Shown one piece after another: positions 1 through 45,866 of a DNA stretch of 45,866 nt. The notes under the pieces were generated by a model. The model was not told where the DNA came from and did not search any database. It saw only the letters and a program-made list of their open reading frames with translations. Source of the stretch: Aromatoleum toluolicum (GTDB lineage: Bacteria > Pseudomonadota > Gammaproteobacteria > Burkholderiales > Rhodocyclaceae); contig NZ_WTVS01000048.1 in assembly GCF_012911005.2 (NCBI RefSeq), positions 1 to 45,866 on the forward strand. Reading direction: 5' to 3'. How positions within the stretch are numbered: the first letter of the stretch is position 1; each line of letters opens with the position of its first letter. A program made the translations under genes and the position numbers.

Positions 1-55
1 ATCGAGGGGCTGTGCGGGGATTCTAGTGCAGTCCGCTCGATGAATCGCGGCGCGC

Positions 56-90
56 GTGGGGCGGGAGGCGCTTCAACGCATCCGCCCCAC
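56..90 (-). terminator. Candidate terminator hairpin after gdhA
   Basis: A 9-bp perfect inverted repeat (GTGGGGCGG at 56-64, CCGCCCCAC at 82-90) encloses a 17-nt loop that has its own small GCG/CGC stem. It lies just past the gdhA stop codon. There is no clear U-tract, so intrinsic termination is plausible but not certain. Confidence 0.45.
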
Positions 91-100
91 CCTTGCCGTA

Positions 101-1384
<1,284 letters not shown>

Positions 1385-1429
1385 GCTGTCTCCGGTGTTT
1401 ATGGTCTTTGGCGTGGGTGCTGCGGAAAA

Positions 1430-2158
1430 TCAGTGCTGCAGGATCTTCGCGAGGAACTGCTGCGCGCGCTCCGAGCGCGGGTTGGCGAAGAAGGCTTCCT
1501 TGCTGTCGTCCTCGACGATCTTGCCGTGGTCCATGAAGATCACGCGGTGCGCGACGCGCTTGGCGAAGCCCATCTCGTGCGTGACGCACATCATCGTCAT
1601 GCCCTCCTGTGCCAGCTCGGTCATCACGTCGAGCACCTCGTTGATCATCTCGGGGTCGAGCGCCGAGGTCGGCTCGTCGAACAGCATGCAGATCGGGTCC
1701 ATCGCGAGCGCGCGGGCGATCGCGACGCGCTGCTGCTGACCACCCGAGAGCTGGCCGGGGAACTTGTGCGCGTGCGCCTTGAGACCGACGCGGTCGAGGA
1801 AATACAGCCCCTTCTCCGCCGCCTCGTCCTTGTCGCGCTTCAGGACCTTGATCTGCGCGAGGCTCAGGTTGTCGCGGATCGTCATGTGCGGGAACAGCTC
1901 GAAGTGCTGGAACACCATGCCGACGTGGGCGCGCAGTTTCGAGAGATTGGTCTTGGGCGCACCGACCGAGGTGCCGTTCACGTGGATGTCGCCCTGCTGG
2001 AACGGCTCCAGCCCGTTCACGCACTTGATGAGGGTGGATTTGCCGGAGCCCGAGGGCCCGCACACGACCACCACCTCGCCCTTGTTCACGTGGGTGGAGC
2101 AGTCGGTGAGGACCTGGAAATTGCCGTAATGCTTGCTGACCTTGTCGATGGTGATCAT
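1430..2158 (-). CDS. gltL: Glutamate/aspartate ABC transporter ATP-binding protein
   Basis: A 242-aa ATPase of the polar amino acid ABC family. It has Walker A GPSGSGKS, the signature LSGGQQQRV, Walker [14 protein letters not shown] and the switch His in [10 protein letters not shown] chose the ATG at 2158 because homology begins at [12 protein letters not shown] and an AAAGG precedes it. The open frame continues upstream but overlaps gltK. It energises GltJK and follows gltK by 50 bp. The substrate is inferred from the ansB and gdhA neighbours. Confidence 0.93.
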
Positions 2159-2208
2159 GACGATGCCTTTTCGCTGAGGTGTGTATCGGGAACGCAGACG
2201 CCGCGGGC

Positions 2209-2898
2209 TCAGGCGGTCTGCAGACGTTTCTGGTAGTGGCGCACGGCTTGCGAGGCGGCGAAGCACAGCACGAAGTAGACGGCGCCGGCGAAGAGCACCA
2301 GCTCCACGAGCCGCCCGTCGCGGTCGCCGACCTTGTAGGCCGCGCCGAAGAAGTCGGCGAGCGCCGACACATAGACCAGGGAGGTGTCCTGGAACAGGAT
2401 GATCGCCTGCGTCAGCAGCAGCGGCACCATGTTGCGGAAGGCCTGCGGCAGCACGACGTGCAGCATCGCCTGCGGGTAGCTCATGCCGAGCGCGTGGGCG
2501 GCGGCGAGCTGGCCCTTGGGCACGGACTGGATGCCGGCGCGGATGATCTCGGCGTAGTAGGCCGACTCGAACAGCGCGAAGCCGATCATCGCGGAGGCGA
2601 GGCGCACATCGGAACCCGGCGGCAGACCGAGGAAGCTCTCGAGGAACTTCGGCACGATCAGGAAGAACCACAACAGCACCATCACCAGCGGGATCGCGCG
2701 AAAGAGGTTCACGTAGGCCGCGGCGGCCCACGCCAGCGGCTTGATCGACGACAGCCGCGCCATCGCCAGCAGCGTGCCCCAGACGATGCCGGCAACGATC
2801 GCGAGCGCCGTGATCTCCAGCGACACCATCAGACCCTGGCCGAGGAAGCCCAGCGAGACCGGGATCGACGACCAGTCGAATTCGTAGGAACCGAACAT
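2209..2898 (-). CDS. gltK: Glutamate/aspartate ABC transporter permease
   Basis: A 229-aa inner-membrane permease of the HisM/GltK type, with about five hydrophobic helices. It shows the family EAA-loop pattern around residues 120-150 ([22 protein letters not shown]), which docks the ATPase. The start has a strong GGAGG ribosome site. Only one base separates it from the gltJ stop, so the two permeases are probably translationally coupled and form a heterodimer. The substrate is inferred from context. Confidence 0.91.
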
Positions 2899-2899
2899 T

Positions 2900-3637
2900 T
2901 CACTTGCCTCCGAGGTAACCGGGGACGCGCACGAGGACTTCCACCTTGCGCATCAGGAGCATGACGACGACGTTGATCATCAGGTAGGCCACCGTCACCG
3001 CGACGAAGGACTCGTAGGGCTGAGCGGTGTAATCGACCAGTTGGCGACCCTGTGCGGCGAGCTCGAGGAGCCCGATCGTCGAGCACACCGCCGAGTTCTT
3101 GAAGACGTTGAGGAATTCGGACGTGAGCGGCGGCACGACGAGGCGGAAGGCCATCGGCAGCATCACGTGGCGGTAGGTCTGCGGCAGCGTCAGGCCCAGC
3201 GCGAGGCCGGCGTTCTTCTGCCCGCGCGGCAGCGCGTTGATGCCCGAGCGCACCTGCTCGGCCACCCGGGCGCTGGTGAAGAAGCCCAGGCACACCATCG
3301 CCGCAACGAATTGTTGCGCGATCGGGTTCAGCGCCTTGAAGGCGTCGCCGGCCGCTGCAGGCAGCAGCTCCGGCAGCACGAAATACCAGAAGAAGAGCTG
3401 CACCAGCAGCGGGATGTTGCGGAACATCTCGACGTAGGCCGTCGCGACGCCCGAGAGCCCGCGATGCGGCACGGTGCGCAGCACGCCGACGACGGCACCC
3501 AGCAGCAGCGCGATCACCCACGCCGACAGCGACAGCAACAGCGTCGTCTGCAGACCGGCGATCATCCAGTCGAGGTAGGTGCCGTCATTGACGGCGCTGG
3601 GGAGCAGAAACACGCCCCAATTCCATTGGTATTCCAT
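2900..3637 (-). CDS. gltJ: Glutamate/aspartate ABC transporter permease
   Basis: A 245-aa inner-membrane permease, partner of GltK. The N-terminus ([11 protein letters not shown]) is typical of GltJ proteins. There are about five transmembrane segments and an EAA-type loop near residues 140-160 ([18 protein letters not shown]). It follows ansB after a 151-bp gap that contains two hairpins, so expression relative to gltI and ansB may be set by partial termination or RNA processing. Confidence 0.91.
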
Positions 3638-3673
3638 GCAAGACTCCAGAACGTCGGAGAAAAAGGCCCCTGC

Positions 3674-3770
3674 GGCTGCGCTGGACGCAGCCGTCCCCTG
3701 CCCCCGGCGCGCGTGGCGCCGGCGGTACGGGATGCTTCAGGGGCGGGAGCCCGGAACGCGGGTTCCGGGC
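3674..3770 (-). terminator. Two hairpins between ansB and gltJ
   Basis: Two inverted repeats lie between the ansB stop and the gltJ start. One is GCCCGGAAC/GTTCCGGGC (3749-3757 and 3762-3770). The other is GGCTGCG/CGCAGCC (3674-3680 and 3686-3692). No U-tract follows either. They could be an attenuator or mRNA-stabilising stems inside the operon. Confidence 0.4.
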
Positions 3771-3788
3771 GTTCGGCTCAGGCCGGGT

Positions 3789-4898
<1,110 letters not shown>

Positions 4899-4944
4899 TC
4901 ATGGGGCCTGTTGTATTTTTGAGCTGGGGTCGGGGTCGGTGCGA

Positions 4945-5850
4945 TCACTCGAAGGGACGGTCGTTCGGCTCCTTGAAGAGCTTCTTCATCGCATCCGAGA
5001 TCGGAAAGCCGAGGTTGATGTTCTTGGGCGGAATCGACGCGAGGAACCACTTGCTGTAGATCGCCTCGGCCTCGCCGGAGGTCATCGTCTTCGCGATCGC
5101 GGCATCGACCACCTTCTTGAAGGCCGGATCGTCCTTGGCCATCATGCAGCCGTAGGCTTCATACGATTGCGGCGTACCGGTGATGGTCCAGTCGGCCGGG
5201 CGCTTGGCCTTCGCGAGTTCGCCGTAGAGCAGCGCGTCGTCCATCATGAAGGCGACCGCGCGGCCGGTCTCCAGCGTCAGGAAGGACTCGCCGTGGTCCT
5301 TGGCGCTGATGATGTTCATGCCGAGCTTCTTCTCCTCGTTCATCCTGCGCAGCAGGCGCTCCGAGGTCGTGCCGGCGGTCGTCACGACGTTCTTGCCCGC
5401 GAGCTGCTCGAAGTCCTGTACGCCCGATTCCTTCTTGGTCATCAGGCGCGTGCCGACGATGAAGATCGTGTTCGAGAAGGCGACCTGCTTCGCGCGCTCG
5501 CTGTTGTTCGTCGTCGAGCCGCACTCGATCGACACGGTGCCGTTCTGCACCAGTGGAATGCGGTTCTGCGAGGTCACCGGCATCATGCGCACCTGCAGAC
5601 TCGGCATCTTCAGCTCGGCTTTGATCGCCTCGACGACCTTCAGCATCATTTCCTGCGAATAGCCGACCACCTGCTGGTTCTGGTCGTAGTAGGAAAAGGG
5701 GATCGAGGATTCGCGGTGGCCGAGCGTGATCGTCCCCGTCTCCTTGATCTTCTGCAGCGTGTTGGCCTGCGCGACGGCGGGCACGAGGGCGACGGCGCCG
5801 GTGATCAGGGCGGCGAGGGTGGCATTCAGGGGCTTGCGCAGCAGCATCAT
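4945..5850 (-). CDS. gltI: Glutamate/aspartate ABC transporter substrate-binding protein
   Basis: A 301-aa periplasmic binding protein of the SBP_bac_3 family. The N-terminal signal peptide ends near AQA-NTLQK. It is followed by the family opening GTITLGHRESSIPFSYYD and the late motif YSKWFLASIPPKNINL. The start at 5850 (ATG ATG) directly follows AAAGGAG; the longer open frame upstream lacks support. It is the first gene of the operon and is preceded by a sigma-54 promoter and AauR-type sites. It delivers glutamate and aspartate to GltJKL. Confidence 0.92.
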   Translation of the reverse strand: MMLLRKPLNATLAALITGAVALVPAVAQANTLQKIKETGTITLGHRESSIPFSYYDQNQQVVGYSQEMMLKVVEAIKAELKMPSLQVRMMPVTSQNRIPLVQNGTVSIECGSTTNNSERAKQVAFSNTIFIVGTRLMTKKESGVQDFEQLAGKNVVTTAGTTSERLLRRMNEEKKLGMNIISAKDHGESFLTLETGRAVAFMMDDALLYGELAKAKRPADWTITGTPQSYEAYGCMMAKDDPAFKKVVDAAIAKTMTSGEAEAIYSKWFLASIPPKNINLGFPISDAMKKLFKEPNDRPFE

Positions 5851-5897
5851 GTCTCCTTTGGTATGACGGGATAAGTAATCCCGATGGCCATATCCAT

Positions 5898-5913
5898 TGC
5901 AGATGCCGTGCCA
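5898..5913 (-). promoter_or_regulatory. Sigma-54 (-24/-12) promoter of the gltI operon
   Basis: Read on the minus strand the element is TGGCACGGCATCTGCA. It matches TGGCACG-N4-TTGCA with one change, and the GG and GC doublets have the invariant spacing. It lies about 48 bp before the gltI ATG. It implies RpoN and an enhancer-binding protein. The activator gene is not next to the operon. Confidence 0.75.
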
Positions 5914-5988
5914 GCTTTTTTGCTGCGCCGCGCAAGACGTGCAGCCCTTGAAATCCGCGAAGTGCCGGTAGCCGCGTTGTGCGGGGTC

Positions 5989-6036
5989 GTTCGGAAATCC
6001 GAACCAGGCTCCTTCGGAGCGTTCGGATTTCCGAAC
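5989..6036. promoter_or_regulatory. Two AauR-type activator sites upstream of gltI
   Basis: Two copies of GTTCGGAAATCCGAAC, the second on the opposite strand, lie at 5989-6004 and 6021-6036. Their starts are 32 bp apart, about three helical turns. Each contains TTCGG-N4-CCGAA, which I recall as the AauR consensus for acidic amino acid genes in pseudomonads. They sit 76-138 bp upstream of the sigma-54 promoter, as expected for enhancer sites. A weaker third match (TTCGG-N4-CCGGG) is at 6115-6128. The pair can also form a long hairpin. The rest of 5851-6173 holds no gene that I can support. Confidence 0.7.
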
Positions 6037-6173
6037 GCCCACCCCCTCTGCACGACACCTCGACTACGCGGCCGAGGGACGAGCCCCCTCATGACGACCA
6101 GGAGCTTCGTGCGGTTCGGAATCCCGGGCACCGTCCGTCAGTAAGGGAAGGCGAATTCGACGGATCGGCTCCC

Positions 6174-6815
6174 CTACCACAACGGTTTGCTCACATTCTC
6201 CGAAAAGGCCGAGAACATGAGGTTGAAGCTGATGCTCACGCGCTCCTGTGCGCCTTGGTTCGCATCCACGGAGTGCTGCAGGTAGGACGGGAACATCAGC
6301 AGGGTGCCGCTACGTACATTCACCACGACCTGGTCGGTGTTCTCGGCGGTGAGTTCCACGACCGGCGGCCGGATGATGGCCGCTTGAGGCCTGGGGTCGT
6401 GGAAGTTGATGCAGTCCGCGTCGGGTGGAACGCGGACATAATAGACGCCGCTCAGGAAGTTGTTCGGGTGCGAGTGCATGCGATGCGCGGCGCCCGGTGC
6501 CAGGACGTTGGCCCAGCAGCCGGTAATCTCGACGGCGTCGTAGCCCAGCCGCAGGAAGCGCGTCACACTCTTCGCCAGGCCATCGACGCACGCGACCAAC
6601 TCGGCAAACTCCGGCCGTCGATGCAGCATCTGCTCGGACTGCCAGCCCTGGCCGGGTGCGAGCGGCGCCGCGGTGCGACGCATCTCGTCCAGCGCGGCGA
6701 GAAGCGTCCCGTCCATCGCGGCGTGAAGCTCCGGCTTCAGCTGGACCTTCCACACCAGGGTCGGGAACATCGCAATGACGTCCGACGCGCTCCAGCGGTT
6801 GATCTCTCGGGCCAT
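6174..6815 (-). CDS. 2OG-Fe(II) oxygenase-like protein (TIGR02466 type)
   Basis: A 213-aa soluble protein resembling the uncharacterised 2OG-Fe(II) oxygenase family TIGR02466. The candidate iron site is His114/His116 in the MHSHPNN stretch, a distal His181 in YLQHS, and Arg192 as a possible 2-oxoglutarate contact. FLSGVYYVRVP at about 120-130 is the family core strand. The start lacks a strong ribosome site. It lies 135 bp after the allantoinase gene on the same strand, so it may be a distal operon member or separately expressed. The substrate is unknown. Confidence 0.7.
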   Translation of the reverse strand: MAREINRWSASDVIAMFPTLVWKVQLKPELHAAMDGTLLAALDEMRRTAAPLAPGQGWQSEQMLHRRPEFAELVACVDGLAKSVTRFLRLGYDAVEITGCWANVLAPGAAHRMHSHPNNFLSGVYYVRVPPDADCINFHDPRPQAAIIRPPVVELTAENTDQVVVNVRSGTLLMFPSYLQHSVDANQGAQERVSISFNLMFSAFSENVSKPLW

Positions 6816-6950
6816 GACTGGACTTCACCGATTCGCCACCGCTCATCGGCGGCGACACATTGATGTGAAGGCATCGAGGAGCCGAAGTTCCCCGTCCGAT
6901 CACGTGCCGGGGGGCCGTCGCGGGCCGCCCTCACGCGACGACGCACGTGC

Positions 6951-7886
6951 TCACCGCGCCGGGCTGCAGGGGTGGTGCTCCCGCCAATGCCGCGCGATGT
7001 CGACACGCCGGCATACCCACACGCGGTCGTGCTTCTCGATGTGGTCGAGGAAGCGCTGCAGCGCGCGGAAGCGCCCCGGGCGGCCGAGCAGGCGGCAGTG
7101 CATGCCGATCGACATCATCGCAGGTCGTTCGTCGCCTTCCGCGTACATCACGTCGAACGCGTCGCGCAGGTATTCGAAGAACTCGTCGCCATGCGAGAAG
7201 CCCTGCGGCAGCGCGAAGCGCATGTCGTTGGTGTCGAGCGTATAGGGCACGATCAGCTGGGGCACGGTCTCGCCGTCGGACTTCCGCACCTCCATCCAGA
7301 ACGGCAGGTCGTCGCCGTAGTAGTCGGAGTCGTACAGGAAGCCGCCGTAGTCGGCGACGAGGCGGTGCGTGTTGGGGGAGTCGCGGCCGGTGTACCAGCC
7401 GAGCGCGCGTTCGCCGGTGAGGCGCTCGATGATCTCCATGCCGATGCGCATGTGCTCGCGCTCGGTCGCCTCGTCGACGTTCTGGTAGTGGATCCAGCGC
7501 CAGCCGTGGCAGGCGATCTCGTGGCCGAGTTCGCGGAAGGCGGCGGTGAGTTCGGGGTGACGCTCGAGCGCCATCGATACGCCGAAGACCGTCAGCGGCA
7601 GGCCGCGGCGCTCGAATTCGCGCAGGAAGCGCCACACACCGACGCGCGAACCGTATTCGTAGATGCCCTCCATCGAGAGATGACGGTCCGGAATCGCGGG
7701 CGGATTGAAGAGTTCGGACAGGAACTGCTCGCTCCCCGGGTCGCCGTGCAGCACGCAGTTCTCGCCACCCTCCTCGTAGTTCAGCACGAACTGCACGGCG
7801 ACGCGCGCGCGGCCGGGCCAGTTCGCGTACGGGGGCTTGCGGCCGTAGCCGACGAGGTCGCGGGGGTAATTCGAATCCATCTTCAT
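6951..7886 (-). CDS. puuE: Allantoinase, PuuE/HpxB type
   Basis: A 311-aa member of the polysaccharide-deacetylase fold that opens allantoin to allantoate, unlike the amidohydrolase-type AllB. It has the N-terminal YPRDLVGYGRKPPYANWPG, the LNYEEGGE strand and HEIACHGWRW near residues 145-155, all typical of PuuE. I chose the ATG at 7886 (MKMDSNYP), just after an AGGTGA ribosome site and 14 bp after the preceding transporter stop. It is the last clear member of the hpxS-hpxA-transporter transcript. Klebsiella calls the equivalent gene hpxB. Confidence 0.9.
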   Translation of the reverse strand: MKMDSNYPRDLVGYGRKPPYANWPGRARVAVQFVLNYEEGGENCVLHGDPGSEQFLSELFNPPAIPDRHLSMEGIYEYGSRVGVWRFLREFERRGLPLTVFGVSMALERHPELTAAFRELGHEIACHGWRWIHYQNVDEATEREHMRIGMEIIERLTGERALGWYTGRDSPNTHRLVADYGGFLYDSDYYGDDLPFWMEVRKSDGETVPQLIVPYTLDTNDMRFALPQGFSHGDEFFEYLRDAFDVMYAEGDERPAMMSIGMHCRLLGRPGRFRALQRFLDHIEKHDRVWVCRRVDIARHWREHHPCSPAR

Positions 7887-7900
7887 AACGTTCACCTGGC

Positions 7901-9289
7901 TCAGTTGTGGCGGAAGCGCTTGCACGCATCCCAGTTGTTCATCAGCAGCCAATACGTCAGACCGGCGGGGGGCAGGCTCGCGTACCAGGACACCGCGGGG
8001 AAGCTCAACGCGGTGATCGCCCCGACCGCCGTCGCGACGATGCCCGCCCAGTTCAAGCCGCGGTAGGGCCCGTCGGCGTCGTAGTAGTGCTGCAGGTTCA
8101 GCGTGCGACGGCGCAGGATGTAGTAATCGACCACCAGGATCGCGAAGATCGGGCCGAGGAAGGCCGAGTAGGTCTGCACGAAGATCTGCAGGCCTTCGGC
8201 CGATTCGTCCTTGACCAGCACCCACGGGAAAGTCGCGAAGGCGAGCAGGCCGACGAGCACCGCGGACTTGCGGAATGACAGCTTGAACACGTCCATCAGC
8301 ACGTAGGCCGGCGGCACGACGTTGTTGAGCACGTTGGTCGTGACCTGCGCGAAGGCGATGAAGAGCAGCGTGACGACCAGCAGCGGTTTGTTGTCGACGG
8401 CGCTCGAGAACACCTTGATCGGGTCTGCGGTGCCGGTTGCACCGGAGACCATCAGGCCGATCAGGCCCATGAACAGGGTCGCCGGCAGGATGCTCATCGA
8501 GTAGATCGTGGTCAGCACGGCGGGCTTCACGTCCTTGTGCAGCTCACGTGAGTAGTCACTGACGTTGAGCATCATCGTGCTGTAGATGCCCAGGAAGAGC
8601 ATCGTCGCGCCCCAGAACGGCATGCCCCAGGAGCCCTCGATGCCAGTGATCTTCGCGTCGATCTGGCCGCCGAACTTGGTGATCACCGCATAGAACATAT
8701 ACACCAGCGCGAACAGGATGAAGCCGCTGCCGATGTTCTCCAGCCACTTGATGCCGTGGAAGCCGTAGATCGACAGCGCGATCTGCAGGAATTGGAAGGC
8801 GACGAAGCACACGACGAGATTGTCGAAACCGAACATCGTCGCCGACACCGCATTCAACGCCCCGGCGCCGATCCAGCTCTGGAAGCCGAACCACACCACT
8901 GCGGGCACGGCGCGAACGAGCCCCGGAAAGCGCGTGCCGGCGAAGCCGAAGGCGCTCCTTGCCTGCACCATGAAGGGAATGCCGTACTTGTGGCCGGCAT
9001 CGCCGTTGATCGCGAGTGCGATGCCGATGACGAAGCAGCCGATCGCAATCGCGGCCGCCGCCTGCAGCATGTTGAGCTGGCCGACGAGGCTCGAGCCCAT
9101 CGCGAAGGTGCCGATCGACACGCAGCCGCCCAACCATGCCATCAGGTAGGACCAGCGGTCCATGATTCGGACCTGCTGCGGCGCGAGCGACTCGTCGCCG
9201 GCCGGTTTGTATTCCCCTGCGCCCGCATCCGCCGACGCAACACCGGCGCCCAGGCCGGGCGCGGCGATCTTCTGTTCTGCAACCGCCAT
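7901..9289 (-). CDS. NCS1 family permease, probable allantoin/nucleobase importer
   Basis: A 462-aa inner-membrane protein with about 12 transmembrane helices, in the cytosine/purine/uracil/allantoin (NCS1) symporter family. The N-terminal LAPQQVRIMDRWSYLMAWLGGCVSIGTF and the NVSDYSR segment in the middle are characteristic. It sits between hpxA and the allantoinase gene with short gaps, so allantoin or a related ureide or hydantoin is the likely substrate. A second, more distant NCS1 gene lies at 11219, suggesting different substrates or affinities. Confidence 0.87.
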   Translation of the reverse strand: MAVAEQKIAAPGLGAGVASADAGAGEYKPAGDESLAPQQVRIMDRWSYLMAWLGGCVSIGTFAMGSSLVGQLNMLQAAAAIAIGCFVIGIALAINGDAGHKYGIPFMVQARSAFGFAGTRFPGLVRAVPAVVWFGFQSWIGAGALNAVSATMFGFDNLVVCFVAFQFLQIALSIYGFHGIKWLENIGSGFILFALVYMFYAVITKFGGQIDAKITGIEGSWGMPFWGATMLFLGIYSTMMLNVSDYSRELHKDVKPAVLTTIYSMSILPATLFMGLIGLMVSGATGTADPIKVFSSAVDNKPLLVVTLLFIAFAQVTTNVLNNVVPPAYVLMDVFKLSFRKSAVLVGLLAFATFPWVLVKDESAEGLQIFVQTYSAFLGPIFAILVVDYYILRRRTLNLQHYYDADGPYRGLNWAGIVATAVGAITALSFPAVSWYASLPPAGLTYWLLMNNWDACKRFRHN

Positions 9290-9355
9290 TTTCTGTCTCC
9301 TTCGATGCGGCCCGGACGCCTCGTCACGGGCGTCTCGGCGTGCCTTGGGAATGCC

Positions 9356-10087
9356 TCACGAACTCAGATGTTCGAATCTCCCGGTGAAACGCTTGGGCGG
9401 CGGGAAGGCGAGGTCGCCGTGCTTGCTGGTGCCGAGCTTGAGGCTCGCGAGCGTCTCGGCGAGCTTCACCGCAGCGGTCACGCCTTCGACGATGGGCAGG
9501 CCGACCGCGTCGCGGATCTCGTCCGCGAGGTCCGCCATGCCGCCGCAGCCCAGCACGATCGCGCCGATGTTGTCCTCAGCCTTCGCGCGAAGGCATTCCT
9601 CGACGATGCGGTTCAAGGCGCACGCGCCGTCGTCCTCGAGATCCAGCACCGGGATCTCGGCTGCGCGCACGCGGCGGCAGTGGTGAGCGAAGCCGTAGGA
9701 CTGCAGCAGGTGCTCGGCGATGATGCCGGTGCGCGAGAGCGTCGTGACGATGGAGAAGCGCGTGCTGATCATGGTCGCCAGATGGAAGGCGGCCTCCGCG
9801 ATGCCCAGCACCGGCGCGCGGGTGAGCTCGCGCGCGGCAAGCAGGCCCGGGTCGCCGAAACAGGCGATCACGTACGCGTCCGTCCCCTCCTTCTCGCCCT
9901 TGCGCACTTCGTCGGCGACGCCGACCGCGCTGATGGCCTCGTCGAAATGGCTCTCGATCGAGACCGGCCCGCTGTCCGGGTTGCTCGCGACGATGCGCGT
10001 GCCGGGGGCGGCGACGCGCTGCGCCGAAGCACCGATCTTCTCGGTCATGCTGCGGGTGGTGTTGGGGTTGATGACGCGTATCAGCAT
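9356..10087 (-). CDS. hpxA: Allantoin racemase (Asp/Glu/hydantoin racemase family)
   Basis: A 243-aa cytoplasmic enzyme of the Asp/Glu/hydantoin racemase superfamily. It opens with IRVINPNTTRSMT and has the two catalytic-type cysteines Cys76 (IACFGDPG) and Cys181 (LGCGGMADL). In allantoin clusters this family interconverts (R)- and (S)-allantoin. It lies 35 bp after hpxS and upstream of the transporter and allantoinase genes, echoing the hpxSAB order of Klebsiella. A general hydantoin racemase is possible from sequence alone, but the neighbours favour allantoin. Confidence 0.87.
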   Translation of the reverse strand: MLIRVINPNTTRSMTEKIGASAQRVAAPGTRIVASNPDSGPVSIESHFDEAISAVGVADEVRKGEKEGTDAYVIACFGDPGLLAARELTRAPVLGIAEAAFHLATMISTRFSIVTTLSRTGIIAEHLLQSYGFAHHCRRVRAAEIPVLDLEDDGACALNRIVEECLRAKAEDNIGAIVLGCGGMADLADEIRDAVGLPIVEGVTAAVKLAETLASLKLGTSKHGDLAFPPPKRFTGRFEHLSS

Positions 10088-10122
10088 TGCTGTCTCCTGG
10101 TTTGTAATAAGGGAGAACGTCC

Positions 10123-10875
10123 TCAGCGCAGCTTGGGGCGGCGCTGGGCGACCTCCTCGAGAATCTTCTTCAGGTCCGCGGGCTCGGGTTCTTCCTCGAC
10201 CAGCACGACGCTGCGTTCGACGTCGCGCAGATGGCGGTCCATCCAGCGCGTTGCGGCTTCGACATCGCCCGCCGCAATGATCTCGATCACGTCGTCGTGC
10301 TCGGAATGGCGGCAGCTCGCCGTCTGCGGCGAGCCATAGGTGGCGATCACGAGCGAAGAGCGCGACACGAGCTGGGTCAGAAAGTCGGTCAGCGTCTCGT
10401 TGCCCGAGAGCCGCATCAGTTCGACGTGGAATGCGCCCGAGAGAAAGATCGATTCGCGCCAGTCACCGCGATCCTGAGCCGCATGCTCGCGACGCACCAG
10501 GTCGCGCAGGGCTTCGAGCGCCGGCGATGTCGCCTTTGCGACGACCTGCGGAATCGCGCCGCATTCGATGATGCGGCGCGCGGAAAAAATGTCGCGCGCC
10601 TCGCCGACCGAAGGCTGCGCCACCGAGGCGCCGCGGTTCAGCCGCACGTCCACCAGACGCTCGTGCGCGAGGCGCTGCAACACCTTGCGGATGCTGGTGC
10701 GGCTCACGCCATAGGTTTCGGCAAGCGTGTCCTCGGGCAGCTTGGTTCCGGGCGCGAGGTGGTTCTCGACGATCGCGACGAACAAGTTGCGGTAGATCAC
10801 CTCGTCACGACCGTTGCCGCCGAGTCCATCGTCGGCGCGTCCGGCTCCGAGTTCGGCTGATGCACGTTTTCCCAT
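10123..10875 (-). CDS. hpxS: GntR/FadR-family regulator of the allantoin genes
   Basis: A 250-aa regulator with an N-terminal winged helix (TLAETYGVSRTSIRKVLQRLAHERLV) and a C-terminal all-helical FCD ligand domain (AFHVELMRLSGN). I chose the ATG at 10875 because GGAG lies 7 nt upstream; an ATG at 10885-10887 in the same frame is a weaker alternative. It is first in the minus-strand allantoin operon and divergent from the NCS1-alc-allA operon. TGGATACA-like sites in both divergent promoters are candidate operators. Its ligand is probably a pathway intermediate. Confidence 0.86.
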   Translation of the reverse strand: MGKRASAELGAGRADDGLGGNGRDEVIYRNLFVAIVENHLAPGTKLPEDTLAETYGVSRTSIRKVLQRLAHERLVDVRLNRGASVAQPSVGEARDIFSARRIIECGAIPQVVAKATSPALEALRDLVRREHAAQDRGDWRESIFLSGAFHVELMRLSGNETLTDFLTQLVSRSSLVIATYGSPQTASCRHSEHDDVIEIIAAGDVEAATRWMDRHLRDVERSVVLVEEEPEPADLKKILEEVAQRRPKLR

Positions 10876-10923
10876 CGTTGTCTCCATGTGCGGGCAGGAC
10901 GCGTCCGGCCCGTCGTTAAAACC

Positions 10924-10968
10924 AGTCTAGAATCACATTGGACACAATTCAATATATTTTTGTATCCA
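10924..10968 (-). promoter_or_regulatory. Candidate hpxS promoter with TGGATACA-type operator
   Basis: On the minus strand, TTGAAT (10947-10952) and TAGACT (10924-10929) are spaced by 17 bp, a moderate sigma-70 match. An inverted pair TGGACACA (10939-10946) and TGTATCCA (10961-10968) overlaps it, so binding there would block transcription. The stretch is AT-rich compared with the rest of the window. Confidence 0.5.
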
Positions 10969-11064
10969 TATAGACATCCCAACCCACTCCATCGCGCCCA
11001 AGCTTGTTACACCTGCAAAACACCAATAACGACGCGGAACTTTGCGCGAGGTCAAAAAAACTTC

Positions 11065-11108
11065 TTGACTTCATTTATTGGATACACTTTTATAACGTTA
11101 CGGATACA
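11065..11108 (+). promoter_or_regulatory. Candidate promoter and operator of the NCS1-alc-allA operon
   Basis: TTGACT at 11065-11070 is a good -35. The -10 is TTTTAT (17-bp spacing) or TATAAC at 11091-11096 (20 bp). TGGATACA lies between the two boxes (11079-11086) and CGGATACA follows (11101-11108). The same motif occurs in the opposing hpxS promoter, so one regulator may control both. I see no gene elsewhere in 10876-11218. Confidence 0.5.
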
Positions 11109-11218
11109 GTTTATGAGCGCATAAGAGAAATTATACGTTCCGGGCTCGACCACTGTAGGACCGCACAATCCACAAAGGTAGCCGTCGCGGCATCGGTCGC
11201 GGCCATGAGGAGACAAGC

Positions 11219-12703
11219 ATGTCAGAGCACCTGCCGGCGGGTTACAGCGACCGCCTGTACAACGAGGATCTCGGTCCTCTGAAGGACAAGAACTGGAACT
11301 GGTACAACATCTTCGCGTTCTGGATGTCGGATGTTCACAGTGTCGGTGGATACGTTTTTGCCGGCAGTTTGTTCGCACTCGGTCTCACAAGCTGGCAGGT
11401 GCTCGTGTCGCTGATCATCGGTATCTGCCTCGTCAACATCCTGTGCAATTGGGTCGCCCGGCCCAGCCAGCAAGCCGGCATTCCCTACCCGGTCGCCTGC
11501 CGCCTCGCCTTCGGCGTATGGGGCGCCAACGTACCGGCGATCATCCGCGGCCTGATCGCGGTCGCGTGGTACGGCATCCAGACCTTCCTCGCCTCGTCGG
11601 CGCTCACGATCGTCATGCTGCGCTTCTTCCCCGGCCTCGAAAGCCTCGCGCATAGCAGCTTTGCCGGCCTGTCGTATCTGGGCTGGCTCGGCTTCATGAT
11701 CATGTGGGTGCTGCAGGCCATCGTCTTCTGGCACGGCATGGAAGCGATCAAGCGTTTCATCGACTGGGCCGGACCCGCGGTCTACGTGGTGATGTTCGTG
11801 CTCGCCGGCTGGATCATCTGGAAGGCCGGCCCCGACAACATCAGCCTGAACCTCGGCGAAGTGAAATATGAAGGGTGGGGCGTCATCGGCCCGATGCTGA
11901 CCGCGATCGCGCTGGTCGTGTCCTACTTCTCCGGTCCGATGCTGAACTTCGGCGACTTCTCGCGCTACGGCAAGACCTTCGACGAAGTGAAGCGCGGCAA
12001 CTTCTGGGGCCTGCCGGTGAATTTCCTGGCCTTCTCGGTCGTCACCGTCGTCATCACCTCCGGCACGATCCCCGTGTTCGGCCACATGATCACCGACCCG
12101 ATCGAGACCGTCAGCAAGATCGACAACACGATGGCCGCGGTGCTCGGCGCCTTCACCTTCGTCACGGCCACGATCGGCATCAACATCGTCGCCAATTTCG
12201 TGTCGCCGGCCTTCGATTTCTCCAACGTCGCGCCGAAGCACATCAGCTTCCGCACCGGCGGCTTCATCGCCGCGGTCGGCTCGATCTTCATCACGCCATG
12301 GAACCTGTTCAACTCGCCGGAAGTGATCCATTACACGCTCGACATGCTCGCCGCCTTCATCGGCCCGCTGTTCGGCATCCTGCTGGTCGACTTCTACCTG
12401 GTGCGCAACCGCAAGATCGTCGTCGATGACCTCTACAGCGACAGGCCCGGCGGTGCCTACTGGTACGACAACGGCGTGAACAAGCGCGCGATGTGGGCGC
12501 TCGCTCCGGCGGTGCTGGTCGGTGTGGCAATCACGCTGTCGGGCACGAAGGTGCTGGCCGACTTCAACTGGTTCATCGGCTGCGCGCTCGGCGCCCTGTT
12601 CTACCACCTTGCGATGAAGGGCCAGAACGTGTCCCACGGCGCACGCGCCGACGAGACCGAGCTGGAAATCACGCCTCGCCTCGCCACCGAGTCCGCTTCC
12701 TGA
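11219..12703 (+). CDS. NCS1 family permease, probable allantoin/uracil-type importer
   Basis: A 494-aa NCS1 symporter with about 12 transmembrane helices. It has the signature N-terminus (SDRLYNEDLGPLKDKNWNWYNIFAFWMSDVHSVGGYVFAG) and the mid-protein GDFSRYGK motif. The start follows ATGAGGAGACAAGC with a clear ribosome site. It is first in a plus-strand operon, 66 bp ahead of allantoicase. Import of allantoin or allantoate is inferred from context. It belongs to a different NCS1 branch from the 7901-9289 transporter, so the two are not recent duplicates. Confidence 0.88.
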   Translation: MSEHLPAGYSDRLYNEDLGPLKDKNWNWYNIFAFWMSDVHSVGGYVFAGSLFALGLTSWQVLVSLIIGICLVNILCNWVARPSQQAGIPYPVACRLAFGVWGANVPAIIRGLIAVAWYGIQTFLASSALTIVMLRFFPGLESLAHSSFAGLSYLGWLGFMIMWVLQAIVFWHGMEAIKRFIDWAGPAVYVVMFVLAGWIIWKAGPDNISLNLGEVKYEGWGVIGPMLTAIALVVSYFSGPMLNFGDFSRYGKTFDEVKRGNFWGLPVNFLAFSVVTVVITSGTIPVFGHMITDPIETVSKIDNTMAAVLGAFTFVTATIGINIVANFVSPAFDFSNVAPKHISFRTGGFIAAVGSIFITPWNLFNSPEVIHYTLDMLAAFIGPLFGILLVDFYLVRNRKIVVDDLYSDRPGGAYWYDNGVNKRAMWALAPAVLVGVAITLSGTKVLADFNWFIGCALGALFYHLAMKGQNVSHGARADETELEITPRLATESAS

Positions 12704-12769
12704 CGCAGCGCGCCGCGGGCGGCATGACCCGCCCGCGGCCCAATCCCCCGCAACAGAGAGAGCCAACCG

Positions 12770-13804
12770 ATGAGTCACAACACCGGCAGCATCCGCATCG
12801 CCGAACCCGCCGCCCTCCCCGACTGGGCGCTGCGTTCGGTCGATCTCGCCAACCCGAGGATCGGCGCCAAGGCGCTGTATGCCTCCGACGACTTCTTCGC
12901 CGAAGTCTCGCGCATGTTGAACCCCGAACCCGCGCAGTTCGTCCCCGGCAAGTACGACGACAACGGCAAGTGGATGGACGGCTGGGAAACCCGCAGAAAG
13001 CGCACCACCGGCCACGACTGGTGCTTCGTCAGGCTCGGCCGCAAGGGCACGATCCGCGGCTTCGACGTCGACACCAGCCACTTCACCGGCAACTACGCGC
13101 CCGCCGTGTCGATCGAGGCCACCGTGTGCGACAGCGACGATACCGCCGCGCTGAAAGACGCGAAATGGACCGAGATCCTGCCCTCGACCTCGCTCTCGGG
13201 TAACAGCCACCACCTGCTGCAGGCGAACTCCGACGCCGCGTACACGCACCTGCGTGTGAATATCTATCCGGACGGCGGCATTGCGCGCCTGCGCGTCTAT
13301 GGCCAGCCGGTCGGGGTGTTCGAGGGCACGGGTGATGCGCTCGTCGATCTGGTCGCGCTGGAAAACGGCGGTCGCCCGGTCGCGTGGAACGACGCCCACT
13401 TCGGCACCGCCTCGAACCTGATCCTGCCGGGGCGCGGCATCAACATGGGCGACGGCTGGGAAACCCGCCGCCGCCGCGAGCCCGGCTCCGACTGGTGCAT
13501 CCTGCAGCTCGGCGCCGCCGGCACGATCGAGAAGATCGAAGTCGACACCGCCCACTTCAAGGGCAACTACCCCGACCGCTGCTCCATCCAGGCCGCCTTC
13601 GTCGAGGGTGGCACCGACCAGTCCGTCATCACCCAGAGCATGTTCTGGCCGGTACTGCTGCCCGAGCAGAAGCTGTCGATGGACGCCATCCACAGCTTCT
13701 CCGAGCAGATCGCCAAGCTCGGCCCCGTCACCCACGTGCGCCTCAACATCATCCCGGACGGCGGCGTCTCGCGCCTGCGTCTGTGGGGGAGAGTGAAAAA
13801 ATGA
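12770..13804 (+). CDS. alc: Allantoicase (copy 1)
   Basis: A 344-aa cytoplasmic enzyme that splits allantoate into (S)-ureidoglycolate and urea. The protein is two homologous allantoicase repeats: the [11 protein letters not shown] segment near residue 68 and the [18 protein letters not shown] segment near residue 227 are equivalent, as are [10 protein letters not shown] and [10 protein letters not shown]. Its stop overlaps the allA start by 4 bp (ATGA), so they are translationally coupled. It differs from the copy at 20902-21936 by about 13 residues. The differences cluster in the middle third of the gene. Confidence 0.94.
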
Positions 13805-14304
13805 ACGAAACCCTGATCCGGCTCCAGGTCGAGCCGCTGACGCGCGAGACCTTCGCCCGCTTCGGCAACGTGATCGAGGCGTCCGACGCGGCCCATCATT
13901 TCACGATCAACGGTGGCAACACCGAGCGCTACCACAACCTCGCGCAGATCGATCCCGGCCCGGACGGCCGCACGATCGTGTCGATCTTCCGCGGTCAGCC
14001 GCGCGCGCTGCCCTTCACCGTCGGGATGATGGAGCGCCACCCGCTGGGCAGCCAGGCCTTCGTGCCGCTGTCGGGAGCCCCCTACCTGGTCGTGGTCGCG
14101 GAAGCAGGCGATGCACCGGGCGTCGAAGACCTGCGCGTCTTCCTCGCCCGCGGCGACCAGGGCGTCAATTACGCGCGCGGCGTGTGGCACCACCCGCTGC
14201 TTGCGCTCGACGGGGTATCGGACTTCCTCGTGATCGACCGAGCGGGGGAAGGGCCGAACTGCGATGAGATCCCGCTCGATGAAGCCGGCGTAATCGAATT
14301 CTAG
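13801..14304 (+). CDS. allA: Ureidoglycolate lyase (copy 1)
   Basis: A 167-aa cupin-fold enzyme that converts ureidoglycolate to glyoxylate and urea. Recognisable family segments are [26 protein letters not shown] and the [14 protein letters not shown] metal/substrate strand. It overlaps alc by ATGA. It is more diverged from its second copy (roughly 70-75% by eye) than the alc genes are from each other. It completes allantoin breakdown; no glyoxylate-using gene is present in the window. Confidence 0.92.
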
Positions 14305-14312
14305 CCAGAACG

Positions 14313-14342
14313 TGGCGGATTACGCCTTCGGCTAATCCGCCA
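14313..14342 (+). terminator. Hairpin after the first allA gene
   Basis: TGGCGGATTA and TAATCCGCCA form a perfect 10-bp stem around a 10-nt loop, 8 bp after the allA stop. No U-tract follows. Elements of this form are often repeated in related genomes, so it could be a dispersed intergenic repeat as well as a terminator. Confidence 0.6.
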
Positions 14343-14414
14343 TACAGGGCTGACTCGCCCCTGACAAAACACGATTACCAACTGGCGCTCCTCGGCAACC
14401 CATCCCCATCCTGT

Positions 14415-14435
14415 CCTTCCCCTTGAAGGGGAAGG
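14415..14435. repeat. Perfect palindrome CCTTCCCCTT-g-AAGGGGAAGG
   Basis: A 10-bp stem with a 1-nt centre, between allA and the next GntR gene. As RNA it could fold only with a larger loop. It may be a bidirectional terminator or an intergenic repeat unit. It is followed by AAAC, not a U-tract. Confidence 0.45.
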
Positions 14436-14567
14436 AAACTGCTAATCAGATTCGAAACACTACACTTGCGTGATTCGCACCACGCAGGTCCGCCCGTAAC
14501 TGAACCGCCCGGAACGCAGGCGGTGACGTATGGGGTGTTCGCGGCGCGGCGAGGACTGTCTGAGCGC

Positions 14568-14587
14568 GCACCGCGGAAGCGCGGTGC
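14568..14587. repeat. GCACCGCG-gaag-CGCGGTGC hairpin
   Basis: A perfect 8-bp GC stem with a stable GAAG tetraloop. It sits in the 594-bp gene-free stretch 14305-14898, which also holds the two preceding hairpins and the 14857-14875 operator. An open frame of 67 codons crosses here but has no ribosome site or recognisable protein, so I call no gene in this stretch. Confidence 0.45.
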
Positions 14588-14856
14588 AGGGCGCGCACTT
14601 GCGTCACCTCCGCCGCGCTGCGAAGCAGCAGCCGCTGAGCGAATACCTCATGCGGCGCCGGCGGATTAGCAACACGTACTGAACCGCCCACCGCGTCGCC
14701 ACCATGCCCCACCATGGTTCCCGCCTCGTCGTGAACGCACTGTGATGATGCGTGACGCGCTCGCGCCCTCCTCACCGAAAATCGGCCGAAACTCCCGTCA
14801 ACAGGGCCTTTCCGCCGGTCTCATCTTACGTGGCATGTTTCATGCAATTCCTGGCC

Positions 14857-14875
14857 TGACCGGTCTGACCAGTCA
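14857..14875 (+). promoter_or_regulatory. Operator-like palindrome before the GntR gene at 14899
   Basis: TGACCGGTCTGACCAGTCA is a 19-bp near-perfect dyad centred on one base, with GGTC/GACC cores of the kind FadR-type regulators bind. It ends 24 bp before the GntR start codon, suggesting autoregulation of this regulator and the ABC genes behind it. Confidence 0.6.
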
Positions 14876-14898
14876 GATCACAGCACCCAGGAACTTAC

Positions 14899-15576
14899 AT
14901 GCCGAGCATCGCCAACGTTGCCGCCCAGGCGCTCCAGCGCCGCATCATCGACGGTGAATTCCCCGCCGGGTCCGCCCTGCCCTCGCAGCGCGAACTCGCC
15001 GAACAACTCTCCATCAGCCGCGCATCGCTGCGCGAAGCCATCTCCACGCTCGAAGCGCTCGGACTCGTGCGCAGCCAGCCGAGCAAGGGCGTCTTCGTCA
15101 CGGCCGGCAAGCAGCCCGATCCCGCTCATCTGCCGCGCGGCACCGCGTCGATGACCCCGCAGGCGCTGTTCGAATTCCGCGCCGTCCTCGAACCGGCGTG
15201 GACCGCCCTCGCCGCCCGCCGCATCGACGCCACGGGTCGCGAGCGGCTCGAAGCCATTCAGCGCGGCATGGAAGACGCGCTCAAGGTCTGCGACCTCGTG
15301 ATGGCCTCCGACTGGGACCTCCAGTTCCACCTGTGCCTCGCCGAACTCTCCGGCAACGCCGGTCTCGCCAGCGTCGCCGCGCAGTTCCGCGACCAGATCG
15401 GCCACAGCCTGCGCCTGCCCTTCTCCAACCCCTCGGGCATCTGGGAACCGGCCGACGAACACCGCCACATCATCGACGCCATTCTCGCCGGCGACGCCCC
15501 CGCCGCCGAGGCCGCCATGCGCGCCCACCTTTCCGCCGCCGCGCGACGCGCCGGCATCAACTTCCCCGCCCTCTGA
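14899..15576 (+). CDS. GntR/FadR-family transcriptional regulator
   Basis: A 225-aa regulator. The N-terminal winged helix (LPSQRELAEQLSISRASLREAISTLEALGLV) is followed by an FCD domain. Acidic and His residues of that domain (DWDLQFHLCLAELSGN, ADEHRHIIDAI, MRAHL) form the usual metal site, suggesting a small carboxylate ligand. It lies 23 bp ahead of an ABC transporter operon that it probably controls, with an operator-like palindrome just upstream of its own start. The ligand is unknown. Confidence 0.88.
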   Translation: MPSIANVAAQALQRRIIDGEFPAGSALPSQRELAEQLSISRASLREAISTLEALGLVRSQPSKGVFVTAGKQPDPAHLPRGTASMTPQALFEFRAVLEPAWTALAARRIDATGRERLEAIQRGMEDALKVCDLVMASDWDLQFHLCLAELSGNAGLASVAAQFRDQIGHSLRLPFSNPSGIWEPADEHRHIIDAILAGDAPAAEAAMRAHLSAAARRAGINFPAL

Positions 15577-15599
15577 AACCGCCCCCAGGAGATTGACCC

Positions 15600-16418
15600 A
15601 TGATGTCCGCCCACACCGCCACCCGCCGCCCTTTCCTCCGCAGCCTCTGCGTCCTCGCCGCCGGCATCGCCGTCTCCGCCGGCCTCGGCCTGTCCGATGC
15701 CCGCGCCGACGTGCTCACCGACATCCAGAAGGCCGGCACCCTGCGCGTCGCCGTGCCGCAGGACTTCCCGCCCTTCGGCAGCGTCGGCACCGACCTCAAG
15801 CCGCGAGGTTACGACATCGACATGGCGAGCCTGATCGCCAAGGAACTCGGCGTGAAGATCGAACTGATCCCGGTGACGAGCACCAACCGCATCCCCTACC
15901 TCACCACCGGCAAGGCCGACCTCGTGATCTCCAGCCTCGGCAAGAACCCCGACCGGGAAAAGGTGATCGACTTCTCCGACGCCTACGCGCCCTTCTTCAA
16001 CGGCGTGTTCGGCCCCGAGGACGTCAAGCTCACCAAGGCCGAGGAACTCGCCGGCAAGACCATCGGCGTCACGCGCGGCTCGGTCGAGGATCTCGAGCTC
16101 ACGAAGATCACCCCCGCCACCGCGACGATCAAGCGCTTCGAGGACAACAACGCCACGATCTCCGCCTACCTCACCGGCCAGGTGCAATTCGTCGCCACCG
16201 GCAACGTCGTCGCCGCGGCCGTCAACGACATGACCAAGCTGCGCCGCCTGGGCTCCAAGTTCCTGATCAAGAACTCTCCCTGCTACGTCGGCGTTGCCAA
16301 GGGCGAGGCCGCGCTCGCGACCAAGGTCAACGCGATCATCGCCAAGGCCAAGAAGGACGGCTCGCTCAACGACATCGCCCAGCGCTGGCTGCACGCACCG
16401 CTGCCGAAGGACCTGTAA
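15600..16418 (+). CDS. Polar amino acid-type ABC transporter substrate-binding protein
   Basis: A 272-aa periplasmic binding protein of the SBP_bac_3 family. The signal peptide ends near ARA-DVLTDIQ. The family signature GTLRVAVPQDFPPFG, then GYDIDMASLIAKELG, follows. The ATG at 15600 lies behind AGGAGATTGACCC. It is first of four ABC genes. Linkage to the ureide clusters hints at a nitrogen compound, but the substrate cannot be read from the sequence. Confidence 0.87.
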   Translation: MMSAHTATRRPFLRSLCVLAAGIAVSAGLGLSDARADVLTDIQKAGTLRVAVPQDFPPFGSVGTDLKPRGYDIDMASLIAKELGVKIELIPVTSTNRIPYLTTGKADLVISSLGKNPDREKVIDFSDAYAPFFNGVFGPEDVKLTKAEELAGKTIGVTRGSVEDLELTKITPATATIKRFEDNNATISAYLTGQVQFVATGNVVAAAVNDMTKLRRLGSKFLIKNSPCYVGVAKGEAALATKVNAIIAKAKKDGSLNDIAQRWLHAPLPKDL

Positions 16419-16442
16419 GGTCGCTTCAACAAGGGACCGACC

Positions 16443-17111
16443 ATGGCCTATCGATTCGACTTCGCGCCGGTGTTCGAGCACACCGACCTGCTGCTCGCGG
16501 GCGCCGGCTTCACGCTGGCGCTCACCGCGGTGGGCGCGGTGCTCGGCATCGGGCTCGGCGTCACCGGGGCGGTGTGCCGCGCCTGGAAGCTGCGCCCCTT
16601 CGACCGGATGTTCGGCCTGTACGTGGAGGTAATCCGCAACACGCCCTTCCTCGTGCAGCTTTTCTTCATCTTCTTCGGCCTCCCGGCGCTCGGCGTGCGG
16701 ATGAGCGAGTGGCAGGCGGCCGTGCTCGCGATGGTCGTGAACCTCGGCGCCTACTCCACCGAGATCATTCGCGCCGGTATCCAGGCGACGCCGCGCGGCC
16801 AGATCGAAGCGGCCGAATCGCTCGCGATGACGCGTCCGCAGATCTTCCGCCACGTCGTGTTGCGCCCGGCGCTCGCGAAGGTGTGGCCGGCGCTGACGAG
16901 CCAGGTGATCATCGTGATGCTCGGCTCGGCGGTGTGCTCGCAGATCGCCACGGAAGAGCTGACCTTCGCCGCGAACTTCATTCAGTCGCGCAACTTCCGC
17001 GCCTTCGAGACCTACTTCGTCACGACCGGGATGTACTTCGTAATGGCGCTCGCGATCCGCCAGCTGCTGGTGCAACTCGGCCAGCACTATGTCGTCGGGA
17101 GGGCCCGCTGA
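16443..17111 (+). CDS. Amino acid ABC transporter permease
   Basis: A 222-aa inner-membrane permease of the HisM family with about five helices. YVEVIRNTPFLVQLFFIFFGLPALG and the EAA-type loop AAESLAMTRPQIFRHVVLRPAL are visible. AAGGGA precedes the start. Its stop overlaps the next permease start by one base (TGATG), so the pair should be made in equal amounts as a heterodimer. Confidence 0.87.
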   Translation: MAYRFDFAPVFEHTDLLLAGAGFTLALTAVGAVLGIGLGVTGAVCRAWKLRPFDRMFGLYVEVIRNTPFLVQLFFIFFGLPALGVRMSEWQAAVLAMVVNLGAYSTEIIRAGIQATPRGQIEAAESLAMTRPQIFRHVVLRPALAKVWPALTSQVIIVMLGSAVCSQIATEELTFAANFIQSRNFRAFETYFVTTGMYFVMALAIRQLLVQLGQHYVVGRAR

Positions 17112-17764
17112 TGTTCGTCCAGTTCTCGACCTGGGACATCGTCCGCAACCTGCTCGACGCGGGCAAATGGACGCTCGCGCTGTCGCTGATCGCCTTCGTG
17201 CTCGGCGGCATCGTCGGGCTTGCGATCCTGTTCGCGCGTATCGCCAGCAACCGTGTCCTGCAGGCGGCGACCAAGGCCTACATCGAAGTCTTCCAGGGCA
17301 CGCCGCTGCTGATGCAGCTCTTCATCGTGTTCTTCGGCCTGTCGCTCGCCGGCATCGACGTCTCGCCCTGGCTCGCCGCCGCGGCAGGGCTGACGCTCTT
17401 CACCAGCGCCTACCTCGCCGAGATCTGGCGCGGCTGCGTCGAGGCGGTGCCGAAGGGACAGTGGGAGGCTTCCGCCACGCTGGCGCTGACCTACCCGCAA
17501 CAGATGCGCCACGTGATCCTGCCGCAGGCGCTGCGCATCGCGATCGCGCCCACCGTCGGATTCTCGGTGCAGGTGGTCAAGGGCACCGCGGTGACCTCGA
17601 TCATCGGCTTCGCCGAACTCACGAAGACCGGCTCGATGCTCGCCAACGCCACCTTCGAGCCCTTCCTGGTGTTCGGGCTGGTGGCTGCCGGCTACTTCGC
17701 GCTGTGTTACCCGCTCTCGCTGTACGCGAAAAGCCTGGAGAGGAAATTCCATGTCGCTCGTTAA
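17111..17764 (+). CDS. Amino acid ABC transporter permease
   Basis: A 217-aa second permease of the transporter. It has the EVFQGTPLLMQLFIVFFGL segment and an EAA-type loop (ASATLALTYPQQMRHVILPQAL). The start codon overlaps the previous stop by one base. Its own 3' end overlaps the ATPase gene by 14 bp. Tight packing of all three genes marks one operon. Confidence 0.87.
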   Translation: MFVQFSTWDIVRNLLDAGKWTLALSLIAFVLGGIVGLAILFARIASNRVLQAATKAYIEVFQGTPLLMQLFIVFFGLSLAGIDVSPWLAAAAGLTLFTSAYLAEIWRGCVEAVPKGQWEASATLALTYPQQMRHVILPQALRIAIAPTVGFSVQVVKGTAVTSIIGFAELTKTGSMLANATFEPFLVFGLVAAGYFALCYPLSLYAKSLERKFHVAR

Positions 17765-18485
17765 AATCGCCGGTCTGCACAAGCATTTCGGCACCAACCA
17801 CGTCCTCAAGGGCATCGACCTCGAAGTGGCGAGTGGCGACGTCGTCGCGCTGATCGGCCGCAGCGGCTCGGGCAAGAGCACGCTGTTGCGCACCGTCAAC
17901 GGCCTCGAGACCATCGACAAGGGCGAGCTCGTCGTCGACGGCACCGCGCTGCACGACGGCCGCGGTGACCTGCGGGCGCTGCGCCAGAAGGTCGGCATGG
18001 TGTTCCAGCAGTTCAACCTCTTCCCGCATCTCACCGCCGGCCAGAACGTGATGCTCGCGCCGACGGTCGTGAAGGGCACGGCGAAGGCCGAGGCCGAGGA
18101 CATCGCGAAGGAGGTGCTGCTGAAGGTGGGTCTATCGGACAAGTTCGACAGCTACCCCGACCAGCTCTCCGGCGGCCAGCAGCAGCGCGTCGCGATCGCC
18201 CGCGCGCTGGCGATGCGGCCCAAGGTGCTGCTGTGCGACGAGATCACGTCCGCGCTCGACCCCGAACTCGTCAGCGAAGTCCTCGCCGTCGTGCGTCAGC
18301 TCGCCACCGAGGGCATGACGCTGATCATGGTCACGCACGAGATGCGCTTCGCGCGCGAGGTCGGCAACAAGCTGATCTTCATGCACCACGGCCGCATCCA
18401 CGAAAGCGGCGACCCGAAGACGGTGTTCGCCGAGCCGCAGACGCCCGAGCTTGCAAACTTCATCGGCGCGGTGCAGTCGGCGTGA
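17751..18485 (+). CDS. Amino acid ABC transporter ATP-binding protein
   Basis: A 244-aa ATPase. It has Walker A GRSGSGKS, a Q-loop in [10 protein letters not shown], the signature LSGGQQQRV, Walker [13 protein letters not shown] and the switch His in VTHEMRFA. The Walker B segment has Ile where many relatives have Pro (DEITSALD), which is common in this subfamily. It is the last gene of the ABC operon and meets the GntR gene at 18498 tail to tail. Confidence 0.9.
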
Positions 18486-18497
18486 GGCGCCACACCC

Positions 18498-19160
18498 TCA
18501 GGCGAAGATGCCCCACCAGCGCAAGGTCTGTTCGAAATGCCGGCGCACCGCCTCGGCCGCCGCCTGTTCGTCACCGCCGATGATCGCATCGATGATCGCG
18601 ACGTGCTCCTCCATCGCCGGCACGATGCGGTCCGGCAGCAGCGGACGCGAGTGCTGCATCACCGAGATGCGGTCGCGGTTCTGGGCGTAGATCTCGCGCA
18701 CGGTCGCGTTGCCGAGGGCGCCCGACAGCGTCGAATGCAGCGACCAGTCGACCGCCATCGCCTCGCGTTGCAGCGACGCAGTGATGCCGGTTCGCGCGGC
18801 ATCGAGGAGACGGATGTGGATCTCGCGCAGCTCGGCGAGGCGCTTGCCCTCCCCCTGCCGCACCACGCGGCGCGCGCCTTCCTGGTCGAAGATCAGGCGC
18901 AGGTCGAAGTATTCGCGGACGAGATCCGGCGTCGCTTCCATCACCGCGACGCCGCGCTTGGGCAGCACACTCAGCAGCCCCGCCGACTCGGCACGCTTCA
19001 CTGCCTCGCGCACGGGGGCGAGCGGCAGATCGACCATGCGCGCGAGGTCGGGCATCGAAACGAACTGGCCGGCGCGCAGCTGGCCGCCGGTCAGCATCGC
19101 CTTCAGCGCGTTGAAGGCCCTTTCGGCAAGCAGCAAACCTTCACCGTCCGGCATGTTCAT
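18498..19160 (-). CDS. GntR/FadR-family transcriptional regulator
   Basis: A 220-aa regulator with a GntR winged helix (MPDLARMVDLPLAPVREAVKRAESAGLLSVLPKRG) and an FCD domain (DWSLHSTLSGALGN, MEEHVAIIDAIIGGD, VRRHFEQTLRW). I placed the start at 19160 (MNMPDGEG) behind GAGGG; the open frame runs further upstream without support. It is divergent from dctA-alc-allA and probably controls that operon through the palindrome at 19270-19291. The ligand is unknown. Confidence 0.85.
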   Translation of the reverse strand: MNMPDGEGLLLAERAFNALKAMLTGGQLRAGQFVSMPDLARMVDLPLAPVREAVKRAESAGLLSVLPKRGVAVMEATPDLVREYFDLRLIFDQEGARRVVRQGEGKRLAELREIHIRLLDAARTGITASLQREAMAVDWSLHSTLSGALGNATVREIYAQNRDRISVMQHSRPLLPDRIVPAMEEHVAIIDAIIGGDEQAAAEAVRRHFEQTLRWWGIFA

Positions 19161-19269
19161 ACGTCTGCCCTCTCCAAGATTGCCGAAATGGTACACCCGT
19201 GCCGCGACAGGGCAAATGTCGGGTGGCATGTGAGCCACATCCATAAAGAAATTTTTATTGACTAATAAG

Positions 19270-19291
19270 TGACACGCTAACTAACATGTCA
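19270..19291. promoter_or_regulatory. Operator-like palindrome in the GntR-dctA interval
   Basis: A 22-bp imperfect palindrome with halves TGACACGCTAA and CTAACATGTCA; 16 of 22 positions are symmetric. A TTGACT (-35 type) lies at 19258-19263, so binding would overlap a dctA-directed promoter. The remaining gap 19161-19448 also has a GTGGC/GCCAC stem near 19222 and no gene. Confidence 0.55.
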
Positions 19292-19448
19292 GTACACATT
19301 TGAGAAAGCATCTGCGGCGGACACATCGATCCCGTGACCGTTCGACGGATGGCCGAAGCCCCGGAGTTCCACACCAAAGGTCCGAGACGACACGGCACAC
19401 GAGCGGTTGCGATAGGCAGCCTTCTTCATCCGGTTCGCGAGGTGAACC

Positions 19449-20822
19449 ATGCATAAACGTTTTCACAAGACCCTGTTCGGCCAGGTGGTCATCGCCCTGA
19501 TCCTTGGCGTCGTCGTCGGCTTCGTATGGCCGGAGTTCTCGGTCAAGCTCAAGCCGCTCGGAGACGGTTTCATCAAGCTGATCAAGATGATCATCGCCCC
19601 CCTCGTCTTCTGCGTCGTCGTCCACGGCATCTGCAGCACCGGCGACCTGAAGAAGGTCGGCCGGGTCGGCGTCAAGGCGGTCGTCTACTTCGAGATCGTC
19701 ACGACCTTCGCGCTTGCGCTCGGCATCCTGCTCGCCTACGTGCTGCAGCCCGGTGTCGGCATGAACGTAGACCCGAAATCGCTCGACGCCTCGGCGATGA
19801 GCGGCCTCACCGAGCGCGTGCATCAGGCGACGAGCACCGTCGACTTCCTGATGAAGGTCATCCCGGCGACCTTCTTCGACGCCTTCGCCAAGGGTGACAT
19901 CCTGCAGGTGTTGTTGATCGCGATCCTGTTCGGTTGCGCGGTCGCGGCCCTCGGCGAACGCGGCAAGCCCGTCACCGCCGCGATCGACAGCCTCGCGCAC
20001 GTGTTCTTCAAGCTGATCGGCTTCATCGTCAAGCTCGCCCCGCTCGGCGTGCTCGGCGCCATCGCCTTCACCGTCGGCAAGTACGGCATCGGCTCGCTCA
20101 AGCAGCTCGGCATGCTGGTCGCCCTCTTCTACGTCACCTGCGCGATCTTCGTCGTTGGCGTGCTCGGCTTCATCCTGCGCCTGGCCGGCTTCAACATCTT
20201 CAAGCTGCTGCGCTACCTGCGCGAGGAACTGCTGGTCGTGCTCGGCACCGCGTCGTCCGACTCCGTGCTGCCGCAGGTGATGCGCAAGCTCGAGCTCATG
20301 GGCATCAAGGACTCCACCGTCGGCCTCGTGATCCCGACCGGCTACTCCTTCAACCTCGACGGCTTCTCGATCTACCTGACGCTCGCCGCGGTGTTCATCG
20401 CCCAGGCCACCAACACGCCGCTATCGACGGTCGACCTGCTGACGATCCTCGCGATCTCGCTGGTCACATCGAAAGGCGCCCACGGCGTGCCGGGTTCGGC
20501 AATCGTGATCCTCGCCGCGACGCTCTCGGCGATCCCCGCGATTCCCGCCATCGGACTCGTGCTGGTGCTGTCGGTCGACTGGTTCATGGGCATGGCGCGC
20601 GCGCTCACCAACATGATCGGCAACTGCGTCGCGACCGTCGTCGTCGGCGTGTGGGAGAAGGACATCGACCGCCAGCGCGCGAACAAGGTGCTCGACCGCG
20701 AAATCGTGATCGACCTGAACGCCCTGGCCGGCACGCCCGCGCCGCAAGCGACGGTCCCCGGCCCGCTCGCCGCGGAAGCCCTCCCCATCGACCCGCTCGC
20801 CGCCGGCGCCCGCAGCGCCTGA
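19449..20822 (+). CDS. dctA: C4-dicarboxylate/cation symporter
   Basis: A 457-aa inner-membrane symporter of the dicarboxylate/amino acid:cation (DAACS) family, with about eight helices plus re-entrant loops. The serine-rich loop [12 protein letters not shown], the [10 protein letters not shown] motif and [11 protein letters not shown] are diagnostic. GAGGTGA precedes the start. Typical substrates are succinate, fumarate and malate. It heads an operon whose next genes are a second allantoicase and ureidoglycolate lyase, an unusual pairing, so a ureide-derived acid is possible as substrate. Confidence 0.92.
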
Positions 20823-20901
20823 CGGGCTCGCAAACAGAACGGCACCCGCGGCGGCCAACGCTGCGGGCACTATATCCACCATCCCCGACAAGGAAGACAC
20901 C

Positions 20902-21936
20902 ATGAGTCACAACACCGGCAGCATCCGCATCGCCGAACCCGCCGTCCTGCCCGACTGGGCGCTGCGTTCGGTCGATCTCGCCAACCCGAGGATTGGCGCC
21001 AAGGCGCTGTATGCCTCCGACGACTTCTTCGCCGAAGTCTCGCGCATGTTGAACCCCGAGCCCGCGCAGTTCGTCCCCGGCAAATACGACGACAACGGCA
21101 AGTGGATGGACGGCTGGGAGACCCGCCGCAAGCGCACCACCGGTCACGACTGGTGCCTCGTCAAGCTTGGCCGCAAGGGCACGATCCGCGGCTTCGACGT
21201 CGACACCAGCCACTTCACCGGCAACTACGCGCCCGCCGTGTCGATCGAGGCGACCGTCGCGGACAGCGACGACGTCGCCGCGCTCAAGGACGCGAAGTGG
21301 GTCGAGATCCTCCCCTCGACCTCGCTCTCCGGCAACAGCCACCACCTGCTGCGCGCGAACTCCGACGCTGCCTTCACCCACCTGCGCGTGAACATCTACC
21401 CCGACGGCGGCATCGCGCGGCTGCGCGTGTATGGCCAGCCGGTCGGCGTGTTCGAAGGACGCGGCGACGAGCTCGTCGATCTGGTCGCGCTGGAAAACGG
21501 CGGTCGCCCGGTCGCGTGGAACGACGCCCACTTCGGCACCGCCTCGAACCTGATCCTGCCCGGGCGCGGCATCAACATGGGCGACGGCTGGGAAACCCGC
21601 CGCCGCCGCGAGCCCGGCTCCGACTGGTGCATCCTGCAGCTCGGCGCCGCCGGCATGATCGAGAAGATCGAAGTCGACACCGCCCACTTCAAGGGCAACT
21701 ACCCCGACCGCTGCTCCATCCAGGCCGCCTTCGTCGAGGGTGGCACCGACCAGTCCGTCATCACCCAGAGCATGTTCTGGCCGGTACTGCTGCCCGAGCA
21801 GAAGCTGTCGATGGATGCCATCCACAGCTTCTCCGAGCAGATCGCCAAGCTCGGCCCCGTCACCCACGTGCGCCTCAACATCATCCCTGATGGCGGCGTC
21901 TCGCGTCTGCGCCTGTGGGGCAAGGTGTCGCGATGA
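20902..21936 (+). CDS. alc: Allantoicase (copy 2)
   Basis: A 344-aa allantoicase of the same length as the 12770 copy and about 96% identical in protein. The first 220 bp differ by about five bases and the last 415 bp by about three. The intervening 350 bp differ by about 45, mostly silent. Flanking DNA is unrelated. Both internal repeats and all motifs are intact, so it should be active. It lies 79 bp after dctA and overlaps allA by ATGA. Confidence 0.94.
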
Positions 21937-22466
21937 ACGCCCTGCCCTTGCGGGCGGACGTGCCGGAACCGCGGCACGTCGTCGCCGAAGCGCTGACCCC
22001 GGAAGCGTTCGCCCCCTTCGGCGACGTCATCGCGGCACGCGACGACGTGCGGCGCTTCGCGATCAACGGCGGCAACACGATGCGCTACCACGATCTCGCG
22101 AAGATCGACCCGGGCCCGGACGGGCACGCCATCGTGTCGATCTTCCGCGGCGAACCACGCACGCTGCCGTTTCCGGTCGAGATGATGGAACGCCACCCGC
22201 TCGGCAGCCAGGCCTTCGTGCCGATGTCGGGGCGTCCCTACCTCGTCGTCGTCGCGCCGGCAGGCGATCCGCCAGCGGCGGAGGACCTGCGGGTATTCCT
22301 CGCGCGCGGAGACCAAGGCATCAATTACGCCCGCGGCGTGTGGCATCACCCGCTGCTCGCGCTGGATGCGGTGTGCGACTTCGTCGTCATCGACCGCGCG
22401 GGCAACGGCCACAACTGCGACGAGATCACCCTCGACGAAGTCGTCCTGATCGAGCCCCCCCGCTAG
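21933..22466 (+). CDS. allA: Ureidoglycolate lyase (copy 2)
   Basis: A 177-aa ureidoglycolate lyase with the same family segments as copy 1 ([40 protein letters not shown]). It has an extra N-terminal stretch of about 10 residues. The ATG at 21933 overlaps the alc stop; a longer in-frame start at 21915 lies inside alc and is less likely. It is clearly more diverged from its paralogue than the adjoining alc is. It ends the dctA operon. Confidence 0.91.
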
Positions 22467-22473
22467 GCGGTGC

Positions 22474-22524
22474 GCCCGGCCCGTAGCGACGCCGGGCCGT
22501 GGCAGGAACACGCTGTCACGGCCC
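22474..22524. terminator. Stem-loops between convergent allA and the SenC-linked gene
   Basis: Two overlapping inverted repeats are visible: GCCCGGC/GCCGGGC (22474-22480 and 22491-22497) and GGGCCGTG/CACGGCCC (22494-22501 and 22517-22524). They are mutually exclusive and sit between convergent stop codons, so a bidirectional terminator is likely. Confidence 0.5.
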
Positions 22525-23124
22525 GTGGACGGCGCGCGGATTCCCCACGGGGGGACCACCAACGAACAGGTGGCCAAGCCACGCCGCAAACAGCAGCAGA
22601 GCAAGCTTGACCATGAGCCATCCGGCGCTTTCCTGCTGATCGACGAGGTAGCTGTTGCACAATCGCTGCGGCGCGGCGAGGTAAAGCCACCCGAGCACGG
22701 CCAGCATGCTGATGAAGTTGGTCCACACGAATCCGCGGCCGATGATACCGAGCCGGCGCCACGCGAGCGCCAGCGGCACGCCGACGAGCGCCGGGAGACT
22801 GACGAACTTCGCCACCTCGACGAGCGGATGCGCGAGCGCGTCGTCGAGCGCACGCGGCAGCATCCACCAACTCGACGCGAAGAGCGCCACCACGACAAGC
22901 GGTATCGGGCCGCCGGCGATGGCGAGGAGCCGCTCCTGGTGGTGCGCCACGAGCAGGCGACAGGCAGCGAAGCCGATCGCGGCGAGAAGCGGAATCTGCA
23001 CCAGCATGTGGCCACTCATCGTCGCTTCGAGCCAGCTCCGTACGGGCGGGGCCGCGAGCAACAGGTACAGCGCGCCGAGAGCGCAGAAGCGGATGCGGGC
23101 GCGATCGGGAGCAATGGCTGTCAC
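22516..23124 (-). CDS. Six-helix membrane protein of the heme-copper reductase cluster
   Basis: A 202-aa protein with about six hydrophobic helices (near 11-32, 40-59, 67-90, 103-123, 130-150 and 168-188). I recognise no motif. Its start overlaps the SCO/SenC stop by 4 bp, so it is coupled to that gene. In the norSY-senC-orf1 clusters known from ammonia oxidisers, a membrane protein gene follows senC, and this one occupies the same place. An assembly or copper/heme delivery role is possible but not shown. Confidence 0.72.
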   Translation of the reverse strand: MTAIAPDRARIRFCALGALYLLLAAPPVRSWLEATMSGHMLVQIPLLAAIGFAACRLLVAHHQERLLAIAGGPIPLVVVALFASSWWMLPRALDDALAHPLVEVAKFVSLPALVGVPLALAWRRLGIIGRGFVWTNFISMLAVLGWLYLAAPQRLCNSYLVDQQESAGWLMVKLALLLFAAWLGHLFVGGPPVGNPRAVHGP

Positions 23125-23735
23125 AGTGCCTCCTCGAGCTTCGCGGCAAATTGCAGCGGCACATCGAGATCGCTGATCTCGACGAGCCGGCCGTCGCGGC
23201 CGACGAGGTGGATCGCGGCGTTGTGCTCGAAGCCGCCGAAGCGGTCGGCGATGACGACGACACCGAACGCCTCCAGCAACGCCCGCAGCTGCGCCGCATC
23301 GCGCACCCGCGCGAGCCGCCAGTGCTCGCCGTCGGCGCCGTGGGCGATGCCGTAAGCCTTGAGACTCGCGGGGTCGTCGCGCTCAGGGTCGAAGCTGATG
23401 CTCAGCAACGCGACATCGCGCCCAAGGGCATCGGCCGGCACGCGGTCGCGAATCTGCCGGAACGCCATGCCTAGGCTGTTGCAGATCGTGGTGCAGCGGG
23501 TGTAGATGAACTCGACCGCGAGCAGGCGTCCGCGGTAGTCGTCGATGCCGAAGACGCGGCCGTCCTGGTCTTCGAGGACGGCCGCGGGCAAGGGGCGCGG
23601 CGCGCGCAATACGTCTGCCCGCCGCGCGGTCTCCGCGGTGAATGCGGTGAAGCCGTCGGTGCCCCACCAGAAGGCGCCGCTACCGAGGACGGTCACCAGC
23701 GCCGTGACGGCGACGCTGTGCGCGACGCTAGTCAT
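23121..23735 (-). CDS. senC: SCO1/SenC copper chaperone
   Basis: A 204-aa membrane-anchored thioredoxin-fold protein that helps build the CuA centre. An N-terminal hydrophobic segment (about 7-25) anchors it with the domain outside. The CxxxC copper motif is CTTIC (Cys81, Cys85). The distal His ligand is His171 in FEHNAAIHLV. DPERDDP is also typical. It is the third gene after the two reductase subunits, 10 bp downstream. Confidence 0.88.
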   Translation of the reverse strand: MTSVAHSVAVTALVTVLGSGAFWWGTDGFTAFTAETARRADVLRAPRPLPAAVLEDQDGRVFGIDDYRGRLLAVEFIYTRCTTICNSLGMAFRQIRDRVPADALGRDVALLSISFDPERDDPASLKAYGIAHGADGEHWRLARVRDAAQLRALLEAFGVVVIADRFGGFEHNAAIHLVGRDGRLVEISDLDVPLQFAAKLEEAL

Positions 23736-23745
23736 GTGCCGGGAC

Positions 23746-25239
23746 TCATGCGGTGGCAGCGCGCGCGACCGGAGCGCGCTGGTAGTCGTGCCGCGCCAGT
23801 CCGATGCGGGAGAAGAAGCGGACGATGAACAGCAGCGACGAGGCGATCACCAGCATCGCGAACACCGCCCCGATGCGGTCGTACGGCACCCATTCGGGGA
23901 GATGGGCAGCGTAGCGGCGGGCGACGCTTTCCTTGCCGGAATACAGGAAGCTCAGCGTGAAGCCGAGCACCGACGAGGTGAAGAGCCAGAACGCGATGCG
24001 ATCGAGCAGCCGATCGTCGGCCTCGTGGTCGGGCTTGCCGAGGTAGTACATGAAGCCGAACACCATCGTCACCATGCCGAGCAGCAAGTAGGTGTGAAAA
24101 TGGCCCGGCACCCACAGCGTATTGTGCATCACATAGTTCACGGTGATGGTGCCGTCGATGAAGGCCGGCATCGCGCCCGCGGCCCAGCCGAACAGAGACA
24201 GGAAAAGCAGCTTCGACGCCATGTCCCAGCGGATGCCCGAGCGATACACGATCATCAGCGCCCCGTAGCCGGTGACGACCAGGATAGGCACGGTGTTGAG
24301 GTAGCCGATCACGTGGCCCATGACGAGCATCCATTTTGGAAACGCGAAATCCATCAGCAGGTGGTGCGGAAAGATGAACATCACCATCAGCGTCGAGGCG
24401 GTCCACGACGCGAGGAACACCTTGTTCGACTTCCACGGCCGCTGCGTGTAGCGCGGGAGGATTTCGTAGACCGCAATCACCGCCATGTAGATCGTCGCGT
24501 TGATGAAGATGTGGCCGAAGAAGTAGATCATGCCCTTCGCCAGCAGCGGATCGATGTCGAATCCCGGCACGTAGAGGTTCACCAGCATCATCGTCAGGAT
24601 GCTCGCGCCGACGACCAGACCGATGACATTGACGATCGTGACCATCGCGCTGGCGACGACCGTCGGCGGCGGCGCCTTGCCGTCGTCGTGGCCGAAAAGC
24701 TGCGGCCAGCCGAGCGCGCGGGCGAAGTTGCCGTAGCGCGCGACGATCGCGCGGGCGATGTCCAGATGCAGCAGCAGGAATCCCACGCCGATGACGAGCA
24801 GCCCGCCCATGAAGAGTGCCGCGGCGCCCGGGCTCCACATGCCCATCGACTTGCCCGGCAGCGGGAACAGGAAGGTCCACGCGCCATGGAAGTGTCCGAT
24901 CAGCACGCTGCCGAGGATCATCACGACGCCGGCAAGGAACAGCACGAGGTTGGCGATGAAGATGCGCGACGACAGGTCGACGTACTGGCGCAGGAAGTGC
25001 CACATCACCGACGCGCCGGCGATCGCGGCGATGCCGACCATGCCGGCGCCGTGCAGCGTCATCAGTTCGTAGAAGCGGTCCGCGCCGATCGAGATCCACT
25101 GCGCCTGCTCCAGCCGCATCAGCAGGCCGAAGACCATCATCAGCAGCAGCACTGCGGCGGAGGTCGCGAGATAGGCCAGCACGCCGGCCTTTGCCCCGTG
25201 GTCCGGGGTGTGTTCGTAGGTGTAGGTCGCCACGTTCAT
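23746..25239 (-). CDS. Heme-copper reductase subunit I lacking the active-site Tyr; probable sNOR-type nitric oxide reductase
   Basis: A 497-aa protein with about 12 or more helices, resembling B-family (ba3-type) subunit I. The metal ligands are present: His63 and His382 (low-spin heme), His380 (high-spin heme), and His243, His292 and His293 (CuB). In oxidases His243 opens HPxVY, whose Tyr is cross-linked to it. Here the segment is HIFIN, with Asn247 in the Tyr position. Loss of this Tyr is known from NO-reductase branches. With subunit II, SenC and a membrane protein, the cluster matches norSY-senC-orf1. I placed the start at 25239, after GGAGG. If the inference is wrong, it is an atypical cytochrome c oxidase. 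Confidence 0.82.
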   Translation of the reverse strand: MNVATYTYEHTPDHGAKAGVLAYLATSAAVLLLMMVFGLLMRLEQAQWISIGADRFYELMTLHGAGMVGIAAIAGASVMWHFLRQYVDLSSRIFIANLVLFLAGVVMILGSVLIGHFHGAWTFLFPLPGKSMGMWSPGAAALFMGGLLVIGVGFLLLHLDIARAIVARYGNFARALGWPQLFGHDDGKAPPPTVVASAMVTIVNVIGLVVGASILTMMLVNLYVPGFDIDPLLAKGMIYFFGHIFINATIYMAVIAVYEILPRYTQRPWKSNKVFLASWTASTLMVMFIFPHHLLMDFAFPKWMLVMGHVIGYLNTVPILVVTGYGALMIVYRSGIRWDMASKLLFLSLFGWAAGAMPAFIDGTITVNYVMHNTLWVPGHFHTYLLLGMVTMVFGFMYYLGKPDHEADDRLLDRIAFWLFTSSVLGFTLSFLYSGKESVARRYAAHLPEWVPYDRIGAVFAMLVIASSLLFIVRFFSRIGLARHDYQRAPVARAATA

Positions 25240-25247
25240 GTCCTCCG

Positions 25248-25778
25248 TTACTGAGCGACGACCCTGATCTCGGTCATCATGTTGTGGTGGGCGACGCCGC
25301 AGTACTCCATGCACAGGACCTTGTAGGTTCCGGCCTCGGTGAAGGTGTGGCGCAGCGTGTTCGTGTAGCCCGGCATCGCCTGCGTCTGCGCGACCAGATG
25401 CAGATTGGCGTCGTAGATGCCGAAACCGTGATTGACGTCCGCGCTGGTCACGCGAAACTCGACCGGCTGGCCCGCGGCGACGTGATCCCGGCTCAGTTCC
25501 CAGCGCCACTGGTAACCGGTCGCGTCGACGACCTGCACCGCCCCCGAACCGGTGCGTGCGCGTGCCGCGTCGTACGGCAGATCCAGCAGCGTGTAGATCA
25601 TGGCCGGTCCGAATACCAGCACCAGCCCCCAGAACAGCCGCGTACGCAGGCGATAGGCGCTCTTCTGCAGCGGTGCGTAGTCTTCCTGGCGCCGGCCGGA
25701 ATTGATGGCGACAAAGGCAAAGCCGAAGGCGACGAGCGTCATCAGCACTAGCGATATTTGCCAAGCGATTGGTTGCAC
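25248..25778 (-). CDS. Heme-copper reductase subunit II with CuA centre
   Basis: A 176-aa protein with two N-terminal helices (about 5-25 and 48-66) and a periplasmic cupredoxin domain. The CuA ligands are all present: His117, Cys156, Glu158, Cys160, His164 and Met167 (CMEYCGVAHHNM). It therefore accepts electrons from a cytochrome c or blue copper protein. It is the first gene of the cluster, with a sigma-54 promoter about 62 bp upstream, and lies 8 bp ahead of subunit I. Confidence 0.88.
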   Translation of the reverse strand: MQPIAWQISLVLMTLVAFGFAFVAINSGRRQEDYAPLQKSAYRLRTRLFWGLVLVFGPAMIYTLLDLPYDAARARTGSGAVQVVDATGYQWRWELSRDHVAAGQPVEFRVTSADVNHGFGIYDANLHLVAQTQAMPGYTNTLRHTFTEAGTYKVLCMEYCGVAHHNMMTEIRVVAQ

Positions 25779-25839
25779 GGTGAATTCTCCCTGTCATGCG
25801 ATCGTTTTCGGGACGGAACGTCCCCCGTGCATTCACTTA

Positions 25840-25854
25840 GCCAGCACCGTGCCA
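25840..25854 (-). promoter_or_regulatory. Sigma-54 promoter of the heme-copper reductase cluster
   Basis: Read on the minus strand it is TGGCACGGTGCTGGC. The -24 box is perfect, and the -12 GC doublet is correctly spaced although TTGC is TGGC. It precedes the subunit II start by about 62 bp. Together with the divergent sigma-54 activator gene, this makes local control likely. Confidence 0.7.
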
Positions 25855-25927
25855 CCTTCTGCAAACGATTGATCCCAATCATTTTTCGTGGCCGCGATCG
25901 CTGTTGAAATGTGGTCGCCAGCACAAC

Positions 25928-25959
25928 TGAACGTTCACGTTGAACGTTCAGACTGAACG
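25928..25959. promoter_or_regulatory. Tandem TGAACGTTCA enhancer-like sites
   Basis: Two identical 10-bp palindromes TGAACGTTCA (25928-25937 and 25941-25950) are followed by a third half TGAACG (25954-25959), all at a 13-bp period. They lie 74-105 bp upstream of the sigma-54 promoter for the reductase genes and 14 bp before the activator's ATG. They would suit enhancer binding plus autoregulation. Confidence 0.7.
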
Positions 25960-25973
25960 GAAGGAGGATTTCG

Positions 25974-27320
25974 ATGCCGAGTCTGGCGACCTTGAGGGTG
26001 TTTCTCGACAGCCTCGAAGAAGGCGTGCTGTTTCTGGATGCCACGCGCCGCGTGCTCGAGATAAATAGCGCCGCCGCGCGGATGATCGGGCGCGACAATC
26101 CGCGCGTGGTCGATGCACTGTGCCCGACCTTGTTCCCGGGAACGGAGTGCGCCCGCGCCTGCGAAGCACGCGGACAATGTTCGCTGACCCCGGCGAAGGG
26201 CGAGGACGACAAAATCCAGGACATCGTGATCCGCTCGCCGGCAGGCATCGACATCCCGCTGCGCATGTGGGCGATGCTGTTGCCGCCGAACGAATCCGGG
26301 CTGTACTGCGCGATCATCCTGCGCGACCGCTCGCGCGAGCTGGAACTGGAAGCCGAGGTGCGCGACCGCTGGCAGCTCGGCGGGCTCACCGGCCGCAGCC
26401 GTGCGATGCAGGACTTCTACCAGAAGGCGCTACGCGTCGCGGCAAGCGAAGCGAACGTGTTGATCACCGGCGAAAGCGGCGTCGGCAAGGAACTGGTCGC
26501 CCGCGCGCTGCACGACAATTCGCCGCGCGCAAAAGGCCCGTACGTGGCCGTGCATTGCGCTTCGCTGCCGGAGAACCTGCAGGAATCCGAACTCTTCGGT
26601 CACGCGAAAGGTTCGTTTTCCGGCGCCACCGGCGCGCGCATCGGCCGTTTCGAAGCGGCCAACGGCGGCACGCTGCTGCTCGACGAAATCGGCGAGATTT
26701 CTCCCGCGACGCAGACCCGGCTGCTGCGCGTGCTGCAGGAACGGGAGATCGTGCGTGTGGGGGAAAATCATCCGCGCAAGGTGGATGTACGCGTCATCGC
26801 GGCGACGCACCGCGATCTGGCTGCGATGGTCGCCCGCGGCGAGTTTCGTGAGGATCTTTATTACCGTCTGCACGTCCTGCCGCTGCACGTGCCGGCGTTA
26901 CGAGAGCGCCGGGAGGACATCGCACTGCTCGCGAGCCAGTTGCTCGGCGAGCTGAGCGGACGCTACCACCGGCCCGAGCTGCGACTGTCGCCGGAGGCAA
27001 TCGTGGCGATGGAGGCCTACGCCTGGCCCGGGAATGTACGGCAACTCTTCAACGCGCTGGAATATGCGGTCGTAAACTCGGATGGCGCGACGATCCTGCC
27101 GCGGCACCTGTTGCCCGACGTGGCGGCGCGGGCCGGATCGCCCCCTGCCGCGCACCCGCCCTTGCCGCTGACGCGCTACTATGCGACACCACTGACGCCG
27201 GACGAGGAGCACGCGCAGATCAATCGCATGCTCGACGCGTGCGGCGGAAACAAGGCCGAGGCCGCCCGTCGCCTCGGTATGTCGCGTACGACCTTGTGGA
27301 AGCGGCTCAACCGCGCCTGA
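25974..27320 (+). CDS. Sigma-54 activator with Cys-rich PAS sensor domain
   Basis: A 448-aa enhancer-binding protein. Residues 1-120 form a PAS-like sensor with Cys50, Cys59, Cys63 and Cys69 in one loop ([14 protein letters not shown], then GQC), a possible metal, Fe-S or redox site. Residues 137-370 form the AAA+ domain: Walker A GESGVGKE (166-173), Walker [11 protein letters not shown] (231-240). The sigma-54 contact loop is GSFSGA (213-218) where GAFTGA is usual. The C-terminus is a Fis-type helix-turn-helix ([18 protein letters not shown]). It is divergent from the reductase cluster, with its likely sites in between. AAGGAGG precedes the ATG. NO, oxygen or redox sensing is plausible. It lacks the GAF domain of NorR. 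Confidence 0.88.
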
Positions 27321-27362
27321 GCCGATCGGCAACGGGCGCCCTGGCCCGGCAGGCAGGAGCGC

Positions 27363-27713
27363 CTATCGCGAACGCCCGTCGAAGTGCTTCACAGGCAAGG
27401 ACGCGAGCTTCACGCCCTCCAGGCAACGCACGTTGATCGCCGCCATGCGGTTGCCCTGCGGATCCGTCCCTTCGCCGAACGGGTGGATGCCACAGGTCGG
27501 GCAGAAGCGATGCTTGATCGTGTGCGTGTTGAAGGTGTAGGTGCTGAGCTTGTCCTCCGGCGTCAGCAGGCGCAGCTTGTCGCGGGGAACGAACCACATC
27601 AACGCCCCCTTGCGCGTGCATATCGAGCAGTTGCAGTCCATCACCTGGGTAAGTTCGCCTTCGACCTCGAAGGCCACCTGTCCGCAATGGCAGCTCCCCT
27701 TGTAGATCATCAC
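27363..27713 (-). CDS. GFA-family (glutathione-dependent formaldehyde-activating enzyme-like) protein
   Basis: A 116-aa zinc protein of the Gfa/CENP-V fold. Cysteines occur as CHC (8, 10), CNCSIC (27, 29, 32) and FCPTCG near 71-75, the full set of two zinc sites. AAAGGAG lies upstream of the double ATG start. The family name is historical and most members have no proven reaction. It meets the sigma-54 activator gene tail to tail. Confidence 0.85.
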   Translation of the reverse strand: MMIYKGSCHCGQVAFEVEGELTQVMDCNCSICTRKGALMWFVPRDKLRLLTPEDKLSTYTFNTHTIKHRFCPTCGIHPFGEGTDPQGNRMAAINVRCLEGVKLASLPVKHFDGRSR

Positions 27714-27749
27714 CTTGCTCCTTTCATCGGAATCGGCTCCGACGGAAAC

Positions 27750-28187
27750 TCATAAGGGAATGTAGCCCAGCAATATGGCCGCCCCCAGCACGGAGAAAAC
27801 ACCGCCCAGGGCACCCAGGAGCAGCGGCGCCATCCACAGTTCGCGGAAGGATCTGATTCGCGCCTCATGGGGCCGCCCGGGATCGTAAAGGACACGGACC
27901 GACGCGCCAAGTGCGTACGCAGGCGGATTCGAATGGGCCAGCGCGCTGAAGCGCATCTGCGCCCCGCTACCCGCCGTGAAGGAAACGACCGGCCGATACG
28001 TGCGCGGATCTCCCGCTTCCATCGCGGGCTCCTCCTCCAGCGCGACAACCTCCCCGGGGGCCTCCCTGGCCGTTTCCAGAAACGCCCGCGTACGAGCCCC
28101 CTGGCGTGCGGCAATGGTCAGCAGCCCCGTCCCCGCGAGCAGGAAGATCACCGGCAAGACGACACCGAGGAAGAACTCGTCGGACAC
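27750..28187 (-). CDS. DUF3592 membrane protein
   Basis: A 145-aa protein with a transmembrane helix at each end (about 6-27 and 118-142) and a beta-rich middle containing YRPVVSFTAGSG and VRVLYDPGRPHEARI, the DUF3592 pattern. The start is GTG with GGAGG six bases upstream. Function is unknown. It lies between the GFA-like and GST-like genes on the same strand. Confidence 0.72.
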   Translation of the reverse strand: MSDEFFLGVVLPVIFLLAGTGLLTIAARQGARTRAFLETAREAPGEVVALEEEPAMEAGDPRTYRPVVSFTAGSGAQMRFSALAHSNPPAYALGASVRVLYDPGRPHEARIRSFRELWMAPLLLGALGGVFSVLGAAILLGYIPL

Positions 28188-28208
28188 GGTCGGCCTCCAC
28201 CCCCGCCC

Positions 28209-28847
28209 TTAGCCTGTGTGCCGATAGGTACCCGCCCCGTACTGCGCGGCGAGAAATTCCGGTAGGGCTTCGGCCTTGGCCGAAAGCGCCATCAGGTTCG
28301 GATGGTTCGCTGCCGGGACCACCTCGGGAAGCGTCTGCTGCGCGAAGTGCCACGCGATCGCCGTCGTCACGCCCGCCTGGTCGATCGTTTCGCTCGTCGC
28401 CGCCAGAGGTCGCCGCTTCACCTCCTGCTCCAATGCGCCAAAGGCGGCAAGCAGCTGTCCCGTCACGCGCTCGACCCACGGTTCGTGCCTTTTCTCGGGC
28501 GGACGCTGTCCACGCTCGTAGATGATCTGCACGCTCTTCTCGCACGCCGCCAGCGCCAGCCCGATCACGCGCAGCGCGCGCTGAAGCTCCGCCACGGACG
28601 TGGGCATCAGGCTGCGACCCGGCCGGGCGAGCGCTTCGGCATATTCCAGGATCAGCGTCGAGTCCATCAGCACCTCGCCGTCGTCGCAGATGAAGGTCGG
28701 CGCCTTCACGACGGGATTGATCGTCTGGAATTCGGGGAAATTGCGGAACACCGACAGCGACTGGTGTTCGAAGCGCAGCCCGAGAAGCTGCATGGAAACC
28801 GCCACGCGGCGGACGTAGGGCGAGTCGAGCATGCCGATCAGCTTCAT
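28209..28847 (-). CDS. Glutathione S-transferase-like protein
   Basis: A 212-aa protein with a thioredoxin-like N-terminal domain (MKLIGMLDSPYVRRVAVSMQLLG) containing the VKAPTFICDDG and MDSTLILEY glutathione-binding elements, then a helical C-terminal domain. Ser10 is the likely thiol-activating residue. I chose the ATG at 28847 behind GAGGAG; GTG at 28853 is an alternative. The substrate is unknown. Confidence 0.85.
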   Translation of the reverse strand: MKLIGMLDSPYVRRVAVSMQLLGLRFEHQSLSVFRNFPEFQTINPVVKAPTFICDDGEVLMDSTLILEYAEALARPGRSLMPTSVAELQRALRVIGLALAACEKSVQIIYERGQRPPEKRHEPWVERVTGQLLAAFGALEQEVKRRPLAATSETIDQAGVTTAIAWHFAQQTLPEVVPAANHPNLMALSAKAEALPEFLAAQYGAGTYRHTG

Positions 28848-28914
28848 TGTCACTCCTCGAGTGTACGAATCGAATCAGGCGGATGCGAGGGACCGACGAC
28901 GCTCCGGGCCCGCC

Positions 28915-29478
28915 TCACGCCGCGGGAAGGTACATTGGATAGAGGATATCTTCCTCCCGCCGGATCCGGCTCACCAGGGCCTGCCCGATCGCAGCGAGAT
29001 CCTTCCGGAATGCCCCGGCGAGTTCCGAGTGACGGCCCAGCTCCTTGTACTTGTCCAGGAAATCGACGACGACGCGTCCGATTCCGTCCATTTCATGTCG
29101 AAACTCGCGCATCAGCTGGTGACTGACCGCGTCCGGCCGCAGGAAATGCTCCAGATAGACGTAGAGCCGGACGTTTTCCTTGAGCAGGTGATCCATGAGC
29201 GCGATTCTGAACTCCTCCAGCCGCCTCTGCACGACATCGAGCCGCCCGCCGTCGAGGGCCGCAGTAATGGCCGAATGAATATCCAACAAAGCCACGTGAT
29301 CCTGCATGAGTGTGGCGATCAGGGCCTGATCGTGCCGGATCTGCGTACCCGGCGCTGCGGCTCCCGTCGCCGGAGCGGCGGGCGCACGGACCGGCGCTAA
29401 TCCGGATGAGTCGCCCGCTGCCACCGCGGCCGGCGCCGCCCCCTTGATCCTGCCGAACAGCTTGTCGAGTAGGAACAT
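28915..29478 (-). CDS. Hemerythrin-like (HHE) domain protein
   Basis: A 187-aa protein. Residues 1-45 are an Ala/Pro-rich leader. The rest is a four-helix bundle with His61, His97-x3-Glu101 (HLLKE), His128 (FRHEM) and a final EEDILYP segment, matching an HHE di-iron domain. The start at 29478 follows GAGGG. Such proteins bind oxygen, NO or iron. Closeness to the predicted NO reductase cluster is suggestive only. The gap 29479-29678 holds nothing I recognise. Confidence 0.75.
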   Translation of the reverse strand: MFLLDKLFGRIKGAAPAAVAAGDSSGLAPVRAPAAPATGAAAPGTQIRHDQALIATLMQDHVALLDIHSAITAALDGGRLDVVQRRLEEFRIALMDHLLKENVRLYVYLEHFLRPDAVSHQLMREFRHEMDGIGRVVVDFLDKYKELGRHSELAGAFRKDLAAIGQALVSRIRREEDILYPMYLPAA

Positions 29479-29678
29479 GTTTCCCTCAGTGAAACAACGG
29501 TCATTCGCCAACTCGAGCGCGGCCGGATTCCTGGGGCTGGACCAGTCCTTCTACGGATAAGGGATTCGAGCCGCCGATCGATCCAAAAAGCATACACGGC
29601 CTTCATGGCAGGTTCTACCATGAAGGAAACATGGGAATAGGCTTCCACGCCCGCGCCGCGAGTGCGGCTGCCTTGCGA

Positions 29679-30176
29679 TCAGGGCGCCCGGCAATAGAAC
29701 TTCGAATCGACCGCCATCACGGGAAAACTCGCCGGCAGGTCAGCTCGGGCGATTTCGCGGAAGCCACTTTTCTCGTAGAAGCGATGCGCTGCAAGAAACT
29801 TCGCCGTCGTGCCGAGAAACACGTCATGCACATCGCATGTCCGGCACCACTCCAGCAGGGTTTCAAGCAGGTGCCGCGCGACGCCATGCCCCCCGCCGCG
29901 GTGCGAGGCCTTCACGAACATCTTGCGCAATGCCGCCTGGTTCGCGCCGATATCGAGCAAGCCGATGGTCCCGACGGGCAGGCCGTCGTCCAGCGCAACC
30001 CAGAAATTGCCGCGCCCCTGTTGATAGAAGCCGGGGATGTTGCGCAGATCGGGTTGCCCTTCCAGCGTGATCGGGATACCGAATTCGGATTGCTGGATGG
30101 GCAGGATCACATCGACGACACCGTCGGCATGCGCCGGCGAGTAAGGGGCAATCTCGATCATTCCTTTTCCTCTCAT
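29679..30176 (-). CDS. GNAT family N-acetyltransferase
   Basis: A 165-aa GNAT protein. The acetyl-CoA loop is HRGGGHGVARHLLE near residues 92-105, and FLAAHRFYEKSGFREI near 127-142 is the usual C-terminal motif. GGAGG lies 6 nt before the ATG at 30176. A second ATG at 30161 with AAGGA is also possible. The substrate is unknown. Confidence 0.85.
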   Translation of the reverse strand: MRGKGMIEIAPYSPAHADGVVDVILPIQQSEFGIPITLEGQPDLRNIPGFYQQGRGNFWVALDDGLPVGTIGLLDIGANQAALRKMFVKASHRGGGHGVARHLLETLLEWCRTCDVHDVFLGTTAKFLAAHRFYEKSGFREIARADLPASFPVMAVDSKFYCRAP

Positions 30177-30218
30177 GCATGACCTCCGGACAACCCTGTC
30201 CGGAGCGGATTCGCGTGG

Positions 30219-33200
30219 CTAGTCCTCGCCACCCCGGGTCTCGCGCTGGAGACGCTGCGCCGCTGCGTACAATTCCTCGAAGGCAAGGGGCGACACGTTG
30301 AAGGTCCTGTCGCTGCTCGCCGTCGCCAGTCGGGTCCCGTCCGGGCTGAAGGCGAGGTCGCGCACGTCGTTCTTGTGCACGGTGATGGTCTTCACGAGTT
30401 CGAGCTTGTCCATGTCGAAGACCCTCACCCCGGCATCGTTGCACGCGACGGCAAGCTGCCTGCCGTCATGGCTGTATGCGATTGCGGCACAGTAACGAAC
30501 GCCGTCGATGGTGAAGGTGGCGACGGGCTCGGCATTTGGCTGCCCGAAGGCGCTGACCGGCCACAGGTACACACGGCGCTGCACGAGCGCGGCGACATGG
30601 GCGCCATCGGGGCTGAAGGCGAACTCGGCGAAGCGCGTCCCGAGCTTGCGCGCCGCCTCCGGAAGCTCGATCGTGCCGACATTCCGCGCAGCGAAGTCCC
30701 ACAACTGGAGCTTGCCATCGAAGCCACTGGTCGCCCACTGTTCCTTGCCCGGATGGAAAGCGACGGACGAGGCCTGGATGATGCTCTTGCCGCCATGCGA
30801 TACCGATACGGCGCGATAACCGCTGTCATCGAGTTCGTACAGCCACGCGTAGCCATCGGCGCCCGAACTCGCGAGCCGCTTGCCGTCGGGGCTGAACGCC
30901 AGCCCCCGCAACTGATCCTTGTGCTTTTGCAGGATGGCCGTCTGGGCGCCACTCGCCACGTCCCAAAGCCTGACCGTGTTGTCCAGCCCGGCGGTCGCGA
31001 CCTGCGCGCCTCCTGGAGCAAAAGCGACACGGAACACCTGACCGGTATGCCCACGCAGCATGTGGCGCAGGACCGGCGAACCGCCGGACAGATCCCAGAT
31101 CCTTGCCGTGCGGTCGCCGCTGCCCGTGACGAGCTGGCGTCCATCGGCGCTGAATGCGAGGCTGGTGACGGTCTTGAAGTGGCCCTCGATGTTCCAGAAC
31201 TTTACCGTTCCGTCGCGACTCGCAGTGGCCACATGGCGGCCGTCCGGAGTGAACTTGACCGCCTCGACAAAGGACGTATGGCCGACCAGCGTCAGCAGGT
31301 TTTCGCCGGTTTCGCTGTCCCAGATCCTGGCCGTGGAGTCGCCCGCGGAACTTGCGAGGTACCTGCCCTCCGGGCTCGCGGCCACATCCCGTACCCGGTC
31401 GCCGTGACCGGCAAGGATGCGCATGCTCCAGTCCGGATGCAGTGAAAGTTCGGCACCGGGCGGCGGGTTCGATTCGCCCACCCGGGCGAGCAGCTCGTCG
31501 AGCGTCTCGCCGGCAGGCTGCCACACGCGCACCCACGCGTCGCGGCTGGCGGTGACCAGGGATTTTCCGCCGTGCGTGAACGCCACGGCATCGCTCGCCT
31601 CGGTGAGCGGCAGCCGCAGGATCTCGGCGCCGGTTGTCAGGCTCCACATGCCGGCGGCGGTTCGGTCCCCCTCGCCCCGCTCCACGCAAGCCGTCGCCAG
31701 GCAACAGCCGTCCGGGCTGAAGGCGAGCCCCATGACCCACGCGCCACCGACATCGAGGGTGGTGAGCGGCACCGTTTCGGTCGCGGAGTCATCAAGCTCC
31801 CACACCTTGATCACACGCCCCTTGTGTTCCTTGTCACCGGCACCGCCCGTCGCAAGGCGCCTGCCATCCTGGCTGACGGCGAAGGCGCTGTAGATCGGGC
31901 TTCCGTGCTCGAATGTGCGGAGCGGTGTCTGCGGCGCATCGACCGCCCAGAGGTAGGCCTTGTCCTCGGCCGAGGTCACGAGCCGGTCGCCCGCGGGCAG
32001 GAAGGCGACATTGCGGACCCACTTGTCGTGAGCGAACGACGTCAGGGGTTCTCGCGGGCGCCCTTCGGCAATGTTCCACAGCTTGACCGTCTTGTCCTGG
32101 TCCGCCGTGGCCAGCCGGCGCCCGTCGGGGCTGAACGCCAGGTCCGACACCCATTTCTTGCTCACCGGCAAGGTCCACACCAGGCGGGAGGCCTGGATCG
32201 CCTGACGCAAGGCATCCTCGGCCACAGCCGTCGGCGCCAGCCCGATCCGCGCCGCGAAGGTCGGCGACAGGCCGAATGGTGCCGTCGCTTCGACCGCTTC
32301 GAGGGCGAGATCGAGTGCGCGCCCCGCATCGAAGGGCGCGATGGAGATCGATTCGGCCGCCTTCTGGTTCGCCCCGGAGCGCCGCTCCTCCCACGACGCG
32401 TAGATCCAGCCGGTGACTGCAGCGCCGGCCATCACGCCCAACGCGAACAGCCATTGGCGCAGCGCGCGCTTCGCGGCCTGCTCGCGCGCCTGCCTGACCT
32501 CGGCGGCTCGCCCCTGGTCGGCAACGTAGCGCCGGCGCCAGTCGAGAATCGCCGGCGCAAGCACGTCGTGGAACACCTCGTAGCGCGTCGCGTCCGGACG
32601 GTCGGGCACGGCAACGGTGCGCAGGATGCGGTTTCGCGCATCGGAGAGCGACCCCAGGACCTCGGGCACCTTGGGTGCCAGCTCGCCCGCCCAGCTGGTG
32701 AGGTCGGCCGCGCTGCAGGCGACCTTGCTGCCGGTCGGGGTGACGAGGCGATCGAAGAAGGTGGCGCACACCGCCTGACTGGTCTCGTCCAGTCGGGCCA
32801 TCGCATTGTCCAGGTGCGTGCGGACGATCTCGTTCGCGCCTTTCAGGCGGTCCAGCGTGGCTCGCCGCAGGGTGTACGAATGCGCTTCGCGCTCCTCCTC
32901 CCACAGCCGGACCATCACGAGCTGGAGGAAAGGCGCCTCGATGTAGCCATCGTCCGCCTGCCTACCGCCGCTGCCGCCGTGGCGACCCGCCGACACCTCG
33001 CCGATGCGCACCTGGCGCAGCAGCTCGTCGATCAACCCGTCCTCGATGTCGACGCGCGGCTGCCCCGGCGCCTGCCTGGCGTTCCACACCTCGAGCGGCT
33101 TGCGGATGGCGACGGCGGCCCCGGCAGTGTCGAGATGATTCAGCCGCAGGCGGTTGCTCATCAGGTTGTGAATGCGTTCCTGGAAGCGGTCGAGCTTGGA

Positions 33201-33743
33201 GAGGCTGTCGTCGCGCAAGGCGATGAGAAAGCCGACATCGACGTCATCGCGATTCACCGCACGGGCGAACTGCGCTTCGAAGGAGTTCGGGTCGGTGGAC
33301 TTGGGGTGGTAGAGGAAGTACTCCTCGAACTGGTCGAAGAGCACCAGGACGGGGCCGTGGGCCGCCTCGCCGCAGGCCCGCAGGACTTCGTCGAAGGGCA
33401 GCGACTCCGCCGGCTTCGGCTGGTCCGCATGCTGCGCCCACACGGCGTCGATGCACGCACGCGTCAGAGCAAGCTGGAAGTCGCGGTCCACCCAGTTGCG
33501 GAACACGACCACGGGGGTTTTCGGCCGTTCGCGACGCAACTGCGGAATCACCCCCGCCAACAACACCGAACTCTTGCCGACGCCGCTGGCGCCGTAAAGG
33601 ATCGTCAGCGGCGAGGACAGCAGGTTGGAGATGATGATGTGCTGGTCGCGCTCGCGTCCGAAAAAGAATTCGTGGTCGCGCTCCTCGAACGGCTGCAAGC
33701 CCACGTAGGGGCAGCGCACCCGTTCGTCGCTGTCCGCACTCAC
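30219..33743 (-). CDS. nSTAND NTPase with two WD40 propellers, probable defence sensor
   Basis: A 1174-aa protein. Residues 12-30 are the YVGLQPFEERDHEFFFGR lead-in of nSTAND proteins. Walker A is GASGVGKS (51-58) and Walker B VLVLFDQFEEY (132-142). A helical region follows, then a predicted transmembrane segment at about 431-452. From about 530 on I count 14 WD40-like units (AFSPDG then a Trp-Asp-like end), enough for two seven-bladed propellers. The GTG start overlaps the SIR2 gene stop by 4 bp (GTGA), so the two are translationally coupled. STAND ATPases usually sense a ligand through the repeat region and then oligomerise. Here that would trigger the SIR2 partner (inference). Confidence 0.85.
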   Translation of the reverse strand: MSADSDERVRCPYVGLQPFEERDHEFFFGRERDQHIIISNLLSSPLTILYGASGVGKSSVLLAGVIPQLRRERPKTPVVVFRNWVDRDFQLALTRACIDAVWAQHADQPKPAESLPFDEVLRACGEAAHGPVLVLFDQFEEYFLYHPKSTDPNSFEAQFARAVNRDDVDVGFLIALRDDSLSKLDRFQERIHNLMSNRLRLNHLDTAGAAVAIRKPLEVWNARQAPGQPRVDIEDGLIDELLRQVRIGEVSAGRHGGSGGRQADDGYIEAPFLQLVMVRLWEEEREAHSYTLRRATLDRLKGANEIVRTHLDNAMARLDETSQAVCATFFDRLVTPTGSKVACSAADLTSWAGELAPKVPEVLGSLSDARNRILRTVAVPDRPDATRYEVFHDVLAPAILDWRRRYVADQGRAAEVRQAREQAAKRALRQWLFALGVMAGAAVTGWIYASWEERRSGANQKAAESISIAPFDAGRALDLALEAVEATAPFGLSPTFAARIGLAPTAVAEDALRQAIQASRLVWTLPVSKKWVSDLAFSPDGRRLATADQDKTVKLWNIAEGRPREPLTSFAHDKWVRNVAFLPAGDRLVTSAEDKAYLWAVDAPQTPLRTFEHGSPIYSAFAVSQDGRRLATGGAGDKEHKGRVIKVWELDDSATETVPLTTLDVGGAWVMGLAFSPDGCCLATACVERGEGDRTAAGMWSLTTGAEILRLPLTEASDAVAFTHGGKSLVTASRDAWVRVWQPAGETLDELLARVGESNPPPGAELSLHPDWSMRILAGHGDRVRDVAASPEGRYLASSAGDSTARIWDSETGENLLTLVGHTSFVEAVKFTPDGRHVATASRDGTVKFWNIEGHFKTVTSLAFSADGRQLVTGSGDRTARIWDLSGGSPVLRHMLRGHTGQVFRVAFAPGGAQVATAGLDNTVRLWDVASGAQTAILQKHKDQLRGLAFSPDGKRLASSGADGYAWLYELDDSGYRAVSVSHGGKSIIQASSVAFHPGKEQWATSGFDGKLQLWDFAARNVGTIELPEAARKLGTRFAEFAFSPDGAHVAALVQRRVYLWPVSAFGQPNAEPVATFTIDGVRYCAAIAYSHDGRQLAVACNDAGVRVFDMDKLELVKTITVHKNDVRDLAFSPDGTRLATASSDRTFNVSPLAFEELYAAAQRLQRETRGGED

Positions 33744-35290
33744 GGCGTCATCCTCGAACGCAGGGTGCGGACAAACTCGTCTATCGTCACCTCATAGGGG
33801 TACACCCCGCGCTTCTGCCAGAACTTGAGCTCGAGTTCCGAGAACTGGTCGTCGATGGCCCAGGACTGGATCTCGTCGTCCCCTGCCGCGGCCGCCCGCT
33901 TGGCGAAGAAACGATTGAGGCTCTGCAGGATCGTGCGGAAGCTCCAGTCACGCAGGCTGTAACCGAGAAACAGCAGGTTGCGGTCGCGGCAATGCGTGGC
34001 GAACAGTGCCGGAATCGCGGACTTGCTGGCGATGCGCGACAGCAACTCCACGTAGTCCGATTCGGTGATCACGAAGCTGTCCCATTCGGACGTCTCGGGC
34101 AGGATCGACCCGTGCATCTTGAAGATCACGGTGGTCGTGTCGAGATCGATATAGAGCTCGTTGGGCGCCGGCGTCTGCGGCTGCGCGGCCCCATGCGGCC
34201 ACCACAGGACGGCATTGCCGAGATCCTTCAATTCGGAATAGACGACCAGGTCATAGGGCCGCTGGGCGGCGCGGAAAGCCTGCTCGATCTGGGTGTCGTA
34301 GTTGCTCGTGATGATCAGCAGCGGCCGCGACACTTCCGCCAGGAATCCGTACAGCGAAGGAATGGCGACCCCGGCGACTGCCTGCGGCGCAAGGATCTGG
34401 CGCAGGCGCTCATGCAGCGCGTCGCGCGTGTGGAAGGCCTCGTAGTACGACGCGACTTCGGCGAGTTGATCGCGCTCCTTCTCCGACGGGAACTCGGTAT
34501 CGTCCGCGAGAAAGAGCGAAAGCTCCGCACCGCTGGGCAGGAACCTGAGCTCCTGCGGATTCCAGCGGACATCGGGCGGACGCCCGGAGTGGCTGATGCC
34601 GTTGCCGATGATCGGCACGACCATGCCCGAATTCAGCGCCTTGACGATGCGCCCGTACGGCGGCGGCGCCTTGATCCGGGGCGCCCGCGCATCCGTTTTC
34701 CCTGCGGCGAGTTGATGTTCGATGAACGCCCGCAGGTCGAGTCGCAGGCGATCGCGAAATTCCTGCGGGGTGTCGTATTCGGCGTAGCCCCCCTTCAACG
34801 ATCCATCCGGGTTGCGGAACCGGTCGAAGAACGTCTTTACCCGGCGGAACTGCTGCACCCGCTCGTCGAAATCGGGATCGTTCGGATCACCGAAATCGGG
34901 CTTGCCCTTGCGGTGATAGACGAGGATGAAAGGCGGCGGTTTGGCCGCCAGCGCATCCTCGTACTCCCATTCGGTGCCGGAAAGATACGGGCTGCCGTCG
35001 GGCCGGGTGCAGGTATCCGGCAGCCGCGTGCCGAGCCGCGACCACAGGATGACGATGACGGCGTCGCATTCCGATGGCTTCGCCAGGCCGCGATTGACCG
35101 CATCCTGCGGGCTGAGGGTGGCGGGCATCGACACGGGCGCAGCCGGATCGTCCCAGCGCATCGCCTCGCATGTGATCTGGCCGCGCAGCAGCGGGTCTTT
35201 CGGCAGTTCCTGCTCGATGACCTGCTGCGCGAAGGTGCGCTCGTCGGCGACATCTCCCGGTGAGGACAGGAAAAAACGGAGATGCAGCAT
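33740..35290 (-). CDS. DUF4062-SIR2 domain protein, probable NADase effector
   Basis: A 516-aa protein. Residues 1-125 are a DUF4062-like domain (LRFFLSSPGDVADER, then DAVIVILWSRLGTRLP and GTEWEYEDALAA), a fold related to TIR. Residues about 215-460 are a SIR2-like domain: IIGNGIS (227-233), SNYDTQIE with Asn330, FKMHGS with His393, and LFLGYSLRDWSFRTIL. The catalytic Asn and His are both present, so NAD+ cleavage is plausible. GGGGAGG precedes the ATG. It is the first gene of a two-gene operon with the nSTAND-WD40 gene. No signal peptide or membrane segment is visible. Confidence 0.85.
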   Translation of the reverse strand: MLHLRFFLSSPGDVADERTFAQQVIEQELPKDPLLRGQITCEAMRWDDPAAPVSMPATLSPQDAVNRGLAKPSECDAVIVILWSRLGTRLPDTCTRPDGSPYLSGTEWEYEDALAAKPPPFILVYHRKGKPDFGDPNDPDFDERVQQFRRVKTFFDRFRNPDGSLKGGYAEYDTPQEFRDRLRLDLRAFIEHQLAAGKTDARAPRIKAPPPYGRIVKALNSGMVVPIIGNGISHSGRPPDVRWNPQELRFLPSGAELSLFLADDTEFPSEKERDQLAEVASYYEAFHTRDALHERLRQILAPQAVAGVAIPSLYGFLAEVSRPLLIITSNYDTQIEQAFRAAQRPYDLVVYSELKDLGNAVLWWPHGAAQPQTPAPNELYIDLDTTTVIFKMHGSILPETSEWDSFVITESDYVELLSRIASKSAIPALFATHCRDRNLLFLGYSLRDWSFRTILQSLNRFFAKRAAAAGDDEIQSWAIDDQFSELELKFWQKRGVYPYEVTIDEFVRTLRSRMTP

Positions 35291-35419
35291 GTGCGCGCCC
35301 TCCCCGAAATACGTTTGTACTATCCCGGGAAATATAGCTCATACCATCAGGTTTGCCGGCGCAGCACATTCTCCTGTCACGATGCCGTTGGAGTTGCCGT
35401 GGCGAAGCACGACCGCAGG

Positions 35420-35797
35420 TCAGCGGCTGCAGGACGCCCGCACGTGCGACGGGAAGGCCAGCACGAGGAAGGTCAGCATCAGCACGGCGACCAGCAGCGG
35501 CCAGAAGGCCGGCGGGCGCGAGAAGCTGAAGTGCTCGACGAGCACGCTCCCGACGCGGTAGAGCTGGTAGGCGGCCGCCCCCATGCCGAGCCACCACGCC
35601 CAGCGATAGTGTTTCAGCAGCCCCCATGCGACCAGGATGCCGATCAGCCCCATGATCCACGTCAGGGGCTGCGAGAAGCTGAAGCGCAGCATGAAGGCGT
35701 CGCCCGACAGGGCGATACGGATCACGGTACCGCCAAGCACGATGGCGGAGAAGGCCACGGCGGTCGCCGCGGCAAGGTGAATGCGGGTGATGGCCAT
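35420..35797 (-). CDS. Hypothetical membrane protein
   Basis: A 125-aa protein with about four hydrophobic helices (ITRIHLAAATAVAFSAIVLGG, WIMGLIGILVAWGLL, WWLGMGAAAYQLY, FWPLLVAVLMLTFLVLAF). I chose the ATG at 35797 (MAITRIH); the open frame extends upstream without a ribosome site. I recognise no family. It lies 129 bp upstream of the SIR2 gene start on the same strand, but nothing ties it to that system. Confidence 0.55.
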   Translation of the reverse strand: MAITRIHLAAATAVAFSAIVLGGTVIRIALSGDAFMLRFSFSQPLTWIMGLIGILVAWGLLKHYRWAWWLGMGAAAYQLYRVGSVLVEHFSFSRPPAFWPLLVAVLMLTFLVLAFPSHVRASCSR

Positions 35798-35909
35798 AAG
35801 ACTCGCGGTGAGTTGAACGATAGTCGCGCACGACGGGCGGAACCGTCCACCGCAGCGCGGCAGCAATTTTGCATCAAGCCGCGCTCATTCGGCATGCCCG
35901 ATACACGAC

Positions 35910-36374
35910 TCAAACGACGTTCAGCATTTCGGCGGCGAGGCGATCGAGGTTCTGTTCGTTCGCCTCGGTCACGAAGTTGGCAATGCGCTGCTTCTCCGCC
36001 GCCGTATCGAATACCTGGCGCCAGCCGACCAGCGTCCGTTCGCCCTGCGCCGTCAGCGTGATCGTCAGCTCGAAATGATGACCGACGACATGCTCGACCA
36101 CGATCCGCTCCGGCGCGACGACGTCGATGAACACGCTTTCGTTCGGGTAGTTTCTGCCATCCGGTCCGTGCATGATGAAGCGCCACCTGCCGCCGGACCG
36201 GAAATCAAATTCCTCGAAAGTATTGCTGAAGCCTTTCGGCCCCCACCAGCGCGCGAGGTGCGCAGGATCGCTGAAGGCCCGGAAGACGCGCTCGCGCGGC
36301 GCGTCGATCAGGCGCGAATGCACGAACGCGCGGTCGGCCGTGGATTCGGTAGTGCGTGCGGGTTCTTCGCTCAT
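35910..36374 (-). CDS. SRPBCC/AHSA1-like domain protein
   Basis: A 154-aa protein of the START-like Bet v1 fold. IDAPRERVFRAFSDPAHLARWWGPKGF, FRSGGRWRFIMHGPDG and the C-terminal helix are typical of AHSA1-type proteins. The start at 36374 follows AGGAGG. The ligand is unknown. The next gene upstream on this strand encodes a VOC protein, and such pairs are common. Confidence 0.82.
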   Translation of the reverse strand: MSEEPARTTESTADRAFVHSRLIDAPRERVFRAFSDPAHLARWWGPKGFSNTFEEFDFRSGGRWRFIMHGPDGRNYPNESVFIDVVAPERIVVEHVVGHHFELTITLTAQGERTLVGWRQVFDTAAEKQRIANFVTEANEQNLDRLAAEMLNVV

Positions 36375-36406
36375 GCTCGTCCTCCTGTCGTCGCCACGAC
36401 CGATCC

Positions 36407-36796
36407 CTATGCAGACAATGACGGACGGGCGTAACTCACCGTCAGCATCTCCCACTGATGCCCATCCGGCTCGTTCCAATAGACATTGCCGTAGTCCGCG
36501 CCCACCTGCCAATCCACGGGACCGCGCACCGTACTGCGGAAAGCGATTCCCGCAGCCCGGATCCGTCCGAGGATGGCACCGAACTCCTCCTCGCTCACAC
36601 GGAAACAGTAGTGGTGCACGGGAAAGGTCTCGTCCGTCTCGAAGAAATCCAGGGTCAAGCCGTCGTTCAGGTACACCGGCGCGAACGGCCCGATACCCGC
36701 TTCCGCCCAAGGCACCCCGAGCAGATCTCCCAACAGTCTGGCCGATGCCGCCTTGTTGCGGCACGGCACGATGAAGTGATCGAGTCGTATCGTCAT
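36407..36796 (-). CDS. VOC family (glyoxalase-like) protein
   Basis: A 129-aa vicinal oxygen chelate protein with two beta-alpha-beta-beta-beta units. Likely metal residues are His7 (RLDHFIV), the His pair in VHHYCFRV and the Glu of QWEMLTV. It is 33 bp upstream of the SRPBCC gene and probably cotranscribed. The reaction is unknown. Confidence 0.8.
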   Translation of the reverse strand: MTIRLDHFIVPCRNKAASARLLGDLLGVPWAEAGIGPFAPVYLNDGLTLDFFETDETFPVHHYCFRVSEEEFGAILGRIRAAGIAFRSTVRGPVDWQVGADYGNVYWNEPDGHQWEMLTVSYARPSLSA

Positions 36797-36873
36797 CCTA
36801 CGCTTCCGCCTCCATGAGATGCCTCAATCGGGACGGACCCCGCGCCGCACGTCCGTCCGATATGCGACGGCAC

Positions 36874-37365
36874 TCAGCCCGCAATGTTCCCGCAAGAGAT
36901 GCTCCGGTTACCGTCCGCCGGGGCCGTGAGGACATTGATCGCGTGAGGGGTGTCGCGCAGTTTCTGCAGCGATACCGGGGCGACGTTGGTGAGCGTGACC
37001 GGTCCGCGATAGGCGGCAATCGCACCCGGCCGCCCGAGAGGACTCGCAAGCACGTGATCATTCAGCTCGTAGGCGGGACGCTCGCTCATGGCCTCGCAGC
37101 GCCCCCCGTGGATGTATGTGTAGAGATGGATCGGGCGGGAAGCGTAGCTTGGCACGTTACTCAGCTGCAGCGTGACCGTCGTCTCGCCGCCGCGCGAGAC
37201 GAGCATCGCGTTCCCGACGCGTCCCGTGTTGTACCGCGTTGCGGTCAGCGGCACTTGCAGGATCTCCGCGGCCGCCCCCTTCGTTTCCCGCCCCCCTTCC
37301 GTACCCGCGCATCCGCCTAGGACAGCGATCAGCGCCAGTCCCGGCACAAACCAGATCTTGCCCAT
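36874..37365 (-). CDS. Putative lipoprotein
   Basis: A 163-aa protein with a lipoprotein signal peptide. The lipobox LGGC places the modified Cys at residue 19. I chose the ATG at 37365 behind AAGGAG; the open frame reaches further upstream. The mature part is beta-rich with HLYTYIHGGRCEAM, faintly like CHRD or Cu/Zn superoxide dismutase-type sheets, but I cannot assign a family. The 251-bp gap to the divergent exeA holds no gene I can support. Confidence 0.65.
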   Translation of the reverse strand: MGKIWFVPGLALIAVLGGCAGTEGGRETKGAAAEILQVPLTATRYNTGRVGNAMLVSRGGETTVTLQLSNVPSYASRPIHLYTYIHGGRCEAMSERPAYELNDHVLASPLGRPGAIAAYRGPVTLTNVAPVSLQKLRDTPHAINVLTAPADGNRSISCGNIAG

Positions 37366-37616
37366 TGTCGTCTCCTTGCAGACAAGGGAATCACGTTTGT
37401 TTGACCACTGACGCGCCCAATCGGTCGCAGCTTGTGTTCCGGCAGACATGACAGGCGCCTTTCGCCGTTAAACACTGCACGCGAGCAAGCACGGACACGG
37501 GCCGATCGTTTGCGCCCGGAGCCCTGATAGTGTGACACTAGCGCAGCGCCCCACGACGCGCACTCCGGATTCCCTGTAACGACGCCCGGCGGCTCCGGCG
37601 GAGACGAGACGCACGC

Positions 37617-39299
37617 ATGTACAACGAGTATTTCGGGTTTTCCGCGGCGCCCTTCTCGATCGCGCCCGATCCGCGCTACCTCTTCATGAGTGAACGTCAT
37701 CGCGAAGCGCTCGCGCACCTGTTGTACGGGCTGCGCGTCGATGGCGGCTTCGTGCTGCTGACCGGCGAGGTCGGCACGGGCAAGACGACGATCTGCCGCT
37801 GCCTGCTCGAGCAGGTGCCGGACGGCTGCGACATCGCCTTCATCCTGAACCCCAAGCTCGACACCGTGGAGTTGCTCGCGACGCTGTGCGACGAGCTGCA
37901 TGTGCCGGTCGCCGCGGGCGAGCGCTCGATCAAGGTGCTGGTGGATCGCATCAACCGCCATCTGCTCGACGCCAACGCGCGCGGGCGCAAGACGGTGCTG
38001 ATCGTCGACGAGGCGCAGAACCTGTCGAACGAGGTCCTGGAACAGCTGCGCCTGCTCACCAACCTCGAGACCCACGAGCGCAAGCTGCTGCAGATCATCC
38101 TGCTGGGCCAGCCGGAGCTGCGCGAACGTCTCGCGCAGCCGGAACTGCGGCAGCTCGCGCAACGCATCGTCGCGCGCTATCACCTGGAACCGCTGTCGCG
38201 ACAGGAAGTAGGCGCGTACGTGAATCACCGCCTGGCGGTCGCCGGTGGGCAGCAGCGGCTGTTTCCGGACGCGGTGATCGACCGCCTGTTCCGCCTGAGC
38301 GGCGGCACGCCGCGGCTCATCAACGTGATCTGCGACCGAGCGCTGCTCGGCGCCTACGTCGAAGGCAAGACGAGCGTCGGGCGCAGCACGCTCGACAAGG
38401 CGGCGGGCGAAGTGCTGGGCTCCGTGCCGCAGGCATTCGCGGCACGGCGGATCGCGCTGGCCTCGGTTCTCGGCATCGCCCTCGCGGGCGGCGCGGCCGC
38501 GGCCTGGCATTACGGCCTTTCGGATCCCTCAATCGGAACGGCAACACCCGTCGCAGCGGCCCCCGCGACGTCCGCGGAACCTGCTGCGCCCCCTGCTCCG
38601 GACCGCAAGGCGGACGACGCCGCGAGCACCGAGGCTGGCGCGCCGCCTGTCGCCACTGCGGCGGAACCGCCCCCGGCGCCGATCGCCTGGCCCAGGCCCG
38701 AGGAACACTGGCTGCACGAGGTGATGGCCGTACATAGCCTGTTCGCGCTGTGGGGGCTGGACGCACGGCTGGTGGGCATCGACGACGCCTGCCGCCTTGC
38801 CGCGCACCGCGATTTCGGCTGCCTGCGGCGCGACGGCGGGCTGGACGAGCTGCGGGCAATGAACGCGCCGGCCATCGTCGAACTGCGCCAACCCGACGGC
38901 CCGAACTTCCTCGCGACGCTGCTTGCGATCGACGGCGAACGCGCCCGCATCTCGTTCGCCGGCGACACGCGCGAGGTAGCGCTCGACAGCCTGCGGCAGC
39001 AATGGCACGGCCACTACACGCTGCTGTGGCGGATGCCGTCCGGATGGCACCGCACCGTCGGCACCGGCATGCGCGGCGCCGACGTGGCGTGGGTGGTGCG
39101 CCAGCTCGGGCGCTGGGAGGGCCTCGCGGAGCCCGAAGCGCCGGCCGGCACCTACACCGCCCGGATCGAGGAGCGCATGCGCGCCTTCCAGCGCAGCACC
39201 GGGCTGCCCGAAGACGGGGTGGTCGGCCCGCTGACCATCGTGCGCCTCGCGGCCCTGGCCGACCCCGGCACGCCCGTCCTGACGAAGCAGGCCCCATAG
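37617..39299 (+). CDS. exeA: ExeA/GspA-type AAA ATPase with peptidoglycan-binding domain
   Basis: A 560-aa inner-membrane protein. Residues 1-260 are an AAA ATPase opening with MYNEYFGFSAAPFSIAPDPR; Walker A is GEVGTGKTT (50-58) and Walker B VLIVDEAQNL. A transmembrane helix at about 273-292 is followed by a long Ala/Pro-rich linker. The C-terminal end (about 490-555, FQRSTGLPEDGVVGPLTI) is a peptidoglycan-binding domain. ExeA with ExeB places the type II secretion secretin in the cell wall. gspB follows at once. No other gsp genes are in the window. Confidence 0.9.
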   Translation: MYNEYFGFSAAPFSIAPDPRYLFMSERHREALAHLLYGLRVDGGFVLLTGEVGTGKTTICRCLLEQVPDGCDIAFILNPKLDTVELLATLCDELHVPVAAGERSIKVLVDRINRHLLDANARGRKTVLIVDEAQNLSNEVLEQLRLLTNLETHERKLLQIILLGQPELRERLAQPELRQLAQRIVARYHLEPLSRQEVGAYVNHRLAVAGGQQRLFPDAVIDRLFRLSGGTPRLINVICDRALLGAYVEGKTSVGRSTLDKAAGEVLGSVPQAFAARRIALASVLGIALAGGAAAAWHYGLSDPSIGTATPVAAAPATSAEPAAPPAPDRKADDAASTEAGAPPVATAAEPPPAPIAWPRPEEHWLHEVMAVHSLFALWGLDARLVGIDDACRLAAHRDFGCLRRDGGLDELRAMNAPAIVELRQPDGPNFLATLLAIDGERARISFAGDTREVALDSLRQQWHGHYTLLWRMPSGWHRTVGTGMRGADVAWVVRQLGRWEGLAEPEAPAGTYTARIEERMRAFQRSTGLPEDGVVGPLTIVRLAALADPGTPVLTKQAP

Positions 39300-39300
39300 C

Positions 39301-40221
39301 ATGTCCTACATCCTCGAAGCCCTGCAGAAATCCGAGCACGCGCGCCATCGCGGCAAGGTGCCGGACCTCAACACCCTTCCCGAGACCACGCCGAGCGCGA
39401 CGGCTCACACGGCCACGCCCCGCCCGCCCTACCTCGCAGCAGGTTTCGCGCTCGCACTCGCGGCGGCCATTCTCGGCTGGTGGCGCCCGTGGCAGGCAGC
39501 GCCGGCGCCCGTCGCAAAGGCTGCGGAAACGCCGCAGCAGACCGTGGGGGCACAACCCATACCGCAACCGCCCCCCCCGCCGCAGGCAATACAGGAGGTG
39601 CCGGCGGGCCCGAGCCAGTCCGCCACCGCCCCCACCGCCCTCGCTGAACCTGCAGCGCCGCAGGCGGTGGCGCCGCAGCCTGCTCCGCTTGCCGCTGCCG
39701 CACCCGCCTCACAACCGACACTCGCGCCCCTCGCCCCTGTGCGCCCATCGGCGGCGGCCCCCGAAGCGACGAAAACCGCTGCACCCGTATCCAGAGCACG
39801 CCGCGAACCGCCGGAACCCGAAATCCAAACGCTGGCCGCCGACGTCGCACCGGTCCGCCGCAGCGAGTCCGGTTCGCGGAGGTCGGCCGAGTCTGCGCCC
39901 CCCTCACCGTCTCCCGCTCCCGCCGCCACACGCATCGCCACCGCAAGTCCTGCAGCACCTGCACCGGCAGCCAACCGCAAACGATCGGACGGACGCATCC
40001 TGAGCATCCACGAACTGCCGCCCGCGGTACGCGGCAGCCTGCCGCGCCTCGACATTTCCGGCTTCGCGGCAGCGCCGGACTCGGGCAAGCGCATGGTCGT
40101 GATCAACGACCGGCTGGTGCAGGAAGGCGAGGAAGTCGTGCCGGGCGTGACGCTCACCAGCGCCGAGAAGGACGGCGTGGTGCTCGACTTCCAGGGCTAC
40201 CGCTTCCGCGCCCAGCAATAG
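39301..40221 (+). CDS. gspB: GspB/ExeB-like type II secretion protein
   Basis: A 306-aa protein opening with MSYILEALQKSE, the GspB hallmark. A transmembrane helix at about 42-60 is followed by a very Pro/Ala-rich periplasmic linker of about 170 residues. The conserved C-terminal domain (ISIHELPPAVRGSLPRLDI-like start, then GFAAAPDSGKRMVVINDRLV) binds peptidoglycan or secretin. It starts one base after the exeA stop, so the two form a pair. Confidence 0.88.
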   Translation: MSYILEALQKSEHARHRGKVPDLNTLPETTPSATAHTATPRPPYLAAGFALALAAAILGWWRPWQAAPAPVAKAAETPQQTVGAQPIPQPPPPPQAIQEVPAGPSQSATAPTALAEPAAPQAVAPQPAPLAAAAPASQPTLAPLAPVRPSAAAPEATKTAAPVSRARREPPEPEIQTLAADVAPVRRSESGSRRSAESAPPSPSPAPAATRIATASPAAPAPAANRKRSDGRILSIHELPPAVRGSLPRLDISGFAAAPDSGKRMVVINDRLVQEGEEVVPGVTLTSAEKDGVVLDFQGYRFRAQQ

Positions 40222-40238
40222 GCGCGGATGGCCTAGAG

Positions 40239-41147
40239 CTAGCCGCGCTCCCAGTAGCCCGCCGTGTTGTAGATGCCCTTCAGGTATTCAATGAAGTGCC
40301 GCACCTTGGCCGGCAGGTAGCGCTGCTGCGGATACACGGCCTGGATGTCGTAGGTGGGCGCAGCGAACTCGTCGAGCACGGTCACGAGTTCGCCGCGCTT
40401 GAGCTCGGCCTGGATCTCCCAGGTCGAACGCCAGCCGATTCCGAGCCCCTGCCTGACCCAGCTATACAGGAGCTCGCCGTCGTTGCAGTCGAGGTCGCCA
40501 TCGACGCGCACCGCGACCAGTTTGCCGTCGCGCACGAAGCTCCAGCCGCGCTGTTGCCCGCCTTGCAGGTTGAACGCGAGGCAATTGTGGTGCGCCAGAT
40601 CCTCCAGCACACGCGGCTCGCCGTGCCGCGCAAAATAGTCCGGCGTGCCGCAGACGACGCGCCGGTTGGGGAAGAGGCGGACGGCGACATAGTTCGGATC
40701 GGTGACCTCGCCGATGCGGATGCCCATGTCGTAGCCCTCGCGCACCAGATCGACGACGCTGTCGGTGAGGTTGAACGACAGCTTGAGCTCGGGATAGCGC
40801 GCCTTGAAGGCCGGCGCATGGGCGGCGACGTGGCGGCGGCCGAAGGCCGCGGGGGCGGACACGACGAGGTGTCCGCGCACGGTGTCGCGCCCGGCGCTGA
40901 CGCTGGTCTCGGCCTCGTCGAACTCGTGGATCAGGTGGCGGCACTGCTCGAGGAACTGCTCGCCGAGGTCGGTGAGCGTGAGGCCGCGCGTCGAGCGGTG
41001 CATCAGGCGCACCCCGAGACGCTTCTCGAGGCCGTCGAGGCGGCGGCCCATGACGACCGGCGTCACGCCTTCGACCAGCGCGGCGGCGGCGAAGCTGCCC
41101 TTTTCGGCGACGAGGACGAAGCTGCGGATTTCGGTGTAGCGGTCCAT
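40239..41147 (-). CDS. LysR-family transcriptional regulator
   Basis: A 302-aa regulator with an N-terminal winged helix (GSFAAAALVEGVTPVVMGRRLDGLEKRLG, then HRSTRGLTLTDLG) and a C-terminal effector domain. It converges with gspB and is followed upstream by the ankyrin gene, 11 bp away on the same strand. No divergently transcribed target is adjacent, so its regulon cannot be inferred. Confidence 0.9.
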   Translation of the reverse strand: MDRYTEIRSFVLVAEKGSFAAAALVEGVTPVVMGRRLDGLEKRLGVRLMHRSTRGLTLTDLGEQFLEQCRHLIHEFDEAETSVSAGRDTVRGHLVVSAPAAFGRRHVAAHAPAFKARYPELKLSFNLTDSVVDLVREGYDMGIRIGEVTDPNYVAVRLFPNRRVVCGTPDYFARHGEPRVLEDLAHHNCLAFNLQGGQQRGWSFVRDGKLVAVRVDGDLDCNDGELLYSWVRQGLGIGWRSTWEIQAELKRGELVTVLDEFAAPTYDIQAVYPQQRYLPAKVRHFIEYLKGIYNTAGYWERG

Positions 41148-41158
41148 CGGGGGTCCGG

Positions 41159-41746
41159 TCAGTCGTGCGAACGGTTCGGGAACCGGCGCCGCCGCTCGTG
41201 CTCAGCGAGCCGTTCGGCGAATTGTACGAGCCCGGCATGCTCGGCCATCTCGCGCGGGGTCTCGTAGTCGTCGATGCGCGTGCGCAGCGTCGGGTCCGCC
41301 CCCGCCTCGAGCAGACGTTCCAGCACAGCGAAATTGCGTTCGCCCACCGCCATGTGCAGCGCGGTGTAGTCGTTGATGCCGCGCTGGTCGGGATCCGCGC
41401 CGAAGGCGAGCAGCAGCTCGACGATCTCCGCCACGTCCTTGCGTCCGGGCACGCCGGGATGCGGATTCGTGCACGACAGCGCCGCGATCAGCGACGGAAA
41501 GCCGCCATCGTCCGGCGCATTCGGATCCGCGCCGATCTCCAGCAGCGCACGGATGAACACCAGCGGGCTGTGGTAGATCGCGTACTCTAGGCAGGAGCCG
41601 ACCGTGAGCGGCATCGGTCCGTTCGGCACATCCGCCGGGTCATCGACCGCGGCCCGCAGGGCGGCGAGATCGCCGCAGCGGAAGGCCGCGTCGATCTTTG
41701 CGAACTGCCGGTATTCGGCGCAGCGCTCGTCATCCTGCCTGGCCAT
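41159..41746 (-). CDS. Ankyrin-repeat protein
   Basis: A 195-aa cytoplasmic protein with about four ankyrin units. Recognisable ones are SPLVFIRALLEIGADPNAPDDGG, DVAEIVELLLAFGADPDQRGINDYTALHMAV and NFAVLERLLEAGADPTLRTRIDDYETP. No signal peptide is seen. Its start overlaps the end of the hypothetical gene at 41730-42188 by 17 bp, suggesting coexpression. A protein-binding role is typical. An immunity role cannot be excluded. Confidence 0.82.
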   Translation of the reverse strand: MARQDDERCAEYRQFAKIDAAFRCGDLAALRAAVDDPADVPNGPMPLTVGSCLEYAIYHSPLVFIRALLEIGADPNAPDDGGFPSLIAALSCTNPHPGVPGRKDVAEIVELLLAFGADPDQRGINDYTALHMAVGERNFAVLERLLEAGADPTLRTRIDDYETPREMAEHAGLVQFAERLAEHERRRRFPNRSHD

Positions 41747-42188
41747 GGTTCCCCCGCTCGTCCGGGCGCAGGCATTGGGCCGCGCTCACCACCGGCGCCC
41801 CTGTCGCACGCTGCTCGAAGCCCTTCGCCTCGAATGCGATCTCGCCCTTGGGCCAGTTGATCGCGATGTTCCACACCTGCGCCACATAGCGCTCCCGCGG
41901 CTCGTCGCGGCGCTCGATGGCATGGATCGAAAACGGCCCCATCGCCGCGCCCGGGCTTGCGTAGTCGAGCGCCAGCCGCAGGTTCGTGACTTCAAGAAAG
42001 CGCAACGTGGCGGGAACGATACGAAAGCTGCACCCCTGCGCCTCGCAGAGCCACTCGACGATGTAGTCCAGGTCGAGGATCAGTTCGCCGGCGCCGTATT
42101 CCCCCTCGACGACACGCAGCCCATGGACATTGCAGTCATGCCATGACATCTCGTCGAAGTGGCGGTCAGTCCAGAGGTATTCGGGCAT
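41730..42188 (-). CDS. Hypothetical protein
   Basis: A 152-aa soluble protein. MPEYLWTDRHFDEMSWHDCNVHGLRVVEGEYGAGELILDLDYIVEW resembles small proteins of unknown function with an LDLDYI strand; I cannot name a family with confidence. It overlaps the ankyrin gene by 17 bp. The coding frame is consistent, with GC-rich third positions, and has no competing frame of known type. Confidence 0.65.
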   Translation of the reverse strand: MPEYLWTDRHFDEMSWHDCNVHGLRVVEGEYGAGELILDLDYIVEWLCEAQGCSFRIVPATLRFLEVTNLRLALDYASPGAAMGPFSIHAIERRDEPRERYVAQVWNIAINWPKGEIAFEAKGFEQRATGAPVVSAAQCLRPDERGNHGQAG

Positions 42189-42257
42189 CGGGACGGAGTA
42201 TGTGGGTTGGGTGCGACGCGGTGTGCATTCCCCACCGCGCCTGCTATGTCAGCCACT

Positions 42258-42833
42258 CTACAGGATGCGGCGGACAACGGGCCGGTGCGGCTTGCGGCGG
42301 GCCACTTCCTCGAACCCGGCGGCGTCATACATCGACTTGGCGCCGAACCACATCGCATCGTCGCGGGACCGCTCCGACTGATCCACCGGATAGGCCTCCA
42401 GCACGCGTGCGCCGCACTGCGCAGCGTAGGCGATCGCCCCCTCCAGCAGCCCACGCGCCACGCCCTGGCCGCGGTATTGCGACGGCACGACGAAGCACAC
42501 GATCGACCACACGGGCTGCTCATCGACGGCCTTCATCACCGGCGAACGCCCGAGCCGCGCGAAGTCCTCGCGCGGGCCGAGCGACACCCAGCCGACGGGC
42601 GCCCCGTCGCGATACGCGATCAGGCCCGGCGGCGGCCCCTCGGCCACCACCGCCCGGAAGCGGGCATGCCAGGCCTGCGCCCTCTTCATGCCATCCACTT
42701 CGGGACCGCGCGGACCGCTGAGGCGGTAGTACATGCACCAGCAGCCGCGGGCGACGGAACAGCCCCTGGCATTGAACACGGTCTCGAAGTCGGACCAGCG
42801 TTCCGGCGTGAGGGGTTCGATGGTCAGCTTCAG
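42258..42833 (-). CDS. GNAT family N-acetyltransferase with unclear start
   Basis: About 191 aa. The GNAT core is clear: VWSIVCFVVPSQYRGQGVARGLLEGAIAYA gives the acetyl-CoA loop. RGCWCMYYRL near the N-terminus is typical of one bacterial subfamily. Homology begins around LKLTIEPLTPERW, but no ATG, GTG or TTG lies near. I set the start at a CTG (42833); ATT at 42841 is an alternative. The nearest in-frame ATG would add about 40 residues and overlap the DUF2917 gene. Confidence 0.7.
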   Translation of the reverse strand: MKLTIEPLTPERWSDFETVFNARGCSVARGCWCMYYRLSGPRGPEVDGMKRAQAWHARFRAVVAEGPPPGLIAYRDGAPVGWVSLGPREDFARLGRSPVMKAVDEQPVWSIVCFVVPSQYRGQGVARGLLEGAIAYAAQCGARVLEAYPVDQSERSRDDAMWFGAKSMYDAAGFEEVARRKPHRPVVRRIL

Positions 42834-42867
42834 GCGGGAAATTCTACGCCCGCGTCCGCCCCCTCGG

Positions 42868-43194
42868 TCAGATCGCTGCCCCGGCGGCGCCCGTACCGCG
42901 TAGCGCACGCGGACGGTACAGACGGCGCAGCAGGCGGCCCGCCCAGCGAATCGGCCACGGCGCATCAGCGACGAGGCGCACGTTGCCACGCGGCACCCCC
43001 TCGATCAGCACCAAGCCCTTGCTGAAGACGCGCATCCCCTCGCCCGCGACGAGGAAGAAATCGCCCGCCTGCCCTTCGACCGTCACCCAGATCCGGCCGT
43101 GGGTGCATTCGACACGCAGCCCGCTCGCGTCGCGCAAGGCGAGCGGACTCCATTCGTCCAGTTGGATCGTTCCGCTGCTCGATAACATCCGCAT
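42868..43194 (-). CDS. DUF2917 domain protein
   Basis: A 108-aa protein with the DUF2917 pattern (LALRDASGLRVECTHGRIWVTVEGQAGDFFLVAGEGMRV, then LIEGVPRGNVRL). The C-terminus is Arg-rich. AGGAGAG precedes the ATG at 43194. It is divergent from a MocR regulator, a pairing I recall as common in betaproteobacteria, so it is a likely regulatory target. Function is unknown. Confidence 0.75.
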   Translation of the reverse strand: MRMLSSSGTIQLDEWSPLALRDASGLRVECTHGRIWVTVEGQAGDFFLVAGEGMRVFSKGLVLIEGVPRGNVRLVADAPWPIRWAGRLLRRLYRPRALRGTGAAGAAI

Positions 43195-43254
43195 GATCGC
43201 TCTCCTGAAATCGTCATTGATCGCGCAATGCCAGTCTAGGAATCGCGACCAATT

Positions 43255-43318
43255 CAGTACAGACACACGGAAACGAAATTGACATCGATACAGTCAGCAG
43301 TTTTTTTGAAGTGTACTG
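43255..43318. promoter_or_regulatory. Inverted CAGTACA/TGTACTG sites and promoter between DUF2917 and MocR genes
   Basis: CAGTACA (43255-43261) and TGTACTG (43312-43318) form a widely spaced inverted pair, with a related ATACAGTC between them. A perfect -35 (TTGACA, 43279-43284) faces the MocR gene, but the -10 is weak (a T-run). This would suit MocR regulation of both divergent genes. Confidence 0.4.
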
Positions 43319-43397
43319 GTCGGAAATGGGGGCAACTGTGCCTTTCGGTCGCGGACGGCCGGCGAGACAATGCAAAGCGACGGTTTGCCGGGACGGG

Positions 43398-44894
43398 ATG
43401 GACATGGACCAACGCACGCTGCGCTATGAACAGCTCGCCGACGAGCTGGCCGGCATGATCGCGGAGCGCATCCTGCGCCCGGGCGATCGGCTGCCCTCCG
43501 TGCGCACGATGGCGCGGGAGAAGAAGCTGTCGATTTCGACCGTCGTGCAGGCGCTGCGGCAGCTGGAGGAGCGCGGCCAGATCGAGGCGCGGCCGCAGTC
43601 CGGCTTCTTCGTGCGGCCGCCCGCCGCCTGCCACAACACCCAGCTCGAACCGCAAGCGCGGCCGCGCCGCAGCCGCCCGGTGGCGGTCGCCATCAGCAGC
43701 CGGCTGATGCGCGTAGTCACACTGAACAGCCGCCCCGACATGGTGCCGCTCGGCGCCGCCCTCCCCGCCCCCGAACTGCTGCCGATCGCGCCGCTGCAGC
43801 GGCTGTACGGGCAGATCGGGCGGCGTGCCGAGCACCTCCTCGATGCGGCGAGCCACTCCATGCTCAACCACCCCGAGCTAGTGCGCCAACTCGTGCGACA
43901 TTCGTTGACCTGGGGCCAGGCGCTCGCGGCCGACGAGATCGTTGTCACCAATTCCTGCACCGAGGCCCTGCTGTTGTGCCTGCGCGCGGTCACGAAGCCG
44001 GGCGATACGGTCGCGGTCGAATCACCGTCCTACTACCTGATGTTGCAGTTGCTGGAGCAGCTGGGACTGAAGGCGCTGGAGATCCCGACCCACCCGCGGC
44101 TCGGCCTGTCGGTCGATGCGCTCGAGATCGCCAGCCGCGAGCGGCGCATCGCCGCGTGCCTGCTCGTGACCAACTTCAACAATCCCCTGTGCAGCCTGAT
44201 GCCCGACGAGGAAAAGCGCCGCCTCGCCGCGCTGACCGCCGAGCGCGGCATCCCGGTGATCGAGGACGACATCTTCGGCGAACTCTACTTCGGCCCGCAG
44301 CGCCCGTGGCCGCTCAAGTCCTTCGATACCACCGGCAACGTGATGCTGTGCTCGTCGATGTCGAAGACGCTGATCCCGTCGCTGCGTCTCGGCTACGTCG
44401 CGGCCGGGCGTTACCACGCCGAAGTGCTGTTGCAGAAGACGCTGACCTCGGGCGCGACGAACCCCGTGACGCAGGCGGTTGCCGCACGCTATCTCGAATC
44501 GACGGCCTCGGACCGCCACCTGCGCTTCCTGCGCCGCGCCTTCCACAAACAGGTCATGCAGATGTCGGAGGCGGTGTTGCGTTACTTTCCGGCGGGAACG
44601 CGCATCTCGCAGCCGCAGGGCGGCTTCGTGCTGTGGGTCGAGCTACCGGCCGGCGGCGACGGCATGGCGCTGTTCGAGGACGCGGCGCAGGCCGGCATCG
44701 CGATCGTGCCCGGAGAACTCTTCTCCGCCGCCGCCCACTTCCGCAACTGCCTGCGCCTGAATTGCGGCAACCCGTGGTCGCCGCGCATCGAGGACGCGAT
44801 CCGGCGCCTCGGGGCGTTCGCGGCGGCTCAGTTCGCCGCGGATCGCAGGGCGGACGCCCCTAAGGCCGAAGTTGCCAACTGCACCGCCGCATGA
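43398..44894 (+). CDS. MocR-type GntR regulator with PLP aminotransferase domain
   Basis: A 498-aa regulator. Residues 1-75 are a GntR winged helix (LPSVRTMAREKKLSISTVVQALRQLEERGQIEARPQSGFFV). The rest is a fold-type I aminotransferase domain with TNFNNPLC, VIEDDIFGELYF and the PLP-binding Lys323 (SSMSKTLIPSLRLG). PLP binding is therefore likely. I chose the ATG at 43398; an ATG at 43404 is close and neither has a strong ribosome site. It is divergent from the DUF2917 gene. Confidence 0.87.
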   Translation: MDMDQRTLRYEQLADELAGMIAERILRPGDRLPSVRTMAREKKLSISTVVQALRQLEERGQIEARPQSGFFVRPPAACHNTQLEPQARPRRSRPVAVAISSRLMRVVTLNSRPDMVPLGAALPAPELLPIAPLQRLYGQIGRRAEHLLDAASHSMLNHPELVRQLVRHSLTWGQALAADEIVVTNSCTEALLLCLRAVTKPGDTVAVESPSYYLMLQLLEQLGLKALEIPTHPRLGLSVDALEIASRERRIAACLLVTNFNNPLCSLMPDEEKRRLAALTAERGIPVIEDDIFGELYFGPQRPWPLKSFDTTGNVMLCSSMSKTLIPSLRLGYVAAGRYHAEVLLQKTLTSGATNPVTQAVAARYLESTASDRHLRFLRRAFHKQVMQMSEAVLRYFPAGTRISQPQGGFVLWVELPAGGDGMALFEDAAQAGIAIVPGELFSAAAHFRNCLRLNCGNPWSPRIEDAIRRLGAFAAAQFAADRRADAPKAEVANCTAA

Positions 44895-44916
44895 CCCTGG
44901 CCGAGCCGAGGCGCGG

Positions 44917-45705
44917 TCATTCGCGGTTGTCCTTCGCCAGCGCGGCGTCGCGTTGACTGGCTTCAAATGCCGATGACTGTGCCTGCGCAGCCTTCAACTG
45001 CTCCGGAGTCAGGCCGCGTGCAACGTCCGCGCGATGTCGTACCGCATCGACCTGCAGCGCCGCGGCCGCACGATTGAACCACACATAGGCGAGCACCGGA
45101 TCCCGCGGAATACCGAGGCCGTCACGGTACAGCCGACCCAGCTCGAGCATCCCGTCGGGGTCGCCCCGTTCGGCTGCCGTCCGGATCCATTTCACCGCCT
45201 GGCCGTAGTCCTGCAGCACACCGAAGCCGCTACGGTAGAGTTTTCCGAGCATCACCATCGCCGCGGGATGGTCCTTCTCCGCCGCCGATTGCAGCCACCG
45301 CACCGCTTCGGTCGCTTGCTCGCCGGCCTGCACACCGCCGAACAGCAGGACCTTCGCAATACGGACCTGGGCCTCGGCATCCCCCTCCTGCGCCGCCCTC
45401 AGCGTATGGGGATCGATCGCAGTTGCCGCCGGGACGGGCTCATGTGCCGCGTCTCCGTCCACTCGCGGCTCGCCGAACGCCCAAAACACGCCGATAGCGA
45501 TGATCAACAGGGGCAGCGCCCCCGCCGAAAACCCGAAGCGTCGGCCCGACGACTCGCGGGGCGCCCAAAAACGGTGGTGACAGGCGCGGCAACGATACGG
45601 CCGAAGCCCAGGATTCGTCTGCCTCTCGACGTCCGACCGCCAACCGGACTTGCGACAGTCCTGGCTCATGCAAGCGGGGCATGTGACGTTTGCGTGAAGT
45701 GTCAT
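44917..45705 (-). CDS. Sel1-repeat membrane protein with N-terminal zinc-ribbon-like segment
   Basis: A 262-aa protein. Cys9, Cys12, Cys39 and Cys42 (CPAC, CRAC) form a zinc-ribbon-like start. A transmembrane helix at about 58-78 follows. Three Sel1 repeats follow (AVRWLQSAAEKDHPAAMVMLGKLYRSG, AVKWIRTAAERGDPDGMLELGRLYRDG, then AYVWFNRAAA). The repeats are probably periplasmic scaffolds. The role is unknown. It converges with the MocR gene. Confidence 0.78.
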   Translation of the reverse strand: MTLHANVTCPACMSQDCRKSGWRSDVERQTNPGLRPYRCRACHHRFWAPRESSGRRFGFSAGALPLLIIAIGVFWAFGEPRVDGDAAHEPVPAATAIDPHTLRAAQEGDAEAQVRIAKVLLFGGVQAGEQATEAVRWLQSAAEKDHPAAMVMLGKLYRSGFGVLQDYGQAVKWIRTAAERGDPDGMLELGRLYRDGLGIPRDPVLAYVWFNRAAAALQVDAVRHRADVARGLTPEQLKAAQAQSSAFEASQRDAALAKDNRE

Positions 45706-45844
45706 CCTGGCTTCGCAAGCTCAGTATGCAAGTTCGGGCGGTCCGTCTGACCGGTCATCGATTCGTCCAGCCAGATTATGCGCTGTCCCGCCCATGAATG
45801 ATCGGCACGTTGCGGCAATTGGTCGCCGGACGAAACAAGGGGCG

Positions 45845-45866
45845 GCCAGGGACATCAGTCCCTGGC
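45845..45866. terminator. Hairpin at the window edge
   Basis: GCCAGGGAC-atca-GTCCCTGGC is a perfect 9-bp stem with a 4-nt loop ending at the last base. Whether a U-tract follows cannot be seen. The rest of 45706-45866 holds no gene that I can support. Confidence 0.45.

What the first reader, a model, noticed from the sequence alone, without database searches (positions are those of the whole stretch)
30219..35290. Two-gene DUF4062-SIR2 plus nSTAND-WD40 module: likely anti-phage system
The SIR2 domain keeps its catalytic Asn330 and His393, and the partner is a STAND NTPase with a large repeat sensor. The genes overlap by 4 bp, so they are made together. Known defence proteins join SIR2 to STAND in one chain (Avs5-like) or pair SIR2 with another sensor. 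A TIR-like DUF4062 fused to SIR2, next to a separate STAND-WD40 protein, is an arrangement I do not recall as characterised. NAD+ depletion on phage sensing is the inferred outcome.
Basis: partly seen in the sequence, partly recalled or inferred. Interest (0 to 1): 0.85.

Follow-up and report, generated by a model that had tools for sequence, protein, structure and literature searches.

The report
Paired sensor and NAD-destroying enzyme
Two overlapping bacterial genes encode a probably membrane-linked sensor switch and a partner protein that joins two different NAD-destroying enzyme folds; they look like a cell-suicide defence, and one of the two enzyme sites seems to be wearing out as the other takes over.

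Summary
The genes are as described: A (33740-35290, minus, DUF4062-SIR2) and B (30219-33743, minus, nSTAND1, weak membrane helix, WD40), overlapping by 4 bp. They form a cassette: all 37 SIR2 relatives found by a pattern scan of 84,980 species genomes have nSTAND1 beside them (34 downstream, 3 upstream), in six phyla; partner distances correlate (r 0.85). The DUF4062 fusion forms one clade and was found in eight genomes (five Aromatoleum, two Thauera, one Methylococcaceae). Congeners show empty sites; Thauera and Methylococcaceae share only the cassette, so it moves. A 2026 preprint shows DUF4062 of other proteins to be a TIR-like NADase; its catalytic-type Glu (E109) is kept in all eight. SIR2 keeps N330 and H393 here, but all eight fused members have a changed motif (window: GAG to GNG), against 0 of 31 scorable unfused loci. 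The same genome has a second pair whose SIR2 lost the GxG, Asn and His motifs and is fused to a TIR. Best reading: a STAND-triggered NAD-depleting conflict system in which a TIR-fold domain takes over from SIR2, now mainly a docking scaffold. NAD+ loss and phage defence are inferred; defence-island linkage was weak.

The parts
33740..35290 (-). Gene A: DUF4062-SIR2 protein, 516 aa
   Evidence: full-length homologues in 7 other genomes
34697..35290 (-). DUF4062 (TIR-like) domain, residues 1-198
   Evidence: below cut-off; homology; model pLDDT 85, TIR domains at the top of the VIA list
34964..34966 (-). E109, predicted catalytic Glu of DUF4062 (GTEWE)
   Evidence: invariant; equivalence to KpSwz E97 inferred from its position in the helix after the third strand
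33755..34666 (-). SIR2 domain, residues 209-512
34598..34606 (-). G229-N230-G231, altered GAG loop
   Evidence: motif role from a PMC12931631 passage
34301..34303 (-). N330 (TSNYD), kept
34112..34114 (-). H393 (KMHG), kept here; Tyr in the Methylococcaceae homologue
33740..33743 (-). 4-bp overlap of the two genes
30219..33743 (-). Gene B: nSTAND1-(TM)-WD40 protein, 1174 aa
32475..33710 (-). nSTAND1 NTPase, residues 12-423, with GASGVGKS and LVLFDQFEE
32394..32453 (-). Putative membrane helix, residues 431-450
   Evidence: hydropathy only, below threshold in the window
30300..32159 (-). WD40 repeats, about residues 529-1148, probable sensor
   Evidence: sensor role inferred

Best explanation
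A mobile two-gene conflict (probably anti-phage) cassette. Gene B is a nSTAND1 NTPase, probably tethered to the inner membrane, whose C-terminal WD40 repeats sense the intruder or the damage it causes and then let the NTPase oligomerise. Gene A is the effector. Its SIR2 part is the conserved partner of nSTAND1; its DUF4062 part is a TIR-like NADase. On triggering, clustering of gene A on the gene B assembly switches on NAD+ cleavage and the cell stops growing or dies. In this lineage the NADase work is passing to DUF4062, and SIR2 is kept mainly as docking or oligomerising scaffold. Shown here: gene anatomy, cassette mobility, pair conservation, residue patterns. Inferred: sensing, oligomerisation, contact between the proteins, NAD+ cleavage, membrane topology, defence, and the hand-over.
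Confidence: 0.55

Rival explanations
1. Dual NADase: both SIR2 and DUF4062 are active and add up, giving insurance against phage inhibitors of one fold.
For: N330, H393, ITExDY and LFLGYSLxDW motifs are kept in the window; SIR2 dN/dS 0.01-0.14 in close pairs, as low as DUF4062.
Against: GAG loop altered in 7 of 8 fused members, His lost in the eighth, neither in 31 scorable unfused loci; pseudo-SIR2 in the parallel family.
Confidence: 0.25
2. SIR2 is the executioner, as in Avs5 and DSR2, and DUF4062 is an assembly or sensing domain.
For: 32 relatives show no DUF4062 (one, L064, is cut at its start) and would work, if they work, with SIR2 alone; human NWD1, NWD2 and NPHP3 showed no NADase activity while TEP1 did (PMC13174449 passage).
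Against: E109 invariant while the SIR2 loop varies.
Confidence: 0.1
3. One-chain Thoeris: DUF4062 makes a cyclic ADP-ribose signal that activates the SIR2 in the same protein.
For: TIR and SIR2 are the two Thoeris activities; PADLOC ThsA profiles match the SIR2 part.
Against: No SLOG or other ligand domain listed in gene A; KpSwz DUF4062 yields ADP-ribose and nicotinamide.
Confidence: 0.03
4. Not defence: a housekeeping or developmental NAD-linked regulator.
For: Flanks are ordinary chromosomal genes; distant SIR2_2 relatives sit in nif clusters; weak defence-gene linkage.
Against: Patchy presence, empty sites, presence in unrelated contexts of other genera, fast-changing and swappable sensor ends.
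Confidence: 0.07

Closest known systems
Swarozyc (DUF4062 TIR-like NADase, KpSwz; PMC13174449)
   Same: DUF4062 with the conserved Glu; predicted NAD+ cleavage
   Different: One gene, with a portal-binding winged-helix AUX domain; here DUF4062 is fused to SIR2 and the sensor is a separate STAND-WD40 protein
Avs5 (SIR2-STAND; PMC12931631)
   Different: One chain, canonical GAGXS loop; no DUF4062 or WD40 mentioned in the passages I saw
Human TEP1 (DUF4062-NACHT-WD40; PMC13174449)
   Same: DUF4062 plus STAND-type ATPase plus WD40
   Different: Single chain; here the three modules are split over two genes and SIR2 is added
Thoeris ThsA/ThsB
   Different: Separate proteins linked by a cyclic nucleotide and a SLOG receptor (recalled and listing abstracts); no SLOG listed here
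DSR2, KomC, SIR2-HerA
   Different: Other partners and sensors

Membership tests
Swarozyc | DUF4062 domain | tested here: met
   Pfam 16.9 bits, below the 24.7 cut-off, but 30-46% identity to the DUF4062 end of other proteins
Swarozyc | catalytic Glu | tested here: met
   E109 invariant; equivalence to KpSwz E97 inferred, KpSwz itself not aligned
Swarozyc | C-terminal AUX portal-binding domain in the same chain | tested here: not met
   The C-terminal part is SIR2
Swarozyc | NAD+ depletion and abortive infection | not testable with these tools
   needs an experiment
Avs5 | SIR2 and STAND in one chain | tested here: not met
   Two genes, 4-bp overlap
Avs5 | GAGXS and TTNXD motifs | tested here: not met
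   GNGIS and TSNYD in the window; motif definition
Thoeris ThsA | SIR2 plus SLOG | tested here: not met
   Pfam lists SIR2_2 and DUF4062 only, at E up to 1; PADLOC ThsA match 385-463, in the SIR2 part
SIR2-nSTAND1 gene pair (as defined in this report) | SIR2 gene adjoining an nSTAND1 gene on the same strand | tested here: met
   window and 37 of 37 relatives; in L043 a WD40 ORF lies between, in L045 the nSTAND1 frame is broken
SIR2 antiphage NADase | fold and catalytic Asn/His | tested here: met
SIR2 antiphage NADase | NAD+ cleavage by the SIR2 site | not testable with these tools
   needs an experiment; the GxG loop is altered

The most novel reading that the evidence does not exclude
SIR2 can be demoted from enzyme to scaffold inside STAND immune pairs, and TIR-fold NADases have taken its place at least twice: DUF4062 at the N-terminus here (hand-over still under way) and TIR_2 at the C-terminus in a sister family (hand-over complete), both in one genome. 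Many proteins annotated as SIR2 NADases would then be adaptors.
Probability: 0.45. Interest if true: 0.75.

Novelty: new variant of a known kind. Interest (0 to 1): 0.62.

Why it matters
It defines a widespread SIR2-nSTAND1 gene pair for which I found no description in the papers searched, splits the DUF4062-STAND-WD40 plan of human TEP1 over two bacterial genes, and offers a natural series (canonical SIR2, altered SIR2 plus DUF4062, motif-less SIR2 plus TIR) in which the swap of one NAD-destroying enzyme for another can be tested directly.

Tried and rejected
Known system by profile: no PADLOC model covers either protein (ThsA, PDC-S25, LmuA and others match the SIR2 part, PDC-S60 the DUF4062 part, HEAT-ARM_XIII the WD40 part of gene B); NCBIfam gave nothing for gene A and only matches far below cut-off for gene B. 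Phage records: no match to gene A at 1e-5. Viral contigs: one distant SIR2 locus and two DUF4062 loci, none a DUF4062-SIR2 fusion. DUF4062 by PDB sequence profile: best E 0.2. Plasmid records: 14 matched in part, none over 80% of gene A; 7 of the 14 were opened. Defence islands: of 209 neighbour ORFs listed 174 were scanned; 35 were left out, 19 from the two Aromatoleum loci and 16 dropped when I copied the list. Full-length model: DUF4062 part poor (about pLDDT 60), so that domain was refolded alone. The first adjacency script named no downstream partner for 13 of 37 loci, because of its start-codon and length rules or because the partner is upstream; tblastn found all 13. The tree and Mantel test left out L045, L047, L063, L064 (cut or broken nSTAND1) and did not hold G789 and G899; the structure alignment left out L064 and L065. 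The scan used two short peptide patterns (161 stretches, 37 confirmed), so it is not exhaustive. Six of the 12 non-carrier genomes of the genus were read at the site. Two further TIR-only matches were not followed.

Literature, all in the held PMC library: searches (the last two found no paper; listings and abstract starts seen otherwise). Seen: PMC13174449 (abstract, first of two parts of Results, legends, passages); PMC12931631 (passages), PMC8195603 (passages), PMC7159879 (passages). No supplements.

Full report
What is there. Two minus-strand ORFs, 33740-35290 and 30219-33743, overlap by 4 bp. Gene A has DUF4062 (residues 1-198; below the Pfam cut-off) and SIR2_2; gene B has nSTAND1, a weak hydrophobic segment at 431-450, and 12 WD40 stretches. 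Ten flanking ORFs were scanned and seven had Pfam matches, all ordinary: GNAT acetyltransferase, hemerythrin-like, GST, GFA, DUF3592, AHSA1, and an AAA ATPase with a weak GspA match. The window is the whole of contig C232 of a 6.16 Mb genome, of the same genus as A. tolulyticum and A. evansii (by kinship and equal contig lengths).

The pair is a unit. A pattern scan of one genome for each of 84,980 species, with a three-sequence alignment led by gene A, gave 37 loci. All 37 have an nSTAND1 gene beside the SIR2 gene on the same strand: 34 downstream, 3 upstream (L043 with a WD40 ORF between, L045 with a broken nSTAND1 frame, L050). One of the 37, L059, is the locus that supplied a seed (L021); the search used no linkage information. 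The loci lie in Pseudomonadota, Chloroflexota, Acidobacteriota, Verrucomicrobiota, Actinomycetota and candidate division KSB1. SIR2 and nSTAND1 distances correlate at r 0.85 over 35 rows (0 of 2000 permutations). As a contrast, four plasmid records with more distant SIR2 matches were opened: two lie in nif clusters and one near a siderophore receptor, none of these three with a STAND gene listed; the fourth has no annotation. So linkage belongs to this subfamily, not to SIR2_2 in general.

The fusion. Five of the 37 carry DUF4062: Aromatoleum tolulyticum, A. evansii, Thauera aminoaromatica, a Thauera MAG and a Methylococcaceae MAG; 32 show none, though L064 is cut at its start. Among 398 genomes of the phylum only the window's own had a full-length match; eight others matched over DUF4062 only, and the three of these checked against nSTAND1 are DUF4062-nSTAND1 chains. 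So DUF4062 is often the front end of a STAND protein, and here it sits on the STAND's partner. The six fused rows in the SIR2 tree form one clade, 100/100, which points to a single fusion.

Mobility. In the genus, 5 of 17 genomes carry the fused gene. The four other carriers share both flanks with the window (L101, L103, L104, L105). Of the 12 non-carriers six were read: L109 and L110 lack cassette and GNAT gene and bring window 29677 within 12-16 bp of 35418-35422; L108 and L111 also lack the hemerythrin-like gene; L106 has GNAT but about 1.3 kb of other sequence in place of the cassette; L107 has about 2 kb of other sequence. Thauera loci align with the window only inside 30245-35286 and the Methylococcaceae locus only inside 32536-35284. 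The WD40 end diverges faster than nSTAND1, and in unfused relatives the end may be TPR, HEAT, TPR-S plus patatin, or subtilase plus FGE-sulfatase (the HEAT case, L023, is a more distant pair).

The parallel case. The same genome holds another pair on contig C2: a 466-residue protein with a SIR2-like N-terminus and a TIR_2 C-terminus, then nSTAND1-WD40. In 300 genomes of the order, 5 including the own had matches; five further near-full-length loci in four genomes were read. All six have nSTAND1 next, lack the GxG, Asn and His motifs, and keep a Glu-Trp in the TIR. TIR_2 is found in 6 of 6, SIR2_2 above cut-off in 3 of 6, below it in 2 and not listed in 1; profile comparison with the SIR2 family gives 98.8% probability over 263 columns. 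SIR2 can therefore lose its motifs and stay paired with nSTAND1 when a TIR is attached.

Mechanism. I infer that SIR2 is the constant contact to nSTAND1 and that TIR-fold domains replaced its enzyme. Membrane tethering is likely for the family: 27 of 37 relatives have a hydrophobic segment over threshold just after nSTAND1; of the other ten, four are Aromatoleum and Thauera members (peaks of 1.37 in the two Thauera), two are cut before it, one frame is broken, and three have segments only further on. One helix with a cytoplasmic NTPase would put WD40 in the periplasm; this is inference only.

Limits. No experiment; defence linkage weak and without background control; GxG effect unproven; one His change in a MAG; literature restricted to the held library.

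Noticed in passing
G000:C2, L027:1063-5977: Second pair in the same genome: pseudo-SIR2-TIR_2 protein followed by nSTAND1-WD40.
   Followed up: yes
L028:5977-6819, L029:5926-6789: SIR2 family genes inside nif clusters of Methylococcus and Bradyrhizobium plasmids; role unknown.
   Followed up: no
L040, L041, L042: In three Chloroflexota loci the SIR2-nSTAND1 pair lies directly before DNA polymerase I, the ORFs overlapping by 4 to 20 bp.
   Followed up: partly
L021:2243-6136; L049:3280-6777: nSTAND1 proteins with TPR-S plus patatin, and with subtilase plus FGE-sulfatase, partner a SIR2 gene: perhaps a second effector inside the sensor protein.
   Followed up: no
window 28915-30176: Hemerythrin-like and GNAT genes beside the cassette are also present or absent between congeners: a variable spot.
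   Followed up: partly
L112:3974-5410: DUF4062 protein on a viral contig, 46-47% identical to the window's DUF4062, with a C-terminal half that looks repeat-like by eye.
   Followed up: no
L072:1486-3588: DUF4062 fused to what looks by eye like an NB-ARC type ATPase in the same bacterial family.
   Followed up: no
L022:1979-5040, L023:997-6818: More distant SIR2-nSTAND1 pairs in one gammaproteobacterial-class genome (G466), with about 190 extra residues before SIR2 that Pfam does not name.
   Followed up: no
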